From the IMG/VR virus record IMGVR_UViG_3300025889_000075, positions 91,132 through 155,131 of that record: a stretch of DNA of 64,000 nucleotides. One strand, given 5' to 3'. Under the pieces are notes generated by a model. The model ran no database searches. It was given only the letters and a program-made list of their open reading frames with translations, and had not been told where the DNA came from. The stretch is from a virus. Below, piece by piece: positions 1 to 64,000 of the stretch (positions within the stretch are counted from its first letter, which is position 1; each line of letters starts with the position of its first letter). The position numbers and the translations under genes are program-made.

Positions 1-253
1 TGGAGGATCCCCAACGTCGAATGTTATCGATAAATTCCCGTTTTCATCCGACGCGAATGCTACTGACGTAGGAGATTTGACAGTAGCAAGATATACATCA
101 GCAGGTCAATCGTCAACTGCTAGTGGATATACTTCTGGAGGGTATCCATATCAAAACACTATTGATAAATTCTCATTCTCTTCTGATGGTAATGCGACTG
201 ACGTTGGAGATATGACAGAAGTAAAGGGTTTCGTTATAGGACAACAGGTATAA
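1..253 (+). CDS. Kelch-like repeat virion protein, C-terminal fragment
   Basis: This open frame runs in from the left edge (codons in frame from base 2) and ends at TAA 251-253. The roughly 83 visible residues hold two copies of a repeat of the form I-D-K-F-x-F-S-S-D-x-N-A-T-D-V-G-D-L/M-T, followed by G/Y-rich turns, and the protein ends in QQV. The same repeat and the same kind of tail occur in the genes at 257-1507 and 16498-17730, so it is a paralogue of those. Beta-propeller-like repeats in a late phage region suggest a virion or receptor-binding role, which is inference. The start lies outside the window. Confidence 0.75.
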   Translation, partial: GGSPTSNVIDKFPFSSDANATDVGDLTVARYTSAGQSSTASGYTSGGYPYQNTIDKFSFSSDGNATDVGDMTEVKGFVIGQQV

Positions 254-256
254 ATT

Positions 257-1507
257 ATGGCAATTGATCTAAAAGAATTATTAAGTGCAGTACAGAGCAA
301 GATTGGTAATCTTACGCCGTCAAGTCCATCGCGTCAAATTGAATTCTTGGCGAAAGCAGCAGTTAGGTCAGGAGAGAATTTAGTTCGCTCTTACGATTCT
401 GATGGTGAGTTTTTAGATTCTGCGACAACTTCGCCTTATTTAATGCTCTATCATACAACAGATAAAAATATCTACATGTGGGATAGCGATGGTACTTGGA
501 AACCGATTAGCGGCAATGAAGCGTTATTGGTTGGTTTACAAGGGGATTTAGCGGGGTATGCTATAACAGGAAGAAAAGCCACAAACTCCGACATAGATAA
601 TATTGTTGCATTTAGGTTTGCTTCAGGATCAGAAACTATCTATAATCAGGGTCTTAGTGGGGTAAACTCTTTGCCGGCAGGTGTTGGTATGGGTCATGGT
701 CGTGGTACAATGAGTGAGACTAATGGATATCATTACGGTGGTTATAATCCTCCTTCTCCAATGTCAAGCACAATGTATAAATTTCCATTTTCTTCTACTG
801 GTGGACTTTCTGGTTTAAGTAGTATGAGTCCGCATGGAGCATATGCTTGGACTGCAGCTGTTTCAGCACAAGGTCCAGGATACGGTTATTATTCAGCTGG
901 GCGAGCATTACCCGCAGGTGCATCAAGCGCAACACATAAATTTCAATTTTCTAATGATACTTCTGCGGCGACTCCTGTTGGGACTACTAATTTTAGCTCT
1001 TATGCTACTGGTCAAACAGATGTCGTAGGCGGGCAGGGTCATATATTTCAATATGATATCATTGGAGGATCATCAAGAGATAAATACCCATTTGCCTCTG
1101 ATGTTAATGCTACTGCTATAACAAGTATTTCGATCTCAAAATATGGTTCTCAAGGATCTACTGGAGACGCTAGTAATTATTATCAAGCAGGTGGAGTAAA
1201 CCCAAGCGGAAGTACCATTTACACTGATATTTACAAAATGAATTTCACAAGTGAAGGACCTTCAACAAACATCGGCGATTTAACTACTGCAAGATATCAG
1301 ACTGGAGGTTATTCTTATTCTGGCGGAACTGCTTTTATTGCGGGGGGGAGTTCCGGAACTCCTTCTCCAAACTATTTAAACCCATTAGCATATACATCAA
1401 CTATTGAAGGTATTTCTTTTGCTAGTGATACCATCGGTGTTGCTGCTGGTTCTGGAATGTCTGGACCATCGCCAGCTCGATCTGGATATGGTTGCGTTCA
1501 GGTTTGA
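257..1507 (+). CDS. Kelch-like repeat protein, probable tail-fibre or surface virion protein
   Basis: The 416-residue product has a short helical N-terminus (M-A-I-D-L-K-E-L-L-x-A-V-Q-x-K-I) and then about seven degenerate repeats. These alternate G-G-Y/G-H-G-type turns with Y-K-F-P-F-S-S, D-K-Y-P-F-A-S-D and Y-K-M-N-F-T-S-like strands, the pattern of kelch-type beta-propellers. The N-terminus matches the paralogue at 16498, suggesting a common attachment helix and a variable propeller. It starts 4 nt after the preceding paralogue. No enzymatic motif is visible. A receptor-binding role is inferred from repeat type and context; another surface-decoration role is equally possible. Confidence 0.7.
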   Translation: MAIDLKELLSAVQSKIGNLTPSSPSRQIEFLAKAAVRSGENLVRSYDSDGEFLDSATTSPYLMLYHTTDKNIYMWDSDGTWKPISGNEALLVGLQGDLAGYAITGRKATNSDIDNIVAFRFASGSETIYNQGLSGVNSLPAGVGMGHGRGTMSETNGYHYGGYNPPSPMSSTMYKFPFSSTGGLSGLSSMSPHGAYAWTAAVSAQGPGYGYYSAGRALPAGASSATHKFQFSNDTSAATPVGTTNFSSYATGQTDVVGGQGHIFQYDIIGGSSRDKYPFASDVNATAITSISISKYGSQGSTGDASNYYQAGGVNPSGSTIYTDIYKMNFTSEGPSTNIGDLTTARYQTGGYSYSGGTAFIAGGSSGTPSPNYLNPLAYTSTIEGISFASDTIGVAAGSGMSGPSPARSGYGCVQV

Positions 1508-1557
1508 TTCTCTTTAAAATTTAATATATACTATTGTTATTTAATTATTAATTTATT

Positions 1558-2397
1558 ATGAAACAATTACATTTTTGCGGTGGACTTCCACGTTCAGGAT
1601 CAACAGTCTTAATGAATATACTTCAGCAAAACCCTGAAGTATTCACGACCACAACTGATCCTCTTCCGATGAATCTTCAACGATATATTCTTCAGAGATT
1701 TCGTGTAACTGAAATGTTCCAAGCAATGGACGGTGATCATGCAGATCGTGCGTTGTATGGTATGGCAATGGGAGCAATTAATGGTTGGTACAGCGGATTA
1801 ACAAATAAACCTGTTGTTATCTCTAAGACTCGTTATTGGAATCGTATACATCATTTACTGCCGAATGCAAAAATATTAATTATGATTCGAGACTTGAGGG
1901 ACATCGTCGAAAGTTTCAACAAAGTTAATTTAAGATTAAAAGCATTACATTCATACGAAACAGAAGGTAGCGCGTTATATGCTGCTATGACTGAGATGCA
2001 AAAATTTGATTATCATTTCGGCAAAGATAATTCTTTAAGTGCATCATTACAAGAAGAAGTACCAGCAGCAATGGAATTTTGGATGTATGAGAATAAACAA
2101 GACACAATTAAGTTTATTCGTTACGAAGACTTTCTTAAAGATCCTATAGATACAATTAGATCAATCTATGCTTTTCTTAATTTAAATTATTACGAACACG
2201 ACTTAAATAATATTTCACAATCAGAAATGTTTGAACATGATAATGCCTATTTTATGGAGAAAACTGATCATCGGACCAAACCCTCCTTTATTAAATGGCA
2301 ACCACCAAAAAGGTTATTAAGCGAACGTATACATAATCGTATACTTAAAGAATATCAATGGTTTTATGAAGGATTTTATCCGGAGGAATTAAAATAA
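1558..2397 (+). CDS. Sulfotransferase family protein
   Basis: The 279-residue product resembles PAPS-dependent sulfotransferases, which move a sulfuryl group to sugars, lipids or proteins. The 5'-phosphosulfate loop is clear at residues 8-17 (G-L-P-R-S-G-S-T-V-L), and a 3'-phosphate region follows at about residue 105-120 (I-R-D-L-R-D-I-V-E-S). A later R-Y-E-D-F-L-K-D-P motif is typical of the family. The stop codon overlaps the start of the oxygenase gene at 2397. It sits between surface repeat proteins and the neck genes, so it may modify virion or host-surface components; the substrate cannot be read from sequence. Sulfotransferases are known in other marine T4-like phages. Confidence 0.82.
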   Translation: MKQLHFCGGLPRSGSTVLMNILQQNPEVFTTTTDPLPMNLQRYILQRFRVTEMFQAMDGDHADRALYGMAMGAINGWYSGLTNKPVVISKTRYWNRIHHLLPNAKILIMIRDLRDIVESFNKVNLRLKALHSYETEGSALYAAMTEMQKFDYHFGKDNSLSASLQEEVPAAMEFWMYENKQDTIKFIRYEDFLKDPIDTIRSIYAFLNLNYYEHDLNNISQSEMFEHDNAYFMEKTDHRTKPSFIKWQPPKRLLSERIHNRILKEYQWFYEGFYPEELK

Positions 2398-3752
2398 TGG
2401 AAATGGCAGCGCAACAACAATATACCGCAGCAGATGCTTTTCGTGATAGGGGATACGTATATTTAAATAGTACCATCTCTAGAAAAGATTGTGAAGAACT
2501 AACGAAGTATATGTTCTCACTTTATGATAAAGGAGTGCTTGAAAAAGACGAGCAATGTCCTCTTTCCGATTCAGTTTATGGTGATGAAATCTTTGATGGT
2601 ATCGCTAGAGAATTAGCAGGTCCGTTGTCGAATCAACTCGGCGTTCAGTTGCTCCCTACCTACACTTACGCCAGGATTTATCGCAACGGGGAAATACTAG
2701 TGCGTCATAAAGATCGCCCCTCATGCGAGATCTCAGGAACCATGACACTCGGTTTCGATGATGGTTCAGGACTTTGGCCAATTTATTTCGCTGAGAATGA
2801 TGACGATCAAATAGGAACTCCTTACGAAATTAATATCGGTGATTTGGTAATGTACCGTGGTTGCGAACTTCCTCACTGGAGACCGAAATATAAAGGTAAG
2901 TGGCAAGTTCAAATCTTTTTCCATTTTGTTGATGCTAATGGTCCACACAAAGATTTTGTCTGGGACGGCAGGAAGTCAATGGGGAAAAAGAAAACTCCAG
3001 ATAATATGAGAGAAAAAGGTGAAACTCCTACGCTCGACATGTTTAAGGGTAAGGTCATCAATGATGAAGTTGATGTTATGCGCGGAAGAAACATTCCTGA
3101 AGATATTAAATTCTATCATCTTCCACAATCACAATGGATCACTAATGGTATTATGATTCGAACTTGTGATAACGAGTTTCCTGGTGCTTCGTTCTTCAGT
3201 AAAAAAGGCGTTCATCCTGAAATGACATTAAGTCTAGAAGAATGTAAACGAGTAATCTCTTATGCCGATCAAAAATATGGAATGAAATCTACCGTTGGTT
3301 CTGATGAATCAAGAGCATACAATAAGGAAATTCGTGAAGTTGATACATACACTCTGGAGCATACACCAGAAACTTCTTGGTTGTTTCAGAAAGTAGCAGC
3401 TGCCGTGGGTGTAGTAAACGCTGAATACTACCGCTGGAATCTTCTTGGTATTACTCATGCTCTGCAGTTACTACATTATAAAGGCGAAGATAAATCTCAT
3501 TATCAGTGGCATATTGACGCGGGACCAACGAGCAGCGCAACGAGAAAACTATCTCTTTCTATTCCGCTCAATGATGACTATGAGGGAGGCGATCTTATAA
3601 TCAATAGCAACGGTGTTATAATGACTGCGCCCAAAGAACTCGGATCTATTTCTTTCTTCCCAAGTTTCAGTTTGCATAAAGTTGAACCTGTTACTAAAGG
3701 TGAGCGCTGGGTAATCGTCGCTTGGATTCATGGACCTGATCGATTTAAATAG
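2397..3752 (+). CDS. Tandem 2OG-Fe(II) oxygenase (prolyl-4-hydroxylase-like)
   Basis: The 451-residue product appears to hold two oxygenase domains. The first has H104-K-D106 and a distal H160, but a lysine near 168 sits where the 2-oxoglutarate-binding arginine is expected. The second is complete: H372-I-D374, distal H427 and R437 in a G-E-R-W context, as in prolyl-4-hydroxylase-type enzymes. Known relatives hydroxylate protein side chains using Fe(II), O2 and 2-oxoglutarate. The gene overlaps the sulfotransferase stop by 1 nt, so the two are probably translated together. The target is unknown; a neighbouring surface protein is a reasonable guess. Confidence 0.8.
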   Translation: MEMAAQQQYTAADAFRDRGYVYLNSTISRKDCEELTKYMFSLYDKGVLEKDEQCPLSDSVYGDEIFDGIARELAGPLSNQLGVQLLPTYTYARIYRNGEILVRHKDRPSCEISGTMTLGFDDGSGLWPIYFAENDDDQIGTPYEINIGDLVMYRGCELPHWRPKYKGKWQVQIFFHFVDANGPHKDFVWDGRKSMGKKKTPDNMREKGETPTLDMFKGKVINDEVDVMRGRNIPEDIKFYHLPQSQWITNGIMIRTCDNEFPGASFFSKKGVHPEMTLSLEECKRVISYADQKYGMKSTVGSDESRAYNKEIREVDTYTLEHTPETSWLFQKVAAAVGVVNAEYYRWNLLGITHALQLLHYKGEDKSHYQWHIDAGPTSSATRKLSLSIPLNDDYEGGDLIINSNGVIMTAPKELGSISFFPSFSLHKVEPVTKGERWVIVAWIHGPDRFK

Positions 3753-3760
3753 CGAATCCT

Positions 3761-3768
3761 TATAAATA
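3761..3768 (+). promoter_or_regulatory. T4-type late promoter box
   Basis: The octamer TATAAATA is the T4 late promoter -10 element read by gp55-containing RNA polymerase. It lies 28 nt before the gp13 start and follows the stop of the oxygenase gene. It probably drives the neck-to-capsid late operon. Confidence 0.75.
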
Positions 3769-3796
3769 AACAGGAGTCAATTAGGATTATGCTAAA

Positions 3797-4552
3797 ATGC
3801 CAGCAATTACAAGTAGAGATACGCTTATTGATTATTGCTTGAGGAAACTTGGCGACCCTGTTATTGAAATAAACGTCGATCAGGATCAAATAGAAGATAA
3901 AGTAGATGATGCTCTGCAAATGTATCAGGAGTATCATAGCGACGCAACAATTCGTACTTATTTGAAGCATCTCGTTACTGCTGATGATGTTTCGAATAAG
4001 TACATTCCTATTTCATCAGATATTATTTACGTATCTAAACTATTCCCCGTAACGTCAACCTTTGGATCATCAGGCAACTTATTTGATATTCGTTATCAGA
4101 TGATGTTGAACAACATGGGCGACTTTATTAACTTTGCTGGTGATATTGCTTATCTTTATCAGATGGAGCAATACCTCAGCATGGTCGATCAAACATTGCA
4201 CGGCAATCCATTAGTTAGATTTTCTAGAAGACAAAACCGTCTTTATCTCTTTGGAGATTTCGAAGATAAAGATGTCAAAGCAGGTGACTATTTAATTGCT
4301 GAGGTTTATCAAATAGTAAACCCACAATCTCACACCAGCGTTTATAACGACATGTTCATTAAGAACTATACTACTGCGCTAATTAAACAGCAGTGGGGTA
4401 TTAACATGTCTAAATTTGAAGGTATGCAATTACCTGGAGGAGTAACAGTTAGCGGAAGACAAATGTATGATGACGCAACAACTGAGTTAGAAAAACTCGA
4501 AGAGAAACTGCGTCTTGAACAAGAATTACCTCCTGACTTTTTTGTAGGTTAA
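3797..4552 (+). CDS. 13: Neck protein gp13
   Basis: The 251-residue product matches the T4 gp13 head-completion/neck family, which closes the filled head for tail joining; T4 gp13 is longer at about 309 residues. The N-terminus (S-R-D-T-L-I-D-Y-C-L-R-K-L-G-D-P-V-I-E-I-N-V) is characteristic of the family in marine T4-like phages. It is first in a strict T4-order run gp13-gp14-gp15-gp16-gp17 and follows a late promoter box. The start at 3797 is supported by conserved N-terminal sequence rather than by a strong ribosome site. Confidence 0.88.
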   Translation: MPAITSRDTLIDYCLRKLGDPVIEINVDQDQIEDKVDDALQMYQEYHSDATIRTYLKHLVTADDVSNKYIPISSDIIYVSKLFPVTSTFGSSGNLFDIRYQMMLNNMGDFINFAGDIAYLYQMEQYLSMVDQTLHGNPLVRFSRRQNRLYLFGDFEDKDVKAGDYLIAEVYQIVNPQSHTSVYNDMFIKNYTTALIKQQWGINMSKFEGMQLPGGVTVSGRQMYDDATTELEKLEEKLRLEQELPPDFFVG

Positions 4553-4553
4553 A

Positions 4554-5165
4554 ATGGCGACAAATCAATATTTCTCTCGCGGATCTAAATCCGAGCAAAG
4601 ACTTTATGAGGATCTAGTAATAGAATCTTTGAAGATGTACGGGCAAGATGTTTATTATGTCCCGAGAGAAATCGTGCGCAGAGATACTATTTTCAATGAA
4701 GCGACATTATCTCGTTTTTTAAATGCATATAAAATAGAAATGTATTTAGAAAATACAGATGGGTTTGAGGGCGAAGGCGATTTGTTTACTAAGTTCGGTA
4801 TTCAAATTAGAGATACTGCTAATTTTGTTGTTTCAAGAAAAAGATTTAACTGGGAAGTTGGTAGTATAGAAAATGGTGGTGATCCAAATAAATTCTATAG
4901 ACCAAGAGAAGGTGATGTAATTCATTTACCTCTTTCTAATTCTACTTTCCAGATTATGAAAGTTGAAGATGAAACACCATTTTATCAATTAAAAAATCTT
5001 CCAACGTTTAGACTTTCTTGCGAATTATTTGAATACGCTGATGAAAACTTCGATACTCAAATTGCTGAAATTGATAATATTGAAACTTACGCAGCATATC
5101 AATATGTTCTTACTATACGTACGGCAGAACAAGCCAGAGCAACTGCAACAGCGAGTATTGACTAA
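4554..5165 (+). CDS. 14: Neck protein gp14, N-terminal part
   Basis: The 203-residue product matches the N-terminal two-thirds of T4-like gp14, a neck component that acts with gp13. Visible family features are Y-F-S-R-G-S-K-S-E-Q-R-L-Y-E-D-L near the N-terminus, G-F-E-G-E-G-D-L-F-T-K-F-G-I-Q-I-R-D, and F-E-Y-A-D-E-N-F-D-T near residue 160. In the relatives I recall, the polypeptide continues to a tail ending in N-P-F-G-D-P. Here it stops at 5165 and that tail lies in the next frame-shifted gene, which starts within the stop codon (TAATG). Translation of the two is probably coupled. Confidence 0.85.
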   Translation: MATNQYFSRGSKSEQRLYEDLVIESLKMYGQDVYYVPREIVRRDTIFNEATLSRFLNAYKIEMYLENTDGFEGEGDLFTKFGIQIRDTANFVVSRKRFNWEVGSIENGGDPNKFYRPREGDVIHLPLSNSTFQIMKVEDETPFYQLKNLPTFRLSCELFEYADENFDTQIAEIDNIETYAAYQYVLTIRTAEQARATATASID

Positions 5166-5971
5166 TGGCAGGTATTAGCTCATTATCATTAACTTTCGCT
5201 GGAGCAAACTATCAAGTAGCTCCAAGCGTTACAATTGCGCTTCCAGATTTAGATTCTGGTAACGCTACTGCAACTATCACTTTAAATGATAGCGGATTTG
5301 TCAGTTCTATTAATGTTACTGATGGTGGTGCTTATTATACCTCTGCTCCAAATGCATCATTTACTTACGTTGACTCTGATGGAAACAGCGGAACAATTAT
5401 TGTTGGTACTACTATTAATATTGACGGCACAGTTACTGCAGTAGATAAACCAATAACATCAGCGCCAATTGTTTCCTCTTCTATAACAATAGATTCGGCG
5501 ACTGGTACAAAAAATGATTTTAGAGCAAGAGTTACTTCGATACTCGATTCAGCAAACAGCGTAGTTAGTGGGTTCAATATAATCGATTCTGGTGGGGGTT
5601 ATACAGTAGCGCCAGCGGTTACAATTGATTTCTCTTACACAGATTTAAATTATGTGGTAGGAGAAAATGCTATACAACAAAATGCTACGTTTAATATGGT
5701 TGGTGAAGTTCAGGGTTGGAACGATTCGGATAGAGAATTAAAACTAATTCGAGTTGGTGCTTCTGATGGTAAATTTCATGAATGGAATACTACCAATCCA
5801 GTTCGAGGCGAAACTTCAGGTTCTTCTGGTTCTATACTGTCAGTTAGAGAAGTACAAACAATGGATCCTGATGCTGGCGGTGGTTCTTCTGGTAACGTTA
5901 CTGATTTCGATGTTTCTGCGCTCGAGTTTATTGATTTCAGCGAAAATAATCCGTTCGGAGATCCAATCTAA
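5165..5971 (+). CDS. Split gp14 C-terminal part with inserted beta-repeat domain
   Basis: The 268-residue product has two parts. Residues 1-170 carry three copies of a short repeat (G-A-N-Y-Q-V-A-P-S-V-T-I, G-A-Y-Y-T-S-A-P, G-G-G-Y-T-V-A-P-A-V-T-I), a beta-rich pattern common in phage structural proteins. Residues from about 175 to the end (G-E-V-Q-G-W-N, V-G-A-S-D-G-K-F-H-E-W, F-S-E-N-N-P-F-G-D-P-I) look like the C-terminus of marine T4-like gp14. I infer that gp14 was split and gained a domain here. It starts inside the stop of the N-terminal half and its own stop overlaps gp15. Confidence 0.65.
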   Translation: MAGISSLSLTFAGANYQVAPSVTIALPDLDSGNATATITLNDSGFVSSINVTDGGAYYTSAPNASFTYVDSDGNSGTIIVGTTINIDGTVTAVDKPITSAPIVSSSITIDSATGTKNDFRARVTSILDSANSVVSGFNIIDSGGGYTVAPAVTIDFSYTDLNYVVGENAIQQNATFNMVGEVQGWNDSDRELKLIRVGASDGKFHEWNTTNPVRGETSGSSGSILSVREVQTMDPDAGGGSSGNVTDFDVSALEFIDFSENNPFGDPI

Positions 5972-6747
5972 TGTTAACTGGTCATTTCTATCACGAACAT
6001 ATTCGCAAATCAGTAGCGGTCTTTGGATCTCTTTTCAACGACATTTATATTTTTAGAAAAACAAATAGTGGCGTTGGTCAAGGTCAAATGAAAGTTCCTT
6101 TGAGTTATGGTCCAAGGAATAATTTCTTAACACGTATCGCAGAGATGGCAAACGGCGAAGAAGCAGAGCGTCAGTTAGCAATCAGATTACCGAGAATGTC
6201 GTTTGAGATTCTAGGTTTAAATTATGATCCTGTTAGAAAATTACCGACCAACAATTCTACAGTTCAGGCATTGGTTGGATCAAACAGTCAGACTGCTAGA
6301 ACTAAAATGTTCACCGCTGTTCCTTACAACATTTTATTTCAATTAAATATTTATGGTAAAACTCAAGACGACGCGCTACAAATAACAGAGCAAATCTTGC
6401 CTTACTTTAATCCACAATATACAGTTAGAGTTAAACCAATTGCTGATATTCCAGCAATTATAGATGATGTACCAATTATCTTGCAAGGCGTAACATTTAC
6501 TGACGATTATGAAGGATCTATTGAACAAAGAAGAACAATTCTTTATACTTTAGATTTTGAAATGAAAATAAACTTTTATGGACCTGTCGTTTCTAAAGAT
6601 ATTGTCACAGAAGTTCAAACGAGTTTGTTTCAAATGGATACTGGTTTATCAGATAGTGATGAATTACTTAGCACGTTAACAACTACTGCTACTCCTTCTG
6701 GGGTTGGACCAGATAGTGATTTTTCTTTATTAACTACTATATCATAG
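5971..6747 (+). CDS. 15: Tail sheath stabiliser/completion protein gp15
   Basis: The 258-residue product matches gp15, the hexameric tail terminator that joins the contractile tail to the neck; T4 gp15 is about 272 residues. Typical stretches are H-F-Y-H-E-H-I-R-K-S-V-A-V-F-G-S-L-F-N-D-I near the start, R-L-P-R-M-S-F-E-I-L-G-L-N-Y-D around residue 72, and a middle region with D-D-A-L-Q-I-T-E-Q-I-L-P-Y-F. Its start codon shares a base with the previous stop. The position between gp14 and gp16 is the standard T4 order. Confidence 0.9.
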   Translation: MLTGHFYHEHIRKSVAVFGSLFNDIYIFRKTNSGVGQGQMKVPLSYGPRNNFLTRIAEMANGEEAERQLAIRLPRMSFEILGLNYDPVRKLPTNNSTVQALVGSNSQTARTKMFTAVPYNILFQLNIYGKTQDDALQITEQILPYFNPQYTVRVKPIADIPAIIDDVPIILQGVTFTDDYEGSIEQRRTILYTLDFEMKINFYGPVVSKDIVTEVQTSLFQMDTGLSDSDELLSTLTTTATPSGVGPDSDFSLLTTIS

Positions 6748-6754
6748 GTAATGT

Positions 6755-7105
6755 ATGAATGAAAAAAATAATAATATCAGAAATGACTACGAATACTCCC
6801 GAGAGACTTATTACGATCTACTAGAGAAGGGAAGAGAGTCACTTGAGTTAATGATTGAAGTTGCCAGAGAAAGCGAGCATCCACGTGCATTCGAAGTCCT
6901 ATCAAACATGATGAAGAATATGGCAGACATTAATGATAAGTTAATGGACCTCAATAAGAAAAATAAAGACATTAACAAAGAAGAAGTTAAAGAGACAAAA
7001 CAGATTACAAATAATAACGTGTTTTTAGGAAGCACAACTGATCTACAAAGATTTTTACAGGATGAAAAAAAGGTGATTGATGTTACTCCAGAATCGAATG
7101 AATAA
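6755..7105 (+). CDS. 16: Small terminase subunit gp16
   Basis: The 116-residue, largely helical and charged protein precedes the large terminase and matches the short gp16 of marine T4-like phages (T4 gp16 is about 164 residues). Gp16 forms a ring that regulates the packaging ATPase and helps select DNA. A helical hairpin containing P-R-A-F-E-V-L-S-N-M-M-K-N-M-A-D-I-N-D-K-L is the recognisable core. The last roughly 25 bases overlap the start of gp17, implying coupled translation. Confidence 0.82.
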   Translation: MNEKNNNIRNDYEYSRETYYDLLEKGRESLELMIEVARESEHPRAFEVLSNMMKNMADINDKLMDLNKKNKDINKEEVKETKQITNNNVFLGSTTDLQRFLQDEKKVIDVTPESNE

Positions 7106-8699
7106 TGAAACATATCTTGGCAATATCAATGTAAAACGCGATGGTGTTGTTCAAGAATGGACTAGGGAGCAAGTTCTTGAATATAAAAAGTGTATGGATA
7201 GTCCCGCATATTTTGCGGAAAAGTATGTCAAAATTATTTCGTTGGATAGGGGACTTGTTCCTTTTAATCTTTACCCCTATCAAAGAGATATGTTCGAACA
7301 TTTTAACAGCAATCGTTTTAATGTTGTTCTTGCTTGTCGACAAAGCGGTAAGTCTATCTCCTCCGTCGCCTATCTCCTTTGGTACGCTATATTCAATTCA
7401 GAAAAAACAATTGCTGTCCTTGCAAACAAAGGGGCAACTGCTAGAGAAATGTTGGCTCGTGTTACTCTTATGCTGGAGAACCTTCCTTTCTTTTTGCAAC
7501 CAGGTTGTAAAACTCTCAATAAAGGGAGTATTGATTTTTCTAATAACAGTAGGATTATTGCTGCTGCCACTAGCGGGTCTTCTATTCGCGGTATGTCTGT
7601 TAATTTGCTCTATCTCGATGAGTTTGCTTTTGTTGAGCGAGCAGCTGAATTCTACACTTCAACCTATCCTGTCGTCTCAGCAGGTAAAGAAACAAAAGTC
7701 ATCATTACCTCAACAGCAAACGGCATCGGAAACGTCTTCCATAAAATCTGGGAAGGTGCCAATCAAGGTGTAAATGAATTCAAACCATTTAGAGTCGACT
7801 GGTGGGATGTTCCAGGAAGAGACGAAAACTGGAAACAAGAAACTATCGCTAATACGAGTCCTCTCCAGTTTGATCAGGAATTTGGAAATACCTTTTTCGG
7901 AACTGGAGATACCCTGATAAATGCAGAGACGCTCTTGTCATTGCGAGCAAGAGCGCCACTACAAGTTTTAGAGGGCGGTCTTTTTCTTTCTTATAAAGAA
8001 CCTGCTAGCAAGCACGAATACATCATGACCGTTGATGTTTCGAAAGGAAGAGGTCAGGATTACTCTACGTTCAATATTATCGATATTACGACACGCCCTT
8101 TTGAACAGGTGGCTGTGTATCGGAACAATTCTATCTCTCCAATACTCTTCCCTAATATTATCTATAAGTATGCGAAAGTCTACAATGAAGCATATGTGGT
8201 TGTAGAATCAAATGATCAAGGTGGCGTTGTTTGTAATGGTTTGTATTATGATCTTGAATATGAAAATGTACATGTGTCATCAGCAATTAAAGCAAACTCT
8301 ATCGGGATTGAGATTAATAGGAAAACCAAGCGTCTTGGTTGCTCTGGTATTAAAGATATTTTAGAGGAACAGAAATTAGAAATTTATGATGAAAACACAA
8401 TTTTAGAAATATCAACTTTTGTCGCTAAAGGGCAGTCATATGAAGCAAGTGAAGGAAACCATGATGACTTAATGATGAATCTGGTCATGTTTGGTTATTT
8501 TGCAACAACGCAGTTTTTCAGCGACATGACAAACATCAATTTAAAAGAAATGATGTTCCAACAAAAAATGCGACAGATAGAAGAAGACATTGTTCCATTT
8601 GGTTTTATTGACGATGGATTAGATGCAATTGAGGTTTTAGAAGATCAAGAACGATGGAAAAATCAAGAGTGGTTGATTCCTCATCCCGAAGAATGGTAG
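7080..8699 (+). CDS. 17: Large terminase subunit gp17
   Basis: This is the ATP-driven DNA packaging motor and headful nuclease, about 539 residues from ATG 7080 (T4 gp17 is 610). An adenine-binding region is followed by a Walker A motif near residue 85 (A-C-R-Q-S-G-K-S), Walker B with catalytic E (L-L-Y-L-D-E-F-A-F) and an S-T-A-N coupling motif. The C-terminal RNase H-like nuclease starts with M-T-V-D-V-S-K-G. I chose ATG 7080 because an AAGG site lies 6 nt upstream. A TTG at 7077 or ATG 7098 is possible. The start overlaps the end of gp16. Confidence 0.94.
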   Translation: MLLQNRMNNETYLGNINVKRDGVVQEWTREQVLEYKKCMDSPAYFAEKYVKIISLDRGLVPFNLYPYQRDMFEHFNSNRFNVVLACRQSGKSISSVAYLLWYAIFNSEKTIAVLANKGATAREMLARVTLMLENLPFFLQPGCKTLNKGSIDFSNNSRIIAAATSGSSIRGMSVNLLYLDEFAFVERAAEFYTSTYPVVSAGKETKVIITSTANGIGNVFHKIWEGANQGVNEFKPFRVDWWDVPGRDENWKQETIANTSPLQFDQEFGNTFFGTGDTLINAETLLSLRARAPLQVLEGGLFLSYKEPASKHEYIMTVDVSKGRGQDYSTFNIIDITTRPFEQVAVYRNNSISPILFPNIIYKYAKVYNEAYVVVESNDQGGVVCNGLYYDLEYENVHVSSAIKANSIGIEINRKTKRLGCSGIKDILEEQKLEIYDENTILEISTFVAKGQSYEASEGNHDDLMMNLVMFGYFATTQFFSDMTNINLKEMMFQQKMRQIEEDIVPFGFIDDGLDAIEVLEDQERWKNQEWLIPHPEEW

Positions 8700-8715
8700 T
8701 CAAAAGTCCCTTTTT

Positions 8716-8723
8716 AATAAATA
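8716..8723 (+). promoter_or_regulatory. Late-promoter-like box before gp18
   Basis: AATAAATA differs by one base from the T4 late box and lies in the 92-nt gap before the sheath gene. The same variant recurs before gp20 and before the gene at 56046, which supports a real but weaker late promoter. No other element is visible in the gap. Confidence 0.45.
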
Positions 8724-8791
8724 AATGCATTGAGCAATTACCTTGTAATGTTATTCTTATCATTAGCTAATAGAAAAGAAGGACACGAATT

Positions 8792-10540
8792 ATGGCACTT
8801 TTTACCCAATCCGCGTCTCCTGGTATCACTATAAAGGAAATAGACTTAACGGGTGTTGTCCCGAATGTCACGACTTCTACTGGTGCCTTTGTTGGAGATT
8901 TTAGTTGGGGACCAGCGGAAACACCAGTTCTAGTTGACAATGAAGGGACTTTGGTGTCTACGTTCGGTTCACCAACGACAAGTAACAATGTTGACTTTTT
9001 GTCAGCAGCAGCGTTCTTAAAATATTCGAACAGCCTTTATGTTGTTCGCGAAGCAACTGGTGTTGCTAAAAACGCATATTTTGCAACAGGAATTTCTGTA
9101 ACAGATCCATTTGTCAAAGACGCAACAGATTTTGATAATCAAGCATCCAGTTTGGATTCTGATGGTCATACTTTTGTTGCTCGCTATCACGGCACAGCAG
9201 GAAACAGTATTAAAGTTTCTGTTTGCCCAGTAGAAGACGGTGATGCTGCATTCTCATCATGGACGTATCGAACTGAATTCGATGGCGCTCCAGGAACGAG
9301 TTCATATGCATCAGCAGCTGGTGGATCAAACGACGAAGTTCATGTTGTAGTTGTTGATGAAGACGGTGATCTCACTGGAACTGCTGGTACAGTTCTTGAA
9401 AGATATCCTTATGTCTCTCTCGCAACTGACGCTAAAACATCTGATGGCACTAAAAACAACTGGAAAGACGTAATTAATGCGCGTTCTAGTTATATTTGGG
9501 CAGTCAGCATGAACAAAGCGAACGATGTTTCTGATCAGCAATTTAGCGAAGCATCAACAGCAGCAAGCACTAATTTCGTTTTAGCAGATCCAGTATCAAA
9601 AGATTTCAGTTTAACTGCCGGCGTAAATTCTGGCGTGTTTGGAACATCTGAATATTTGTCTGGTTTCGATAAATTCGAAAGCAACGAAGACATTCAGGTT
9701 GATTTCTTAATCGCTCCTGGAATGTCTTCTTCATCAGATCAAGCAACTGTAGTAAATGATCTAGTTGCAACTGCTGCTAGTTTAAGAAAAGATTGCGTTG
9801 TTGTTACTTCTCCAAACCGCGCTGGCGTTGTTGGGGTAACTTCTGCTGCCACGATTGTTACTAATACGACAACTTGTGCGAACCTATTTACGGCATCATC
9901 TTATCTGATTATGGATAACAACTACTTGAAAGTTTATGATAAATATAACGACAAGTATGTGTTTATTCCTGCTGCTTCATCAACCGCTGGTTTGATGGCA
10001 GGTACAGATGCAGTTGCTGCTCCATGGTTCTCGCCAGCGGGTAATCGTAGGGGTCAATATTTCGGTGTTACTTCTCTCGCCTATTCAGCTAGTCAATCTC
10101 AACGAGATACGCTTTACAAGGCAGGTGTTAACCCAATCGTTAATCTTCCTGGCCAGGGTGTTACTCTCTTTGGTGACAAAACTAAAGAGTCTCGCCCATC
10201 AGCGTTCGATAGGATTAACGTTCGTCGCTTGTTCTTGGCAGTTGAGAGAGCAATCTCTGCTGCTGCTAGAAACGTTATGTTTGAATTTAACGACGAATTT
10301 ACAAGAGCGGAATTTGTTAATATCGTTGAACCATTCTTGAGAGAAATCAAGGGTCGTCGCGGTATCACAGATTTCAGAGTAGTTTGTGACGAAACTAACA
10401 ACACGGCAGCGGTCATTGATCGTAACGAGTTTATTGCTAGTGTCTTCATCAAACCCGCACGTTCTATTAACTACATTACATTGAACTTTGTAGCGGTTAG
10501 AACTGGCGTAAACTTTGAAGAAGTAGTTGGTTTAGTCTAA
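8792..10540 (+). CDS. 18: Tail sheath protein gp18
   Basis: The 582-residue product is the contractile sheath subunit (T4 gp18 is 659 residues). The N-terminus (S-P-G-I-T-I-K-E-I-D-L-T-G-V-V-P) and the C-terminal block (I-N-V-R-R-L-F-L-A-V-E-R-A-I, then F-E-F-N-D-E-F-T-R-A) are typical sheath signatures. The middle domain with D/S-rich loops is the variable outer part. An AAGAAGGA-type ribosome site precedes the ATG. It is followed at a 20-nt gap by the tube gene, so both are probably co-transcribed. Confidence 0.94.
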   Translation: MALFTQSASPGITIKEIDLTGVVPNVTTSTGAFVGDFSWGPAETPVLVDNEGTLVSTFGSPTTSNNVDFLSAAAFLKYSNSLYVVREATGVAKNAYFATGISVTDPFVKDATDFDNQASSLDSDGHTFVARYHGTAGNSIKVSVCPVEDGDAAFSSWTYRTEFDGAPGTSSYASAAGGSNDEVHVVVVDEDGDLTGTAGTVLERYPYVSLATDAKTSDGTKNNWKDVINARSSYIWAVSMNKANDVSDQQFSEASTAASTNFVLADPVSKDFSLTAGVNSGVFGTSEYLSGFDKFESNEDIQVDFLIAPGMSSSSDQATVVNDLVATAASLRKDCVVVTSPNRAGVVGVTSAATIVTNTTTCANLFTASSYLIMDNNYLKVYDKYNDKYVFIPAASSTAGLMAGTDAVAAPWFSPAGNRRGQYFGVTSLAYSASQSQRDTLYKAGVNPIVNLPGQGVTLFGDKTKESRPSAFDRINVRRLFLAVERAISAAARNVMFEFNDEFTRAEFVNIVEPFLREIKGRRGITDFRVVCDETNNTAAVIDRNEFIASVFIKPARSINYITLNFVAVRTGVNFEEVVGLV

Positions 10541-10560
10541 GCGCACTAAGGAGAAAATAA

Positions 10561-11088
10561 ATGGCAATTTTAGGAGTCGATGACTTTAAATCCAAACTGA
10601 AAGGTGGAGGTGCGCGTCCCAATCTATTCAAAGCGACCATAAACTTTCCAGTATACGCAGGTGGAGATGTTGAATTAACATCTTTCCTTTGCGAAGCAGC
10701 ACAATTGCCTGGATCAACGATCGGGTTGATCACAGTACCGTTTCGCGGTAGGCAATTAAAAATTGCTGGAGATCGTACGTTCGAACCATGGACAGTGACA
10801 GTTATCAATGATACTGATTTCGCTGTTCGTGATTCAATGGAACGTTGGATGAATGGTATGAACGAACATTCAGCAAATACGGGATTAACCAATCCTGTTG
10901 ATTATCAAGCAGACCTTTTGGTCGAGCAACTTGATAAAGACGGTACCTCTGTTAAGAAGTATAACTTCAGGGGTTGTTTCCCAACAAACGTAAGTCCGAT
11001 TGATGTCAACTATGCTACTGTAGATGACATCGAAAGGTTTACGGTTGAGTTCCAGATTCAATACTGGGAATCAAATACCACGAGTTAA
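10561..11088 (+). CDS. 19: Tail tube protein gp19
   Basis: The 175-residue product matches the gp19 tail tube monomer (T4: 163 residues), which stacks as hexamers inside the sheath. Recognisable parts are R-P-N-L-F-K-A-T-I-N-F-P near residue 20, C-E-A-A-Q-L-P-G-S-T-I-G around 46-57, and the C-terminal E-R-F-T-V-E-F-Q-I-Q-Y-W. A clear AAGGAG site lies before the ATG. It directly follows gp18, as in T4. Confidence 0.92.
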   Translation: MAILGVDDFKSKLKGGGARPNLFKATINFPVYAGGDVELTSFLCEAAQLPGSTIGLITVPFRGRQLKIAGDRTFEPWTVTVINDTDFAVRDSMERWMNGMNEHSANTGLTNPVDYQADLLVEQLDKDGTSVKKYNFRGCFPTNVSPIDVNYATVDDIERFTVEFQIQYWESNTTS

Positions 11089-11094
11089 TCTCAA

Positions 11095-11129
11095 AATAAA
11101 TACTTGGGACTTCATTAATTTGGAGTCCC
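11095..11129 (+). promoter_or_regulatory. Late-promoter-like box plus hairpin between gp19 and gp20
   Basis: AATAAATA at 11095-11102 resembles the late box. It is followed by an inverted repeat, GGGACT at 11106-11111 with AGTCCC at 11124-11129 around a 12-nt loop. No T-run follows, so this is not a convincing terminator. It could attenuate read-through from gp19 or mark an RNA processing site, while the box supplies fresh gp20 transcripts. Confidence 0.4.
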
Positions 11130-11156
11130 TTGTGTTTAACACTGTGAGAAAATTAA

Positions 11157-12731
11157 ATGGCAGACGACAGCGTTTTAAAATTATTTGGATTTGAAATAAA
11201 AAGGGCAGGAGCGAAGGAGAAAAAAGTTCTCCCTTCAGTCGTTCCACCTGTTGATGATGATGGAGCAGGATATGTTTCTGCTACCGCTGGTCATTATGGT
11301 CAATACATTAACATGGATGGTGATAACTCTAAGGATAATCATCATCTTATTTTGAGATATCGCGGTGTAGCGATGCATCCTGAAGTTGATATGGCGATTG
11401 AAGAAATCGTTAATGAATCAATTTCAGCGTCAGAATTAGAATCAACTGTTGAGTTATCGCTCGACAAAGTTGAAGCACCAGATAAAATCAAAGATCAAAT
11501 TACGGAAGAGTTTGAGAATATTGTTTCAATGTTAAAGTTCAATGAACTTGGGCATGATATTTTCAGATCTTGGTATGTTGACGGTCGAATCTATTATCAT
11601 CTACTAGTAAACGAAAGCAATCTCAAAGCAGGTATTCAAGAGATTAGAAGTATTGACGCGTCAAAGATTCGCAAAGTGAAAAACATTAAGTATAAAAAAG
11701 ATCCGATTACTGGGGCAAAACTCGTTGACAAAATAGACGAATTCTATATTTTTGAAGATAAACCAGGACAGCAAAATTCTGGTGTTAAAATGTCTCTTGA
11801 CTCGATCACATATGTGACTTCGGGCATGTTAGACGAAACAAAGAAAAAAGTAGTTTCACATTTACATAAAGCATTAAAACCCATCAACCAGTTACGTATG
11901 ATGGAAGACTCTCTTGTAATCTATCGATTAGCAAGAGCACCTGAAAGAAGAATCTTTTATATTGATGTTGGTAATTTACCTACAGGTAAAGCAGAACAAT
12001 ATATGAAAGATATTATGGCGAAATATCGTAACAAATTAGTTTACGACGCCAGCACAGGTGAAATGAAAGATGATCGTAAACATATGTCAATGCTTGAAGA
12101 CTTTTGGTTGCCTCGTCGTGAAGGTGGTAGAGGTACTGAAATCTCTACATTGCCTGGTGGCGAGAACCTTGGTCAGATTGATGATATAATTTATTTTCAA
12201 AAGAGATTATATCGTTCATTGAATGTTCCAATAAACCGTTTGGAACAAGAAGCACAGTTTTCTTTGGGTCGTTCAACAGAAATTACTAGGGACGAACTAA
12301 AGTTTCAAAAGTTTATTGATAGATTGAGAAAGAAATTTGCTAACGTATTTCTCAATATCCTCAAGAAACAACTTATCCTTAAAGGTGTTATTACTGATCA
12401 AGATTGGGATGAGTGGAAAAACGACATTGTAGTAGATTTCGTTAAAGATAACCATTTCACAGAATTGAAAGAAATGGAAATCCTTAGAGAGAAATTGAAT
12501 ACAATGAATGAGATTCAACCGTTCGTTGGAGAATTCTTCTCTAAAGAATGGATTATGAAAAATGTTATGAGATTATCTGATGAAGATATCGAAGACATGA
12601 AGAAAGAAATTGATCAAGAGATCAGTTCTGGTGATATTGATACAGGCGAAGAAGAGGGTCAACCTCCTGAATCTGCTCCAGCAGCACAGGAAAAGAAACC
12701 TCAGCCACCTAAAGCAGAGAAAGAGGAGTAA
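11157..12731 (+). CDS. 20: Portal vertex protein gp20
   Basis: The 524-residue product is the dodecameric portal through which DNA is packaged and the tail is attached; T4 gp20 is 524 residues. Family landmarks are H-H-L-I-L-R-Y-R-G-V-A-M-H-P-E-V-D near residue 65-80, R-L-A-R-A-P-E-R-R-I-F-Y-I-D-V-G, and L-P-G-G-E-N-L-G-Q-I-D-D near residue 335. The C-terminus is long, acidic and proline-rich and is probably disordered. It lies between gp19 and the prohead core genes, as in T4. Confidence 0.95.
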   Translation: MADDSVLKLFGFEIKRAGAKEKKVLPSVVPPVDDDGAGYVSATAGHYGQYINMDGDNSKDNHHLILRYRGVAMHPEVDMAIEEIVNESISASELESTVELSLDKVEAPDKIKDQITEEFENIVSMLKFNELGHDIFRSWYVDGRIYYHLLVNESNLKAGIQEIRSIDASKIRKVKNIKYKKDPITGAKLVDKIDEFYIFEDKPGQQNSGVKMSLDSITYVTSGMLDETKKKVVSHLHKALKPINQLRMMEDSLVIYRLARAPERRIFYIDVGNLPTGKAEQYMKDIMAKYRNKLVYDASTGEMKDDRKHMSMLEDFWLPRREGGRGTEISTLPGGENLGQIDDIIYFQKRLYRSLNVPINRLEQEAQFSLGRSTEITRDELKFQKFIDRLRKKFANVFLNILKKQLILKGVITDQDWDEWKNDIVVDFVKDNHFTELKEMEILREKLNTMNEIQPFVGEFFSKEWIMKNVMRLSDEDIEDMKKEIDQEISSGDIDTGEEEGQPPESAPAAQEKKPQPPKAEKEE

Positions 12732-12734
12732 ATT

Positions 12735-13082
12735 ATGTCTGAACAAGAAGCATTGGTTGCCGACGAACAAGAAATTGAAATGCCTTCAAACCAACAGGGT
12801 ATTTTAGATTTTCTTAAACACATTGAAGACGGCGACTTCACTAATGCAGAAAGAGGATTTAATTCTTTAGTCAACGATAAGATCACTGACGTATTAGATC
12901 AAACTAAAATGAAACTCGCCGATCAAATCTTCAATGATTATGAAGACGATGGTGATGATGATGAAGAAATTGAATATGAAGAAGACTTCGACGAAGATGA
13001 TGAAGAAATCGACGAAGAAGACGAAGATGATGATGACGAAGAGTGGGAAGAAGACGACGAAGAAGATCCTTCTGAAAATTAA
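12735..13082 (+). CDS. 67: Prohead core protein gp67-like
   Basis: The 115-residue product sits in the T4 gp67 position between portal and protease. Residues 20-70 hold the conserved core (H-I-E-D-G-D-F, then A-E-R-G-F-N-S-L-V-N-D-K-I, with a following helix A-D-Q-I-F). The last 45 residues are almost entirely D and E. In T4, gp67 is an internal core protein cleaved by gp21 during maturation, and strong acidity is typical. The low-complexity tail makes similarity searches unreliable; the assignment rests on position plus the conserved core. Confidence 0.75.
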   Translation: MSEQEALVADEQEIEMPSNQQGILDFLKHIEDGDFTNAERGFNSLVNDKITDVLDQTKMKLADQIFNDYEDDGDDDEEIEYEEDFDEDDEEIDEEDEDDDDEEWEEDDEEDPSEN

Positions 13083-13087
13083 TTTTT

Positions 13088-13095
13088 TATAAATA
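13088..13095 (+). promoter_or_regulatory. Late promoter box, 6 nt before the gp68-like start
   Basis: TATAAATA lies exactly 6 nt before ATG 13102. With the usual late-promoter geometry, transcription would begin at or next to the A of the start codon, giving a leaderless gp68-like mRNA. No Shine-Dalgarno sequence precedes this ATG. Confidence 0.65.
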
Positions 13096-13101
13096 AATAA
13101 C

Positions 13102-13311
13102 ATGAAATCGTTTACACAAATACGAGAAAAGACCAGCAAGATGCCTCCTGGAGAGCATGTCTTTGACAAAAAGGTTGGTAAAGTCAAAGTAATGGTTCAT
13201 AAAACCGATAAGGGATTTGTGGTTTATGTAGACGGTGACAAGTTAGATACATATAGATCTAAATCAGAAGCGCAAAGGATGGGAATCCAATTCGCTAAGG
13301 AACTCAAATGA
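13102..13311 (+). CDS. 68: Prohead core protein gp68-like
   Basis: The 69-residue product begins M-K-S-F-T-Q-I-R-E-K, a capsid-targeting-type peptide, and continues with H-V-F-D-K-K, K-V-M-V-H-K and Y-V-D-G-D-K-L-D-T-Y-R-S. These are familiar from short gp68-like proteins of marine T4-like phages. T4 gp68 is longer (about 141 residues) and is a scaffold core component processed by gp21. It ends overlapping the gp21 start (ATGA), so protease and core protein are coupled. Confidence 0.68.
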   Translation: MKSFTQIREKTSKMPPGEHVFDKKVGKVKVMVHKTDKGFVVYVDGDKLDTYRSKSEAQRMGIQFAKELK

Positions 13312-13973
13312 AACTGATCGCAGAGTATATCGAACACGATTTAGAAGTTATCACCGAGAAAAAAGAAAACGGTGAAAAGTCTTACGCCATTGAAGGCGTT
13401 TTTGCGCAAGCAGAACAAAAGAATCGTAACGGTCGCATTTATCCTCGCCCTATTATGGAAAAGGCAGTCGACAAATATGTGGTTGAACAAGTTTCACAAA
13501 AGAGAGCAGTTGGAGAATTAAATCATCCAGAGGGTCCGACTGTTAATTTAGATAAAGTTTCTCACCTCATCACTGACCTTCGCTTCGAGGGCAATGATGT
13601 GGTTGGAAAAGCATCTATACTGGATACTCCTAATGGCAAGATTGTTAAAGGATTGTTAGATGGGGGCGTCAGATTAGGTGTTTCAACTCGTGGTATGGGT
13701 AGTCTTGAGAATCGTGGTGGTACTATGTACGTTAAGGATGACTTCATTCTTAATACAGTAGACATTGTACAAGATCCATCAGCACCAGCAGCTTTCGTTA
13801 ATGGAATTATGGAAGGTGTTGAATGGGTTTGGAACAATGGCATTATCGAACCTCAAGTAATTGAAGAAATGGAGACTGAAATTAAAACAGCTCCGCGCAA
13901 GCATCTCTACGAGACGCAAGTTCGTGAGTTTAAAAATTTCCTCTCGTTGCTTAAATCGAACTTTAAGGAGTAA
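13308..13973 (+). CDS. 21: Prohead protease gp21
   Basis: The 221-residue product is the serine protease that degrades the scaffold and trims capsid proteins; T4 gp21 is 212 residues. The histidine region (G-E-L-N-H-P-E-G-P-T) lies near residue 68 and the serine region (L-G-V-S-T-R-G-M-G-S) near 125. An L-N-T-V-D-I-V-Q-D-P-S-A-P-A block is a further family hallmark. The enzyme's own N-terminus (M-K-L-I-A-E-Y-I-E-H-D) also resembles the targeting peptides of its substrates. It lies between gp68 and gp22, the T4 order. Confidence 0.93.
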   Translation: MKLIAEYIEHDLEVITEKKENGEKSYAIEGVFAQAEQKNRNGRIYPRPIMEKAVDKYVVEQVSQKRAVGELNHPEGPTVNLDKVSHLITDLRFEGNDVVGKASILDTPNGKIVKGLLDGGVRLGVSTRGMGSLENRGGTMYVKDDFILNTVDIVQDPSAPAAFVNGIMEGVEWVWNNGIIEPQVIEEMETEIKTAPRKHLYETQVREFKNFLSLLKSNFKE

Positions 13974-13976
13974 AAT

Positions 13977-15017
13977 ATGTCTGAAGAATACTTAGACAAT
14001 GTTGAACTTCACGATGAGGACAACCAAGTCGAGGAAGGTCACGACATGAAAAACGCAGAAGCGCAAAGCGTAGCGTCCGTGGATAAAGCATCTGAACCTG
14101 GCAAAAAAGCAAAAGCTCGTAAGGGTGATAACACTAAACAGGATCCGATGCCGAAAACTAAAGCAGGCATGATCAATGCAATGTATACAAAGATGGCAGG
14201 TATGAAGAAAGAAGACCTCGCTCTCGCGTATTCTAAAATGCATGAAGAGTTTGGCGAAATGGAAGAAGACGAAACTGTCGAACTTCCAGAAATGTCTTAT
14301 GATTTTTCTGCCGAACTTACAGATCTCGTTGAATCAGAATCAACTCTTTCTGATGAATTCAAGTCAAAGACTGCTGTAATTTTCGAAACTGCAATTCGTT
14401 CCAAGATCGCTGAAGAAGTTGATCGATTGGAAGATGATTATCAATCACGACTGGAAGAAGAACTTGAGTCATCACGTTCTGATATGGTCGAGAAGGTTGA
14501 TTCCTACCTCAACTATGTTGTTGAAACTTGGATGGAAGAAAACCGTGTTGCTGTTGAGCAAGGTTTACGTACTGAAATCGCTGAGAACTTTATGGGCAAA
14601 CTCAAGGAGTTGTTTGTTGAGTCTCACATCGAAGTACCTGAGTCCAAAGTTGACCTAGTTGACGAACTCGCTGCACAAGTTGATGAGTTGGAAGAAAAAC
14701 TCAACGCACAAACTTCTGCTGCTATTGCAATGCAAGAAAAAATGGAAGAGTATCAAAGAGAATCTGTGATTCGTGAGAATGCACGTGACCTCGCTGATAC
14801 CGAAGTAGAAAAACTGAGGTCACTCGTATCTTCACTTGACTTTGAAGACCAAGAGTCTTTCGCTCATAAAGTTAAGACTGTTAAAGAATCTTATTTCAAG
14901 AAAGCAGTTGCAACTGAGTCCGAAGAAATCGCTGAAGATTGGAGCGCTGACGTAACTGAAACATCAAGCGCAATGGATCTCTATCTTAAATCAATCAAGA
15001 AAATGCATAAGGAGTAA
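13977..15017 (+). CDS. 22: Prohead scaffold protein gp22
   Basis: The 346-residue product occupies the gp22 position between protease and major capsid protein (T4 gp22 is 269 residues). It is highly acidic and helical with long coiled-coil segments (roughly residues 130-300). A conserved region with F-K-S-K-T-A-V-I-F-E-T-A-I-R-S-K-I and a late Y-L-K-S-I-K-K-M-H-K-E end are typical. Residues 1-80 carry a low-complexity extension rich in D, E, K and A. The scaffold is degraded by gp21 after head assembly. A GGAG site precedes the ATG. Confidence 0.9.
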   Translation: MSEEYLDNVELHDEDNQVEEGHDMKNAEAQSVASVDKASEPGKKAKARKGDNTKQDPMPKTKAGMINAMYTKMAGMKKEDLALAYSKMHEEFGEMEEDETVELPEMSYDFSAELTDLVESESTLSDEFKSKTAVIFETAIRSKIAEEVDRLEDDYQSRLEEELESSRSDMVEKVDSYLNYVVETWMEENRVAVEQGLRTEIAENFMGKLKELFVESHIEVPESKVDLVDELAAQVDELEEKLNAQTSAAIAMQEKMEEYQRESVIRENARDLADTEVEKLRSLVSSLDFEDQESFAHKVKTVKESYFKKAVATESEEIAEDWSADVTETSSAMDLYLKSIKKMHKE

Positions 15018-15020
15018 ACA

Positions 15021-16376
15021 ATGCAACAAGTTTCTTATGATCAATTAGTTGAGAAATGGGCACCTGTACTCAACGAAGAGTCTGCTGGTAAGATCCAGGA
15101 CGCTCATCGTCGTGCAGTAACTGCCGCTGTTCTCGAAAACCAAGAAATCGCTTTCCGTGAAGAGGCTGCTCAAAATGGAATGCTTAACGAAACTCCAGCA
15201 AACGTAACGACTAACGTTGCTAACTGGAACCCAGTACTTATCGCCCTCGTGCGTCGTGCAATGCCTAACTTGATGGCATATGACGTTTGTGGTGTTCAAC
15301 CTATGTCTGGTCCTACTGGTTTGATCTTCGCTATGAAGTCAACCTATAAGACTACTCGTGGTGGCGCTACTACTGGCGACGAAGCGTTGTTTAATGAACC
15401 ACGCGCCGCATATTCTGGTGATTCATCAATAACTTCATCTGGTTATTCATCAGGTTTGGACGGTGTTACTGATACAGATAACGACAGTTCTATCGCTGAT
15501 TCAGGCGGTTCTTATATTCCTAATGGAATTGGAACTCCTCCTGCTGGTGCTGGTATGTCTACTGCTGACGCTGAATCTTTGGGTAACACTGGATCTGCTT
15601 TTGCAGAAATGGGTTTCACCATTGAAAAAGCAACAGTAACTGCACAATCACGTGCTCTGAAAGCAGAATACACGCTTGAACTCGCTCAAGACTTGAAAGC
15701 AATTCATGGTCTTGACGCTGAGACAGAACTTGCTAATATTCTGTCAACAGAAATCCTTGCTGAGATTAACCGCGAAGTAATTCGTACGATTAACTCTCAA
15801 GCATTGATTGGTGCTACTACGTCTAACCTTCAAACTAAAGGTATTTTTGATCTTTCTACAGACGCTGATGGTCGTTGGTCTGCAGAAAAATTCAAGGGTC
15901 TTGTAGTTCAGTTGGATCGTGAGTGTAACCAAATCGCTAAAGACACTCGTCGTGGTAAGGGTAACGTTGTAATCTGTTCTTCAGATGTCGCGACTGCTCT
16001 TTCTGCTTCAGGTATGCTTGATTATACTCCTGCTATGTCTACTTCTTTGCAAGTTGACGACACAGGTAACACTTTCGCTGGTACTTTGAATGGTCGAGTT
16101 CGCGTTTACATCGATCCATATGCTGGCGCTGACTACATCACAGTTGGTTATAAGGGTACTAACCCATATGACGCTGGTGTGTTCTACTGTCCTTACGTGC
16201 CCCTCCAAATGGTACGTGCGGTTGGTGAGAATGACTTCCAGCCACGTATCGGGTTCAAGACTCGTTATGGCATGGCTTCCAACCCATACGTTGGTTCAAC
16301 TCCTGCTAACGGTCTTGCTACAGTACGTACTAACCAATACTATCGTATCTTCCGCGTCGATAATATTTTGACCTAA
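15021..16376 (+). CDS. 23: Major capsid protein gp23
   Basis: The 451-residue product is the HK97-fold shell subunit (T4 gp23 is 521 residues before cleavage). The N-terminal 60 residues form the targeting region removed by gp21, and the mature shell begins after about A-N-V-T-T-N-V-A-N-W-N-P. Strong family blocks include L-V-R-R-A-M-P-N-L-M-A-Y-D-V-C-G-V-Q-P-M, E-M-G-F-T-I-E-K and the C-terminal R-I-F-R-V-D-N-I-L-T. The variable loop around residues 130-195 is rich in G, S and D. An AAGGAG site precedes the ATG and a strong terminator follows the gene. Confidence 0.96.
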   Translation: MQQVSYDQLVEKWAPVLNEESAGKIQDAHRRAVTAAVLENQEIAFREEAAQNGMLNETPANVTTNVANWNPVLIALVRRAMPNLMAYDVCGVQPMSGPTGLIFAMKSTYKTTRGGATTGDEALFNEPRAAYSGDSSITSSGYSSGLDGVTDTDNDSSIADSGGSYIPNGIGTPPAGAGMSTADAESLGNTGSAFAEMGFTIEKATVTAQSRALKAEYTLELAQDLKAIHGLDAETELANILSTEILAEINREVIRTINSQALIGATTSNLQTKGIFDLSTDADGRWSAEKFKGLVVQLDRECNQIAKDTRRGKGNVVICSSDVATALSASGMLDYTPAMSTSLQVDDTGNTFAGTLNGRVRVYIDPYAGADYITVGYKGTNPYDAGVFYCPYVPLQMVRAVGENDFQPRIGFKTRYGMASNPYVGSTPANGLATVRTNQYYRIFRVDNILT

Positions 16377-16423
16377 TAAGAAGAACAATAGTTGCCGATT
16401 GGTGACATCCATTCGGATTAATT

Positions 16424-16448
16424 GGGGGACTTCGGTCCCCCTTTTTTT
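16424..16448 (+). terminator. Rho-independent terminator after gp23
   Basis: A 7-bp perfect stem (GGGGGAC with GTCCCCC) closes a TTCG tetraloop and is followed by seven T residues. This is a classic intrinsic terminator placed to end the abundant capsid transcript. Confidence 0.93.
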
Positions 16449-16461
16449 GCGTCAAATTTAT

Positions 16462-16469
16462 TATAAATA
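16462..16469 (+). promoter_or_regulatory. Late promoter box
   Basis: TATAAATA lies just after the gp23 terminator and 28 nt before the kelch-like gene at 16498, the same spacing as the gp13 late box. It restarts late transcription for that gene and probably for the gp3-like gene. Confidence 0.75.
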
Positions 16470-16497
16470 GAGTTGTAATATTACTCGTGAGAATTCC

Positions 16498-17730
16498 ATG
16501 GCAACAGTTAATCTTAAAGAAGTAATGGAAGCAGTACAAAAGAAAATTTATGCTGCTGATTCTTCTACCTCTAATCTTCAAGATTTAATCTATCTTCTCA
16601 AAGCAGCAAAAAGAGGAGATGGTACTATGGTTCAGCAGGTAGCGTCTGCTTCTGTTTTGCCTGATTTAACTGACAGTGCTGCTGATACTGAGATGATAGC
16701 ATTCGTACAGAATGAAGGCAAGTTGTATTTTAAACAGGACAGTTCTGGTACGACTGTTTGGAAAACGTATACAGTAACTCCGTCAGCACCATCATTTGTT
16801 TATGGTGGCGAAACGAGTGGATTTTTTTCTGGTTCTTTATTATATCCAGGAGGCGGCGGGACAAGCAGTTCATCAATCATAAAAATTCCATTTACGTCCG
16901 ATACAGGATCTAGTTCTCAAGGGAGCACAACTGTTGCGATGAATAATGCGCACGGATGGTCTAATTCTACAAATGGATATATTGCTGGTGGTTCAAGCAG
17001 TCCAGTTACTGCCTTCGACTTAACGCAGATTGAAAAATTCCCAATGTCTTCTGCAGCGAGTTCTTCTGACACTGGTGCAGATCTGTCCACTTTTCGCGGT
17101 GGCGGCGCTGCCAACCACAATGAAAGTTACGGGTACGCTACAGCAGGTAATCCTGTTGCTTCACCTACTGTTGCTAACGCTACTGATAAATATACTTTTG
17201 CGAACGAAACATCAAATGCTGCTATAATCTCAGGACTAACAAACGTCAGTCCTCAGATGCGTTATTCTAGTGGAGTCCCTAGTCCAACATATGCTTATAT
17301 AGCAGGTGGACAAAACCCTGCTGTAAGTGCTTATCTTAACAATATTGAAAAATTTCCTTTCGCTGCTGAAGATACTGTTAGTGATGTTGGTGATTTATTT
17401 TTAGCACATCACTCTGGTGCTGCAGTAGCGTCAACAGAAAATGGTTACATTATGGGAGGAAACATTAGTCCTACTTACACTAATACAATTCAAAAATGGT
17501 CTTTTAGTTCTGACGGTAATGGTACTGATGTAGCAGATTTAACAGCTGCCAGTTATGGATCAGGTGGTTGTTCTTCAACGACTGCTGGATATAAAGCAGG
17601 TGGTATCATTACATCACCAACCTTTACTACGTTGACAAATACTGAAAAATTCACTTTTTCATCTGAGTCCAATTCTTCGAATATAGGTACAAGTCCGATC
17701 GGTTCTGATGCAGCAACCCAACAGGTATAA
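16498..17730 (+). CDS. Kelch-like repeat protein, probable tail-fibre or surface virion protein
   Basis: The 410-residue paralogue of the genes at 1-253 and 257-1507 shares their N-terminal helix (L-K-E-V-M-E-A-V-Q-K-K-I), the repeating I-E-K-F-P-F-like strands with S-S-D/D-V-G-D-L segments, and a QQV C-terminus. About seven repeats of roughly 45 residues are visible, which fits a beta-propeller. A dedicated late promoter and terminator make it an independent late unit, as expected for a virion protein. The receptor-binding role is inferred. Confidence 0.7.
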   Translation: MATVNLKEVMEAVQKKIYAADSSTSNLQDLIYLLKAAKRGDGTMVQQVASASVLPDLTDSAADTEMIAFVQNEGKLYFKQDSSGTTVWKTYTVTPSAPSFVYGGETSGFFSGSLLYPGGGGTSSSSIIKIPFTSDTGSSSQGSTTVAMNNAHGWSNSTNGYIAGGSSSPVTAFDLTQIEKFPMSSAASSSDTGADLSTFRGGGAANHNESYGYATAGNPVASPTVANATDKYTFANETSNAAIISGLTNVSPQMRYSSGVPSPTYAYIAGGQNPAVSAYLNNIEKFPFAAEDTVSDVGDLFLAHHSGAAVASTENGYIMGGNISPTYTNTIQKWSFSSDGNGTDVADLTAASYGSGGCSSTTAGYKAGGIITSPTFTTLTNTEKFTFSSESNSSNIGTSPIGSDAATQQV

Positions 17731-17733
17731 ACA

Positions 17734-18255
17734 ATGGCATTAACAACAAACATTAATTACCTGCAACCTACTGGGTTTGGTATCACGATTAATCGTGAAA
17801 ACTATCCAAACCTTGAATATTTTGCGCAGGCAGTTTATCATCCAACTGTTAATGTTTCTGGCGTAGAATTACCCGTTAGAAGAACTCGTCTTGCTTTTCC
17901 TGGTGATAATATCTCGTTTGGAGATCTTAACGTTACTTTCTTAATTGACGAAGATATGAACTCGTATACTGAAATGTATAATTGGTTGGTTCGTATTATT
18001 CAAAAAAACAACACTACATCATTTAAAGGTATTAGTCTTGGAGGTTTCGATGAAGAAACTATTACAGAAATTCCAACAGAGTGTGACATCACAGTATCAA
18101 TGCTTACTTCTTCGAACAACCCTAATAAGAGAATACGATATTATAATGCCTTTCCTACCTCTATTAGCGATATTGAAATGACAGCGACTCAAACTGACAT
18201 CACACCACTTGTTTTCACATCATCATTTAGATTTGCTTATTTCGAAATAGTATAG
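17734..18255 (+). CDS. Tail completion protein, gp3-like (tentative)
   Basis: The 173-residue product (R-E-N-Y-P-N-L-E-Y-F-A-Q, R-R-T-R-L-A-F-P-G-D, F-L-I-D-E-D-M-N-S-Y) follows the capsid region and precedes uvsY and uvsW. That is where relatives carry gp3, the tail-tube terminator (T4 gp3 is about 176 residues). The pattern is also compatible with a tail-tube-fold protein of the gp19/gp54 type. It is 3 nt after the kelch-like gene and probably shares its late transcript. I am sure it is a conserved virion-type gene and less sure which one. Confidence 0.55.
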   Translation: MALTTNINYLQPTGFGITINRENYPNLEYFAQAVYHPTVNVSGVELPVRRTRLAFPGDNISFGDLNVTFLIDEDMNSYTEMYNWLVRIIQKNNTTSFKGISLGGFDEETITEIPTECDITVSMLTSSNNPNKRIRYYNAFPTSISDIEMTATQTDITPLVFTSSFRFAYFEIV

Positions 18256-18285
18256 TATACTAACTCTTTTGACTGAAATTACATT

Positions 18286-18729
18286 ATGAACCTGAATAAA
18301 ATCCTCGAAGAGTGGAAAGAAGATTCACAACTAGAATCTAACTACCTTGACGAATCTTCTAGATTGACTCCTTTTCTTCATTCTAAATATCTAGAACTGC
18401 TTTCTAATGCTAAGTTACAATTAAAACAGGCAGAGTATAAACAGAAATCATTAATGAAAAAGAAATGGTTATGGTATAATGGTAAACTGAGTCAGCAAGA
18501 AGTTGAAGAACTCGGGTGGGACCCAGACCCATTTGATGGTCTTAAAATACTTAAAGGCGAGATGGAACATTATGTTAATGCTGATCCAGAGCTCGTTGAA
18601 TCGCAAGCGAAAATAGATTACCTTACTACTGTAATAGATACATTGAAAGAAATACTTTCTCATATAACATGGCGCCATCAAACAATTAAGAACATGATTG
18701 ATTGGCGTAAGTTTGAATCAGGCGTTTAA
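18286..18729 (+). CDS. uvsY: Recombination mediator UvsY
   Basis: The 147-residue product matches UvsY in length (T4: 137) and pattern. It has an N-terminal helix with D-S-Q-L, a L-H-S-K-Y-L-E-L-L segment, a K-K-K-W-L-W-Y-N-G-K region, a central L-K-G-E-M-E-H-Y-V-N-A-D-P-E-L block, and an I-K-N-M-I-D-W-R-K-F-E-S-G C-terminus. UvsY loads UvsX recombinase on gp32-coated single strands. It overlaps uvsW by one base, so both recombination genes are translated together. Confidence 0.82.
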   Translation: MNLNKILEEWKEDSQLESNYLDESSRLTPFLHSKYLELLSNAKLQLKQAEYKQKSLMKKKWLWYNGKLSQQEVEELGWDPDPFDGLKILKGEMEHYVNADPELVESQAKIDYLTTVIDTLKEILSHITWRHQTIKNMIDWRKFESGV

Positions 18730-20210
18730 TGGAAACCATAGAAACAACACTGAAAGATTATAGCATGATTCGCGTGAATTGTTCTAGCGGTATTGCTCAA
18801 GAACTTTCAGATTATTTTTGTTTCTTTGTTCCTGGTTATAAGTTTATGCCAGCGTATCGCCGTAAAGTTTGGGACGGTAAGATACGTTTATTTAATCGAA
18901 CCAACGGCGAGATTAGTGCAGGTCTTTTCTGGCAGATTAAAAAGTTTGCTATGGAAAGAGGATATGGCGTTTCTGTTAAAGAAACAAAATATGGTTTACC
19001 AAACGATCAAAATAAAGTAAATCATATTGAACTACTCAAAAGCATTTCTCAGTTCGAGAACTTACCTTTCCTACCGCGCGATTATCAGTATGACGCAATA
19101 ACCCACGCAATAGAAAAGAAACGTGCAGTTCTAGTTTCTCCGACGGGTTCAGGTAAATCGTTTATAATCTATTTGTTAATGCGTTGGTTCCTTGAACATA
19201 ACGAAGATCAGAAAGTTTTAATCGTGGTGCCGACTACAGGACTCGTACAACAGATGTATTCTGACTTTGACGAGTACGGGTTTGATTCAGAGACTCATTG
19301 CCACCAGATTTATTCTGGTAAAGATAAAGACACCGACAAAAGAATTATCATTACAACCTGGCAATCTGTTTATAAACTCAGCGGTAAGTGGTTTGAAAAC
19401 ATTGGCGTCATATTCGGCGACGAGTGTCATGGATTTAAAGCGAAGTCTTTATCTTCTATTATGAATAAAGCGATTAATGCTGAGTATCGTTTTGGTACAA
19501 CAGGTACGCTCGACGGAACTCAAACACACAAAATGGTTTTAGAAGGTTTATTTGGTCCTGTTTATAAAGTAACAACAACTGCTAAACTGCAGAAAGAAAA
19601 GAAACTTGCAGACCTAAATATTGATATCATACAACTTACTTATCCTAAGGAAGTATGCGATGGATTCGAAAATAAAACGTATCAAGAAGAAATTGATTTC
19701 TTGGTGGGTCATAGAGGTCGCAATTTATTTATTCGCAATCTATGCTGTAGTTTGGATGGCAACACTCTTGTCTTATTTAATTTGGTAGATAAACACGGTA
19801 AGGTATTAAGAGATTTAATCGAAGACAAACTAGAAACCAAAAGAAAATTATTTTATGTATCTGGCGAAACTAAATCAAGCGATAGAGAATATGTTAGAAA
19901 AATTGTCGAAACTCAAACCGACGCAGTGGTTATCGCATCCTTGGGCACCTTTTCTACTGGGATTAATATTAGGAATTTGCATAATATCATTTTTGCATCT
20001 CCTTCAAAATCTCAAATCAGAGTATTACAGTCAATCGGACGTGGGTTGCGAGTGTCGGAAGATGGTCGCGAAACAAAACTCTACGATATTGCCGATGACT
20101 TACGATCAAAAGGGAAACCAAATTTTACCTTGCAGCACAGCGCCGAAAGAATAAAAATATATAAGAATGAGAAGTTTAATTTTAAAGTTACCAGAGTAAA
20201 TATTTCATGA
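18729..20210 (+). CDS. uvsW: DNA/RNA helicase UvsW
   Basis: The 493-residue SF2 helicase remodels forks and R-loops and limits origin-dependent initiation late in T4 infection (T4 UvsW is about 502 residues). Motif I is S-P-T-G-S-G-K-S near residue 140 and motif II is G-D-E-C-H near 230. Motif III is T-G-T-L-D-G, and motif VI is Q-S-I-G-R-G-L-R near 440. An N-terminal substrate-binding region (residues 1-100) contains Y-R-R-K-V-W-D-G-K-I-R-L-F-N. It overlaps the next gene by 4 nt. Confidence 0.93.
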   Translation: METIETTLKDYSMIRVNCSSGIAQELSDYFCFFVPGYKFMPAYRRKVWDGKIRLFNRTNGEISAGLFWQIKKFAMERGYGVSVKETKYGLPNDQNKVNHIELLKSISQFENLPFLPRDYQYDAITHAIEKKRAVLVSPTGSGKSFIIYLLMRWFLEHNEDQKVLIVVPTTGLVQQMYSDFDEYGFDSETHCHQIYSGKDKDTDKRIIITTWQSVYKLSGKWFENIGVIFGDECHGFKAKSLSSIMNKAINAEYRFGTTGTLDGTQTHKMVLEGLFGPVYKVTTTAKLQKEKKLADLNIDIIQLTYPKEVCDGFENKTYQEEIDFLVGHRGRNLFIRNLCCSLDGNTLVLFNLVDKHGKVLRDLIEDKLETKRKLFYVSGETKSSDREYVRKIVETQTDAVVIASLGTFSTGINIRNLHNIIFASPSKSQIRVLQSIGRGLRVSEDGRETKLYDIADDLRSKGKPNFTLQHSAERIKIYKNEKFNFKVTRVNIS

Positions 20211-20608
20211 CAATAAGACAAATAAAATTTACGAACGGTGAAGAAATACTTTGCAATGTTATGGAATGGGATGATGAACTTCTCGTTAAAGATGCTATGC
20301 GTATTGAAGCAGTAGGTAGGGGTAATCAAAAGTTTTATGTTTTTCGCCCTTGGTTACATTATCAAGAAAGTCCTTATAATATTATTTCTATTCAGAGCGA
20401 ACACATAACTGCAGTTGCTGATCCTAACACTCATTTAAAAGATCAGTATTTTGATGCTGTACATGATATGCACGACACCGATGAAGAAAGAAACCAATAT
20501 TATTTGGCAGAGAGAATGCAGAAATTAAGTGAGATCGCAGGTTCGATAGCAAACGCACAAGCGTTAGATTCTGCTAAAAATAATATAATTCAGTTCCCAA
20601 GAAATTAG
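20207..20608 (+). CDS. Conserved hypothetical protein following UvsW (Sm-like pattern)
   Basis: The 133-residue product begins with I-K-F-T-N-G-E-E-I-L-C-N-V and later F-R-P-W-L-H-Y. This is a beta-strand pattern like small Sm-type barrels, with a helical C-terminus (Y-L-A-E-R-M-Q-K-L). Similar genes follow uvsW in other marine T4-like phages. The ATGA overlap with uvsW suggests coupled translation and a role in recombination or RNA metabolism, but the function is not known. Confidence 0.65.
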   Translation: MTIRQIKFTNGEEILCNVMEWDDELLVKDAMRIEAVGRGNQKFYVFRPWLHYQESPYNIISIQSEHITAVADPNTHLKDQYFDAVHDMHDTDEERNQYYLAERMQKLSEIAGSIANAQALDSAKNNIIQFPRN

Positions 20609-20668
20609 TATGATCCTCCGGCAACCGCTAAGCTCTTATTCTACTGAATTTTTTTAATAAAAGCAACC

Positions 20669-20697
20669 TTTTTTACAAATTAAATTTATAGTATAAT
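20669..20697 (+). promoter_or_regulatory. Possible host-type promoter before gp55
   Basis: A perfect TATAAT lies at 20692-20697, 18 nt before the gp55 start. The upstream hexamer at 17-bp spacing is TTTTTT, and TTTACA occurs only at a short 14-bp spacing. This is weaker than the other promoters here but fits the need for separate sigma-factor expression. The rest of the 107-nt gap shows no other element. Confidence 0.4.
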
Positions 20698-20715
20698 TTT
20701 CTATTTGAGGCAATT

Positions 20716-21306
20716 ATGAAACCAAGTGAAAAACCCCATTACGTTAACAACGCAGAATTTTCTGCAGCAGTCGTAAAGTACGTAAGTTCTGCTAACCAAG
20801 CGAAAGAGAATAATGAACCTAAGCCAATCATTCCTGACTATGTGGCAAGATGTTTCCTTAAAATTGCTGAAGGGTTGTCACACAAAGCAAACTTTGTTCG
20901 TTATACCTATCGCGAAGAAATGGTTATGGATGCAGTAGAGAACTGCCTCAAAGCAATTGAGAATTATAATCTGGAAACTGCAACCAGGACAGGTAAACCA
21001 AATGCTTTCGCATATTTTACCCAGATTGCTTGGTATGCATTTTTACGAAGAATTCAAAAAGAAAAGAAACAGCAAGATATCAAATTAAAGTATCTCGCTG
21101 AGTCGGGTTTAGAGCTTCTTGTTTCTGAGGAGATAGATAATGATGAAGCATCAAGACAAACCCAAGCATTTGTTGATGAATTAAGACAAAGAATCGATGT
21201 TGTCAAAGAACACGATAACCAATTTACTCAATATGTCAAAGAAGAAAAAACTAGAAGAAGAACGAGACACGCGGACTCTGACTTAACCGAATTCTTGGTG
21301 AATTAA
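20716..21306 (+). CDS. 55: Late-transcription sigma factor gp55
   Basis: The 196-residue product is the T4-type late sigma factor that recognises TATAAATA boxes with gp45 and gp33 (T4 gp55 is 185 residues). Sigma region 2-like features are visible: Y-R-E-E-M-V-M-D-A-V-E-N-C-L-K-A-I-E-N-Y near residue 75, and F-A-Y-F-T-Q-I-A-W-Y-A-F-L-R-R-I near 105. The C-terminal tail S-D-L-T-E-F-L-V-N fits the clamp-binding peptide known for T4 gp55. A GAGGCA ribosome site precedes the ATG. Confidence 0.9.
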   Translation: MKPSEKPHYVNNAEFSAAVVKYVSSANQAKENNEPKPIIPDYVARCFLKIAEGLSHKANFVRYTYREEMVMDAVENCLKAIENYNLETATRTGKPNAFAYFTQIAWYAFLRRIQKEKKQQDIKLKYLAESGLELLVSEEIDNDEASRQTQAFVDELRQRIDVVKEHDNQFTQYVKEEKTRRRTRHADSDLTEFLVN

Positions 21307-21464
21307 TGAAACTCTGGACGATCTGGAAATATGCTCTTGGTGGATTCTCAGACGATAAGACCGAACCTTACGATGATTATGTTGCTTTACTTCGAACAGT
21401 AATTGTTGGAGTAAACTTCATGACTTGTTTTTTTATTATGGCAAACGTGGTGCATAACTGGTGA
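21306..21464 (+). CDS. Small membrane protein between gp55 and gp47
   Basis: This 52-residue protein begins M-K-L-W-T-I-W-K-Y-A-L-G and has an amphipathic start with D-D-K-T-E-P-Y. One hydrophobic helix (about residues 30-47) precedes the end H-N-W. Its ATG overlaps the gp55 stop, and its stop overlaps the GTG start of gp47, so it sits tightly in the operon. I recall similar proteins in other marine T4-like phages. The function is unknown; a membrane anchor role is only a guess. Confidence 0.7.
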   Translation: MKLWTIWKYALGGFSDDKTEPYDDYVALLRTVIVGVNFMTCFFIMANVVHNW

Positions 21465-22516
21465 AAATAGCAATACTAAACGATACTCATTGTGGTATAC
21501 GAAACTCTTCTGAAATCTTTATGGATTATCAGGAAAAGTTTTATAGAGATGTGTTCTTTCCGTTTTTAAAAGAAAACGATATTAAGAAAATTATTCATCT
21601 GGGAGATTATTATGAAAACAGGACTTCGATCAATTTTAAAGCACTTAATCACAATCGTAGGATATTCCTTGACGTTCTTAGGGATATGCATATTCACATG
21701 GATATTATTCCTGGGAATCACGATGTCTACTACAAAAACACCAATAAACTAAATGCGTTGAAAGAACTTCTTGGTCATTATATGAACGAGGTTCGTATTA
21801 TTGAGAAACCAACCGTAGAACAATATGACAGCCTAAAGATAGCGTTAATCCCCTGGATTAATCCAGACAATGAAGAAGAAACAGTTCAGTTTATTAATAA
21901 TTGCACTGCTGATGTTGTTGGAGCACACTTAGAATTATTTGGGTTCGAAATGCAAAAAGGCGTGTCGTGTCCAGCGGGTATGGATCATTCGTTATTTTCC
22001 CGTTTCGAAGCAGTTCTCTCAGGTCATTTTCATACTAAGTCACAGAACGATAATGTTCATTATCTTGGTTCTCAGATGCAGTTCTTTTGGTCAGATTGCG
22101 ACGATAGAAAATACTTTCATGTTCTTGATACTGAAACTCGTGAACTTCAAGCAGTTGAGAACCCAATAACAATATTTGAAAAAATTTATTATGACGATAA
22201 CAAATCAGCGCTGACTAATTTATCGCACCTAGATGATAAGTTTGTTAAATTGATTGTTGTTAATAAATCAAACCCAGTAGAATTTGAGAAATTTGTTGAT
22301 AAAATAAACGCTAGAAAAATATTTGGTTTACAAATCGTTGAGAATTTTCAAGATTTTTCAGGATCAAATGTGCTCGACGATAAAATATCAGTTGAAAACA
22401 CTGAAACTTTATTATATACTTACATTGATGCAGTTGATACTGATCTTGACAAAGATAGAATTAAATCTGATGTAAGGCGTTTGATGATTGAAGCACAAAC
22501 TATGGAGATTGCGTGA
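21461..22516 (+). CDS. 47: Recombination nuclease subunit gp47 (Mre11-like)
   Basis: The 351-residue product is the metallophosphoesterase subunit of the gp46/gp47 nuclease, equivalent to SbcD/Mre11 (T4 gp47 is 339 residues). Metal-binding motifs are visible in order: N-D-T-H-C-G near residue 7, G-D-Y-Y-E-N near 47, P-G-N-H-D near 84, and G-H-F-H-T-K near 188. The GTG start overlaps the small gene upstream, and the end overlaps gp46 by 4 nt. The complex processes DNA ends for recombination-dependent replication and host DNA breakdown. Confidence 0.93.
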   Translation: MKIAILNDTHCGIRNSSEIFMDYQEKFYRDVFFPFLKENDIKKIIHLGDYYENRTSINFKALNHNRRIFLDVLRDMHIHMDIIPGNHDVYYKNTNKLNALKELLGHYMNEVRIIEKPTVEQYDSLKIALIPWINPDNEEETVQFINNCTADVVGAHLELFGFEMQKGVSCPAGMDHSLFSRFEAVLSGHFHTKSQNDNVHYLGSQMQFFWSDCDDRKYFHVLDTETRELQAVENPITIFEKIYYDDNKSALTNLSHLDDKFVKLIVVNKSNPVEFEKFVDKINARKIFGLQIVENFQDFSGSNVLDDKISVENTETLLYTYIDAVDTDLDKDRIKSDVRRLMIEAQTMEIA

Positions 22517-24219
22517 TAGTTTTTAATAAACTACGGTTCAAAAATTTTCTTTCCTCTGGCGATAACTTTGTAGAACTAGAACTTAGCAAGTCAAACTCTA
22601 CGCTAATTGTAGGACAAAACGGCGCGGGTAAGTCGACAATGCTTGACGCGTTGTCTTTTGCTTTGTTTGGAAAAGCACATCGCAATGTTAATAAACCACA
22701 GTTAATTAATAGTATTAATAATAAAAACTGTTTGGTTGAGGTTGAGTTTACTGTATTTGGGCAACAATTTAAGATTGTTCGTGGTTTAAAACCAACGATA
22801 TTTGAGATATGGAAAAATAATGAATTAATTAATCAGGATTCTCATAATAAAGAGTATCAAAAAATACTTGAACAAAACATTCTGAAATTAAATCATAAAT
22901 CATTCCATCAAGTTGTAGTATTGGGAAGTTCATCGTTTATACCTTTTATGCAATTACCGTCTCACATTCGGAGAGAGGTAATTGAAGATATACTAGATAT
23001 TAACGTGTTCTCAAAAATGAATACTATCCTCAAAGAGCAAACAGCAAAGTTGAAGGATAATATTTTAAATAATTCGCACGACCTTGAAATCGTACAAACT
23101 AAAATAGACGCACAGAAGAAACATATCTGTGAGTTAGAAAAAATCTCTGAATCTGCGAAAAGGGAAAAAGAAACTGAACTCAAAGAGCAGCAAGCAGAGT
23201 TGGCCCGCCTTGAGAGTGAGTTCGAGGGTATACAAACAGAAATCCTAGATGAACTGAATGTTAACCTGAACAAACTTGGTAAGAAAAAAATGGAGTTCGA
23301 GAAATATCAATTTCAATTCGAACAAAAGATTAAGAAGTTTGACAAGGATATATTATTCTATGAGGAGAACGATACCTGCCCGACTTGTGACCAGGAAATT
23401 ACAGAACTTACTAAGGAAAACAAAGTTACTGAGAGCAAAGATAAAAAACAAGAGATTATTAATGCTTCAAATGATCTCACCACCCAACTCCAAACGCTAC
23501 AAGTTTCGATTGATGAAGTCCAGACCAAATATCTTGAAGAGAATAATCGAATCGATGATGCGAAAATGGTACAAGAGAAAATTAGTTGGGCAAAGAAAAG
23601 AGTTAATTCTTTACAGAGTGACGTTTCCGAACTCTCGACAGGTATGGATAGCATGTCAACCGCACGAGATACACTTGAGAGTCTCAGAAATACGAAGGAA
23701 ATACATACAACCGAAAGACTCAAACTCGCTGAAGAAAGAGAGTACAATTCAGTAATTACTACCTTACTAAAAGATACTGGAATCAAGACAAAGATTATTA
23801 AACAGTATTTACCTGTTATAAATAAACTCACAAATCAATATCTACAAATTTTAGATTTTTATGTACACTTTGATCTAGACGAATCATTCAAAGAAACTAT
23901 TCGCTCGCGACACCGCGATGCTTTTTCTTATGATTCTTTCAGCGAGGGTGAAAAACAACGTATCGATCTTGCTCTGCTTTTTACCTGGCGTCAAATCGCT
24001 AAGATGAAGAACAGCGTTGCTACTAATCTGTTAATCCTCGACGAAACGTTTGACTCATCCCTAGACGCAGACGGTGTTGAGAATCTAATGAAGATATTAG
24101 ATACATTAGATAACACAACGAATGTGTTTGTTATCTCTCACAAAGGTGAACTTCTTGACAATAAGTTCGATCGTAAGATTGAGTTTGTTAAGGCGAAGAA
24201 TTTCAGCAAGGTCGCTTGA
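22513..24219 (+). CDS. 46: Recombination nuclease subunit gp46 (Rad50-like)
   Basis: The 568-residue product is the SMC-like ATPase partner of gp47 (T4 gp46 is 560 residues). Walker A is G-Q-N-G-A-G-K-S near residue 35, a long coiled coil spans about residues 170-430, and the zinc hook C-P-T-C lies near residue 294. The C-terminal signature F-S-E-G-E-K-Q-R-I-D and Walker B L-L-I-L-D-E-T-F-D complete the ATPase. It starts with GTG in a GTGA overlap with gp47. Confidence 0.93.
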   Translation: MIVFNKLRFKNFLSSGDNFVELELSKSNSTLIVGQNGAGKSTMLDALSFALFGKAHRNVNKPQLINSINNKNCLVEVEFTVFGQQFKIVRGLKPTIFEIWKNNELINQDSHNKEYQKILEQNILKLNHKSFHQVVVLGSSSFIPFMQLPSHIRREVIEDILDINVFSKMNTILKEQTAKLKDNILNNSHDLEIVQTKIDAQKKHICELEKISESAKREKETELKEQQAELARLESEFEGIQTEILDELNVNLNKLGKKKMEFEKYQFQFEQKIKKFDKDILFYEENDTCPTCDQEITELTKENKVTESKDKKQEIINASNDLTTQLQTLQVSIDEVQTKYLEENNRIDDAKMVQEKISWAKKRVNSLQSDVSELSTGMDSMSTARDTLESLRNTKEIHTTERLKLAEEREYNSVITTLLKDTGIKTKIIKQYLPVINKLTNQYLQILDFYVHFDLDESFKETIRSRHRDAFSYDSFSEGEKQRIDLALLFTWRQIAKMKNSVATNLLILDETFDSSLDADGVENLMKILDTLDNTTNVFVISHKGELLDNKFDRKIEFVKAKNFSKVA

Positions 24220-24244
24220 TTATTCTTCTTAAATATAATATAAT
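24216..24244 (+). promoter_or_regulatory. Host sigma70-type promoter for gp45
   Basis: TTGATT at 24216-24221 and TATAAT at 24239-24244 are separated by exactly 17 nt. The -35 box overlaps the gp46 stop codon. The -10 box ends 27 nt before the gp45 ATG, leaving room for the AAAGGA ribosome site. Confidence 0.85.
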
Positions 24245-24271
24245 GCACTGAAATAAACAAAAGGATATATT

Positions 24272-24946
24272 ATGCAACTAAGTGAAAAGACTGTAGAGAT
24301 TCTGCGCAACTTTTCTTCTATTAACCCCAACGTTGTTATTAATGAAGGCAAAGTTGTTAAGACTATCTCAGAGGCGAAAAACGTTTTGAGTACAGCGGTG
24401 CTTGATGACGAGTTTCCATCTACATTTGGAATCTATGATCTCAACGAATTCCTAAGTGTTATCTCTTTGGTTGACGACGCTCGACTAAAGTTTGAGAGCA
24501 CACATGTCTTAATTGGTGATGGTAGCGGTAGATCACGAATCAAGTATTTTTATTCTGATCTTGATATGCTGACTAAACCCTCTAAAGATATTATAATGCC
24601 AGAGGCAGAAGTGAAGTTTGAACTTGATGAAGAAGTATTACGTCGGGTTAAAAAAGCATCTTCTGTTCTCGGACATACAGAGATGTCAGTCTCTGCTTCA
24701 AATGGTGTGATTAGTTTATCGGTAATTGACAACAACGACAAGACTTCCAACGTCTTTTCAATTGACGTCAACGGTACGGTAAACAGCGAGAATTTTAACT
24801 TCGTATTTAACATTAGTAATCTTAAGATGATTGATGGTAATTATGATGTTTCAATTTCCTCTAAATTAATTTCGCACTTTGTTAACAAAGAAACCGCTAT
24901 CGAATATTGGGTAGCACTCGAAAAATCCAGTACGTACGGAGAATAA
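24272..24946 (+). CDS. 45: Sliding clamp gp45
   Basis: The 224-residue product is the trimeric processivity clamp, also needed for late transcription (T4 gp45 is 228 residues). The N-terminus (L-S-E-K-T-V-E-I-L-R-N-F-S-S-I-N-P) and L-N-E-F-L-S-V-I-S-L are family-specific, as is the C-terminal I-E-Y-W-V-A-L-E. It has its own promoter, fitting the large amounts needed. It is followed by a small gene and then the clamp loader gp44. Confidence 0.92.
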   Translation: MQLSEKTVEILRNFSSINPNVVINEGKVVKTISEAKNVLSTAVLDDEFPSTFGIYDLNEFLSVISLVDDARLKFESTHVLIGDGSGRSRIKYFYSDLDMLTKPSKDIIMPEAEVKFELDEEVLRRVKKASSVLGHTEMSVSASNGVISLSVIDNNDKTSNVFSIDVNGTVNSENFNFVFNISNLKMIDGNYDVSISSKLISHFVNKETAIEYWVALEKSSTYGE

Positions 24947-24948
24947 TT

Positions 24949-25176
24949 ATGTCGGACAATCAACAAATGATTGATCTCGCGAATCGAGTCACGCGCAGCA
25001 CTGTTGCTGTTATTGACACGATTGCAGCGCGAGGTGGTTTTAAAGGCGAAGAACTCGCCACGATTGGTCAATTACGTGACCAGTGTATTGCGTTAATCTC
25101 AGTAGTTGAGAACGCGCAAAATGCACCATTGAAAACGCCAGCACAGGAAGAAGCGGAAAAGAAAGAAAAGAAATAA
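24949..25176 (+). CDS. Small conserved protein between clamp and clamp loader
   Basis: The 75-residue product from ATG 24949 (M-S-D-N-Q-Q-M-I-D-L-A-N-R-V) is mostly helical, with a central G-G-F-K-G-E-E-L-A-T-I-G-Q-L-R-D-Q block and a lysine/glutamate-rich tail. The ORF extends upstream, but ATG 24949 gives the compact spacing and start expected. Comparable small genes sit between gp45 and gp44 in other marine T4-like phages. The function is unknown. Confidence 0.65.
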   Translation: MSDNQQMIDLANRVTRSTVAVIDTIAARGGFKGEELATIGQLRDQCIALISVVENAQNAPLKTPAQEEAEKKEKK

Positions 25177-25177
25177 C

Positions 25178-25206
25178 TTGATTACTCCACCTTGAACCTT
25201 TATTAT
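25178..25206 (+). promoter_or_regulatory. Host sigma70-type promoter for gp44
   Basis: TTGATT at 25178-25183 and TATTAT at 25201-25206 have a 17-nt spacer. The -10 box ends 20 nt before the gp44 ATG, with a GGAG site between. The arrangement mirrors the gp45 promoter. Confidence 0.75.
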
Positions 25207-25226
25207 ATTATGAAATGGAGTAAATC

Positions 25227-26165
25227 ATGTCTACTGACTTTCTTTGGGTCGAGAAATACCGACCCCGCAAAATAGAAGATACAATTCTTCCTGAATCCTT
25301 GAAGACTACATTCCGGAATATAGTCGACAAGGAAGAACTACCGAACATGCTTTTTACTGGTTCGGCGGGTCTTGGAAAAACAACTGTTGCTCGAGCAATC
25401 TGTGATGAACTTGGTTACGATTATATCGTGGTCAATGGATCAGAAGAAGGTAACATTGACACCTTGAGGGGTAAGATCAAGAGGTTCGCCTCTTCGATCT
25501 CCCTCACTGGTGACTTAAAGGTTGTTATCCTTGACGAAGCGGATTATCTTAATCCTCAATCAACTCAACCTGCTCTTCGTGCATTCATCGAAGAGTTTTC
25601 TCAGAACTGTCGATTTATTCTAACTTGTAACTTCAAGAACAGAATAATTGAACCGCTGCATTCTCGATGTGGTGTTTATGAATTCAATACTACTAAGAAA
25701 GAAATGCAGAGTCTCTGTGCTGATTTCTTTGTGCGATTGATTTACATTCTTGAGTCTGAACAAGTTGAATTTAACAAAGACCTAATCGCTCAGATGATTA
25801 TGAAACACGCTCCTGATTGGCGTCGAATCATATCCGAGTGTCAGCGCCACAGTATTGGTGGACAACTTACCACTGAGATTCTTTCTAACTCTATCGATAA
25901 GAACTTCGATACGCTATTTGAAATTCTTAAGACCAAAGAGTTTAAAAAGATGAGATCCTGGGTCGCTAATAACGTTGACCTAGATATGACTGTGGTTCTT
26001 CGTCATATATTTGACTCGATGTACGAGCGCGTAGAACCTGCTTCAATACCGCAATTGGTATTGATTATGGCAGACTATCAATATAAGAATGCGTTCGTTG
26101 CTGATCATGAACTTAACCTTGTTGCTTGTCTGACTGAGATTATGGCAAACGTGGAGGTTAAATGA
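25227..26165 (+). CDS. 44: Clamp loader large subunit gp44
   Basis: The 312-residue AAA+ ATPase loads gp45 onto primer ends together with gp62 (T4 gp44 is 319 residues). It shows W-V-E-K-Y-R-P at the N-terminus, Walker A G-S-A-G-L-G-K-T-T near residue 45 and Walker B V-I-L-D-E-A-D near 105. A sensor region with L-T-C-N and the S-R-C arginine-finger motif near 150 follow. It overlaps the epimerase gene by 4 nt, an unusual insertion between gp44 and gp62. Confidence 0.94.
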   Translation: MSTDFLWVEKYRPRKIEDTILPESLKTTFRNIVDKEELPNMLFTGSAGLGKTTVARAICDELGYDYIVVNGSEEGNIDTLRGKIKRFASSISLTGDLKVVILDEADYLNPQSTQPALRAFIEEFSQNCRFILTCNFKNRIIEPLHSRCGVYEFNTTKKEMQSLCADFFVRLIYILESEQVEFNKDLIAQMIMKHAPDWRRIISECQRHSIGGQLTTEILSNSIDKNFDTLFEILKTKEFKKMRSWVANNVDLDMTVVLRHIFDSMYERVEPASIPQLVLIMADYQYKNAFVADHELNLVACLTEIMANVEVK

Positions 26166-26896
26166 AAGTTCTATTAACAGGATCGAGTGGTTTTATCGGA
26201 CGTAATTTTTTCAAACAGTATATTGGAAAATATGATTTCCTTTGTCTTGATATGAAAGAAGACAATGATGATATACGCAAGCACACTCGGGATCCTTCGA
26301 TTGAGGCAGTTGTACATCTTGGAGCATACGCTGGTGTTAGGAGATCTCACGAGATACCTCAGCAGTTTTGGGAAATGAACGTCGACGGATCAAGGAATAT
26401 TTTTAATCAGTATAAAGATGTTCCTATAATCTATGCGTCTTCTTCGAGCATTTACGAATGGTGGTTGTCTCCTTACGCTACTACTAAAAAGGTAGTTGAA
26501 GAGATAGCACCTCCTAATTCAATTGGTCTTAGATTTCATACTGTTTATGGGGTTGATTCTCGACCTGATATGCTTTATGATAAGATGCTTAAAAGAAAGG
26601 TTGAGTATATTACCAATCATACACGCGATTGGACGCATGTTGAAGACGTTTGTGAGGCAATAGATATTTGCCTTGATAACATTCCGAAACTCAAATTTCA
26701 CCGAGCGATTGACGTTGGTAATGGAGAACCTGTTTCTGTTAAAGAAATGGCAGATAAACTTTGGCCAGGAAACAACTTACCTGTTCGAGAAGTCACTGGC
26801 GAGCGCGAGCATACATGTGCGAACTCTAAAGAACTTTTCAACTTGGGTTGGAATCCAAAGCATCATATGTTGAGGGACGATCATGAATCCGTTTGA
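26162..26896 (+). CDS. NAD-dependent epimerase/dehydratase (extended SDR)
   Basis: The 244-residue product has the NAD-binding start K-V-L-L-T-G-S-S-G-F-I-G, a catalytic S-S-S-S-I-Y followed by S-P-Y-A-T-T-K-K (Y-x-x-x-K), and a C-terminal substrate region with R-D-W-T-H-V-E-D-V. Such enzymes modify nucleotide sugars. The length is short for the family (usually 300-340), so the C-terminal domain is trimmed. It lies inside the clamp loader operon with overlaps on both sides, so it is co-translated with replication genes. The sugar substrate is unknown. Confidence 0.85.
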   Translation: MKVLLTGSSGFIGRNFFKQYIGKYDFLCLDMKEDNDDIRKHTRDPSIEAVVHLGAYAGVRRSHEIPQQFWEMNVDGSRNIFNQYKDVPIIYASSSSIYEWWLSPYATTKKVVEEIAPPNSIGLRFHTVYGVDSRPDMLYDKMLKRKVEYITNHTRDWTHVEDVCEAIDICLDNIPKLKFHRAIDVGNGEPVSVKEMADKLWPGNNLPVREVTGEREHTCANSKELFNLGWNPKHHMLRDDHESV

Positions 26897-27260
26897 GTTT
26901 GTTAATTCTATTAACTACAGCAAAAAAGATATAATGGATGATGATCTTACCGAGAAGGCATACAACTCATTTTTGATCAATCGTCAGTTATCTTACTTTC
27001 AAGACACTGTTATTGTTGCAAACGAGATGAATCGGTATCATCAGATCGATAATAAGTTGCAATATCATTTTTTACTAAATATTATTCGTAAGCGCAAAAG
27101 ATTCTCTAAATGGATTAAACCTGAGAGAGAAGATGATGTGGAAGCGATTAAAGAGTATTATGGATATAGCAACGAAAAAGCACGCCAGTCTCTTGACCTG
27201 CTTTCACCTGAACAAAAAGAAATAATTAGAAACAAGGTGCAGAAAGGTGGAAGAAGATAA
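26883..27260 (+). CDS. 62: Clamp loader small subunit gp62
   Basis: The 125-residue product matches the short gp62 of marine T4-like phages (T4 gp62 is 187). It begins M-N-P-F-E-F-V-N-S-I-N and contains F-L-I-N-R-Q-L-S-Y-F-Q-D-T, A-N-E-M-N and K-R-F-S-K-W-I-K-P. It forms a complex with gp44 and contributes to clamp opening. It overlaps the epimerase upstream and RegA downstream by 14 nt each. Confidence 0.88.
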   Translation: MNPFEFVNSINYSKKDIMDDDLTEKAYNSFLINRQLSYFQDTVIVANEMNRYHQIDNKLQYHFLLNIIRKRKRFSKWIKPEREDDVEAIKEYYGYSNEKARQSLDLLSPEQKEIIRNKVQKGGRR

Positions 27261-27651
27261 AATTTGGTCACCAGCAGATATGCTTGAGGTGACGTTAAAT
27301 GAACCCGATGATTTTCTAAAGGTCCGAGAAACTTTAACTCGTATTGGCGTCGCGTCAAGAAAAGAAAACAAACTGTTTCAATCCTGTCATATTCTACATA
27401 AGCAGGGTCGTTACTTTATTGTTCACTTCAAAGAGTTGTTCCTGTTAGATGGTAAGAAATCTAACCTAGAAGAGAATGATGTTTTAAGAAGAAACACTAT
27501 AGCAACATTGCTGAGCGACTGGGGGTTGATTACTATTAATGACCGCTCTAAAGCAGCAGAGTGTGCACCTCTCAGGCAGATTAAGATTATCTCTCATAAA
27601 GAAAAACACGAGTGGGAACTTTGTCCGAAATATAATATCGGAAATAAGTAA
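27247..27651 (+). CDS. regA: Translational repressor RegA
   Basis: The 134-residue product matches RegA (T4: 122), which binds ribosome sites of early mRNAs. Landmarks are E-V-T-L-N-E-P-D-D-F-L-K-V-R-E-T-L-T-R-I-G, then Q-S-C-H-I-L-H-K-Q-G-R-Y-F-I-V-H-F-K-E, L-S-D-W-G-L-I and the end H-E-W-E-L-C-P-K-Y-N-I-G-N. The predicted GTG start at 27247 adds about 12 residues relative to T4; ATG 27281 is not in frame, so GTG is the likely start. It lies just before the hsp20 promoter. Confidence 0.92.
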   Translation: MEEDKIWSPADMLEVTLNEPDDFLKVRETLTRIGVASRKENKLFQSCHILHKQGRYFIVHFKELFLLDGKKSNLEENDVLRRNTIATLLSDWGLITINDRSKAAECAPLRQIKIISHKEKHEWELCPKYNIGNK

Positions 27652-27656
27652 AAAAC

Positions 27657-27685
27657 TTGATTCTAGCAGAAAAATAAGTTATATA
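27657..27685 (+). promoter_or_regulatory. Host sigma70-type promoter for hsp20
   Basis: TTGATT at 27657-27662 and TATATA at 27680-27685 are 17 nt apart. The predicted transcript starts near 27692, giving a leader of about 60 nt that carries the thermometer-like structure before the hsp20 start. Confidence 0.75.
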
Positions 27686-27693
27686 TATTACCG

Positions 27694-27747
27694 TCCTCGC
27701 GGAATGGTCCGGAGGATAGACAACAACCTTGCTTAAAGATAAGGAGG
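27694..27747 (+). ncRNA. ROSE-like RNA thermometer in the hsp20 leader
   Basis: The leader folds into two hairpins. The first (27694-27716) pairs TCCTC and CGG with CCG and GAGGA around a 6-nt loop, with one bulged G. The second pairs CCTTGCTT (27727-27734) with the ribosome site AAGGAGG (27741-27747) across the loop AAAGAT. The pairing leaves one bulged U and a G-G mismatch, matching the U-U/C-G-C-U to A-G-G-A arrangement described for bacterial ROSE thermometers before small heat-shock genes. Melting at higher temperature would free the ribosome site of the 27753 gene. Function is inferred from the structure and the gene identity. Confidence 0.6.
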
Positions 27748-27752
27748 CAAAT

Positions 27753-28184
27753 ATGGTTACTACACGTACTAAAGTGTTTTCATTTCCACATTCTCGTTTC
27801 ATTGGTTTCGACCATGTCTGGGATGAGATCGAAAGACTAACTGCTGCTGGCGCTAACGAAAAGGGATTTCCCCGTCACAATATTGTTAAGTATAGTGATA
27901 CGGAATATGCCATGGAGTTTGCACTCGGTGGTTACAGGAAGAAAGATCTAGAGATCGAAGCAAAACCTGGCGTCTTGGTGATTCGCGGTAATCCTGAAGA
28001 CGATACTCGACAGTATCTTCACAAGGGTATTACAACGAAGAAGTTCGTGGAAACTTTTAGACTTGCTGACCACGTTGTCGTTGATGGAGCTGAATTCGTC
28101 AACGGACTACTAGTCATTAAATTGAGAGTGGAACTACCCGAAGAACAGCGTCCGAGAAAGATCCAAATTCAATCTCACTCATAA
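27753..28184 (+). CDS. hsp20: Small heat-shock protein Hsp20 (IbpA-like)
   Basis: The 143-residue product from ATG 27753 has the IbpA-type start (F-P-H-S-R-F-I-G-F-D-H-V-W-D-E-I). The alpha-crystallin domain spans about residues 40-130: N-I-V-K-Y-S-D-T-E-Y, M-E-F-A-L-G-G-Y-R-K-K-D-L-E, and L-V-I-R-G-N. The end carries I-K-L-R-V-E-L-P-E-E-Q-R-P-R. It is an ATP-independent holdase; phage copies are common in marine T4-like phages and may protect virion assembly. Strong AAGGAGG site; the upstream in-frame extension is rejected. Confidence 0.92.
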   Translation: MVTTRTKVFSFPHSRFIGFDHVWDEIERLTAAGANEKGFPRHNIVKYSDTEYAMEFALGGYRKKDLEIEAKPGVLVIRGNPEDDTRQYLHKGITTKKFVETFRLADHVVVDGAEFVNGLLVIKLRVELPEEQRPRKIQIQSHS

Positions 28185-28194
28185 GGACGTAAAA

Positions 28195-28293
28195 ATGAAA
28201 GTTTTATATAACGAGACTGCTCAAGCAGTATACACAATTGCCATCACATTATTAGTTGCCCCTGCAATGATTGCATTGGTGGTGTTATCATGA
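28195..28293 (+). CDS. Very small membrane protein
   Basis: A 32-residue frame starts 10 nt after hsp20 behind an AAGGACG ribosome site. After a short polar start (M-K-V-L-Y-N-E-T) it forms one hydrophobic helix (I-T-L-L-V-A-P-A-M-I-A-L-V-V-L). Its TGA overlaps the next ATG, which supports translation. The function is unknown. Confidence 0.5.
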   Translation: MKVLYNETAQAVYTIAITLLVAPAMIALVVLS

Positions 28294-28415
28294 TTATTAA
28301 AATCAGAAACTACATGTTAGCAGCAATTGTTATTGGTGGTTGTATCCTTGGGTTTGCGGGTCCAATCATGTACCCCGAACTTATGGTGAATGCTACCTAC
28401 ATGCCGATGATCTAA
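28290..28415 (+). CDS. Very small membrane protein
   Basis: A 41-residue frame starts in an ATGA overlap with the upstream small gene. It has a basic start (M-I-I-K-I-R-N-Y) and one hydrophobic stretch (L-A-A-I-V-I-G-G-C-I-L-G-F-A-G), then a short polar tail. It is part of a run of three tiny coupled genes downstream of hsp20. No family is recognised. Confidence 0.5.
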   Translation: MIIKIRNYMLAAIVIGGCILGFAGPIMYPELMVNATYMPMI

Positions 28416-28425
28416 GGAGAATATT

Positions 28426-28572
28426 ATGCAAATGTGTTTAGTGTTAGCGGCAGTATTCTTTATTGCATCCTCTGGTGAACGTGCTGAGTTAAAAAGAACT
28501 TGCGAAAGAGAAGTCGCAGCAAAAGTCTTTGAAACAAAGCGTGAATGTTATCAGTGGTATAAAGAAGATTAA
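28426..28572 (+). CDS. Small exported or membrane-anchored protein
   Basis: A 48-residue frame behind an AAGGAG site starts with a short hydrophobic segment (C-L-V-L-A-A-V-F-F-I-A-S-S-G), followed by a charged helix with two cysteines (K-R-T-C-E-R-E and R-E-C-Y-Q-W-Y). A signal anchor is likely. It is the last of three tiny genes after hsp20 and is followed by a structured gap. Confidence 0.5.
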   Translation: MQMCLVLAAVFFIASSGERAELKRTCEREVAAKVFETKRECYQWYKED

Positions 28573-28580
28573 AAAAGTCC

Positions 28581-28655
28581 GTAGCGTACTTAGAGATAAA
28601 GGATTCTCGAAACGCTACTAGAGGTTTTGTGGTGTTCCTCCTCAAAAACACCACA
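28581..28655 (+). other. Structured intergenic RNA (two stem-loops)
   Basis: The 101-nt gap contains an outer stem GTAGCG (28581-28586) with CGCTAC (28613-28618). Inside it is a smaller hairpin, GAGA (28593-28596) with TCTC (28605-28608). A 9-bp perfect hairpin follows, TGTGGTGTT (28628-28636) with AACACCACA (28647-28655). No T-run follows either structure. They could be RNA processing or stability elements between the small-gene run and the next gene. Confidence 0.45.
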
Positions 28656-28673
28656 CCATTTAAGGATTATATT

Positions 28674-29348
28674 ATGCACCACGCTTTAATGATAACGGAT
28701 TTAAATAATCCGATTTCAAATGAGTATAGAAACCACGCAATCTCTTCTTTTAATTCTGTTAAAGATATTATTGATATAGAACCTTACCAATGTTACACTC
28801 CAAAAAATCCATCTAAACAAATACGATTTAATCCAAGCAAAAAAAGATCTCCGACTGAAATCGCAATTCTTGAAACATATTACTCGTTATTTAAAAAAAT
28901 TGCGAACGGTGAAAAATTTATTATTATGGAACACGATGCTTACCTTAGAGGAGATCGTGAAGAAATCTTTCGTAATCTTTTATCTGAGATAGATTCTTTT
29001 GATGTTTGGAACGTCGGTATTGCTGTTGAATGTCATACATTGAAACAAGAATATGCACAACAGTTCTGTGATAATTTAGAGGATGATTTTGGTGGATCCT
29101 TCAAAGGTCCAATGTCTTTGATGAGAAAGTTAAATAATCTACAGTCTGTAGTTTATGTTAAAGATGGACAAACAGGAGAACTTTGTAAAGCGAAAAATAC
29201 GAACGATGCTGCTAAAGGCGTTGGAGAGAGTATCCTCGCTCCTGTTACGCAGTGTTACATACCAAAACTTGGCTTGACTAACACGGGAAGATCACATAAT
29301 GAATATACTATTCAAACGCAACCACAGATGATTTTTCTTGACATCTGA
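28674..29348 (+). CDS. Hypothetical protein, possibly glycosyltransferase-like
   Basis: The 224-residue product from ATG 28674 (AAGGA site 8 nt upstream) is preferred over the in-frame GTG inside the hairpin. A central F-I-I-M-E-H-D-A-Y-L motif resembles the E-D/H-D motif of LPS-type (family 25) glycosyltransferases, and the flanks have a Rossmann-like alternation. The C-terminus has Y-I-P-K-L-G-L-T-N-T-G-R-S-H-N. No stronger assignment is possible. Its 3' end contains the gp43 promoter -35 box. Confidence 0.5.
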   Translation: MHHALMITDLNNPISNEYRNHAISSFNSVKDIIDIEPYQCYTPKNPSKQIRFNPSKKRSPTEIAILETYYSLFKKIANGEKFIIMEHDAYLRGDREEIFRNLLSEIDSFDVWNVGIAVECHTLKQEYAQQFCDNLEDDFGGSFKGPMSLMRKLNNLQSVVYVKDGQTGELCKAKNTNDAAKGVGESILAPVTQCYIPKLGLTNTGRSHNEYTIQTQPQMIFLDI

Positions 29349-29366
29349 TTCAAAGAAGGATAGAAT
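29338..29366 (+). promoter_or_regulatory. Host sigma70-type promoter for DNA polymerase
   Basis: A perfect TTGACA at 29338-29343 and TAGAAT at 29361-29366 have a 17-nt spacer. The -35 box overlaps the end of the previous gene. The gp43 ATG lies only 6 nt after the -10 box, so the transcript is expected to start at or next to the start codon. Confidence 0.85.
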
Positions 29367-29372
29367 ACTTGT

Positions 29373-31802
29373 ATGAAATTCTATACTAATGTATCAAAAG
29401 TCGGCAACAACATCCTCTATCGAGGATACAAAGACGGTCAACGTCATTCAGAGAAAATAAAATTTAAACCGACCCTTTTCGTTGAGTCCCCAAACGCCAC
29501 TGGTGAATACAAAACCCTGTACGGCAAACCTGTTGCTCCTATGCAGTTTGACGATTTAAACGAGGCGAGGGATTTCTACGAAAGATACAAAAACGTTCAA
29601 AACTTCGAGATACACGGAATGAGTAATTTTGTGTATCAGTATCTCGCGCACGCATACCCGAACGAAGTTAAGTTTGACCGCGACCGAATCAACGTCACCA
29701 CAATAGACATTGAGGTTGCTTCAGACGAAGGGTTCCCAGAACCAGCACAGGCAAACCACCAAGTTATCTCAATTACTTGCAAGAATAATATCGACAACGT
29801 CTATTATGTTTGGGGATTATATCACTATGATGAAACCCTGAGCGAAAAAAATATTAATTATTTCCTTTGTGAAAACGAAGCAAACTTACTTCGTTCTTTC
29901 CTTGGTTGGTGGTCCAGCGCAGTCAATTACCCTGACGTTGTAACTGGTTGGAACACCAAGATGTTTGATATACCTTATCTCGTTAATAGAATTGAGCATG
30001 TCCTCGGAAACAATGAATACAAAAGACTCTCCCCATGGGGTTTGGTCAAAGAACGTAAGTTCCATACGCGCATGGGTCAGGAAGCATTCACCTACGAACT
30101 CGAAGGTATCTCTAGTCTCGATTATTATGATCTGTTTCAAAAGTTTGGCGTCCTAACCTACGGACAACAGGAATCATTTAAACTTGATCATATTGCCCAC
30201 GTTGTCCTCGGCGAGAAGAAACTATCCTATGAAGAGTACGGTTCGCTACACTCTCTTTACCGTCATGACTTTCAAAAGTTTATTGACTACAATATCAAAG
30301 ACGTTGAACTTGTCGACCGTCTCGAAGAAAAGATGGCATTGATCACGCTCGCTATGACTATGGCGTACAAAGCGAAATGTAATTATAATGATGCATTCGG
30401 CACGACTGGTATATGGGACTCTGTTATATACAACGAACTGATTCCACTCAAGATCATCGTTCCCCCAAAGGTTGACAAGTTCAAGTCATCAATCGTTGGT
30501 GGGTTCGTTAAAGATCCAAAGATTGGAATGCATGAATGGGTTTGTTCCTTTGATTTAAATTCTCTCTATCCCAATATCATTGTACAATATAATATGTCGC
30601 CCGAGACTATTAGTGAAGACGGTATTTGCGAGGCAGCAAACGGGACTCGATATCGTAATGATGTTGAAGGTATCATTCCCCGAGTAATTAAGAAGTTCTA
30701 TGCTGACCGCGTTGAAGCGAAAGATAAAATGCTCGAGGCGAAGAGAAAATATCAAGAGGCACCGACTAAAAAACTAGAGAATGAAATCACGATCTACGAT
30801 AACCAGCAGATGGCAGTTAAGATCTTGATGAACTCTCTCTATGGTGCGCTCGCGAATAAGTATTTTCGTTACTTCGATTTACGTATTGCTGAGGCAGTTA
30901 CGACCTCTGGTCAACGAGCGATCCTCTGCGCCGAGAAGGCAGTTAATGATGAGATGCAAGAAATACTTGGCACTAAAGAAGATTATGTCCTGGCGATTGA
31001 CACTGACTCAGTTTACATTAACATGGCACCTCTTGTAACTGAACATAAACCAGCGAACCCAGTTAAGTTTCTTGATAAAGTCTGTGAACATTTTGAGAAG
31101 AAGATTGCCAAGGCATATGAGAAACAAGCAAAGGAAACAAAGGCATACGAAAACCGTATGATCATGAAGCGGGAAGCGATTGCCGACCGAGGCATCTGGA
31201 CTGCTAAGAAGCGATATATACTACAGGTACACAATAACGAGGGTGTACAATATACTGAACCTAAGATGAAGGTCATGGGTATTGAGGCGATTAAATCCAG
31301 CACGCCCCAGATCTGCCGTGATAAGTTTCAGGAAATCTTTAAGGTGTTGTTGAATGGGTCTGAGTCTGAGACCCAGAAGTTTATCCGAGAGTTCAAGAAA
31401 GAGTTTTGTTCGACTCGTCCTGAGGAGGTTGCCTTTCCAAGAACTGCTAAAGAGATATCTAAGTTTCGTGATAAGAATACGATCTATGGTAAGGGCACTC
31501 CAATTCATGTGCGCGGGTCGCTTCTTTATAATCATTACATTAAGGAGAATAAATTACAAAACAAGTATGAATTAATTAAGAACGGTGAGAAGATCAAGTT
31601 TGTTTACCTCAGGACACCAAATTTTATCAAAGAAAATATCATCGCATTTCCGAACGAATTTCCAACTGAGTTGAAACTGCATAAATACGTGGACTATGAG
31701 AAAATGTTTGACAAAACATTCCTTGAACCGTTACGTCCTCTCCTCGACGCTATCGGGTGGCAGGACGAACCTAAAGCGTCCCTTGAAGATTTCTTTGGAT
31801 AA
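29373..31802 (+). CDS. 43: DNA polymerase gp43 (family B)
   Basis: The 809-residue replicative polymerase (T4: 898) has a 3'-5' exonuclease with ExoI D112-I-E114 and later Y-x-x-x-D (Y-N-I-K-D). Polymerase motif A is [11 protein letters not shown] near 393, motif B is [10 protein letters not shown] near 488, and motif C is D543-T-D545-S. The C-terminal tail (A-S-L-E-D-F-F-G) resembles the T4/RB69 tail that binds the gp45 clamp. The gene has its own strong promoter, with the ATG 6 nt after the -10 box. Confidence 0.96.
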
Positions 31803-31817
31803 TCAATGACTTATCGC

Positions 31818-31846
31818 TTTACATTTGTGACAGAATATGGCATAAT
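31818..31846 (+). promoter_or_regulatory. Early promoter of the repeated TTTAC-CATAAT family
   Basis: TTTACA at 31818-31823 and CATAAT at 31841-31846 are 17 nt apart, preceded by AATCAATGACTTATCGC. This matches the repeated promoters at 46270, 46522, 52046, 52334 and 52826. ATG 31853 follows the -10 box by 6 nt. Confidence 0.8.
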
Positions 31847-31852
31847 TGTTTC

Positions 31853-32782
31853 ATGTATTCTCTAACGATATTCAAAAACACGTTTGATAATAAAACGCAT
31901 CGCGGAATGGCATTTGAATCCTGGGAAGGGTTCGAATCGCTTTTGTGTAACTTATCTAAAAAGGAAGGTCAGAAAGGTGGAAACAATTCTTCTCCTCTTA
32001 TTAGTCCTGCTTGTTATTTTTCCGGCACTACGCGTTCTAATAAAAATGTTGATTATTGGGGCGCTTGGGCTGCTATTGATGTTGATGATTATGGCGACGT
32101 TTGGCACGACATAACTGATCTTCAGGATATATGTGGCGAATATGAATTTGTTTGTTATTCTACAGCATCATCTACGCCGATACAACCTAAGTTTCGATTG
32201 GTTTTTCCCTTAACAAGAACAGTCCCAGCGAAAGAGATACCGCATTTTTGGTTTGGTATAACGAAAGAAACCAAAGAGATTGGAGATAAGCAAACAAAAG
32301 ATCTATCAAGAATGTATTATGTTCCTGCGCAGTATCCAGATGCATTTAACTTTTACTTTCATAATGAAGGCAAGTTTATGGATCCCGCAGATATTATGAA
32401 CAAGTGGGAATATACTGCACCAAGCAGCGGTAAAGGTTTCCTAGATAGATTACCCGAAGCAATTAGAGAAGAGGTTGTTAAGTATAGAAAAGAGCAAATG
32501 ACTAATACATCAGTCAATTGGTCTTCTTATCGAGACTGCCCTTTCTTCCCAAAAAAACTAGGGCAAGAATATATTGCTTTGAGTGGAACAGGATGGTATC
32601 ATAAGATGTATCAGATTATGGTTGCCATTGCGGGAAACGCAGTTAAGTCTGAGTATCCCATAACAGCAAAACAGATCGCTGAACTCTGTAAAGAATTCGA
32701 TCGCGATACTGGTAACTGGTACGAGAATCGTCCCTTTGAACTTGAAGCGGATAGTGCACTAGAATATGTGTATAGAAACTAG
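31853..32782 (+). CDS. Putative AEP-type primase-like replication protein
   Basis: The 309-residue product begins with L-T-I-F-K-N-T-F-D-N-K-T-H-R. It carries A-I-D76-V-D78-D and, further on, Y-S-T-A-S-S-T-P followed by P-K-F-R-L-V-F-P-L-T-R. This is the pattern I know from archaeo-eukaryotic-primase-like domains of phage primase-helicases. Later segments (L-S-R-M-Y-Y-V-P) also fit. No DnaG-type gp61 is seen in this window, so this could be the primase or a primase-derived protein. It lies between gp43 and UvsX/gp41. No Shine-Dalgarno; probably leaderless. Confidence 0.6.
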   Translation: MYSLTIFKNTFDNKTHRGMAFESWEGFESLLCNLSKKEGQKGGNNSSPLISPACYFSGTTRSNKNVDYWGAWAAIDVDDYGDVWHDITDLQDICGEYEFVCYSTASSTPIQPKFRLVFPLTRTVPAKEIPHFWFGITKETKEIGDKQTKDLSRMYYVPAQYPDAFNFYFHNEGKFMDPADIMNKWEYTAPSSGKGFLDRLPEAIREEVVKYRKEQMTNTSVNWSSYRDCPFFPKKLGQEYIALSGTGWYHKMYQIMVAIAGNAVKSEYPITAKQIAELCKEFDRDTGNWYENRPFELEADSALEYVYRN

Positions 32783-32793
32783 AGGAAAAAATT

Positions 32794-33684
32794 ATGAGTG
32801 AAGTAATTGATCTGAAAGCAGAGATGCTTGAAGAAGAGCAAGAAAAAAAATTACAACAGCAATCAAATGCTAAATTAAAAGTTTCTGTCCTTGGAGATAA
32901 CTCCCTAGCAGTTGGAATAAAAACGTTGTTTTCTGGAAATAAAACTGAAGTTGTTTTGTTTGATGACATTGATGCGTCAGTTTCATGGGGACCAAACTTG
33001 ACGTTCGTTTGTTATTCAACTGAACTTCTTTCAAACGACACAATTGACGATAGTGAAATTATAACTGCTATTCAAAAAACAATTAAGCAAACTGGTGGAG
33101 GCATTTGTTTAAAAACAGCTGTTTCTCCTGAAACCATTGGAAGAATTCAATCTTCTATTGATACTGAATCTTTCGAAAAAAGATTTGCTTATAATCCAGA
33201 AATCTATGACGCAGAAGATATAGAATCGATAATTAATCCATCATTAATTATTGTTGGTGGTTATCCTCCTTCTGCTAGTGCTTTGATTGATGTGTATAGA
33301 AATTATAGTAATCTAATAATTGATTCTTCTTCAATTGAGATGTGTAATCCATATGAAGCAGCGTTTGCTAAACTAGCGATTAGTGGTTTTCTTGCTGTTA
33401 AACAGACATTTTTTAATCAACTCTACGAAGCAGCAATTGAAATTGATAACCTAAATTTCAATGCGGTTAGAAGAATATTTTCTGCTCGAGATTTGGTAAA
33501 AGAAAAAACGACTACTATTCCAACATTTATTCGAGTTAAAGATCAAAACAACTTGAACATTAAAATGGCAAAAAGTCATAAGGGAGAGTACTTAAATCGT
33601 GACGTGAAAATTTTCTCAGCGATGAGCGATAAAATTCCACTAATTGATGAATGCGTTAATTACAAAAATCTTAAAGAGGATTAA
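32794..33684 (+). CDS. UDP-glucose dehydrogenase-like protein (probably non-catalytic)
   Basis: The 296-residue product has a Rossmann-type start (L-K-V-S-V-L-G-D-N-S-L-A-V-G), then F-A-Y-N-P-E-I-Y, I-I-N-P-S-L-I-I-V-G-G and N-P-Y-E-A-A-F-A-K-L-A. The order resembles UDP-glucose/GDP-mannose dehydrogenases. The catalytic cysteine motif (G-G-x-C-x-P-K-D) appears as G-E-Y-L-N-R-D, without cysteine, and the NAD-loop glycines are poor. It is shorter than true enzymes (about 400). Its place between the primase-like gene and uvsX, with 3-nt spacing, suggests a replication-linked structural role. Confidence 0.62.
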   Translation: MSEVIDLKAEMLEEEQEKKLQQQSNAKLKVSVLGDNSLAVGIKTLFSGNKTEVVLFDDIDASVSWGPNLTFVCYSTELLSNDTIDDSEIITAIQKTIKQTGGGICLKTAVSPETIGRIQSSIDTESFEKRFAYNPEIYDAEDIESIINPSLIIVGGYPPSASALIDVYRNYSNLIIDSSSIEMCNPYEAAFAKLAISGFLAVKQTFFNQLYEAAIEIDNLNFNAVRRIFSARDLVKEKTTTIPTFIRVKDQNNLNIKMAKSHKGEYLNRDVKIFSAMSDKIPLIDECVNYKNLKED

Positions 33685-33687
33685 TCT

Positions 33688-34716
33688 ATGTCTCTAATGA
33701 GCAAACTCAAAAAGAATAGCAAACTCAAACATACTGAGGTATTGTCTGATTCTGAGTTTTTTACCAGCAAAGAAATGGTTAAAACTGACGTTCCAATGTT
33801 GAACGTTGCTTTATCTGGTTCTTTTGACGGTGGTTTAGCACCAGGACTAACAGTTCTCGCTGGACCTTCTAAACATTTTAAAACGTCATTTGCTTTGAAG
33901 ATTGCATCAGCATATCTGAAGGCAGACCCCGAAGCGGTAATGCTTTTTTATGATTCTGAATTTGGTTCACCCCAATCTTATTTTGACACGTTTGAAATTG
34001 ATACCGCCAGAGTTCTACATGTTCCAATCACAAATGTTGAAGAACTCAAATTCGATTTAATTTCGCAATTAGATAATGTAGAGAAGGGTGAAAAAGTAAT
34101 TGTTGTAATTGACTCTATTGGTAATCTAGCGTCTAAGAAAGAATTAGAGGATGCGCTCGACGAGAAATCAGTTGCTGACATGTCACGCGCCAAAGCATTA
34201 AAAGGTTTGTTCCGTATGACAACACCTTACCTAACAATGAAGAATGTTCCTCTCTTAGCAGTGAATCATACCTACAAAGAAATTGGTTTGTTCCCGAAAG
34301 ATATCGTTGGCGGTGGTACTGGTATTTACTACAGCGCTGATAATATCTGGATCCTCGGTCGACGTCAAAATAAAACAGGAACTGAAGTTGTTGGTTATGA
34401 TTTTATTATTAACGTTGACAAATCAAGGTTTGTTAAAGAAAAGAGTAAGATTCCGATTAGCGTAACGTGGGATGGTGGCATAGATCAGTTTAGTGGTTTA
34501 TTGGATGTTGCTCTTGCTTCTGGTCATGTAATTAAACCATCTAACGGATGGTATCAGAAAGTAAATGAAGAAAAGAAATATCGTGCTTCTGAACTTGATG
34601 GAGACTTCTGGAAAGGTATCTTGTCCAGCGTAACGTTTAAAGAAGAAGTTGAGCGTTTGTATAAAATTGGTAAGAAACCAACGTTAGAACTTGACTTGGA
34701 AGAAGTTAATGATTAA
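33688..34716 (+). CDS. uvsX: RecA-like recombinase UvsX
   Basis: The 342-residue product is the strand-exchange recombinase (T4 UvsX is 391). The Walker A variant A-G-P-S-K-H-F-K-T-S lies near residue 57, M-L-F-Y-D-S-E-F-G-S-P near 92, Walker B V-I-V-V-I-D-S-I-G-N near 140, and L-L-A-V-N-H-T-Y near 190. The C-terminus is acidic. It works with UvsY (18286) and gp46/47. It overlaps the next gene by 8 nt. Confidence 0.94.
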   Translation: MSLMSKLKKNSKLKHTEVLSDSEFFTSKEMVKTDVPMLNVALSGSFDGGLAPGLTVLAGPSKHFKTSFALKIASAYLKADPEAVMLFYDSEFGSPQSYFDTFEIDTARVLHVPITNVEELKFDLISQLDNVEKGEKVIVVIDSIGNLASKKELEDALDEKSVADMSRAKALKGLFRMTTPYLTMKNVPLLAVNHTYKEIGLFPKDIVGGGTGIYYSADNIWILGRRQNKTGTEVVGYDFIINVDKSRFVKEKSKIPISVTWDGGIDQFSGLLDVALASGHVIKPSNGWYQKVNEEKKYRASELDGDFWKGILSSVTFKEEVERLYKIGKKPTLELDLEEVND

Positions 34717-35029
34717 TGTTGACAAAGTATCAGAGGATATCGATTACGAATTAATTCCTGCGGTTGGGTCGAATAACGCCCAAGCGTGGGACATTCGTAT
34801 ATTAACAGGAGAGTTTACTGAAACAATTATTCGTTTCGGTAATGTTTCTTTTAATGGAAAAAACGATTGCCTTAATTTTAATTTTAAGGTAATATCAACT
34901 CCTGATCCTGATTTAAATGTTACTTATGTCCCGTTACAAGATCACGCTGCTCTTATCCTTGAAGATGTTATGGCAAAGAGCATTGGTAACGGATCGATTG
35001 TCTTAAAAGATATGGAACAAAATGATTGA
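34709..35029 (+). CDS. Conserved hypothetical protein between UvsX and gp41
   Basis: The 106-residue product from ATG 34709 starts within the uvsX end and overlaps gp41 by 8 nt, so the three are translated as a unit. It is beta-rich (W-D-I-R-I-L-T-G-E-F-T-E-T-I-I-R-F-G-N-V-S-F-N). Similar genes stand here in other marine T4-like phages. No catalytic motif is visible; a small accessory role for helicase or recombinase is possible. Confidence 0.7.
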   Translation: MINVDKVSEDIDYELIPAVGSNNAQAWDIRILTGEFTETIIRFGNVSFNGKNDCLNFNFKVISTPDPDLNVTYVPLQDHAALILEDVMAKSIGNGSIVLKDMEQND

Positions 35030-36398
35030 CCTTGAAAAAACTATACTTCGCAATCTTCTAACCAATGAAGAGTTTATGCGAAGAGTCTTACCTTTTATCA
35101 AAAAAGATTATTTCCAAGGAGTTTATAAAGAACTATTCACACAAGTCGTTAAGTATGTTTCAAGATATAATAAACTTCCAACTCAGGAAGCGTTCAAGAT
35201 TAATGTAGATAGTCTTGACACATTAACTGAAGAAACTTACAAACACGCAATTGATATTTTACCAGACATCTTTACCTTTAAAGAAGAGGACGGTGACTGG
35301 TTACTTGACACTACAGAAAAGTGGTGTCAGGATCGTGCGCTTCATGGTGCAATTATGGAGTCTATCACGATCCTTGACGGCAAGCATAACAAACTTACTA
35401 AGAATTCCTTGCCGGACCTTCTTCAAAATGCACTAGCAGTTTGCTTTGACACAAACATTGGTCATGATTACCTTGAGAATGTGGAAGAGAGATATGACTT
35501 TTATCATGAACAGGAAGAACGTATTCCTTTTGACCTAGATTATTTCAACCGCATTACTAAAGGTGGGTTGCCGAACAAAACCCTTAACATTGCGCTCGCT
35601 GGAACTGGCGTTGGTAAGAGTTTGTTCATGTGTCACAGCGCTGCTAGTGCGCTCTCTCAAGGATACAATGTATTATATATTACACTTGAAATGTCAGAAG
35701 AACGTATCGCTGAACGTATCGACGCTAACTTAATGAACGTCGCAATCGATCAGTTAGAAAATATGTCTAAGAGCATGTTTACTGATCGAGTGAAGCGAAT
35801 CGCTGATAAAACTAAAGGTAAGTTGATCATTAAAGAGTATCCGACTGGTCAAGCACACGCGAATCATTTCCGTGCGCTATTCAACGAGCTGAAACTGAAA
35901 CGCTCGTTCAAACCAGAGATTGTGTTCATAGATTACCTAAATATATGTGCGTCCTCGCGTATGAAAGGTATGGGTGGCGCAATTAATTCCTACAGTTATA
36001 TCAAGGCGATTGCTGAGGAAATACGTGGGTTGGCAGTAGAATTTGATGTTCCTATTATGTCTGCTACACAGACAACTCGTAGTGGGTTCTCTAGTTCTGA
36101 TCCTGGACTTGAAGATACATCTGAGTCATTTGGTCTGCCAGCAACTGCAGATTTAATGTTTGCTTTGATCTCGAATGAGGAACTTTCCTCTTTGAACCAG
36201 ATTATGGTTAAACAGTTGAAGAATCGTTATAATGACCCGAACGTGAATCTAAGATTCTGTATTGGGGTGGATCGTTCTAAGATGAGATTGTTTGATGTCG
36301 ATCAAACTAAAGATAAATCGATTATTGAGCAAGAAGATAAACCTGTGTTTGATAATACAACTGCAGGTAAGAGACTTAGTAGCATTAAAGTTTCATAG
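35022..36398 (+). CDS. 41: Replicative helicase gp41 (DnaB-like)
   Basis: The 458-residue product is the hexameric fork helicase (T4 gp41 is 475). The N-terminal domain is followed by Walker A L-A-G-T-G-V-G-K-S near residue 195, then L-Y-I-T-L-E-M-S-E-E-R-I-A-E-R-I, Walker B I-V-F-I-D-Y-L-N near 305, and M-S-A-T-Q-T-T-R near 345. It normally works with a gp61 primase, for which the AEP-like gene at 31853 is a candidate here. Confidence 0.95.
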   Translation: MIDLEKTILRNLLTNEEFMRRVLPFIKKDYFQGVYKELFTQVVKYVSRYNKLPTQEAFKINVDSLDTLTEETYKHAIDILPDIFTFKEEDGDWLLDTTEKWCQDRALHGAIMESITILDGKHNKLTKNSLPDLLQNALAVCFDTNIGHDYLENVEERYDFYHEQEERIPFDLDYFNRITKGGLPNKTLNIALAGTGVGKSLFMCHSAASALSQGYNVLYITLEMSEERIAERIDANLMNVAIDQLENMSKSMFTDRVKRIADKTKGKLIIKEYPTGQAHANHFRALFNELKLKRSFKPEIVFIDYLNICASSRMKGMGGAINSYSYIKAIAEEIRGLAVEFDVPIMSATQTTRSGFSSSDPGLEDTSESFGLPATADLMFALISNEELSSLNQIMVKQLKNRYNDPNVNLRFCIGVDRSKMRLFDVDQTKDKSIIEQEDKPVFDNTTAGKRLSSIKVS

Positions 36399-36407
36399 GA
36401 GAAACGT

Positions 36408-36671
36408 ATGGATCCATTATATCAAACGGTCTTAACACTTTTTTGTATGTTTGGTGCATATCTTTGGGGTAGGTCCCAAGGAGTTATGTCTGGTTGTACA
36501 ATGACTTGGTTGGTTGTTATTGAGAGTTTTCGAGCGAAAGAATTGAATATTGATGAAGATACCCAAGAAATATTCTTTACGGATAATTGGGGCAGAGTCA
36601 AAAGTTCTCTAACATTTTGGAATGAAGATGGAAATCGAGATAAAGAACCAGAAGTTCTTGAGCAGACTTAA
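36408..36671 (+). CDS. Small membrane protein downstream of gp41
   Basis: The 87-residue product has one hydrophobic helix at residues 5-25 (Q-T-V-L-T-L-F-C-M-F-G-A-Y-L-W-G) and a soluble C-terminal domain with I-D-E-D-T-Q-E-I-F-F-T-D. A GGAGAAACGT site precedes the ATG. It overlaps the next gene by 50 nt. No family is recognised. Confidence 0.6.
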   Translation: MDPLYQTVLTLFCMFGAYLWGRSQGVMSGCTMTWLVVIESFRAKELNIDEDTQEIFFTDNWGRVKSSLTFWNEDGNRDKEPEVLEQT

Positions 36672-37278
36672 TGGTCTGATTGAAGAGTTTAATAGTATTA
36701 GAGGCGATTCTATACTACCTTCTATAAAATCTGTTGATTCTAATTTTGAATCATATCTTTCAAGAGAAAGACTTAATGAGTTAATGTCCGCTCCTCATCG
36801 CGGGGATCCAGTGGACTATCATGCCACACCCGTTGGTGATCTTAGATTAAAATATTCTGAATGGATTAATTTTTATAATGAATGGCGATTTGAAGTTCCT
36901 TCAGAAATGGGTATGGCAACTTGTGCGTTGATCAATCATTATCCTGAACAAGGATTGACGGGTTGGCATACTAATTGGAATGCCAATGCATATCAAATCC
37001 TTTTCACTTGGTCAGAAACAGGCGATGGGTACTTTTGTTACTTAGATAAAGAAAAAGATGAAATAATTAAAATTCAGGACAAACCTGGATGGCAATGTAG
37101 GTGGTTCTATTTCGGTAGAGAAGACGAACCTGAACATCATTGTTGGCATGGTTGTTATACGAATTGTGAAAGATTTACACTAGCATATAAATTTTCAAAT
37201 CAAAGTAAAAACTCAAAAGTAGATTTAATTGCTCAGGAGATGAGAGATGAATTTATCGCAGAGATCACAACAGTTTAA
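36622..37278 (+). CDS. 2OG-Fe(II) oxygenase-like protein
   Basis: The 218-residue product has a C-terminal beta-helix pattern: G-W-H-T-N-W-N (where H-x-D would be expected), F-C-Y-L-D, and C-W-H-G-C-Y-T-N-C-E-R-F-T-L-A-Y with distal H and R. The first motif reads H-T-N rather than H-x-D, so metal binding may be altered. It overlaps the membrane gene upstream by 50 nt and the hydrolase downstream by 32 nt. ATG 36622 or 36628 is possible as start. Substrate unknown. Confidence 0.55.
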   Translation: MKMEIEIKNQKFLSRLNGLIEEFNSIRGDSILPSIKSVDSNFESYLSRERLNELMSAPHRGDPVDYHATPVGDLRLKYSEWINFYNEWRFEVPSEMGMATCALINHYPEQGLTGWHTNWNANAYQILFTWSETGDGYFCYLDKEKDEIIKIQDKPGWQCRWFYFGREDEPEHHCWHGCYTNCERFTLAYKFSNQSKNSKVDLIAQEMRDEFIAEITTV

Positions 37279-37903
37279 ATTCATAGAAATTTTAGTTATA
37301 ATATTGACAATGTCAGTATTGTTAATTTATGCGGGGAGCGGAGATGAAAAACAAAAACCTGAAGAGGAAATTGTTATTACGCCGTTCTCAGAAACAGGCG
37401 AACAAGATATCGAAACAACCTCCGAAGAAACGGAAGAAATGGATCAATCAAGTGAAGGCGAGCGAGTATTGGATAGCGAACTTTATTGCCTTTCTCTTAA
37501 CATTTACCACGAGTCTCGCGGTGATTCATTCGCTGGCCAAGCTGCTGTAGCAGACGTAGTGCTCAATCGAGTAGAAGATACTTACTATCCAAATACCGTC
37601 TGCGAGGTTGTTAAACAAGCAGTCTATATAGAAAACTGGAAAGGAAACGTAGTACCGAAAAGACATATGTGTCAATTCTCTTGGTATTGTGACGGGATAA
37701 GTGATGAACCAGGAGATCCTGATGCTTGGATGGAATCTTACTTTCTTGCTGAAGAAGTATTGACAAAAGATGCATGGAGAGGTATAACTGAAGGCGCGAC
37801 GCATTATCATGCTGCACACATAAGACCTAATTGGACTGCAGATAGAGGAATGACTTATACGGGTTCAATTGGAGGACATGAGTTTTATAGATGGATAAGA
37901 TAA
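37247..37903 (+). CDS. Cell wall hydrolase, SleB type, membrane anchored
   Basis: The 218-residue product has an N-terminal transmembrane anchor (residues 12-28), a linker of about 50 residues rich in E and S, and a SleB/Hydrolase_2 domain from residue 77. The catalytic E89 is in N-I-Y-H-E-S-R-G, followed by G-Q-A-A-V-A-D-V-V-L-N-R-V and the C-Q-F-S-W-Y-C-D segment. The family cleaves peptidoglycan glycan strands. The anchor suggests a signal-arrest type lysin acting in the periplasm. It is the best lysis-enzyme candidate in the window; no holin is identified. Confidence 0.82.
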   Translation: MNLSQRSQQFKFIEILVIILTMSVLLIYAGSGDEKQKPEEEIVITPFSETGEQDIETTSEETEEMDQSSEGERVLDSELYCLSLNIYHESRGDSFAGQAAVADVVLNRVEDTYYPNTVCEVVKQAVYIENWKGNVVPKRHMCQFSWYCDGISDEPGDPDAWMESYFLAEEVLTKDAWRGITEGATHYHAAHIRPNWTADRGMTYTGSIGGHEFYRWIR

Positions 37904-37915
37904 ATTATGAAATGG

Positions 37916-37944
37916 TTGACAAATAAGATAGAAAATAGTAAGAT
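37916..37944 (+). promoter_or_regulatory. Host sigma70-type promoter for the base-modification operon
   Basis: A perfect TTGACA at 37916-37921 and TAAGAT at 37939-37944 are 17 nt apart in the gap after the hydrolase gene. It precedes the run 37987-41239, whose genes overlap each other. Confidence 0.78.
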
Positions 37945-37986
37945 GGAACTATTCTTGGATACTATTGGACTTGAGGAATTTATGTT

Positions 37987-38316
37987 ATGAAACAAAACTT
38001 ATTCACTGAAGGTGTACAATATCGAAAGTTGTTGCCTGAACTTTCTTTAATGACTGTCTATGGTAAAAAAGATGTCGTTATGAAGCGATGTAAATGTTGC
38101 GGCGTGGTAAAATGTGGAAGCGAGTTTTATTTAAAACCAAATTCAAAAACCGAATTAAGAGATTTTTGCACCTCCTGTCACTCCAAAGATACACAAGAAA
38201 GAAGTAAAAGACTTAGATATAAAACCGCAAAGTATAAAGAAATGGTGCGGCGCAGAAAAGAAGAAGAAAAACGAAAGCGAGAAAATGCAGGATCTCTAGA
38301 GGAATTCATGGTATGA
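37987..38316 (+). CDS. Small zinc-binding protein with clamp-tail-like C-terminus
   Basis: The 109-residue product has two cysteine pairs, C-K-C-C-G-V-V-K-C near residue 35 and C-T-S-C-H near 60, forming a zinc-ribbon like the N-terminal module of some HNH endonucleases. No HNH catalytic residues follow. A very basic helix leads to the end G-S-L-E-E-F-M-V, which resembles the tails of gp43 and the two proteins encoded next. Its stop overlaps the dioxygenase start (ATGA). A DNA-binding adaptor is plausible but unproven. Confidence 0.6.
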   Translation: MKQNLFTEGVQYRKLLPELSLMTVYGKKDVVMKRCKCCGVVKCGSEFYLKPNSKTELRDFCTSCHSKDTQERSKRLRYKTAKYKEMVRRRKEEEKRKRENAGSLEEFMV

Positions 38317-39644
38317 GAGTTGTCATTGCTGACAAAGTAATTAATTGCGAACACAAACTCGGTACATATATGGAAGATACCGATTACGATCTCTTGGTTG
38401 AAGAGGATATTGACTTCTATGCGCCGATTAAAGAAATTGGTAGAACAGAACCATCAGAGCAAGAGTGTATATTCAAGTTTCGAAAATCTGTGTTTAGCGC
38501 CGAAGAACAACTTGGCGCGTACGAAGGTTTGGTTGGCGCTGCTCAACCAACTCAGAACCGAGGTCTTGCTGCAGGTCCAAAGGGCGAGCGCCTCGGTAGT
38601 AGAAATTGGTGTACTGAAGAGCAAATAGAAATTATGGAACATCTTATGAAAGGCGGAACTTCGCTTTTCTCTGACGACCCAATTGCTGAGATACGCGAAA
38701 AACATAGAAAAATGAAAGTGCAGCCAGAGAGTCGTGGTATTGTTTGGGTTATAACTAAGATTGAAGCGGATGGGTATGAATATGATAATTTCTTTGAAAA
38801 TAAAATTCAGGAAATATTAAAACTTCCTTACGCCGATCGCCGCACAGCTGCTAAACATATGTTCGATACTTACGTATCAAAAACAACTTACGCAAATCAA
38901 GTTTTATCTGGTATTGCTGGATTCTACGATCGATATCCTCGTATTCCTTACGGTCGGGCAACTTCTTATACTGAACATAACTTTTCAACTTATGAAAAAT
39001 GTTATCCATTCATGAGAAAACTATCAAATGAATTTGCCCGACTACTACCTCAGAAGTTTTCTAAACAAGAACATTATGCCAATAAACTTGATGAGCGTTT
39101 TCGAGTTGCCGGTAAAGATACACCATTTACAACAATTACAGTAAATAAAAATTTTAGAACTTCAGCGCATCGCGACGCAGGCGACTTGAGCGAAGGGTTT
39201 TCTAATTTAACAGTTGTCGCTAAAGAAAAGGATTGGGATGGTGGTTATCTTGTGTTGCCCGAATATAGAGTAGCAATCAATGTAAGACCAGGGGATTTAT
39301 TGTTAATTAATAATCATGAAGGTATACATGGCAATACACAAATCATACCGAAAGAAGGAAAAACTTTGGATGAGATGGAACGTATTTCCCTAGTTTGCTA
39401 TTTCCGTGAAAAAATGCTAGAATTGGGTACAATGGAATATGAAAACCATCGTTACAATTTTGTTATCAGTAGAAAAAATAATGAATCACATCCAAATTGG
39501 CGCCCACTTTGGAACGGTGTTAGTGAAGGAATGTGGGAATCAGATGAATGGTTTGATTATCTTGAAACCAACGGCGGTTCTGATATGTTAAATACATATC
39601 ATCCTAATAATGAAAAGTCATCCCTTGAGGCATTTTTTGCATGA
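38313..39644 (+). CDS. TET/JBP-family 2OG-Fe(II) DNA base dioxygenase
   Basis: The 443-residue product matches the phage TET/JBP oxygenase family, which hydroxylates 5-methylcytosine or thymine in DNA. The catalytic domain covers roughly residues 270-370: H286-R-D288 in F-R-T-S-A-H-R-D-A-G-D, then a G-G-Y-L-V-L-P-E strand, distal H339 in H-G-N-T-Q, and an R in E-R-I-S-L-V-C-Y-F. The N-terminal 230 residues include a T-Q-N-R-G-L-A-A region. The C-terminus S-S-L-E-A-F-F-A resembles the gp43 clamp tail. It overlaps its neighbours by ATGA on both sides. No cytosine-5 methyltransferase is seen nearby. Confidence 0.78.
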   Translation: MRVVIADKVINCEHKLGTYMEDTDYDLLVEEDIDFYAPIKEIGRTEPSEQECIFKFRKSVFSAEEQLGAYEGLVGAAQPTQNRGLAAGPKGERLGSRNWCTEEQIEIMEHLMKGGTSLFSDDPIAEIREKHRKMKVQPESRGIVWVITKIEADGYEYDNFFENKIQEILKLPYADRRTAAKHMFDTYVSKTTYANQVLSGIAGFYDRYPRIPYGRATSYTEHNFSTYEKCYPFMRKLSNEFARLLPQKFSKQEHYANKLDERFRVAGKDTPFTTITVNKNFRTSAHRDAGDLSEGFSNLTVVAKEKDWDGGYLVLPEYRVAINVRPGDLLLINNHEGIHGNTQIIPKEGKTLDEMERISLVCYFREKMLELGTMEYENHRYNFVISRKNNESHPNWRPLWNGVSEGMWESDEWFDYLETNGGSDMLNTYHPNNEKSSLEAFFA

Positions 39645-40447
39645 TTGATTACCAGATAGCAGTCCCCAGTTACAAACGACCAGTAACTATTCAAAACAAA
39701 ACACTCAAAGTATTTGAACATCATAACATACCATCCGAAAGAGTTACTATTTTCGTTGCAGACGAAATAGAACATGAAGCATATAAGGTTGCTCTAAATA
39801 ATCACAAATATGGTTCAAACATCGTCATAGGCGTCCCCACAATTGGTGCACAGCGTAATTTTATTGAGAAGTATTATCCCGAAGGCACATTATTAATGAT
39901 GTTTGATGATGACATTGAAGAAGTCCAAAGAAGGCAAGACGAAAAAACTCTTGTACCTATTGACGATTTGTATTCTGAAATCATCGAACAAGGATTTAAT
40001 AAGTGTGCTGAAGTTGGTGCTAAGACCTTCGGTATATATGCAGCATCAAACGCATATTTCATGAAAGATCGAGTTTATACGAAACTTTGTTATATTATTG
40101 CTTCTATGTTTGGCGTCGTCGTTGAGCATGATGATTATCTCGCGCGCGAAACAAATCACGGCGAAGATTATGAATATAGTTTGCGCCAATATGTTAAGAA
40201 TGGTGTTCTCTGCCGACTTGATAACTATACTGTTAAAAGCAACTACTATAAAGAAGAAGGTGGATTACAAACCATTAGAACTAAAGATTATGTACACGAA
40301 TCAATTAGCAAGATTGCTAATATGTTTCCTGACCTTTGTACGATGTACACGCGTAAATCTACTGGTAACGCTGAACTAAGATTACGAGATAGCACTAATG
40401 GTAAATATCAAAAAGCAGAATCAACCCTTGAGGCATTTTTCGTATGA
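39641..40447 (+). CDS. TAGT-like glycosyltransferase (TET-associated)
   Basis: The 268-residue product has a GT-A-type fold pattern: I-A-V-P-S-Y-K-R-P near the start, G-A-Q-R-N-F and the metal-binding L-M-M-F-D-D-D-I near residue 90, and N-H-G-E-D-Y-E-Y-S near 170. It fits TET-associated glycosyltransferases, which are thought to glycosylate the hydroxymethyl base made by the neighbouring oxygenase. The C-terminus S-T-L-E-A-F-F-V nearly repeats the oxygenase tail. ATGA overlaps link it to both neighbours. A protein target cannot be excluded. Confidence 0.72.
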   Translation: MIDYQIAVPSYKRPVTIQNKTLKVFEHHNIPSERVTIFVADEIEHEAYKVALNNHKYGSNIVIGVPTIGAQRNFIEKYYPEGTLLMMFDDDIEEVQRRQDEKTLVPIDDLYSEIIEQGFNKCAEVGAKTFGIYAASNAYFMKDRVYTKLCYIIASMFGVVVEHDDYLARETNHGEDYEYSLRQYVKNGVLCRLDNYTVKSNYYKEEGGLQTIRTKDYVHESISKIANMFPDLCTMYTRKSTGNAELRLRDSTNGKYQKAESTLEAFFV

Positions 40448-40857
40448 TCGTAGGATTTACTGCAAGCACATTTGACTTGCTTCACGCTGGTCATATTTCT
40501 ATGCTGCGCGAAGCAAAAGAGCAATGCGAATACTTAATTTGTGGTTTGCAAGTTGATCCTTCGTTAGATCGCCCAGAAAAAAATAAACCTGTACAAACTT
40601 TGGTTGAACGTTATATCCAGCTGTCTGCTGTTAAATACGTTGATGAAATTATACCGTATCAATCTGAAGAAGATTTAGAAGATATACTCAAAATGGTTAG
40701 TATCGACATACGTATTATTGGTGCTGAGTATAAGGATAAAAAATTTACTGGTCGCGCTACTTGTGCTTCTCGTGGAATTGAAATATTCTATAACAAGAGA
40801 GACCATAGATTTTCAACCAGCGATTTAAGGAGAAGAGTTAGTGAACTACAAATTTAA
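40444..40857 (+). CDS. Cytidylyltransferase-like nucleotidyltransferase (TagD type)
   Basis: The 137-residue product has the H-x-G-H motif (F-D-L-L-H-A-G-H) at about residues 10-17 and the closing F-S-T-S-D-L-R-R-R, both typical of glycerol-3-phosphate cytidylyltransferases and relatives. It could make a CDP- or other activated donor. The overlap with the glycosyltransferase suggests it supplies substrate for DNA base decoration, which is inference. The end overlaps the DUF3310-like gene by 17 nt. Confidence 0.8.
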   Translation: MIVGFTASTFDLLHAGHISMLREAKEQCEYLICGLQVDPSLDRPEKNKPVQTLVERYIQLSAVKYVDEIIPYQSEEDLEDILKMVSIDIRIIGAEYKDKKFTGRATCASRGIEIFYNKRDHRFSTSDLRRRVSELQI

Positions 40858-41239
40858 TGAAGGCAATTTAATTGCGGAGTTGAAAGAATATGTCGACAAA
40901 ACATACGACGAACATTATGCAACGGATAAATATCAGGCTACTGATGTTATTATTGATAGCGGTCACGGTACTGGGTTTTGCTTGGGTAACGTCATCAAAT
41001 ATGCAAAGCGATATGGACGCAAGGGAGATGCCGCTGAGCAACGTAAGGATCTCATGAAGATTCTTCACTATGCGTTGATTCAATTAAATATACACGACGA
41101 GGCAAACAAACCTGCTAAACCCGCACCATTTCATCATTCCGGTGTTTATCACGGAGATGATGGTAATTACCACAGATATAGCATCGATAATGCAGCAATC
41201 GCAGAGTGGAATAATCTATCAAAGAAAAAAGGAAAGTAA
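40841..41239 (+). CDS. DUF3310-like protein
   Basis: The 132-residue product has the core G-T-G-F-C-L-G-N-V-I-K-Y-A-K-R-Y-G-R-K, then D-L-M-K-I-L-H-Y-A-L. This is the hallmark of the phage DUF3310 family, whose function is unknown (often annotated nucleotide-kinase-like). The GTG start at 40841 has an AAGGAG site upstream and overlaps the cytidylyltransferase. It closes the modification operon. Confidence 0.7.
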   Translation: MNYKFNEGNLIAELKEYVDKTYDEHYATDKYQATDVIIDSGHGTGFCLGNVIKYAKRYGRKGDAAEQRKDLMKILHYALIQLNIHDEANKPAKPAPFHHSGVYHGDDGNYHRYSIDNAAIAEWNNLSKKKGK

Positions 41240-41240
41240 T

Positions 41241-41996
41241 ATGAAGAAACTTCTAGCAACTGTATTGTTATTGCCAGCACTAGCATTAGCAAATCCAATT
41301 GACGATAATTGTGCGCAGCATACAATTCATGGTGCTCCAGTTAGCAGCATTACTTCTGGTACTCAGTATATCTGTCACGGTAATTATGCGGTACACTATC
41401 GCTATGATACTAAAACGGCAGAGTACGTTGTTGAGCATTTAGACGACGCTGATATTAACGGCGACGCAAAACGCAGAAACAACTTTAGAGAAGATCCTCT
41501 GGTTGACGATGAAAAAGAAGCACAACTTGAAGATTATAAGGGTCATCCATATGATCGTGGGCATTTGTCACCAGCAGCTGATAATCGTGCTGACTCAGAG
41601 CAGATGAGCGAGAGTTTCTATTTGACTAATATGGTTCCGCAAGATCCTGGTCATAACAGAGGTATCTGGCGTATTCTAGAAATTGGAGTTCGTAATACTG
41701 CTGCCGCTGGTGGTGATATTTACGTTATTAGTGGAACAATCTACGACGAAGGATATAAAGTTATCGGTAACGACTTGGGTGTTCCAACTAGAATTTGGAA
41801 AGTAGTCTTTGATGCCAACACTGGTGAAAGCATTGCCTTCCTGTTTCCGAATGAAAAACTTAGCACTAAGGATATGCCTCTTTATGCTACCTCAGTAGAT
41901 ATGGTAGAAAAAGAAACTGGTATTGACTTCTTCCCAAAAATGGGCGAGAATAAAGAAGACGTATTTGATCTTAACAACTGGCCAGAAATAAAATGA
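41241..41996 (+). CDS. Exported DNA/RNA non-specific endonuclease
   Basis: The 251-residue product from ATG 41241 (AAGGAAAG site) has a signal peptide (L-L-A-T-V-L-L-L-P-A-L-A-L-A) and an EndA/NUC-type nuclease domain. The catalytic D-R-G-H108 motif is in Y-D-R-G-H-L-S-P-A, followed by N-M-V-P-Q-D-P-G-H-N-R-G-I-W, which contains the metal-binding asparagine. The upstream in-frame extension lacks a ribosome site and would bury the signal. It may degrade host or competing DNA in the periplasm or after lysis. Confidence 0.85.
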   Translation: MKKLLATVLLLPALALANPIDDNCAQHTIHGAPVSSITSGTQYICHGNYAVHYRYDTKTAEYVVEHLDDADINGDAKRRNNFREDPLVDDEKEAQLEDYKGHPYDRGHLSPAADNRADSEQMSESFYLTNMVPQDPGHNRGIWRILEIGVRNTAAAGGDIYVISGTIYDEGYKVIGNDLGVPTRIWKVVFDANTGESIAFLFPNEKLSTKDMPLYATSVDMVEKETGIDFFPKMGENKEDVFDLNNWPEIK

Positions 41997-42247
41997 GCAA
42001 CGTAGTAGACTTCGTTCAATATAAGAAATTTAAAGAAGAAACCTTGCGGCAAATCGAAGAAGAAGAAAACAATCGGAATCGATTTCGTAATATGAGTAAC
42101 GCTGAGTTGTCAGGTTTATTAAAATTTCTTAATGAACTTGACGAAGGAAATAATTTAGAGTATAGTATTAATGTTGAGGATGGTCATCAATACTATGACT
42201 TTGACACTGCTACTTACACTTTAGACCTATCTACTGACGAAGACTAA
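41993..42247 (+). CDS. Hypothetical acidic protein
   Basis: The 84-residue acidic product starts in a 4-nt overlap with the nuclease gene. It has a helical first half rich in E/N/R (F-K-E-E-T-L-R-Q-I-E-E-E) and a beta-like second half ending in S-T-D-E-D. It could be an inhibitor or partner of the exported nuclease by position, but nothing in the sequence proves this. Confidence 0.5.
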   Translation: MSNVVDFVQYKKFKEETLRQIEEEENNRNRFRNMSNAELSGLLKFLNELDEGNNLEYSINVEDGHQYYDFDTATYTLDLSTDED

Positions 42248-42248
42248 A

Positions 42249-43085
42249 ATGAAACAATTAAAGACGCCCTTGAGATATCCTGGTGGTAAATCAAGGGCAA
42301 CCAAGTTTTTATTTTCTAAACTTCCTGAAAAAATTCGTGCTTACCGTGAACCATTCTTAGGTGGTGGGTCAGTAGCGATTGAGTTCACTAAACGATTTCC
42401 AGATTGCCCCGTTTGGGTTAATGATAAGTATGCTAATCTTTATCATTTCTGGTCTCAACTTCAGAAAAACGGTGAGGCGCTATATAGTGCTATCTTAAAC
42501 TACAAGTTGAAGGCAGAATCGTATGAAGACGTGGATGCAGCACATCGAGAACTTTTTCTCAAAAGTCGAGAGGAAATCAGTGGACCTCTTGATCCTTTTG
42601 GGATTGCTGTTCGCTTTTTCATTATCAATAAGTGCAGTTTTTCTGGTCTTGGGGAATCTAGTGGATTTTCCGCAGCAGCAAGTAAACAAAACTTTTCCAA
42701 AAACAATATATCGCGATTACCAAAATATTCAGAACTGATTCAGAATTGGTTGATCACTAATAATGATTACACAAAAATCTTAGAAGGTTGTGAACAAGAC
42801 GAGTTTGTTTTCTGTGATCCACCATATGATATTAAATCAGCATTATATGGTAAGAATGGTAAGTATCATTTGTTTTTTGATCATTATGAGTTTTCTGTTG
42901 ACGCAACAAAATGCGCAGGTAATGTAATGATAACGTATAATTCAAATGAAGTACTTCGCGAAATTTATGAGGACTGGAATCAAATAGAATGGGACTTGAC
43001 TTACACTATGCATTCAGGTAAGATGTATCGTGAAGATGAGTCAAACAGAAAGGAATTGCTAATAACAAATTATGAAACTAAATGA
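42249..43085 (+). CDS. dam: DNA adenine methyltransferase (D12 class, Dam-like)
   Basis: The 278-residue product has the D12-class motifs of N6-adenine methylases: L-R-Y-P-G-G-K-S-R at the N-terminus, F-L-G-G-G-S-V (SAM binding) near residue 37, and catalytic F-C-D-P-P-Y near 192. Dam-type enzymes methylate GATC; the actual site cannot be read here. It could protect phage DNA from restriction or from the nuclease encoded upstream. Confidence 0.9.
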   Translation: MKQLKTPLRYPGGKSRATKFLFSKLPEKIRAYREPFLGGGSVAIEFTKRFPDCPVWVNDKYANLYHFWSQLQKNGEALYSAILNYKLKAESYEDVDAAHRELFLKSREEISGPLDPFGIAVRFFIINKCSFSGLGESSGFSAAASKQNFSKNNISRLPKYSELIQNWLITNNDYTKILEGCEQDEFVFCDPPYDIKSALYGKNGKYHLFFDHYEFSVDATKCAGNVMITYNSNEVLREIYEDWNQIEWDLTYTMHSGKMYREDESNRKELLITNYETK

Positions 43086-43287
43086 AAATATGAAGTTTGC
43101 TTTTATTGATACTTTAGCAGCGACCCCAATTAACTTTACTTTAAATTTTATTTGTTTGAGCATAGCATTTTCTTTGCAAATGACAGCGATTGAAGCAGCA
43201 CCGTTTTTGACTGCAGTTTTTTTCGTTTGTGCAATTATTAGAAAATATTATATTAGAGAGTTCATTGATAGGAGGAACTATGATTAA
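43072..43287 (+). CDS. Two-helix membrane protein (DUF7220-like)
   Basis: The 71-residue product begins M-K-L-N-E-N-M-K-F-A-F-I-D-T-L and has two hydrophobic segments (about residues 20-38 and 43-57), then a basic end with R-K-Y-Y-I-R-E. The pattern fits short DUF7220-type proteins of T4-like phages, whose function is unknown. It overlaps the methylase end and the next tiny frame. Confidence 0.6.
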   Translation: MKLNENMKFAFIDTLAATPINFTLNFICLSIAFSLQMTAIEAAPFLTAVFFVCAIIRKYYIREFIDRRNYD

Positions 43288-43342
43288 GAAAGGCGAAACA
43301 TTGCCTGATGTGGTATTTAAATTTGGCGCATACGAAAAATGA
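43280..43342 (+). CDS. Tiny frame, possible peroxiredoxin-like remnant
   Basis: A 20-codon frame has a good GGAGG site and begins M-I-K-K-G-E-T-L-P-D-V-V-F-K, which looks like the first strand of peroxiredoxin or thioredoxin-like proteins. Its TGA overlaps the next ATG (ATGA). It may only couple translation of the DUF2693-like gene, or be what is left of a longer gene. Confidence 0.3.
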   Translation: MIKKGETLPDVVFKFGAYEK

Positions 43343-43611
43343 AAATTAGAACTGAACACACTAACATTGCTGGTTTTACTAAGGCAGCGAAACAAGGCGT
43401 TGTAACTGTAGAGTTTACCAAGATTGATTCTGGTGAACTTCGAGTAATGCCCTGTACTCTAAATACAACGTTGTCAGATCATAATGTTCAGGAGATTCTT
43501 GAACAAAAAGAAGACAATGAACATCTCGTTGTTTGGGCATTAGACAAAGAAGCGTGGAGATCATTCCGCGTTTCTACTCTAATTAAATGGTACGAAGGAT
43601 ATCCGCAATGA
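43339..43611 (+). CDS. SH3-like barrel protein (DUF2693-like)
   Basis: The 90-residue product shows G-V-V-T-V-E-F-T-K, L-R-V-M-P-C-T-L-N, and L-D-K-E-A-W-R-S-F-R, the pattern of the DUF2693 family found in many large phages. The function is not known. It is linked by ATGA overlaps to both neighbours, in a chain of small coupled genes that ends with iscU. Confidence 0.68.
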   Translation: MKIRTEHTNIAGFTKAAKQGVVTVEFTKIDSGELRVMPCTLNTTLSDHNVQEILEQKEDNEHLVVWALDKEAWRSFRVSTLIKWYEGYPQ

Positions 43612-43790
43612 CAGGAGCATACTTAGAAAGTCCTATGCATGAAGTAGAAGAAGAACCTCCTTTTCAAACTGAACTTGATATGGGCGCGAAAATTGACAAA
43701 CCTTATGATGGTCTATTTTACTGTTACATACGTAATGGTATGTTTCGATGGCCAGAATTTATTTCTTTTTACAAGAGGAAGAGATTATAA
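43608..43790 (+). CDS. Hypothetical small protein
   Basis: The 60-residue product from ATG 43608 has an acidic start (M-H-E-V-E-E-E-P-P) and an aromatic middle (G-L-F-Y-C-Y-I-R-N-G-M-F-R-W-P-E). It overlaps the previous stop and ends exactly where the bL33-like gene begins. No family is recognised. Confidence 0.5.
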   Translation: MTGAYLESPMHEVEEEPPFQTELDMGAKIDKPYDGLFYCYIRNGMFRWPEFISFYKRKRL

Positions 43791-43978
43791 TGGCAAGAAA
43801 AGATCTTGATGTTGTTTATATGATTCCCGAGGGACAAACTCGAGAGTCACATGATTATCATTATACGGTATACAAGAAAAAGAAATTTCCTGAGAAATTT
43901 CGTATGAGAAAGTATAATCCGATCAGTCGTAAGCACGAATGGTTCATCGAAGTTAAGAAACCGCCGCACTCAAAATAA
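43790..43978 (+). CDS. bL33-like ribosomal protein
   Basis: The 62-residue product (GAGGAAGAG site upstream of ATG 43790) is basic. It contains H-Y-T-V-Y-K-K-K-K-F-P-E-K-F-R-M-R-K-Y-N and then P-I-S-R-K-H, which aligns with the core of bacterial bL33 (Y-T-T-K-N-K, P-E-K-L-E-L-K-K-Y, D-P, R-K-H). The zinc-binding cysteines of some bL33 are absent, as in many bL33 forms. bL33 is a small, easily exchanged protein of the large subunit near the E site. Phage ribosomal proteins are known, so a host-takeover role in translation is plausible. Confidence 0.6.
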   Translation: MARKDLDVVYMIPEGQTRESHDYHYTVYKKKKFPEKFRMRKYNPISRKHEWFIEVKKPPHSK

Positions 43979-44397
43979 TGGCATACTCAGATCAAGTAAT
44001 GGACCACTATCAAAACCCACGTAATGTGGGTAAGATGGATGCTGACGACAGCGATGTCGGAACAGGCATGGTTGGCGCTCCATCTTGTGGTGATGTTATG
44101 AGGTTACAAATAAAAGTTGAAGGCGATGTAATCGTTGACGCCAAGTTTAAAACCTACGGTTGTGGTTCAGCGATTGCATCTTCTTCCCTTTTAACTGAAT
44201 GGGTTAAGGGAAGAACACTAGACGAAGCAGAAAAAATTAAGAACACAGAAATAGCAGAAGAACTGGCATTACCGCCAGTAAAAATTCACTGTTCTGTTTT
44301 GGCAGAAGATGCTATCAAAGCAGCAATTAAAGATTTAAAAGAAAAGAAAAAGAAATATAATAGTTTCTCTTATGAAACTCGTGTTGAAAAATCTTAA
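43978..44397 (+). CDS. iscU: Iron-sulfur cluster scaffold IscU
   Basis: The 139-residue product has all IscU hallmarks: C37 and D39 in P-S-C-G-D-V-M, C62 in Y-G-C-G-S-A-I-A-S-S-S, and H104-C105 in K-I-H-C-S-V, preceded by L-P-P-V-K, the HscA-recognition peptide. Length and residue numbers are close to E. coli IscU (128 residues, C37, C63, H105, C106). It would accept sulfur from the host cysteine desulfurase and assemble [2Fe-2S] clusters. The start overlaps the bL33-like stop. Confidence 0.9.
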   Translation: MAYSDQVMDHYQNPRNVGKMDADDSDVGTGMVGAPSCGDVMRLQIKVEGDVIVDAKFKTYGCGSAIASSSLLTEWVKGRTLDEAEKIKNTEIAEELALPPVKIHCSVLAEDAIKAAIKDLKEKKKKYNSFSYETRVEKS

Positions 44398-44432
44398 TCA
44401 TATAAGTAGTGTCAAACAACACGGTAAGTATC

Positions 44433-44561
44433 ATGGACACAGAAACATATGTTTCTAAACTGGCAATATTATTGAACCTTGAAAACTCTGAGAAAGAGAA
44501 ACTGAAGCAAAAAATTGAACAGCAACAAGCAGAATCTCCTACCACAGAACAACAAAGTTAA
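44433..44561 (+). CDS. Hypothetical small helical protein
   Basis: A 42-residue frame (M-D-T-E-T-Y-V-S-K-L-A-I-L-L) fills the gap between iscU and the cupin gene. It is helical and E/K/Q-rich, with a GGTAAG site before the ATG. It is a modest candidate based on codon usage and spacing only. Confidence 0.4.
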   Translation: MDTETYVSKLAILLNLENSEKEKLKQKIEQQQAESPTTEQQS

Positions 44562-44593
44562 TATATAATTCTACACATCATTGAGGTTATATC

Positions 44594-45010
44594 ATGAAAG
44601 CAGGAAAAATATGGGGTCAGACAGAACTGGTCGAGCATACTCCTTCCTTTGAATTTCATCGAATTGAATTCAAAGCGAACACGTGTTGTTCCGAACACTA
44701 CCATAAAACAAAATGGAATGGTTTTTTCGTTGAGTCCGGTACTCTAATGATCAAAACCTGGTCAGATGAACCGAGCGATGAACGACCAAACCTTTGCGAT
44801 CAAACCATTTTAAGATCAGGCGACTACTATAAAGTTCCTCCTGGTAAATGGCATCAGTTCGTTGGTGTTGATGATGGTGTTGCCTTCGAGTTGTATTGGG
44901 CAGAATTCAACGCTGACGACATAGTCCGTCGTACACAGGGAAAACGTTTAGAAGAGGTACAAACTGAACGAACCAATCACCCTATGACGGATTTGAATTA
45001 TGAGGATTGA
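44594..45010 (+). CDS. Cupin-domain protein
   Basis: The 138-residue product has a single cupin barrel: [18 protein letters not shown] (motif 1 with metal-binding histidines) and V-P-P-G-K-W-H-Q-F (motif 2). It resembles sugar isomerase C-terminal cupins. A TATAAT at 44564-44569 could be a -10 box, but no good -35 is seen. The end overlaps the GMP reductase gene by 11 nt. It may act on a nucleotide sugar; the substrate is unknown. Confidence 0.7.
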
Positions 45011-46055
45011 AACTGAAATTAAACTCGATTACAGTGACGTGCTCCTTAAACCAAAAAGGAGCACAATGGGTTCTAGGAAAGAAGTAGAACTCAAAAGAGA
45101 ATTTAATTTTAGAAATTATCTTCAAAGAAGAGAACCACACTATTCCGGCATTCCTATAATGGCTGCAAATATGGATGGTGTTGGTACTTTTGAAATGGCG
45201 ATTTCTCTCTCTAGGCACGATATGTTTACTTGTCTTAAAAAAGATTATACGCCAAAACAGATTTCAACTTTTTTTAATGATAATAATAACATCAGAGAAA
45301 ACGTTGCTTATACAATGGGGATCGTTGATGCTGATGTTGTTAAGTACAAAGAAACGTTGAAACTAACAGATAAAATCAAATACGTTTGTATTGATGTAGC
45401 AAATGGTTATAGTGAAAGATTTATTGATTTTGTTGCGAAGTTCAGAGAAGAAAACCCAAGAGTCGTTATCATAGCAGGAAATGTTGTTACACCAGAAATT
45501 ACAGAGGAATTAATTCTACGTGGAGCTGATATTATCAAAGTCGGTATTGGTCCCGGTAGCGTGTGTACTACTCGTATTAAAACAGGCGTGGGATATCCAC
45601 AATTATCTGCAACCATTGAATGCGCAGATGCCGCTCATGGACTTGATGCACACATTATTGCTGATGGCGGGTGTGTATCTCCTGGCGACGTCGTAAAAGG
45701 ATTCGCTGGCGGCGCAGACTTTGTAATGCTCGGTGGTATGTTTGCTGGTTGTGATGAAGGCGGTGGCGTTGTTGAAAACGGTCTAGTCAAATTCTACGGG
45801 ATGAGTTCTAACGAAGCGCAAAAAAGTCACGGTGGTGTTAAAAACTATCGCGCGAGCGAGGGGAGAGTTGTAACTATTCCACACAAAGGAAAAGTTGAAC
45901 ATGTAGTTGAGGATATTCTTGGTGGGTTAAGATCAACTTGTACTTACGTTGGCGCGAAAACTCTCAAATCGCTAAGTAAATGTGCTACCTTTATTCGCGT
46001 GAATAATGGTAAACAATACAACACAACCTTTGAATCTCTAACGGTAGGCGATTAA
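45000..46055 (+). CDS. guaC: GMP reductase (GuaC-like)
   Basis: The 351-residue product belongs to the IMPDH/GMPR barrel family. It shows D-Y-S-D-V-L-L-K-P near the start, A-A-N-M-D-G-V-G near residue 55, G-I-G-P-G-S-V-C189-T-T-R with the catalytic cysteine, and [11 protein letters not shown]-terminal [12 protein letters not shown] and G-G-L-R-S-T-C-T-Y follow. There is no CBS insert, and the length matches GuaC (about 347). It converts GMP to IMP, which would shift host purines toward ATP/dATP. Overlaps the cupin gene. Confidence 0.87.
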
Positions 46056-46252
46056 TGAGCGAAACAATCTCAGCGATAACAGGCGTAACTCCTTCAGTCA
46101 CATCCTACACCTATACCCAACAGCAGGTATACGGCGCACCTGTTTTTGGTAAAGATAAAATTGTCGAAACTACTTACTCATACATCCTCTATGATAGGAA
46201 TGGATACGTTCAAAAAGTCGCTAATACCAGCACTGTTTCATATTTCGTTTAA
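46055..46252 (+). CDS. Hypothetical small protein
   Basis: The 65-residue product starts inside the guaC stop and is rich in S, T, V and Y (V-T-S-Y-T-Y-T-Q-Q-Q-V-Y-G). It has a beta-like pattern and no recognised family. It is followed by the first of the repeated early promoters. Confidence 0.5.
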   Translation: MSETISAITGVTPSVTSYTYTQQQVYGAPVFGKDKIVETTYSYILYDRNGYVQKVANTSTVSYFV

Positions 46253-46269
46253 AATCAATAACTTACCGC

Positions 46270-46298
46270 TTTACTTTTTCGAGAGAAATGGGCATAAT
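46270..46298 (+). promoter_or_regulatory. Early promoter, repeated family
   Basis: TTTACT at 46270-46275 and CATAAT at 46293-46298 have a 17-nt spacer, with the shared upstream AAAATCAATAACTTACCGC. The spacer differs from the other copies (GAGAGAAATGGG). The 59-residue gene follows 26 nt later. Confidence 0.8.
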
Positions 46299-46324
46299 AT
46301 GTTTTCTTAATAAGGAAACGTAAG

Positions 46325-46504
46325 ATGATTAAAGTTAAATTAGAAGACCGAATTAAACGCTTTTTAGAAAATTATAGCGACGCCCGCTATATACCACTAC
46401 ACCCTGACGACTATAACCTTTTAAAAGCTGAAGGTCGCCTAAACAATTTTCCACTTCCCCTTTATAAACTAAAACCCTCCGGCGGCGGTAAAAAACCCGT
46501 TTAA
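46325..46504 (+). CDS. Small basic hypothetical protein
   Basis: A 59-residue frame lies between two early promoters (M-I-K-V-K-L-E-D-R-I-K-R-F-L-E-N-Y), with an AAGGAAACG site upstream. A D-D-Y-N-L-L-K-A-E-G-R-L segment and a G-G-G-K-K-P-V end follow. Its stop codon lies in the upstream element of the next promoter. Having its own promoter argues that it is real. Function unknown. Confidence 0.6.
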   Translation: MIKVKLEDRIKRFLENYSDARYIPLHPDDYNLLKAEGRLNNFPLPLYKLKPSGGGKKPV

Positions 46505-46521
46505 AATCAATGGGTTAACGC

Positions 46522-46550
46522 TTTACTTTTTTATGGTTTTAGTTCATAAT
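46522..46550 (+). promoter_or_regulatory. Early promoter, repeated family
   Basis: TTTACT at 46522-46527 and CATAAT at 46545-46550, spacer 17 nt. The box and spacer are identical to the copies at 52046, 52334 and 52826 (TTTTTATGGTTTTAGTT). It drives the run 46581-48394. Confidence 0.85.
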
Positions 46551-46580
46551 TGTTTTATAAATTGAAGATAAGGAATGAAT

Positions 46581-46970
46581 ATGGGAACAAGAGCAACTTA
46601 CGAGTTTCGCGACGAACTTCGCGGCAACCAAACTTTCTACATCCACTGGGATGGTTATCCCGAGGGTGCAGCGACGTACTTCCGCGAAATGCTTAGATCA
46701 CCGAAAGGTGGGTCTCTCGCAGCGAGATTCTTCCGCGCTAATCCTACCGCTGAGTTTACTCAAGGTTGTGAGTCGCACGGTGATACTGATTACCACTACA
46801 TGGTAGAACGAACAGATCTGCGTGGTCTGACAGTAACTGCTTATCTGATCAAGCGTAACTGGGAAACTGGTGATGCTGGTTACAATAACATCTGGCGTGG
46901 CAGCATCGAAGATTTCGTCGCTAAGTTTTGCGACGAAGATGAACTTTGCGACCAGTTGGAGATAGCGTAA
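46581..46970 (+). CDS. Conserved hypothetical protein
   Basis: The 129-residue product from ATG 46581 (AAGGA site 6 nt upstream) begins M-G-T-R-A-T-Y-E-F-R-D and contains F-Y-I-H-W-D-G-Y-P-E-G-A, a pattern seen in many large-phage hypothetical proteins. The C-terminus is acidic. An ATG 6 nt earlier is too close to the ribosome site. No function known. Confidence 0.65.
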   Translation: MGTRATYEFRDELRGNQTFYIHWDGYPEGAATYFREMLRSPKGGSLAARFFRANPTAEFTQGCESHGDTDYHYMVERTDLRGLTVTAYLIKRNWETGDAGYNNIWRGSIEDFVAKFCDEDELCDQLEIA

Positions 46971-47200
46971 TGAAAACTTTCCCTATGCCAGCATCCGTTT
47001 ACGAAGCAACAGATCTTGAGTCTACCCTTAGAATACTTGATCAGTGTTCCGATATCATTCATGACTATCGCGAAGCAGGATGTCCTGGTTTTCCTGGTAG
47101 CAACCCCTTCTATGATCGTCTGAGAGCGGTAGGTGTCACTCCTTTTGAAGCAGTAGACATCTTAGCAAGAACTTGGGATAACACTGAGGAGAATGTGTAA
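46970..47200 (+). CDS. Hypothetical small protein
   Basis: The 76-residue product from ATG 46970 overlaps the previous stop. It shows L-R-I-L-D-Q-C-S-D-I-I-H-D-Y-R-E-A-G and a later T-P-F-E-A-V-D-I-L-A-R-T-W. No recognised family. It belongs to the run of small coupled early genes. Confidence 0.55.
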   Translation: MKTFPMPASVYEATDLESTLRILDQCSDIIHDYREAGCPGFPGSNPFYDRLRAVGVTPFEAVDILARTWDNTEENV

Positions 47201-47448
47201 TGAAAATTCCTGTAACAACCAATCGATCTGATTTGTCTCGTGAGTTGAAGAACATGTTGGACGCCAAGATGTCAAAGGTTCACGAACAGATGTTAGAGTA
47301 TGAACGTGAAGGCGACACTGATATGGCGAACCGCATGGACTCATATGTCAATGCTCTCGAATATGCTTTTGCTTGTATCCTTGACCTTGACGAAGCGTAC
47401 GAGAAAGCGTATACTATTAGTTACAAGATCCCAATGGAGGTGGCGTAA
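47200..47448 (+). CDS. Hypothetical helical protein
   Basis: The 82-residue product starts in an overlap with the previous stop (TAATG). It is largely helical (L-S-R-E-L-K-N-M-L-D-A-K-M-S-K) with a repeated charged pattern and A-C-I-L-D-L-D-E-A-Y-E. No family recognised. Confidence 0.55.
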   Translation: MKIPVTTNRSDLSRELKNMLDAKMSKVHEQMLEYEREGDTDMANRMDSYVNALEYAFACILDLDEAYEKAYTISYKIPMEVA

Positions 47449-47687
47449 TGGACGATTATGATGTTTTTGAAAGCATCCGCGAGGAAGTCGAGTCAATCGA
47501 AGAGCGCGATCTTGGTAAGATCGCTGATGTTGTCCTTGGCGACAACTGGATCTTTCGTAACAACGGTATTGAAGATACTATTGAACAAGTGACGAAAAAA
47601 TTATATAGTAGTTACTTTGACACCTGCGCATCTGACGAGTGGGGTCCCAGCAAGTACGCTCGCTGGTTTATTGGTTCAAATTGTTAG
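47448..47687 (+). CDS. Hypothetical acidic protein
   Basis: The 79-residue acidic product starts in the previous stop. A segment I-F-R-N-N-G-I-E-D-T-I-E-Q resembles W-F-L-K-N-R-G-R-K-D-I-I-Q in the gene at 55416, suggesting distant paralogues. It ends with W-F-I-G-S-N-C. Function unknown. Confidence 0.5.
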   Translation: MDDYDVFESIREEVESIEERDLGKIADVVLGDNWIFRNNGIEDTIEQVTKKLYSSYFDTCASDEWGPSKYARWFIGSNC

Positions 47688-47694
47688 GAATCGT

Positions 47695-48018
47695 ATGATT
47701 ATACATACTACCTCTCGCTATGATTTCAATGGTCGTAAACGCAAACCTCGTAAGATAAAAGGAGAAGTCTGTGCCAAATATGTCCCACCGAAGTTCCAGG
47801 AGTACAAACCGAAATCGTCAATCTCAGCAGAAAGAGCGTCTGAGACAAATCGCTACCCATCGTGTGTGGCTTCTCCAGCAAAAGCGCGAGGAAATAGCAA
47901 GGAGTCTCCAAGATACACAGGAGACTACGTCATCGGAATCGCAACCCTCCACAAATCAAACGCAGTTCCTGTAACCAACAAGAAGTACGCGACTGAAATT
48001 TCGGAGATGATTTCATGA
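47695..48018 (+). CDS. Hypothetical basic protein
   Basis: The 107-residue product from ATG 47695 (TTAGGAATCGT before it) is very basic and has a C-terminal Y-V-I-G-I-A-T-L-H-K-S-N-A-V-P-V segment that I recognise from other T4-like phage hypothetical proteins. The longer in-frame start would overlap most of the previous gene and is rejected. Its stop overlaps the next gene. Confidence 0.6.
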   Translation: MIIHTTSRYDFNGRKRKPRKIKGEVCAKYVPPKFQEYKPKSSISAERASETNRYPSCVASPAKARGNSKESPRYTGDYVIGIATLHKSNAVPVTNKKYATEISEMIS

Positions 48019-48179
48019 CAGATTACACTTCGAAGAAGTGGAACAGTCTCAACGATCTGAAACGAGCGATTGAGAACGATAAAAAAGAAACGGTAATTGA
48101 CTTTAATGGTCATACCCTTTTGACTAAAAAATGGCAATACCAGTTGTATGATGGTATTTTGATTAGGAAGAAAAGATGA
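48015..48179 (+). CDS. Hypothetical small protein
   Basis: A 54-residue frame (M-T-D-Y-T-S-K-K-W-N-S-L-N-D-L-K-R-A-I) starts in an ATGA overlap and ends in another, so it lies firmly in the operon. A compact beta/alpha pattern with W-Q-Y-Q-L-Y-D-G-I-L-I is visible. No function known. Confidence 0.6.
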   Translation: MTDYTSKKWNSLNDLKRAIENDKKETVIDFNGHTLLTKKWQYQLYDGILIRKKR

Positions 48180-48394
48180 CAGTTCGTTATAAACAAGAGA
48201 TCACTGACTGGACGAAAGCACCAGCAACCCCAAACCATATCTACATCACCGATGGGAAAACTCTCATCGGTGTCATTCCACAGTTTGGTCCTCAAAAAGG
48301 GATCAAAAAAATGTTCTCAAAACCCTATCGTCAATGGAGTGCCTCGCGTCGAAAGTTTCGAGAATTATCTCCGAAGGAAATTGAATCTTTATAA
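48176..48394 (+). CDS. Hypothetical small basic protein
   Basis: The 72-residue product (I-T-D-W-T-K-A-P-A-T-P-N-H-I-Y-I-T) overlaps the previous stop. It has a basic C-terminus (R-R-K-F-R-E-L-S). Its stop codon lies inside the late promoter box of the next region, marking the switch from early to late genes. No family recognised. Confidence 0.55.
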   Translation: MTVRYKQEITDWTKAPATPNHIYITDGKTLIGVIPQFGPQKGIKKMFSKPYRQWSASRRKFRELSPKEIESL

Positions 48395-48397
48395 ATA
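48390..48397 (+). promoter_or_regulatory. Late promoter box for the exported-protein cluster
   Basis: TATAAATA lies across the stop codon of the gene at 48176 and 34 nt before the ATG at 48432. It marks the seven membrane-linked genes that follow as late genes. Confidence 0.7.
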
Positions 48398-48431
48398 AGT
48401 TTCGATTAGATGATGTTACTGAGGTTATATT

Positions 48432-48980
48432 ATGCGATATTTAATTTTGTTGTTGTGCGTTTTGATTTCTTCTAATGTTTTTGCGGAAGAGACCGATATT
48501 ATTTACACCGATTCTACCACAAGGAGCACGGTAGATTCTAAAGCAAAGAATGAAACAACCCTGAAGTCTCCTCCCCCATCAGCAATCACGCCGACTATTA
48601 ATACTTCAAACTCTGATTTATGTACATTCGGCGTTGCTGGTGCAATACAGACACAGATACTAGGTATTTCTACTGGTACTCAGGTTACGGATGAGAACTG
48701 CGAAAGGTTGAAGTTGTCCAAGACCCTCTATGATATGGGTATGAAAGTTGCTGCGGTATCTACATTGTGTCAAGATCGTCGAGTTTTTGACGCAATGATG
48801 ATGGCAGGAACTCCTTGCCCTTATGATGGTTTGATTGGAGTTGAGGCAAAGAATGCTTGGGAGACAGACGAAGAACTGCAACCCATTGCATCAAAAAACG
48901 AAAAAGGAATGAAGGATGGTACTAAGACGTTGCTTGGTGGCGCTGGCGTTGCTAGTCTGCTCATCTTACTCCTCATCTGA
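48432..48980 (+). CDS. Exported protein with C-terminal membrane helix
   Basis: The 182-residue product has a signal peptide (Y-L-I-L-L-L-C-V-L-I-S-S-N-V-F-A), a central S-P-P-P-S-A-I block, and a cysteine-containing core (N-S-D-L-C-T-F-G-V-A-G-A-I-Q-T-Q, A-A-V-S-T-L-C-Q-D-R-R-V-F). A final hydrophobic helix (A-S-L-L-I-L-L-L-I) closes it. I recall similar proteins in other marine T4-like phages. The gene end overlaps the next by 65 nt. Function unknown; envelope location likely. Confidence 0.7.
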   Translation: MRYLILLLCVLISSNVFAEETDIIYTDSTTRSTVDSKAKNETTLKSPPPSAITPTINTSNSDLCTFGVAGAIQTQILGISTGTQVTDENCERLKLSKTLYDMGMKVAAVSTLCQDRRVFDAMMMAGTPCPYDGLIGVEAKNAWETDEELQPIASKNEKGMKDGTKTLLGGAGVASLLILLLI

Positions 48981-49791
48981 GGAAGTTTTCGGGACGACAA
49001 ATAATGCTGCCCAATTTGGTTACAATTGGGTAATGACAAATGTGTTGCCGCAACAAGCAGGTCTAAGAGTCAATGGCGTAATATATCAATATACCGCTGT
49101 TAAAGAAACTCAAGACGATATGCTCGTTCATGTACAAAACGAAAACGCCAGAGGTCCTGGTTATATTTTCCGCGAAACAGATGACTGGTCTGGACTACCA
49201 GGAAACACAATTAACAAACTTGTTCCTATAAATATGATTGATATTTCCTATTGGGGAAATGGTTCGATTGAGGTTGAAGGAACTGGCGCAGTAGAAGACG
49301 CGGAAGTAATTTATTCGTATCAATACGATCCATGTTTTGATCCGCAATCTGATCCAAATTGCCCAGGGTATGTCGATTTGTTTTCAATTGAGGTTATGAA
49401 TCCTGATATTACAGACCCTTTAGATGAAGAGTATGTACAGGCAGAACTTGATAGAAAAGCAAATATGAAAGCGCAGGAGGAAGAGGAAAGAGAAGAGGCA
49501 AGAAAAAAGGCATTAGCAAATAAAACTGTTGAAAAAAACTTAGAATCAATTCTTGGCATTGTCAAAGAACTTGATATGTTTTCTTCACAAGCATTGTTGC
49601 AACATGACTTACTCGTCAATTTAAATCTTCTGCCAAACTCTTATCAAGTTGCTTTAAAAGGTGGTGTTTATCCTGATGGACAAATGCCCCCAGATGGAAA
49701 ACTGCCGTCTAATAAAAATGGATTGAGACTAGGAATGGGAAGTCAAATACTTCATGATAAATTGGTTGAGTTACAGTATGAAAAGAAATAA
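48916..49791 (+). CDS. Exported protein with coiled coil
   Basis: The 291-residue product has a signal peptide (A-L-A-L-L-V-C-S-S-Y-S-S-S), a beta-rich domain of about 170 residues and a coiled coil from about 180 to 215 (A-E-L-D-R-K-A-N-M-K-A-Q-E-E-E-E-R-E-E-A). A C-terminal L-P-N-S-Y-Q-V-A-L-K-G-G-V-Y-P-D-G tail follows. The AAAGGA site lies inside the upstream gene. It overlaps the previous gene by 65 nt in another frame, which is unusual. Function unknown. Confidence 0.62.
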   Translation: MVLRRCLVALALLVCSSYSSSEEVFGTTNNAAQFGYNWVMTNVLPQQAGLRVNGVIYQYTAVKETQDDMLVHVQNENARGPGYIFRETDDWSGLPGNTINKLVPINMIDISYWGNGSIEVEGTGAVEDAEVIYSYQYDPCFDPQSDPNCPGYVDLFSIEVMNPDITDPLDEEYVQAELDRKANMKAQEEEEREEARKKALANKTVEKNLESILGIVKELDMFSSQALLQHDLLVNLNLLPNSYQVALKGGVYPDGQMPPDGKLPSNKNGLRLGMGSQILHDKLVELQYEKK

Positions 49792-49808
49792 CATTAAGAG
49801 GAAATTTT

Positions 49809-50306
49809 ATGTTTAAGAAAATAATTACTTTGACTCTACTTACATTATGTGTAAATGCCTTTGCTGAAGATATACCGATTAGAGGTAAAGTTGAATCAAA
49901 GTGCATTGTGACTCAAGACACTGCTGGTGTTTATGGTAACCCATTGCCTGAAGAATTGTCCACTGATCCTACCGACGGTGGTGTTGATCCAGTTGTTCGT
50001 TATGATGTAATTCAAGCAAGTTACTACAAAGCAAAGATTACACATCCTGTATCTTTCAATGACAGCCCAACGTTGTCTGACGTTGTAACATGGACAGGTT
50101 CTACCTCTGTTGATCAAGTATCTGATACTAACATGTCAGGATACGATACAAGCAAGGTTGAATACGATAATGTCACAGAGGTTGATTTGACGGTTGCTGG
50201 TAGCACTTGGTTTAAAGTCGAATCACAAGCAGACTATGGGTATGATAAAGCATTCCCAGCGGGTGATTATGAGGCAATTGTTACTGCAGAGTGCATTGCC
50301 CTTTAA
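49809..50306 (+). CDS. Exported beta-rich protein
   Basis: The 165-residue product has a signal peptide (I-I-T-L-T-L-L-T-L-C-V-N-A-F-A) and a beta-sandwich-like domain with two cysteines (E-S-K-C-I-V near residue 30 and A-E-C-I-A-L at the end), which may pair. Its V-E-S-K-C-I and D-G-G-V-D-P-V-V-R-Y segments are familiar from other marine T4-like phages. The layout is loosely like pilin-type folds, but no pilin motif is proven. Confidence 0.65.
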   Translation: MFKKIITLTLLTLCVNAFAEDIPIRGKVESKCIVTQDTAGVYGNPLPEELSTDPTDGGVDPVVRYDVIQASYYKAKITHPVSFNDSPTLSDVVTWTGSTSVDQVSDTNMSGYDTSKVEYDNVTEVDLTVAGSTWFKVESQADYGYDKAFPAGDYEAIVTAECIAL

Positions 50307-50318
50307 AAAGAAAATTAT

Positions 50319-50687
50319 ATGCGTTATGTGTTTTTGATTTTATTGTTAGTAAGTGGGCGAGCAATCGCCCACGAATTTACACCAACGTATCCGGTTCTAG
50401 AACCTTCTTACGTTTCAGGTGTTGTTAAAGCAAGTATGAGATTGTTCAATAAAAGGAGCGAGATATCATACTATGAAGTTGAGGTTTTTGATTCAGAATG
50501 GAAAAATCAAAAGTTTGCGATGTTGGGTTCAAGGATTATACCGATTGCTTACTTAGAGACCAAGGAGTTTGATGTTTTCTTTCCTGAAAAAAATAACGTT
50601 ACATATATTTGTACAAGGTCTAGATTGCTCACAGAAGGTAAGACGCAGACAAGATTGAGTTCAAGGATATGTTCTAAAGTTAAATAA
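50319..50687 (+). CDS. Exported protein, possible chaperone-like beta domain
   Basis: The 122-residue product has a signal peptide (Y-V-F-L-I-L-L-L-V-S-G-R-A-I-A) and one beta-sandwich domain (Y-E-V-E-V-F-D-S-E-W, D-V-F-F-P-E-K-N-N-V-T-Y). This is a pattern like the first domain of pilus chaperones, without proof. Two cysteines near the end (I-C-T-R and I-C-S-K) may pair. Member of the exported cluster. Confidence 0.6.
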   Translation: MRYVFLILLLVSGRAIAHEFTPTYPVLEPSYVSGVVKASMRLFNKRSEISYYEVEVFDSEWKNQKFAMLGSRIIPIAYLETKEFDVFFPEKNNVTYICTRSRLLTEGKTQTRLSSRICSKVK

Positions 50688-50689
50688 TT

Positions 50690-51139
50690 ATGAAACTATT
50701 TTTTGTTATTGTGTTACTGATGATGAGTTTTAAAGTAAGCGCCGAATCTAGTTCATTAAATTTGGCGCTACCTAATACAAATCAACCGTATTCATCTGAC
50801 AGAATACGAGCGGGCAACTTAGAATGTCAGAATGCGATAGGTGGATCGACCAATTTAGAATTTGGTGTTGTTGGTATTTTAAATCAAAATGGTCCATATA
50901 ATAATTACTATGATCCTACTTTTGAACTGCCAGGATATGATAGTAATGGGTTTGTTAGAGACGTTGGTGTATATGCTAAGATTACAGTTCCATTAAATGC
51001 ACCGAAGGAGCGTTTGAATTGTAATGCGCTCTACAAGTTGGAACTTGAGCGTAGAAGATTAGAGATACAAAAACTGAAAGAAGAAGTTGCAAATCTACGA
51101 AGATTGCAATTTGCTGATGAGGGTTCAGATGGCGGCTAA
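50690..51139 (+). CDS. Exported protein with C-terminal coiled coil
   Basis: The 149-residue product has a signal peptide (F-V-I-V-L-L-M-M-S-F-K-V-S-A), a region with C-Q-N-A-I-G-G-S-T-N, and a C-terminal coiled coil (L-E-L-E-R-R-R-L-E-I-Q-K-L-K). It overlaps the next gene by 11 nt. Coiled coils in several members suggest that the cluster products assemble together. Confidence 0.62.
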   Translation: MKLFFVIVLLMMSFKVSAESSSLNLALPNTNQPYSSDRIRAGNLECQNAIGGSTNLEFGVVGILNQNGPYNNYYDPTFELPGYDSNGFVRDVGVYAKITVPLNAPKERLNCNALYKLELERRRLEIQKLKEEVANLRRLQFADEGSDGG

Positions 51140-51689
51140 GAAGAAAGTAAAAGAAAAAGATCTAGGCGATGCGCTAGACAACATTGAAGGTGAAGTTGAG
51201 AACTTAAAGAATACCAAACTCAAACTCTTTGGTATTACAATGACACCGACCACCATTGCTGCGGCACTTACGCTTGTTGGTTCTATTATTGGCACGATGT
51301 ATGCTGGGTTTGAATCATACAAAGCATTCCAAGAAATGGCAGAGAAATTAGAAGTTCTTGATATCGACGCAGTTGAAGCAAGAAACGTTGCCATTGAGAC
51401 AAAACTTAATGACGCAATTGATTACACACGCGACATTAAGAATAGTTTGAGAGACGACATTGTGCGAATCGAACGAGTAACCGAAAGCACTAGCACTCGT
51501 ATGAAAACGGTACAGGATGAAATCGATACACGTATGAGAAACCTTACCGATTTAAGTCGCGAATCGGAAAAGGATGTTCGTGATACAATGCGTGAAACCG
51601 AAGATCGTATTGAAAAGAAGATGGAAAAATTAGATAAGGATCTCAGAGACACGCTACAAAAAGCACTCGACAACCCACTATCGGATTAA
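51129..51689 (+). CDS. Membrane-anchored coiled-coil protein
   Basis: The 186-residue product from ATG 51129 starts with a basic segment (M-A-A-K-K-K-V-K-E-K) and has one transmembrane helix at about residues 43-60 (T-I-A-A-A-L-T-L-V-G-S-I-I-G-T-M). A long coiled coil (residues 70-186) follows, containing D-Y-T-R-D-I-K-N-S-L-R-D-D. A conserved T4-like phage protein of unknown function. It has no cleavable signal, unlike its neighbours, and probably spans the inner membrane. Confidence 0.7.
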   Translation: MAAKKKVKEKDLGDALDNIEGEVENLKNTKLKLFGITMTPTTIAAALTLVGSIIGTMYAGFESYKAFQEMAEKLEVLDIDAVEARNVAIETKLNDAIDYTRDIKNSLRDDIVRIERVTESTSTRMKTVQDEIDTRMRNLTDLSRESEKDVRDTMRETEDRIEKKMEKLDKDLRDTLQKALDNPLSD

Positions 51690-51694
51690 AATCT

Positions 51695-52018
51695 ATGAGA
51701 TATTTATTACTACTCTCACTCTTCCCGATGTCTGCATTCGCGGGTCCATACATCGAAATCAAATCAGAAGTCACCTACAAAGACTGGGCAGTTTCGGATC
51801 AAACCAATCACACAAGGTTTGGTTGGGAAAAGAAAACCCAGACCGGAAACAATGTCTACTTTGAAGCAGGTCATATGACTGGGGGTTATTCTTGGGAAGC
51901 AGGATACAAGACCCGATTGTCCGATAACCTCGTTGTCAAAGGAAAACTCGAAACCAAGGGAGAGAGTGGTTTCAAACCAAAACCCAAATTAGAGACCGAA
52001 ATTAGATATACTTGGTAA
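51695..52018 (+). CDS. Exported beta-rich protein, possible outer-membrane protein
   Basis: The 107-residue product has a signal peptide ending S-A-F-A and then repeating amphipathic strands (V-Y-F-E-A-G-H-M, Y-S-W-E-A-G-Y-K-T-R-L, L-E-T-E-I-R-Y-T-W). A terminal aromatic residue, here W, is typical of outer-membrane beta-barrels. It is short for a barrel, so it may be a partial barrel or oligomer. It ends the exported cluster just before an early promoter. Confidence 0.58.
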   Translation: MRYLLLLSLFPMSAFAGPYIEIKSEVTYKDWAVSDQTNHTRFGWEKKTQTGNNVYFEAGHMTGGYSWEAGYKTRLSDNLVVKGKLETKGESGFKPKPKLETEIRYTW

Positions 52019-52045
52019 TCCCTTTTAAAATCAATGACTTGCCGC

Positions 52046-52074
52046 TTTACTTTTTTATGGTTTTAGTTCATAAT
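52046..52074 (+). promoter_or_regulatory. Early promoter, repeated family
   Basis: TTTACT at 52046-52051, CATAAT at 52069-52074, spacer 17 nt. The upstream block TTTAAAATCAATGACTTGCC and the spacer are identical to those of the copy at 52826. Each copy precedes one or a few small genes. Confidence 0.88.
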
Positions 52075-52101
52075 TGTCTTATCTTTTAAGGAATATGAAT
52101 T

Positions 52102-52317
52102 ATGACTAATTTTTTCCCCGCTAAAACTTTAATCGCTTTTGACCGCGTCGCTGGTTATAATGACGCGGTCGCTGATATTCGTGAAGGTTGGGTTGAAACG
52201 TTTGACCCTGAATTTAATCGTAATAATTTAGTGAAAATGATGGGCGCTTCTGACGCTTATATTGAAGGCTACTTAAAAGCTCTTGAAAAAAACGGTGAGT
52301 TGGAAATCTGTAATTAA
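52102..52317 (+). CDS. Hypothetical small protein
   Basis: The 71-residue product from ATG 52102 has its own early promoter and a TTAAGGAATAT site. Segments such as A-G-Y-N-D-A-V-A-D-I-R-E-G-W and D-A-Y-I-E-G-Y-L-K-A-L-E suggest a helical protein. Its end overlaps the upstream element of the next promoter. Function unknown. Confidence 0.62.
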   Translation: MTNFFPAKTLIAFDRVAGYNDAVADIREGWVETFDPEFNRNNLVKMMGASDAYIEGYLKALEKNGELEICN

Positions 52318-52333
52318 ATCAATGACTTGCCAC

Positions 52334-52362
52334 TTTACTTTTTTATGGTTTTAGTTCATAAT
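52334..52362 (+). promoter_or_regulatory. Early promoter, repeated family
   Basis: TTTACT at 52334-52339 and CATAAT at 52357-52362, spacer 17 nt, identical to the neighbouring copies. It drives the HNH endonuclease gene. Confidence 0.88.
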
Positions 52363-52397
52363 TGTTTTTGTGTTTATGTTAAACGTAAGGAAAAAAA

Positions 52398-52796
52398 ATG
52401 ATCAACCCTAAAGTTAACCCAGATTTTCCGAATTATAAACTTTATCCAACTACCGGTAAGGTTCAAAATATAACCACTGGCAGGTTTTTAAAATTGCCTA
52501 CTAAAACGTATGGGCAATGTCCATATCCAAAGATCCGCGTAACCAACAAAAAAGGTGAGCGGAAAACACTGACGTTGCATCGTTTATTCGCTGAGACGTT
52601 TTGTAAAAAACCAAAACATCCTGAAATAACAAAAAAGGTTTGGCGTTCTTTGCCGTTAGAAGTTCGGAAGATACTTCAAAAAGATATGCAGGTCGATCAT
52701 ATCAAAAGAAATCATTTTAATTGGAAACCAAGCAATTTGCGTTGGGTAACTGGCGAAGCAAATCGTAGATACTATCAAGAAGGGCAATCTAAGTAA
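52398..52796 (+). CDS. HNH endonuclease
   Basis: The 132-residue product has an N-terminal NUMOD4-like region (Y-K-L-Y-P-T-T-G-K-V-Q-N-I) and L-H-R-L-F-A-E-T-F. The HNH motif is V-D-H-I-K-R-N with S-N-L-R-W-V-T following. It could be a free-standing homing endonuclease that spreads with its own early promoter unit, a common feature of T4-like genomes. It lies between two promoter copies. Target unknown. Confidence 0.8.
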   Translation: MINPKVNPDFPNYKLYPTTGKVQNITTGRFLKLPTKTYGQCPYPKIRVTNKKGERKTLTLHRLFAETFCKKPKHPEITKKVWRSLPLEVRKILQKDMQVDHIKRNHFNWKPSNLRWVTGEANRRYYQEGQSK

Positions 52797-52825
52797 ATTC
52801 TTGTTTAAAATCAATGACTTGCCAC

Positions 52826-52854
52826 TTTACTTTTTTATGGTTTTAGTTCATAAT
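52826..52854 (+). promoter_or_regulatory. Early promoter, repeated family
   Basis: TTTACT at 52826-52831 and CATAAT at 52849-52854, spacer 17 nt. Together with the copies at 52046 and 52334 it forms a run of three near-identical units within 810 bp. Confidence 0.88.
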
Positions 52855-52883
52855 TGTCTTATAAATTGAAATAAGGAATAAGT

Positions 52884-53153
52884 ATGAAAAAAGTGATTGA
52901 CTACGTTTGTATCGGTAATGGCGCTATTCGTCTTTATGCTAATGACGTCTGCGTTGGGTTGAGCAATTCAGCTCCTGCTCTCGCGGATCTCATTCGACGC
53001 TTTAACGCTGACGCTGGTCCTGCTTGGAAAATCATGGCATCTTCGCTCTTTATTGAAGCGATCGCTGGTTGTGACTCTTCTGCCCAAGAGGGTGGTTTCG
53101 CGACTGGTAAAGAAGTTGCTGATCTTTGGAAGGAGGTTTGTGATTATGTCTAA
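52884..53153 (+). CDS. Hypothetical protein
   Basis: The 89-residue product (AAGGAATAAGT site) begins M-K-K-V-I-D-Y-V-C-I-G-N-G-A-I and ends V-A-D-L-W-K-E-V-C-D-Y-V. A mix of beta and helix is visible, and there is no known family. The end overlaps the next gene. Confidence 0.55.
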   Translation: MKKVIDYVCIGNGAIRLYANDVCVGLSNSAPALADLIRRFNADAGPAWKIMASSLFIEAIAGCDSSAQEGGFATGKEVADLWKEVCDYV

Positions 53154-53316
53154 GATCGGCACTGTCAATCTAGCAGTTTTAGATATGTGGGAGCAAGGTT
53201 ATTTCTACACTGATATCATTGAAGAAGTTGCCTTCGACTACAACTGTTCTAAACAGTTTGTTGCAAAAATTTTGGATAACATCATAATGGAGAATGCGAA
53301 TGGCGCATCTAGTTGA
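53146..53316 (+). CDS. Small HTH-like hypothetical protein
   Basis: The 56-residue product from ATG 53146 has a strong AGGAGG site. The predicted helices L-A-V-L-D-M-W-E-Q-G-Y and I-I-E-E-V-A-F-D-Y-N-C-S-K-Q-F-V-A-K resemble a helix-turn-helix. The ORF extends upstream in another gene's region; that extension is rejected. Possible DNA-binding protein. Confidence 0.55.
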   Translation: MSKIGTVNLAVLDMWEQGYFYTDIIEEVAFDYNCSKQFVAKILDNIIMENANGASS

Positions 53317-54244
53317 AACAATGGCGTATGCTGGTCAAGTACCTTGGCATGGACTCGGCGAGCGAGTCTCAAATGATCTCTCACCAATGCAGATGATGCA
53401 GAAAGCGAGAGTCGATTGGTCAGTCACCAAAGAAAATATGTACATTCTTGACGGAATTAGTGTTCCGAGCAAGAAAGCATTGCTTCGGGGTGGTGACAAC
53501 AAAGTTCTCGATATCGTCGGAGACGATTGGGAACCAGTACAAAACGAGGAAGCATTTAACTTCTTCAATGAGTACTGCGCAGCAGGTGACATGGAAATGC
53601 ACACTGCTGGATCGTTGATGGATGGCAAGATCGTTTGGGTTCTTGCTAAGATCAAGGAGTCGTTTGATGTTCTACCTGGAGATCAGGTCGACAACTTCCT
53701 CTTGTTCACAAACCCCCATCGTTACGGTCAATCTTTGAATGTTCGAATGACTCCGATTCGTGTTGTTTGCAATAACACGCTACAGATGTCTTTGTCGAGC
53801 AAGTCAAAGAATGAAGTCTCCTTGAACCATCGTCGAACCTTCGACGCTGATTTGGTCAAACAACAACTGGGCATTGCTCATCAGAAGTTTGATCAATACA
53901 AGGAATTCGCTCAGTTCCTCGCGAACAAGAAAGCGAAGTCTGCTGATGTAATTCAGTTCGTCAACAAAGTCTTCCCTCACTCTAATACCAAGGGTCGGGA
54001 TGTTAAAGACTATGAAGACCTTTCCCCTTCAGCGAAGCGTGCTATGGATGCACGTCAATCGCAACCTGGTGCAGAATATGCCGAAGGCACTTGGTGGAAT
54101 GCGCTCAACGCAGTCACCTACCTTGTTGATCACGAACTCGGTCGTAGCGACGACACGAGAATTACCTCAGCGTGGTATGGTTATAACGCGAAGCGTAAAC
54201 TAATCGCTGTCAACACCGCCATCGAAATGGCAGAGGCAGCATAA
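53300..54244 (+). CDS. DUF932 phage/plasmid-like protein
   Basis: The 314-residue product from ATG 53300 belongs to the DUF932 family of phage and plasmid proteins. Typical segments are T-M-A-Y-A-G-Q-V-P-W-H-G-L-G near the start, P-I-R-V-V-C-N-N-T-L-Q near residue 155, and a C-terminal W-N-A-L-N-A-V-T-Y-L-V-D-H-E. It is widespread in large phages; its role is unknown. It overlaps the upstream gene by 17 nt and the next by 1 nt. Confidence 0.82.
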   Translation: MAHLVETMAYAGQVPWHGLGERVSNDLSPMQMMQKARVDWSVTKENMYILDGISVPSKKALLRGGDNKVLDIVGDDWEPVQNEEAFNFFNEYCAAGDMEMHTAGSLMDGKIVWVLAKIKESFDVLPGDQVDNFLLFTNPHRYGQSLNVRMTPIRVVCNNTLQMSLSSKSKNEVSLNHRRTFDADLVKQQLGIAHQKFDQYKEFAQFLANKKAKSADVIQFVNKVFPHSNTKGRDVKDYEDLSPSAKRAMDARQSQPGAEYAEGTWWNALNAVTYLVDHELGRSDDTRITSAWYGYNAKRKLIAVNTAIEMAEAA

Positions 54245-54624
54245 TGTATCATAACCATAAACAAATCCCTACGCATTACCGTAGGTTAATCCTAGAAGAA
54301 ACTGGTCTCAAACGTGTAAGCAAGGTGCCTCTGCACGTTTGTAATCAAATCATCGAAGATATCCTCGAAGAGGAGATGGAGAACGAGTCGCTCAAGCACT
54401 ATCAAGTCGAGTACTACAAAGAGGGTCAATTCGGTTCTGTGGACGTCGTAGGACGTCAACAGGCATTGATCGAAGTTGACCGGATAATGGAGTTCGGCGA
54501 TTACAATGACCCGTCACTGGTCATTGCAGTTCGTCAGGCGAAGCGTTTGATCCAGGGTTTCATTAAGGGACAATGGATCTATCCAGAACCGCGTGATAAA
54601 TTATTAGTAAAATCAACGAGTTAA
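54244..54624 (+). CDS. Hypothetical protein
   Basis: The 126-residue product (ATG 54244 overlaps the DUF932 stop) has helical segments I-I-E-D-I-L-E-E-E-M-E-N-E and V-R-Q-A-K-R-L-I-Q-G-F-I-K-G-Q-W. No family recognised. Its end runs into the promoter for the metallopeptidase gene. Confidence 0.5.
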   Translation: MYHNHKQIPTHYRRLILEETGLKRVSKVPLHVCNQIIEDILEEEMENESLKHYQVEYYKEGQFGSVDVVGRQQALIEVDRIMEFGDYNDPSLVIAVRQAKRLIQGFIKGQWIYPEPRDKLLVKSTS

Positions 54625-54627
54625 AAC

Positions 54628-54656
54628 TTGACTTTTTGGTTAACAAACAGTAGAAT
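54628..54656 (+). promoter_or_regulatory. Host sigma70-type promoter for the metallopeptidase gene
   Basis: TTGACT at 54628-54633 and TAGAAT at 54651-54656, spacer 17 nt. The -10 box ends 6 nt before ATG 54663, giving a likely leaderless or very short leader transcript. The upstream AAAATCAA matches the repeated early promoter flank. Confidence 0.8.
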
Positions 54657-54662
54657 ATTCGT

Positions 54663-55103
54663 ATGATTAAATTACTAATGACAGGTAGTTGCCCTCAGTT
54701 TTCTCGGATGGAAGATTTCGCTTGTGATGTAATCAATCACTTCTTTCCGCGAGACCTAAAGAGAAATATTGTTATTGGAGTTGACTTTCTGAAAAATTTA
54801 GAGGATAATGATGCAGGTCAGTGTGTTGATTATGGCGTAATGGATAACGACAGACTGATTCACATATCTCTGTCCAAGCGATTTATCGCTGACGACGAGA
54901 ACTTTGCCTACTCGGCAAAGGAAATTGCCACTACGTTGGCGCATGAATTGGTACACGCTAAACAATGGATCCGTAACGAACTGAGTAATAAACTGCTCAA
55001 CGCTACGCTTAAATCATCGATGACGGAGGATTATTACCACCGTCTTCCTTGGGAAGCTGAAGCATTCGATTTACAGGATTTTCTTGTTGACTTGTACTGG
55101 TAA
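54663..55103 (+). CDS. SprT-like zinc metallopeptidase
   Basis: The 146-residue product has the metalloprotease motif H94-E95-L-V-H98 in T-L-A-H-E-L-V-H-A-K-Q-W, and a later W-E131-A-E-A-F-D that can supply the third zinc ligand. It is compact and similar to SprT/Wss1-type proteases that act on DNA-protein crosslinks. The ATG stands 6 nt after the -10 box, without a ribosome site. Substrate unknown. Confidence 0.72.
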   Translation: MIKLLMTGSCPQFSRMEDFACDVINHFFPRDLKRNIVIGVDFLKNLEDNDAGQCVDYGVMDNDRLIHISLSKRFIADDENFAYSAKEIATTLAHELVHAKQWIRNELSNKLLNATLKSSMTEDYYHRLPWEAEAFDLQDFLVDLYW

Positions 55104-55128
55104 CTTTACTATGAAAAGGAGGGACGTA

Positions 55129-55380
55129 ATGTCTCAAGTAACTCGCGTTTTGAACGCACTCATGGATGGTCAAGAATTGACTGCAAAGCAAATCTCTGCT
55201 CGTTTCGGTGCTGGTAACCCTCGTGCAGTAATCCAAAACATTCGTTTCGCAGGATATCCTGTATATCTTAACAAGCGAACAAACACTAAGGGTCAAACCA
55301 AAGGTTTCTACCGTCTTGGTACTCCTTCTAAGTCTGTAATCGCTGCTGGTTACAAAGCACTCGCTGCTTCCGCAGTATAA
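55129..55380 (+). CDS. Winged helix-turn-helix DNA-binding protein
   Basis: The 83-residue product from ATG 55129 (AAAAGGAGGGACGTA site) has a winged-helix pattern: V-T-R-V-L-N-A-L-M-D-G-Q-E-L-T-A-K-Q-I-S, then A-R-F-G-A-G-N-P-R-A-V-I-Q-N-I-R, with a wing and Y-R-L-G-T-P-S-K. It is conserved in marine T4-like phages. It ends in front of a strong terminator, so it closes an early unit and could be an early regulator. Confidence 0.75.
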   Translation: MSQVTRVLNALMDGQELTAKQISARFGAGNPRAVIQNIRFAGYPVYLNKRTNTKGQTKGFYRLGTPSKSVIAAGYKALAASAV

Positions 55381-55388
55381 AACAAAAC

Positions 55389-55415
55389 GGGGGAGGCAAC
55401 TCCCCCACTTTTTTT
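55389..55415 (+). terminator. Rho-independent terminator
   Basis: A 7-bp perfect stem (GGGGGAG with CTCCCCC) with a GCAA tetraloop is followed by AC and seven T residues. It directly precedes the next ATG at 55416, whose own transcript must start upstream or read through. Confidence 0.92.
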
Positions 55416-55652
55416 ATGACCGAAATGACTCATGAACAAATCGTTACTGTTATTCTCGAAGATTGTACCGAAATACAACTCGCGAATTTTGCTGATGATT
55501 TCCTTGATGATCTTTGGTTCTTAAAAAATAGAGGACGCAAAGACATTATTCAGAAACTCGCTCATGTTGCTGTAGATTTATGGCAGTGGTCGGAAGAAGA
55601 AGTTGACTTTGCTACCTTTTCTCGAGAGTTTTTTGGTTTCACTACACATTGA
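55416..55652 (+). CDS. Hypothetical protein
   Basis: The 78-residue acidic product begins right after the terminator T-run (M-T-E-M-T-H-E-Q-I-V). A W-F-L-K-N-R-G-R-K-D-I-I-Q-K-L segment resembles part of the gene at 47448. No ribosome site is clear, so translation may use ATG 55416 or the nearby internal ATG. Function unknown. Confidence 0.45.
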   Translation: MTEMTHEQIVTVILEDCTEIQLANFADDFLDDLWFLKNRGRKDIIQKLAHVAVDLWQWSEEEVDFATFSREFFGFTTH

Positions 55653-55669
55653 TAAGTACGGAAATTGCT

Positions 55670-56020
55670 ATGACTGCTATGAACTTACCGCCGTTTAGTC
55701 AACCAAAACTCAACCTCGTTCTCATTGAGAACACTTTTTCCCGAAGGAACTCAATAGTAGTCGATGCTATCGACTACTTTCCTGAGGGAGGACTTCTTTA
55801 TATCTGGGAAGACATTAAAGAAAGAGCACTCTCTTTAATTCATAAGAGAGACAAAGACGACTATCGTGTTGATCTTGATCGCAATCTAGAAGGTTTTCCC
55901 ACTGCAACTTTTTGGAAAAGAGGATATCGTCATCCTGTCGCCAGACTTTATGTTACTAAAAAATCGCCTGAGGTTTCGGTTAATGATGAAACATACGAGT
56001 CTGTTGTTGGTCGATTTTAA
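55670..56020 (+). CDS. Hypothetical protein
   Basis: The 116-residue product from ATG 55670 has a P-P-F-S-Q-P-K-L-N-L-V start and an F-W-K-R-G-Y-R-H-P-V-A-R-L-Y segment. The listed in-frame TTG start would overlap the previous gene. No family recognised. Confidence 0.5.
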   Translation: MTAMNLPPFSQPKLNLVLIENTFSRRNSIVVDAIDYFPEGGLLYIWEDIKERALSLIHKRDKDDYRVDLDRNLEGFPTATFWKRGYRHPVARLYVTKKSPEVSVNDETYESVVGRF

Positions 56021-56026
56021 TAAATA
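56019..56026 (+). promoter_or_regulatory. Late-promoter-like box
   Basis: AATAAATA overlaps the previous stop codon and lies 19 nt before ATG 56046. One mismatch to the late box; it opens the late region that runs to the window end. Confidence 0.5.
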
Positions 56027-56045
56027 GCATCAGGGGGATTAACTT

Positions 56046-56390
56046 ATGATCAAGAAACTATTAATCGGTCTCGTCATTATTTTGTTTGCTGTTGACGCAT
56101 ATGGTCATCGTGATGTTGTTGGGCAACTTCGTCAATTAGAAAATGCGGTTCCAAGCGAATGTCCACTTTGTCTTTGTGTTCGCGAAAAAGAAAATGGTAT
56201 GATTGAAAGAACTACCGGAAAGGTCTTTGGTTCAACAGAAGGTGCTGTTGGAGCAGTGATTGGCGGTGTTATTGGTAAAGAAGTTTTTGACCATGATGTT
56301 GGTACTGCCGTAGGGGTCATCGTTGGCAATAAGATTGGCAACAAAATGACAAAAGAGAAAATAAAATGCTATGAGGTGGTGGAGAGTTAA
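56046..56390 (+). CDS. Exported glycine-zipper protein
   Basis: The 114-residue product has a signal peptide (L-L-I-G-L-V-I-I-L-F-A-V-D-A-Y-G), a cysteine cluster (E-C-P-L-C-L-C), and a glycine-zipper region G-A-V-G-A-V-I-G-G-V-I-G-K with a second G-T-A-V-G-V-I-V-G-N-K-I-G-N. Such zippers form membrane-associated oligomers, as in the bacterial 17-kDa surface antigen family. It may act on the host envelope during late infection. Confidence 0.65.
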   Translation: MIKKLLIGLVIILFAVDAYGHRDVVGQLRQLENAVPSECPLCLCVREKENGMIERTTGKVFGSTEGAVGAVIGGVIGKEVFDHDVGTAVGVIVGNKIGNKMTKEKIKCYEVVES

Positions 56391-56543
56391 ATGCACGTAC
56401 ATCGTTTGAAGAGAATAACTTTTGCTTATGAAAGATCTTGGAAAGATTTTGGCGAGTTTCATCTAACACCAGGAATTACCATTTCCAAAGAAGAAATCAT
56501 GATATCATTTTTGCTATGGAAGGTTTCTGTTTTTATTAATTAA
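56391..56543 (+). CDS. Small hypothetical protein
   Basis: A 50-residue frame starts at the ATG directly after the previous stop. It has a basic helical start (H-V-H-R-L-K-R-I-T-F-A-Y-E-R) and a hydrophobic end (M-I-S-F-L-L-W-K-V-S-V-F-I-N). It fits between flanking genes without overlap. Evidence is positional only. Confidence 0.4.
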   Translation: MHVHRLKRITFAYERSWKDFGEFHLTPGITISKEEIMISFLLWKVSVFIN

Positions 56544-56729
56544 ATGGTAATAAAATTCGATTTTGTAGAATCCCCTTGCGTCAATGTTTGTACGATGCAG
56601 GGGGATTTTTGCATTGGATGCAAGAGAACTTTAGATGAAATAGGGAAATGGTTTGAAATCACGCCAGAAGAAAAGCGAGAGATTATAAATAGTATAAAGC
56701 AAAGAACTCTCGATCATGGCAAACCTTAA
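56544..56729 (+). CDS. DUF1289 cysteine-cluster protein
   Basis: The 61-residue product has the DUF1289 signature: E-S-P-C-V-N-V-C-T then D-F-C-I-G-C-K-R-T-L-D-E-I, with spacing C-x3-C-x6-C-x2-C. In bacteria these small proteins are thought to bind a metal or Fe-S cluster. It is a host-like gene in a phage late region. The end overlaps the next gene by 14 nt and contains a late box. Confidence 0.82.
   Translation: MVIKFDFVESPCVNVCTMQGDFCIGCKRTLDEIGKWFEITPEEKREIINSIKQRTLDHGKP
56684..56691 (+). promoter_or_regulatory. Late promoter box
   Basis: TATAAATA lies inside the DUF1289 gene, 24 nt before ATG 56716. It supplies late transcripts for the nuclease-like gene. Confidence 0.65.
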
Positions 56730-57885
56730 TCTATCAGAAATAACAAGAGACGGTAAAGAATATCGATCTATTCTTTTGGTTGAGAAAACTTTTGGTAAGA
56801 ATCAAAAGTCTAACAACTTCAAGACTGATGGTGGATTGTTTCATGCTAAGTATCTGGTAATCGGAAATGAAAAGGTAACTACTTGCAAAGACGCAGAATA
56901 TGTTGCTGGAAAAATACTTGGATTAAAAGCATTCAAGTCTGCAATAGATAAGAAATTAATGATTGGCGGATCGTATGTCGGTCAAAAAAAGATAGAAGAG
57001 ATTCCAATAACCAAACTGGAAAAGAGCGAAGAATTTGGTGGTATACCTGCTGGCGGAACTCGGGTTAATAAAGGTCTTTTGTTTGAAAGCGATTTAGCAG
57101 AGCGATTAGATGAATGTATCGAAGGAAAGGTTTGTAAAGGAAGATATTCAAAACAAACTGAAAAAATAATTCATCTTTGTTCTCAACAAGAAAAATCTCC
57201 AGTAATTAATTTTGTGCATGAAGGCGGCGCTAATAAACCAAGACCAATAGTTAATTCAGGAAAAAATGTTTTTATCTCTCCAAGAGATCATAAACAACAC
57301 GGTCCTCAACTTACCGATATAACACTTCAACACAAAAACGGTGCAGAAAGTTACCTTTCTCTAAAATTTAGTTCAACGCTTACCTTTGTTAACTCTGGCG
57401 TCGGTAGAATATTTCCGCAAGATGAAATGAAAAAGGGTAAGATTAAAGCACCAATCGGGCAAGCAATATTTAAAGCGTTCGGTATTGAAGAAACTACGTT
57501 TTGTGATGTATTTAATTTATATGGGAAAGGGAAAAAATTTCCAGTTGGTGTTGACGTTTCTAGAAAAGTCGACAAAAATATTTTACAATTGTTTTTATCA
57601 ACAGCAATTGGTTCTGGTTATTGGATGATTCATGGGATGGAAGGCGAAAAAGTGTACTGTTGGTACATGGACCCAAGTAAAAATCGAGCGATGTCAACTA
57701 TTAATGGTAAGATCTTAGTTAATTATGGTGGATCTGGAGGTAATGGCAAGAGAGTCGATATTGAATTTGCAAACGATTATTTTGATTTTAAGGTTAATAT
57801 AAGAAACAAGCAGTCAGGTTTATATCCATCACATATTATGTGCGATTATAAAAGTAAAGCAGCAACCGGAAAAAAATTACTATAA
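56716..57885 (+). CDS. Hypothetical protein with PD-(D/E)xK-like nuclease pattern
   Basis: The 389-residue product has an ordered set of residues like a PD-(D/E)xK nuclease. Residues L-L-F-E-S-D-L-A-E-R-L near 118 give an acidic helix position; L-T-D-I-T-L near 197 and, after a turn, Y-L-S-L-K-F near 212 give D and L-K. The C-terminal half has G-S-G-Y-W-M-I-H-G-M. It is widespread in marine T4-like phages as a hypothetical late protein. Nuclease function is inferred from the pattern only. Confidence 0.5.
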   Translation: MANLNLSEITRDGKEYRSILLVEKTFGKNQKSNNFKTDGGLFHAKYLVIGNEKVTTCKDAEYVAGKILGLKAFKSAIDKKLMIGGSYVGQKKIEEIPITKLEKSEEFGGIPAGGTRVNKGLLFESDLAERLDECIEGKVCKGRYSKQTEKIIHLCSQQEKSPVINFVHEGGANKPRPIVNSGKNVFISPRDHKQHGPQLTDITLQHKNGAESYLSLKFSSTLTFVNSGVGRIFPQDEMKKGKIKAPIGQAIFKAFGIEETTFCDVFNLYGKGKKFPVGVDVSRKVDKNILQLFLSTAIGSGYWMIHGMEGEKVYCWYMDPSKNRAMSTINGKILVNYGGSGGNGKRVDIEFANDYFDFKVNIRNKQSGLYPSHIMCDYKSKAATGKKLL

Positions 57886-57895
57886 AGGAACTAAC

Positions 57896-58615
57896 ATGGC
57901 AGTATCACATTACATAGAAGAAGATACAAGACTTACAATCGCTCGTGGATTGACTAGAGCTTCGTTCGTCCATAAGTTTGGCGCTGTTCCTGCCATGTCT
58001 GTTAATACAACAGGAACGATTTGGGATATAAACGATACTTCTTATCCTTGGACTGCTTTTAATACGCCAGGAGTTTTAACTATTCCCGCAGTAAATGCTG
58101 GGGACAATGGCGATAAAGTTGTTGTTTTTGGATTAGATGCTAACTATGCTTTGATTGAAGAAGAGTTTACGTTATCCAGTTCGGGAACGGTAACTGGTAC
58201 TAAAACATTTGGTCGTGTTTATAGAGCATATTACTATGATGATACAACTAACGCAGGAAATATCGATATTCAAAGAGGTGGAACCACAGTTGCTCGTATA
58301 ACTGCAGGCAAGGCACAAACGCTGATGGCAGTTTACACTGTTCCTGTTGGGCATACTGCTTATCTAACTCAAGGTGTTGCTTCAATTCAGTATGGTGGCG
58401 ACGCAACAATTGATATGTTCGTTAGATATCATGGTCAATCTTCATTTAGAATCGGGCATTCGGGAGAAGTCGCTGGAACTGGTATGCCATACCATTATGA
58501 GTTTAGTGTTCCTCTTGCTATCCCAGAAAAATCAGATATTGATGTGAGAACAAGGGTTCGATCTAATAACGCTCGCGTTACTGCGGCGTTTGATATTATT
58601 TTAATGCCGGAATAG
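57896..58615 (+). CDS. Virion structural protein (hypothetical)
   Basis: The 239-residue beta-rich product (A-V-S-H-Y-I-E-E-D-T-R-L-T-I-A-R-G) has Y-D-D-T-T-N-A-G-N-I-D-I-Q-R-G-G-T-T-V-A-R-I and a C-terminal R-S-N-N-A-R-V-T-A-A-F-D. Strong AAGGA site. The composition and conserved W-D-I-N-D-T-S-Y-P-W segment suggest a late surface or decoration protein. It precedes the packaged-protein genes. Confidence 0.55.
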   Translation: MAVSHYIEEDTRLTIARGLTRASFVHKFGAVPAMSVNTTGTIWDINDTSYPWTAFNTPGVLTIPAVNAGDNGDKVVVFGLDANYALIEEEFTLSSSGTVTGTKTFGRVYRAYYYDDTTNAGNIDIQRGGTTVARITAGKAQTLMAVYTVPVGHTAYLTQGVASIQYGGDATIDMFVRYHGQSSFRIGHSGEVAGTGMPYHYEFSVPLAIPEKSDIDVRTRVRSNNARVTAAFDIILMPE

Positions 58616-58622
58616 ATAAACA

Positions 58623-59846
58623 ATGGATAATTTCGCAAGTTACATAACAGAGCAAAAAAATACTCACATGACCCATATTGAGGATAAAGTCCTCTATGGT
58701 GGAGTGAGTGGCACACGCCAAGCAATTTTTGCGCTCCGTGACTTGCGAGATATGCTTGGTGGTAAAAAAGAAGGAAATGTTTCGGTCAAATGGGATGGCG
58801 CTCCTGCTATTTTCGCTGGAGAAGATCCTCGTGATGGACAATTCTTTGTTGCTAAAAAGGGTATCTTTAATAAGAACCCAAAGGTATATAAAACAAATAC
58901 AGATATTGACGCGGATACTTCAGGTGATTTAAATAAGAAACTGAAAGACGCTCTTAAATATTTGCCCGAACTTGGGATTAAAGGCGTCATACAAGGTGAC
59001 TTTCTTTTTGGTCGTGGCGATGTTAAAACTAAAAACATCGATGGAAAGAAGTATGTAACCTTTCATCCTAACACGATTGTCTATGCTATTCCTTTTGAAC
59101 AAGCAGACGCAATTCGTAAAGCAAAAATCGGTATTGTGTGGCATACTACATATACTGGTAGAACATTCGAGACTATGAAGGCATCTTACGGTGTCAATGT
59201 GAAGGGATTGAAGAACTCCTCTTCGGTATGGTCTCAGGACGCAATGTTGCGCGACCTTCAAAGCGCGACTATGAGTAAAAAAGAAACAGAAGAGGTTAAT
59301 GCAATACTTACGAAAATTGGTTACCTTTTTAACGGGATCGCAGGCAGCACTCTCAGAACCCTCGAGCGAGATCCGACCCTCGCAGGAACCATCGAAACCT
59401 TCAATAACACCTACGTCAGAAAAGGCGAAGTCATCGGGAATTCGAAAGCGCACGTCAACAAACTCATCAGGTACATCAAAAACAAGTACCAAAAAGAAAT
59501 CAACTCGCGCTCGAGCGAAAAAGGCAAAGCAACCCAGCGAGCAAAACTAGCGGCGATTCTTTCTTTCTTTTCTGATGAGAACAAAGAAAACTTAACCAAG
59601 ATGTTTGAATTACAAAAATTAATTGTTTTGGCGAAGTTGAAACTTATAAATAAATTGAACAGACTTGTAAATGTTGATACTTTTGTAAAAACAAGAAAAG
59701 GTTTTAAGGTAACAGGTCAAGAAGGATTTGTTGCCATAGACAGATTAGGTGGTGATGCGGTAAAGATTGTTGATAGAATGGAATTTTCATACAACAACTT
59801 TTCGCCCGATATTTTGAAGGGATGGGATAAACCTACGAGGAAATAA
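58623..59846 (+). CDS. DNA/RNA-ligase-like protein with capsid-targeting N-terminus (DUF6267-like)
   Basis: The 407-residue product begins M-D-N-F-A-S-Y-I-T-E-Q, which resembles T4 capsid-targeting peptides. The nucleotidyltransferase signature is S-V-K-W-D-G-A-P-A-I (K-x-D-G) near residue 60, with I-Q-G-D-F-L-F-G near 125 and H-P-N-T-I-V-Y-A-I-P near 155. The C-terminal third is basic and helical. It looks like a divergent ligase or capping-type enzyme that may be packaged in the head and delivered with the DNA. Substrate and activity unproven. A TATAAATA at 59645-59652 lies inside the gene. Confidence 0.65.
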   Translation: MDNFASYITEQKNTHMTHIEDKVLYGGVSGTRQAIFALRDLRDMLGGKKEGNVSVKWDGAPAIFAGEDPRDGQFFVAKKGIFNKNPKVYKTNTDIDADTSGDLNKKLKDALKYLPELGIKGVIQGDFLFGRGDVKTKNIDGKKYVTFHPNTIVYAIPFEQADAIRKAKIGIVWHTTYTGRTFETMKASYGVNVKGLKNSSSVWSQDAMLRDLQSATMSKKETEEVNAILTKIGYLFNGIAGSTLRTLERDPTLAGTIETFNNTYVRKGEVIGNSKAHVNKLIRYIKNKYQKEINSRSSEKGKATQRAKLAAILSFFSDENKENLTKMFELQKLIVLAKLKLINKLNRLVNVDTFVKTRKGFKVTGQEGFVAIDRLGGDAVKIVDRMEFSYNNFSPDILKGWDKPTRK

Positions 59847-59848
59847 CA

Positions 59849-60298
59849 ATGGCAAAGCCATTAGGATTCAAAGACTTCATTAACGTTGATTACACTCAAT
59901 CGGGTGACGATCAACTCGCCTATAATGCTAAGAAAAGAAAAAAAGCAGATCAGGAACACGAAGCACTCTCTATAACGCAGCGTCTTGCTCGTTCTCGTCA
60001 GATGAAGAAATATAAATCCCGTCTTAAGATCGGTCGTGAGAAAGCAAAGAGAAGAACTGCGGGCAAAGAAGTTTTACGTAAGCGAGCAAAGAAAGATGTT
60101 CGCAATAAATTATTTTTGAAATTTAGTAAAGGTGTCAAGAAAGGTGATATGGCACCACAAAGGAGAGGGGAGATCGAGAAAAGAATCGATAAACTTCCTA
60201 AGTCCAGAATTGATATGTTGGTTCGCAAAGCGATTCCACAAATGCGTAAAAAGGAAATGCTTAGAAAGAGAGGAGCTGCTCCTGCTGCTGAAAAATGA
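59849..60298 (+). CDS. Basic protein with capsid-targeting-like N-terminus
   Basis: The 149-residue product starts M-A-K-P-L-G-F-K-D-F-I-N-V-D-Y, a degenerate targeting peptide, and is then very rich in K and R (K-K-R-K-K-A-D, R-S-R-Q-M-K-K-Y-K). A helical middle and a short A-A-P-A-A-E-K tail follow. Its charge fits DNA packing. Homologues are common in marine T4-like phages without known function. The end overlaps the next start. Confidence 0.62.
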   Translation: MAKPLGFKDFINVDYTQSGDDQLAYNAKKRKKADQEHEALSITQRLARSRQMKKYKSRLKIGREKAKRRTAGKEVLRKRAKKDVRNKLFLKFSKGVKKGDMAPQRRGEIEKRIDKLPKSRIDMLVRKAIPQMRKKEMLRKRGAAPAAEK

Positions 60299-61716
60299 TA
60301 AACATACCATCGTTTAAACAATATCTCGTTGAAGAAGAAAGAGAGATCTATTTCACGTTCGGAAGAATGAATCCTCCGACAGTAGGTCATGGGAAACTCA
60401 TCACCCAATTATCAACAAAAGCAGGTAGAAATCCCTACAAAGTATTCGTTTCACAATCTCAAGACGCAAAGAAAAACCCACTCTCTTACGCTGACAAAAT
60501 TAAGCATGTACGTAAGATGTTTCCAAAGCACGCACGCAACGTTCTACTCAACCGCAAGGTTAAAAGCGTATTTGATGCCGCAACTAATCTTTATGATCAA
60601 GGATATAAAAAGATTGTAATGGTTGTTGGGCAAGACCGTGTTGTCGAATTCGAGACACTGTTAAACAAATACAACGGGGTCAAGGGGAAACACGGATTCT
60701 ACAACTTCGAGAGGATCCGTGTTGTCTCCGCTGGTCAAAGAGATCCAGACTCTGAGGGAGTTGAAGGAATGTCAGCGTCTAAGCAACGAGAGGCAGCGAG
60801 AGAGAATGATTTCGTGTCATTCGCTCAAGGGTTACCCAAAAATCTTTCTAACAAAGACGCTAAGAAACTGTTCAATGATGTTCGCATTGGTATGGGTTTA
60901 AAAGAAGAAACTCAATTTAAGAACCACGTTGAACTTGAACCAGTTTCAGATATTCGTGAAAAGTATATCGAAGGTTCTTTATTCGAACCAGGCGATCGTG
61001 TTGTTATTAAATCATCTAACGAAAAGGGAAGAATCCATAGACTCGGAACCAATTATGTTATCATTAGTTTAGATGAAGGTAACATTTCTCGTCAATGGAT
61101 CGACGGTATCGTTAAAGAAAAAACCGACCGTTGGTATAAGGATCAACCAGAGTGGGGTACTCCAGAAGCAACTAAGAAAGCGAAGAAGGTTACGCCCAAC
61201 GAAGGTGTCAAGCAAGATCCGGATATTAAAGACAGAAAAGGCACACAACCTGCTCGTTATCATAGCGGACTATCTAAGGCACAAAAGATTAGTCGTGATC
61301 GCCAATTCAAACGCCAATCTAAGATGTCAGATAGCGACCCCAATGCATACAAACCAGCTGCTGGGGATAAAACAACTAAAACCAAACCTTCGAAGTATAC
61401 CAAATCATTCAAGGCGATGTACGGCGAAGATGCTGTGCTACGCGCCAAAGATAAAATTGATAAAGAAAAGAAAGCAGATAAGATTAAGCACGATCGAATG
61501 ATGGATCGTGCTCGTATACAAAAAGCAAGGAACATTAATAGAACCACAGTTCCTGAAGGACAGGATAAAATGAACGGTGTTAAGTTTAACCCGAGAGATA
61601 TGATGACGCATAATCCTGTTGCTAAAAATGCACACAAGTTTAATAAAGCAGCAGTGCATACAGATAAGAAAAAAGCAACGAAACGCGGATACATCAAACA
61701 CAAGGGTAAGTCATGA
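60295..61716 (+). CDS. Nucleotidyltransferase (cytidylyltransferase-like) with targeting N-terminus
   Basis: The 473-residue product begins I-P-S-F-K-Q-Y-L-V-E-E-E, a capsid-targeting-like peptide. The nucleotidyltransferase domain (about 15-190) has F-G-R-M-N-P-P-T-V-G-H (H-x-G-H-type) and M-S-A-S-K-Q-R (I-S-x-S-x-x-R-type). A central beta segment with G-D-R-V-V-I-K-S-S-N-E-K-G-R-I-H-R-L is KOW-like, and the C-terminal 150 residues are basic. Relatives include NMN/pantetheine adenylyltransferases. It might act on NAD or coenzymes upon injection. Overlaps both neighbours by 4 nt. Confidence 0.75.
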   Translation: MINIPSFKQYLVEEEREIYFTFGRMNPPTVGHGKLITQLSTKAGRNPYKVFVSQSQDAKKNPLSYADKIKHVRKMFPKHARNVLLNRKVKSVFDAATNLYDQGYKKIVMVVGQDRVVEFETLLNKYNGVKGKHGFYNFERIRVVSAGQRDPDSEGVEGMSASKQREAARENDFVSFAQGLPKNLSNKDAKKLFNDVRIGMGLKEETQFKNHVELEPVSDIREKYIEGSLFEPGDRVVIKSSNEKGRIHRLGTNYVIISLDEGNISRQWIDGIVKEKTDRWYKDQPEWGTPEATKKAKKVTPNEGVKQDPDIKDRKGTQPARYHSGLSKAQKISRDRQFKRQSKMSDSDPNAYKPAAGDKTTKTKPSKYTKSFKAMYGEDAVLRAKDKIDKEKKADKIKHDRMMDRARIQKARNINRTTVPEGQDKMNGVKFNPRDMMTHNPVAKNAHKFNKAAVHTDKKKATKRGYIKHKGKS

Positions 61717-61940
61717 AGTTCAAAGAGTTCATCCTAGTTGAGGATGCAATAGCAGATAAAGCAAAGAAATCTGGTTTCTCTGCTTCAACTTTACGCAAAG
61801 TATATAATCGAGGCGTCGCAGCGTGGAAGACTGGACATCGTCCAGGAACAACTTCTCAGCAATGGGGCATGGCTCGTGTTAATGCGTTTATTGTTAAAAA
61901 GAAAAAGGGCGGATTAAACCACGATAAAGATCTGGCATAA
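61713..61940 (+). CDS. DUF5824-like protein with capsid-targeting-like N-terminus
   Basis: The 75-residue product begins M-K-F-K-E-F-I-L-V-E-D-A, a good targeting peptide. The rest (S-A-S-T-L-R-K-V-Y-N-R-G-V-A-A-W-K-T-G-H, then P-G-T-T-S-Q-Q-W-G-M-A-R-V-N) matches the DUF5824 family, known only as a domain of phage proteins. It ends 1 nt before a late box. A packaged protein is inferred. Confidence 0.75.
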   Translation: MKFKEFILVEDAIADKAKKSGFSASTLRKVYNRGVAAWKTGHRPGTTSQQWGMARVNAFIVKKKKGGLNHDKDLA

Positions 61941-61948
61941 TATAAATA
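61941..61948 (+). promoter_or_regulatory. Late promoter box, 6 nt before ATG 61955
   Basis: TATAAATA immediately follows the previous stop codon and is exactly 6 nt before the next ATG, the same spacing as the gp68-like gene. No ribosome site is present, so a leaderless transcript is likely. Confidence 0.7.
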
Positions 61949-61954
61949 ACGATT

Positions 61955-63094
61955 ATGAAAAAAGAAAACGTAAAATCAGCAGATAAGAAACCCGAAGTCT
62001 ATACTGACGAAAAGGGTAGAAAACGCGTACGCATGGTATCTGTAGATAAAGAAATTGTTAAAACAAACGAGAAAGCAGTTTCTAAAGCACAACAAAAGTT
62101 TTTTGGGATTGTTCGTGGTTTGCAAAAGGGTGAAATTAAGAACGCTTCACCAGACGCTAAAAAGGCAGCAGCATCAATGAGTAAAAAAGACGTTAAAGAC
62201 TTTGCTGCTACCAAGCACAAGGGGTTGCCTACTAAGAAAGAAGCAACGATGGCAGATAAAGCAGGTCCAGGAAAAGGGAAAGACATGAGGGATATGTCTA
62301 AGTTGGATCACGCTAAGGCAAGAGACTGGCATCAATACAGAGTTAAAAGCAAAGGCGACTATCATTCCAAGATGGCAAAGATTCATCACGCTAATGCTAT
62401 CGGCGGTAGTTCCATGTTACATAAAGAATCTTTGCAGAAAGATATTGCAACACTTTCTGGCAAGTATCCAGAAAGGTCTAAAGTTAAAACCAAAGATGGA
62501 AAAACAGGCACAGTTGTTTCAGTTGGAAGGGATTATGTTAAAGTCGCTCACGGTAATAGGATGAAAGACTACCATCCTTCTAAATTGGAAGCGTGTTGGA
62601 CTGGATACAAGCAAGCAGGTATGAAAAAGAAAGGAGATAAAATGGTCCCTAATTGTGTTCCTGAATCATTTAAATCTTTCATTGGTGAAGCAGTTAAAAT
62701 TTCTCCTGCTAAACAAAAAGAGATAGACGCCAGGAAAGCAGCAAGAGACGCTGATGGTCGATCTTCTGCTGCTAGGAAAGCAAGGAAAGCAAATCCTCCT
62801 GCGCCTAAACCAAAACCCGCGCCAAAGAAACAAACTGCTCGTAAAGACACGTATGATAAAGCAGACCTGCATCCTATTATGCAGCTGAGAAAAGTAGTTG
62901 ATAATCCGAAACACGTTCCTACTTTTCATATGGGTAAATCTGGAAAGGTTAATCCGAAAGACGCAGCAGATGCAATTAGGTTTTATGAAAAATTGCCGGT
63001 AATGGGTAAACGTCAACTGCAAATTAGAATCGCTAAAGGCGGTCCTGCTGCAGTTAAACAAGCAGCAGATGCATATAGAGGGATGAAAAAATGA
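61955..63094 (+). CDS. Basic packaged-type protein with internal targeting motif
   Basis: The 379-residue product is very basic. Residues about 155-236 hold a K-V-K-T-K-D-G-K-T-G-T-V-V-S-V-G segment and C214-W-T-G-Y-K-Q-A-G-M ... V-P-N-C-V-P-E, a module known from other phage proteins. At residues 239-246 an internal F-K-S-F-I-G-E-A occurs, like a second capsid-targeting peptide. A further basic domain with P-rich linker follows. It looks like a fusion of two packaged proteins that gp21 could cut apart. Confidence 0.6.
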   Translation: MKKENVKSADKKPEVYTDEKGRKRVRMVSVDKEIVKTNEKAVSKAQQKFFGIVRGLQKGEIKNASPDAKKAAASMSKKDVKDFAATKHKGLPTKKEATMADKAGPGKGKDMRDMSKLDHAKARDWHQYRVKSKGDYHSKMAKIHHANAIGGSSMLHKESLQKDIATLSGKYPERSKVKTKDGKTGTVVSVGRDYVKVAHGNRMKDYHPSKLEACWTGYKQAGMKKKGDKMVPNCVPESFKSFIGEAVKISPAKQKEIDARKAARDADGRSSAARKARKANPPAPKPKPAPKKQTARKDTYDKADLHPIMQLRKVVDNPKHVPTFHMGKSGKVNPKDAADAIRFYEKLPVMGKRQLQIRIAKGGPAAVKQAADAYRGMKK

Positions 63095-63663
63095 AGTCGT
63101 TCAAATCTATTAGAGAAGCAGAATGGAAAAAAGAAACTCCATGGCGTAAAGTTAAACCTGGCGATAAAAAGGATAAGTACGGCAATACGGTTAAAGACAA
63201 AAACGTTGCCAGAAACCTTGCTCGTTCTGCTATGAAGAAAACTGCTTCTGGTAAAACAGAATCATCTGATGCTTATGGTAAGAGTCAAGACGCGATTGCT
63301 AATAAAAAGAAAAAAGATGCAATTACGCCACAGGATCGTGTGACGCTTGCCAGATTAGATGCTCTAATGAAAATGCAAAAAAGAAAAAAAGAAAGCGTTG
63401 AAGAAGGTAAAGCGTCTGTTTCTAAGCATAAAAGAATTCTTGCTATAATCGGAAAAGCACAAAATATGGACCAAGCAATTAGTATGGTCATGAAAGCACG
63501 TAATACTGACGAAAAGAAAGCAAAGAAATTGGTACATAATGCAGTAAGATCTGCCTTTTATGATGATCATCGCGAGGCGCTCAACCCAAGACAAAAACAA
63601 AAAGCACAAAAGTCTGCTTCACAGAACAAGTCCTTTAATACTGTAAGAGACCGACTCAAATGA
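63091..63663 (+). CDS. Basic protein with capsid-targeting N-terminus
   Basis: The 190-residue product begins M-K-S-F-K-S-I-R-E-A-E, a close match to capsid-targeting peptides. The rest is highly basic (K-K-T-A-S-G-K-T, K-M-Q-K-R-K-K) and helical, with A-R-N-T-D-E-K-K-A-K-K-L-V-H-N. It overlaps its neighbours by 4 nt upstream and 4 nt downstream. Probably packaged with DNA. Function unknown. Confidence 0.62.
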   Translation: MKSFKSIREAEWKKETPWRKVKPGDKKDKYGNTVKDKNVARNLARSAMKKTASGKTESSDAYGKSQDAIANKKKKDAITPQDRVTLARLDALMKMQKRKKESVEEGKASVSKHKRILAIIGKAQNMDQAISMVMKARNTDEKKAKKLVHNAVRSAFYDDHREALNPRQKQKAQKSASQNKSFNTVRDRLK

Positions 63664-64000
63664 AATCTTTTAAATCTTTCATAGAAGCAAAGATCCCTTG
63701 GTATTCTCCGCAGATTGGTGCACAAACACCAGCAGCTCGCAACAGAAAACATAAACCAATTGATCGACTGACTAAAGAACCTCATGGCACCAAGACCAAA
63801 TATGATTCTGAACGCGCAGTTCGATCTGGTAATCCTGCCCGCTATGATAAAAAGAAAGCAGAATTAAAGAAAAAACTTGATGCATTGCAGTTAAAAAGAG
63901 AATTAGATCGCATCAATAAAGAAGACGTTGATGAAGCAACATACCAAGGAAGGAAAGTGCCTCTTAACAAACCAATGAAAGGCGATGTTAAGAAGTCAAA
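63660..64000 (+). CDS. Virion-associated protein with capsid-targeting N-terminus, C-terminally cut by the window
   Basis: The open frame of about 113 residues begins M-K-S-F-K-S-F-I-E-A-K, the clearest targeting peptide in the set, then I-P-W-Y-S-P-Q-I-G. A basic coiled coil (K-A-E-L-K-K-K-L-D-A-L-Q-L-K) leads to D-E-A-T-Y-Q-G-R-K-V-P-L-N-K-P-M-K-G-D. That last motif starts a domain common in marine T4-like phage structural proteins. The stop is outside the window. Confidence 0.6.
   Translation, partial: MKSFKSFIEAKIPWYSPQIGAQTPAARNRKHKPIDRLTKEPHGTKTKYDSERAVRSGNPARYDKKKAELKKKLDALQLKRELDRINKEDVDEATYQGRKVPLNKPMKGDVKKS

Follow-up and report, generated by a model that had tools for sequence, protein, structure and literature searches.

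Polymerase-type C-terminal tails on phage TET and TAGT enzymes suggest docking of DNA base modification on the gp45 clamp

Why would enzymes predicted to modify DNA bases end in the same residues as the DNA polymerase of their own phage? The question is raised by a window of 64,000 nucleotides (positions 91,132 to 155,131 of the 155-kb IMG/VR virus record IMGVR_UViG_3300025889_000075), which comes from a marine, T4-like phage. The genes considered here all lie on the plus strand. They include a zinc-binding protein of 109 residues (37987-38316), a TET/JBP dioxygenase of 443 residues (38313-39644), a TET-associated glycosyltransferase, TAGT, of 268 residues (39641-40447) and a cytidylyltransferase-like enzyme of 137 residues (40444-40857), presumed to act in a small-molecule step. 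The last three contain the Tet_JBP (1.7e-23), TAGT (5.2e-16) and CTP_transf_like (1.7e-15) domains, respectively, and the zinc protein resembles endonuclease VII/HNH zinc modules (phrog_2255, 6.6e-8; phrog_1035, 2.2e-7). A preliminary description of the locus reported consecutive ATGA overlaps, which are found at 38313, 39641 and 40444. The sigma70-type promoter it placed ahead of them exists as a match on the same strand (TTGACA-17-TAAGAT, 37916-37944), but the region holds no more such matches than chance predicts (16 versus 17.2 ± 3.8 in shuffles), leaving a single sigma70 promoter for the cassette unsupported. A nucleotide search of phages with TET and TAGT matched one record.

All five C-terminal tails listed in the preliminary description are present: GSLEEFMV on the zinc protein (38290-38313), SSLEAFFA on TET (39618-39641), STLEAFFV on TAGT (40421-40444), ASLEDFFG (31776-31799) on DNA polymerase gp43 (29373-31802; DNA_pol_B domain, 1.4e-28) and SDLTEFLVN (21277-21303) on the late sigma factor gp55 (20716-21306; phrog_234 'late sigma', 8e-52). 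When the whole 155-kb record was read as six partly overlapping pieces, exactly these five of 236 genes of at least 30 residues had the strict tail. Random internal cut points in proteins of the fetched loci gave the tail at a rate of 0.8% (220/27,660), so five are more than chance would supply. A sixth tail, IGLEEFML (codons 37967-37987), had been missed; it ends a 27-residue ORF at 37907-37990 that matches the C-terminus of ADDT (amino acid:DNA transferase) with a best E of 1.6e-6 in a blastp-short comparison against 72 distinct ADDT sequences only. The match indicates that this upstream ORF is the C-terminal remnant of an ADDT gene. A viral_contigs scan for relatives of the zinc protein returned nothing beyond one 100% identical copy, and its tail thus rests on its own sequence and the only two other distinct relatives found, both ending SLEEFMVWK. 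The idea that the cytidylyltransferase shares the tail of its operon is ruled out: it ends SELQI, and none of its 49 distinct relatives, which serve as a negative control within the cassette, carries a tail.

Profiles and conserved residues support the assignment of the two central enzymes. TET scored 83.1 bits for Tet_JBP (PF12851; curated cut-off 34.9) and TAGT 59.6 bits for PF20691 (curated cut-off 27.5). Residues H286, D288, H339 and R357 of TET are invariant in 36 aligned sequences; we take the first three to be the HxD...H iron triad and the last to be the 2OG arginine. The best Foldseek matches of TET were fungal and Naegleria TETs, followed by TET2, with TM-scores by query of at most 0.42. 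In TAGT, whose family has a GT-A fold (PMC13216743), D90 and D91 of the acidic element are invariant and D89 nearly so in 31 rows, and D89, D90 and D91 are all invariant in a 26-row alignment.

The likely substrate was approached by exclusion. The C5-cytosine methyltransferase profile PF00145 was found in one of 20 records, Melnitz3, and was absent from G000, the record of the window phage; a 5mC-dependent pathway with a phage C5-methyltransferase beside TET is thus not supported. None of PF00145, PF00303, PF18747 and PF18723 was found in G000, although the record may be incomplete, and host enzymes or other phage routes such as ThyX may contribute. Since these searches revealed no C5-methyltransferase, no thymidylate-synthase homologue and no 5hmdU kinase in the window phage, it is plausible that TET oxidizes thymine in DNA towards a base-J-like mark. 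The available text of the DLP6 paper names a panel of 18 restriction enzymes without giving the outcome of digestion.

The terminal peptides of the polymerase, gp55 and gp33 of T4 bind the sliding clamp gp45 and are interchangeable, and the available text names the polymerase, the late sigma factor, the co-activator and the clamp loader as gp45 ligands (PMC2988020). The window phage encodes a 224-residue gp45 (24272-24946; gp45-slide_C domain, 1.9e-14) whose sequence aligns to that of the RB69 clamp (1b77/1b8h; E 2.8e-24). Like the gp43, gp55 and gp33 peptides of T4 and RB69, the tails lie at the extreme C-terminus, are hydrophobic and acidic, and follow a variable linker; unlike them, they occur here on enzymes recognized from their sequence as modifying DNA bases. 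We consider it highly probable that the TET and TAGT tails are gp45-binding motifs of the gp43/gp55 type, that docking through them places modification behind the replication fork, and that they belong to a wider, though not universal, phage pattern. A flexible linker would connect each tail to its catalytic domain, allowing TET and TAGT to dock on gp45 rings remaining on newly made DNA and to act on the double strand directly after the fork has passed. There TET would hydroxylate the methyl group of a base, most likely thymine, to give 5-hydroxymethyluracil, and TAGT would then attach a sugar, while the small-molecule enzymes of the pathway, which have no tail, would remain soluble. We infer gp45 binding, timing at the fork and the substrate base from sequence.

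The tail could instead dock on another replisome partner (clamp loader, single-strand binding protein or primase-helicase) or on the late-transcription machinery, given that the polymerase has several partners and that gp55 has the same tail in the window phage. We regard this as improbable, as the terminal peptides of T4 and RB69 gp43 and gp55 bind gp45 (PMC2988020) and relatives lack a full tail where no gp45 was detected in the record. The latter comprise eleven such enzymes in eight records, two with borderline ends: the S-CBWM1 TAGT (HELEDLLP) and the Bane2 ADDT (AGLRRFK, reminiscent of GLERFT, with which some other ADDTs end). Among the eleven, the Bane2 TET scores below the Pfam cut-off (26.1 against 34.9) and the Altadena pair was named by annotation and tblastn; among the eight records, PAN70 is a partial genome.

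Relatives were drawn from 654 fetched loci by matches covering at least 80% of the query length, with retrieval peptides located outside the tails. The resulting counts are of distinct sequences, truncated ORFs included, rather than of independent events, and the tail expressions were picked after the tails had been seen. By the looser expression used for these counts, which takes the S-CBWM1 end as tailed, the tail is present in 119 of 132 TETs, 52 of 58 TAGTs, 116 of 116 gp43 proteins, 53 of 72 ADDTs, 28 of 37 GNATs, 56 of 57 Mom proteins and 51 of 54 members of one D12-methyltransferase subfamily. For gp55, 49 of 77 relatives fit; many of the remaining 28 have SDLxx followed by other residues, and a few lack any such element. 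No tail was found among 63 relatives of gp45. The preliminary description had made conservation in relatives a deciding point, and the TET and TAGT tails are kept there after a divergent linker. In an alignment of 29 TETs, L438 is invariant (29/29) and E439 (0.93) and F442 (0.97) nearly so, compared with a mean of 0.58 over linker residues 421-436. Structure models predict the TET tail to be disordered (pLDDT below 50, with a short helix) and give the TAGT end a pLDDT of 52.

Could such conservation reflect the nucleotide sequence rather than the peptide? Under translational coupling, CTTGAGG...ATGA would provide the next gene with its Shine-Dalgarno sequence and overlapping start, leaving the peptide as a functionless by-product. 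GAGG does lie just 5' of the overlapping ATGs in the window, and in 113 of 119 tailed TETs the stop has a start codon no more than 25 nt away, in 85 of these 113 with a Shine-Dalgarno-like word. However, such starts accompany only 23 of 56 tailed Mom, 24 of 51 D12 and 30 of 52 TAGT genes, so the tails persist without a coupled gene. The tail leucine of TETs is encoded by all six leucine codons, gp43, whose tail is functional in T4 and RB69, bears the same peptide, and the cytidylyltransferase overlaps its neighbor too, yet has no tail; the VNLLSMM- and RKLW-type tails described below would also be left unexplained. With the peptide conserved, its codons varied and a downstream start often missing, the by-product explanation is largely refuted, and we give it hardly any credence.

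A further alternative to clamp binding is that a single C-terminal cassette passed among neighbors through ancestral gene fusion or through recombination, their likeness reflecting transfer and not selection for binding. The TET and TAGT genes adjoin, and their tails in the window are similar in DNA as well (CTTGAGGCATTTTTYG). Against this, tails are kept between relatives about 50% identical, the 119 tailed TETs have 74 distinct nucleotide cores, tailed genes also lie apart (Mom and gp43 in Melnitz3, for example), and the tail leucine is invariant, unlike the linker. Transfer could have been the origin of the tails, but as the cause of their retention it is very unlikely.

The strongest evidence for docking on the clamp is that, with exceptions, the enzyme tails match the tail of the phage's own polymerase and have diverged with it in two other lineages. 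Four Ackermannviridae have VNLLSMM-type tails common to the polymerase, the 5hmdU-DNA kinases and ADDT, and two Vibrio phages have RKLW-type tails on the same three kinds of protein. In Vi01 the polymerase ends RVNLLSMMGKKG, the ADDT SVNLMSLLKR and the 5hmdU DNA kinases SVSLLGLMRKA and SVNLLDRLKKPE; in D506 the polymerase ends ARKLW, the ADDT TRKLW and the kinases TKKLW and TKRLW. The same sharing is found in phiMAM1, KN2-1, PP35 and K475. These tails are missing from four deoxyribonucleotidases and from the proteins of Vi01 and D506 that resemble thymidylate synthase.

In ten genomes, the ORFs (416-855) were ranked by their match to the end of the own polymerase, the only query used. Top-10 positions went to 21 of the 24 modification enzymes and to none of 18 control proteins. 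Two of these controls are untailed Dams; counting them as modification enzymes gives 21/26 and 0/16, and adding the Melnitz3 methyltransferase gives 21/27. The enzymes outside the top 10 were the Cr30 TET (86) and ADDT (208) and the G016 ADDT (49). Queries with tails of other lineages, tried in four genomes, placed no modification enzyme in the top 10. This ranking repeats an earlier one, now allowing a two-residue overhang of the query past the C-terminus and with the G033 query shifted by one residue; the Vi01 query segment was chosen after its tails had been seen. The low ranks in the earlier version (Mom 104, GNAT 209, Cr30 TAGT 155, G033 TET 55, G033 TAGT 130) arose because tails ending in FF are penalized when no overhang is allowed. 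G032, included in neither ranking, has a TET ending ASLEGFF and a TAGT ending NTLESFF, and a search of its 387 ORFs gave no gp43 homologue.

The pattern has exceptions. The window phage's own Dam (42249-43085), a D12-class adenine methyltransferase of another subfamily than the tailed one, acts on DNA yet has no tail, and none of its 15 distinct relatives has one. The Melnitz3 HhaI-type methyltransferase ends QNAETNG (rank 352 of 433). Also untailed are the Cr30 ADDT and TET, the alpha-GT, beta-GT and Dam of T4, three Dams of cyanophages (the annotation of one covers only a fragment) and three Mom-like proteins of cyanophages and Pantoea phage; among the last six records gp45 was sought in three and found, and it is annotated in S-PM2. 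Five TET loci end KKKVSLWS, one of them (L010) with a tailed gp43. C48C1 and G031 have a baseplate protein with a similar terminal motif, so the motif by itself is no proof of clamp binding.

The preliminary description considered clamp-tethered TET and TAGT enzymes to be without precedent. The available text of PMC13216743 does not describe TET, TAGT, ADDT or the kinase as clamp-bound, but it reports, citing earlier in vitro work, that T4 alpha-glucosyltransferase binds gp45, and the claim of novelty must be trimmed to that extent. The same text explains the in vivo share of alpha-GT by its expression and activity, not by binding to the clamp. Alpha-GT resembles the proposed TAGT in being a DNA-modifying glycosyltransferase with reported clamp binding; it differs in its GT-B fold and its untailed end, FDIITK, so that the motif is evidently not necessary for gp45 binding. 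In animals, Dnmt1 is recruited to new DNA through PCNA by a clamp-binding domain (PMC9440122, PMC9690074), although enzyme, clamp and motif are all unrelated to those of the window phage; Tet1 is described as recruited through Uhrf1, and mention is made of a putative PCNA-binding domain, the interaction of which would need restoring (PMC9440122). In ViI-type thymidine hypermodification, the 5hmdU DNA kinase and ADDT act on DNA post-replicatively (PMC6449724). Like the window enzymes, they end in a copy of their own polymerase's tail; unlike in the window, the hydroxymethyl group is introduced on the nucleotide and the tail is of the VNLLSMM and not the SLExFF type.

Kinetoplastids make base J by Fe(II)/2OG-dependent oxidation of the methyl group of a base, followed by glycosylation in DNA. 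The order proposed here is the same as in base J synthesis and phage TET-TAGT hypermodification; the differences are the clamp-type tails and the three enzymes not found in the genome.

The copying of polymerase tails by many enzymes that would act on the DNA polymer (TET, TAGT, ADDT, GNAT, Mom, one D12 subfamily and both 5hmdU-DNA-kinase types) suggests that phages of several lineages mark their DNA as soon as the replication fork has passed. We somewhat favor the broader reading that hypermodification is commonly a replisome activity in phages with a gp45 clamp, which would serve as a toolbelt reached through copied polymerase tails that co-evolve with it; the product in the window phage would be glycosylated 5hmU, a base-J-like mark placed behind the fork. 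Oxygenases, glycosyltransferases, 5hmdU DNA kinases, ADDTs, GNATs, Mom and some methyltransferases would be members of such a toolbelt. Phage DNA is open to restriction between synthesis and modification, a gap that clamp-mounted enzymes would close, and mounting could explain their preference for new phage DNA; the proposal also gives a reason for a sequence feature found in three lineages. ADDT and TAGT are mutually exclusive across 44 contig loci, an exclusion broken by Cr30, where the TET has both an ADDT and a weak TAGT (19.7 bits, below the cut-off) nearby. If the toolbelt reading is true, a C-terminal match to the polymerase offers a route to unknown DNA-modifying proteins, and a search with the polymerase's last residues already finds known hypermodification enzymes together with a few unnamed small proteins.

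The window, the right-hand 64 kb of the 155,131-base virus record G000, encodes a T4-like replication set that includes the DNA polymerase gp43, the sliding clamp gp45 and the late sigma factor gp55. At 37987-40857, four genes joined by ATGA overlaps encode a zinc protein, a TET/JBP dioxygenase (TET), a TET-associated glycosyltransferase (TAGT) and a cytidylyltransferase-like enzyme, and profile matches back the enzyme identities (Tet_JBP, 1.7e-23; TAGT, 5.2e-16; cytidylyltransferase-like, 1.7e-15). The preliminary description had claimed ATGA overlaps for the three enzyme genes and a common C-terminal tail on five proteins, and both were present as stated: the translated C-termini are GSLEEFMV (zinc protein), SSLEAFFA (TET), STLEAFFV (TAGT), ASLEDFFG (gp43) and SDLTEFLVN (gp55). 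With G000 taken as six partly overlapping pieces and a minimum gene length of 30 aa, the strict tail occurred in these five of 236 called genes and in no others. Upstream of the cassette, window positions 36622-37278 encode a 218-aa protein with no Pfam or PHROG match, whose HTNWN and CWHG elements recall a 2OG oxygenase.

Loss of the tails in relatives had been named beforehand as a point against the proposal. Counting distinct sequences across all 654 loci, the tail is kept by all 116 gp43s, by 119 of 132 TETs and by 52 of 58 TAGTs, and by none of 49 cytidylyltransferases or 63 gp45s. One viral-contig scan, with search peptides that exclude the tail, returned 62 TET loci (best-segment identity 48-100%, mostly full-length); 56 of the 61 readable TETs have an L-x-x-[FML]-F-type end (e.g. 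SLExFF, STLEDMFG, SKLEDMFGE) and five end in KKKVSLWS. The latter (L010-L013, L050) have lost the tail, the gp43 of L010 is still tailed, and neither TAGT nor an amino acid:DNA transferase (ADDT) was found in the flanks examined. Across 29 aligned TETs, L438 is invariant and E439 and F442 are 93% and 97% conserved, compared with a mean of 58% for the preceding residues 421-436. In AlphaFold2 models, pLDDT is below 50 for the TET tail (437-443), where residues 438-442 form a short helix, and 52 for the last TAGT block (261-268); the two ends are predicted to be a disordered arm outside the fold. At L003:4570-6942 a TET-TAGT pair is relocated between gp55 and gp45 and retains both tails. In L090-L095 (records G015, G016, G021) a gap of about 270 bases divides the polymerase into two ORFs, of about 483 and 366 aa, of which only the second is tailed.

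The loci surveyed at this stage had been collected for their similarity to TET, TAGT, gp43, gp55 or the zinc protein. In them, the tail was found in 334 of 5,532 distinct ORFs, versus 44 expected from internal cut points. Expected families contributed 86 TETs, 79 gp43s, 52 TAGTs and 45 gp55s; two unexpected groups, of 20 and 12, were ADDT and a GNAT acetyltransferase. In many relatives ADDT (PF18724, about 1e-23) immediately precedes TET, and the tailed GNAT sits upstream of ADDT. Whole-genome scans added a D12 adenine methyltransferase adjoining gp43 in phage C48C1 (STLDAFFG) and the Mom protein of phage Melnitz3 (PF25680, 7e-49; TATLEGFF), whose TET, distant from that of the window (26.6%), ends GNLNDFLGE. 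Among relatives, tails occur in 53 of 72 ADDTs, 28 of 37 GNATs, 56 of 57 Moms and 51 of 54 members of the C48C1 D12 subfamily. A 208-aa protein of G016 without a Pfam or PHROG match (L411:832-1458 (-)) ends SNLEDFFGE and is the top match to that record's polymerase tail after gp43 itself. An HNH-like protein downstream of TET ends NTLEKFFV (L016:7956-8621) or NTLEEFFV (L007:7957-8628); four other distinct relatives of it are untailed.

Phages outside the SLExFF group were reached through ADDT relatives. The polymerase of Salmonella phage Vi01 ends RVNLLSMMGKKG, its ADDT SVNLMSLLKR and its two 5hmdU DNA kinases SVSLLGLMRKA and SVNLLDRLKKPE; the corresponding ends in Vibrio phage D506 are ARKLW (polymerase), TRKLW (ADDT), TKKLW and TKRLW (two kinases). 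Both have a gp45 match, that of Vi01 being weak (2e-5, below the cut-off). The same pattern is seen in phiMAM1, KN2-1 and PP35, which like Vi01 are Ackermannviridae, and in a second Vibrio phage, K475, with kinases identified from annotation or position rather than profile. With the end of its own polymerase as sole query in each of ten genomes, 21 of 24 modification enzymes ranked in the top 10 of 416-855 ORFs, as did 0 of 18 other proteins (gp45, cytidylyltransferases, thymidylate-synthase-like proteins and two Dams); since the Dams act on DNA, counting them with the enzymes gives 21/26 and 0/16. Foreign-lineage tails brought no modification enzyme into the top 10 in the four genomes tried. 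In Vi01 and D506 the thymidylate-synthase-like proteins lack polymerase-type tails, and so do the deoxyribonucleotidases in four Ackermannviridae. Two small proteins carry their phage's polymerase tail, Vi01_049c (L669:10355-10567 (-), 70 aa, KVNLLSLMRK) and VPHD506_0077 (L678:15591-15890 (+), 99 aa, KTKRLW); they are candidate late-transcription co-activators or unknown clamp ligands.

The C-termini of T4 gp43, gp55 and gp33 bind gp45 and can replace one another, and a crystal structure places the RB69 gp43 end on its clamp (PMC2988020), in agreement with what had been claimed for the T4 polymerase, gp55 and RB69 polymerase tails. Judged from sequences and models, putative docking on gp45 is the best explanation of the shared tails, because it is favoured by the shared peptide, the linker, the disorder and the co-divergence. 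In T4, gp45 reportedly co-purifies with alpha-GT and not with beta-GT (PMC13216743); clamp association of a DNA-modifying enzyme is what is proposed here for the window TET and TAGT, but alpha-GT, unlike them, is untailed. Among the matches listed in the open-access literature, mostly titles and abstract openings, none attributed a clamp-binding tail to TET, TAGT, ADDT, Mom or 5hmdU kinases, which is weak evidence of absence since most subscription papers fall outside this scope.

A PF09116 (gp45 clamp) match is missing from eight of 17 records, and a full tail was found in 0 of the 11 modification enzymes from these eight; two ends are borderline (S-CBWM1 TAGT, HELEDLLP; Bane2 ADDT, AGLRRFK). 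A strict rule, that all DNA-modifying enzymes are tailed, is contradicted by several untailed enzymes. The window's own Dam lacks the tail, as do all 15 of its relatives, and the Melnitz3 HhaI-type methyltransferase, at rank 352 of 433 against its own polymerase end, also counts against such a rule. Untailed too are three of three cyanophage Dams, the Mom-like proteins of DSL-LC03, Phynn and S-SSM6a (3/3), and T4 Dam, alpha-GT and beta-GT. In phage Cr30 the TAGT is tailed (SDLSKLF), but the TET stops at GATLF and the ADDT ends WFKVL. In both C48C1 and G031, the tail expression also picks up a baseplate protein. The T4 baseplate proteins at L361:15098-15805 (-) and L410:7138-7869 (-) end GIDDFF and GLTDFF, likely a motif mimic in a structural protein. 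The co-divergence result is unaffected by treating the Dams as exceptions, by the second borderline end or by the co-occurrence of ADDT and TAGT in Cr30.

Searches of G000 found no C5-cytosine methyltransferase, thymidylate-synthase homologue or 5hmdU DNA kinase of either type, and direct thymine oxidation is then the simplest route. Among the TET-bearing records searched, a C5-methyltransferase occurs in Melnitz3 only and a thymidylate synthase in Cr30 only. By exclusion rather than proof, we lean towards a pathway in which TET oxidises thymine in DNA and TAGT glycosylates it, giving a base-J-like product.

A 27-residue ORF at 37907-37990, MKWLTNKIENSKMELFLDTIGLEEFML, is similar to the ADDT end (best E 1.6e-6 against 72 ADDTs) and reads as a fossil of such a gene. 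Among 44 contig TET loci with more than 1.5 kb on both sides, 18 have ADDT and 12 have TAGT, and the two never occur together within the flanks examined; Cr30 breaks this exclusion, since its TET has an ADDT nearby as well as a TAGT of weak score. Synteny, with the ADDT-end ORF and the exclusion in contig loci, suggests that the window phage had an ancestor of the ADDT type, which swapped to TAGT and retained its entry oxygenase.
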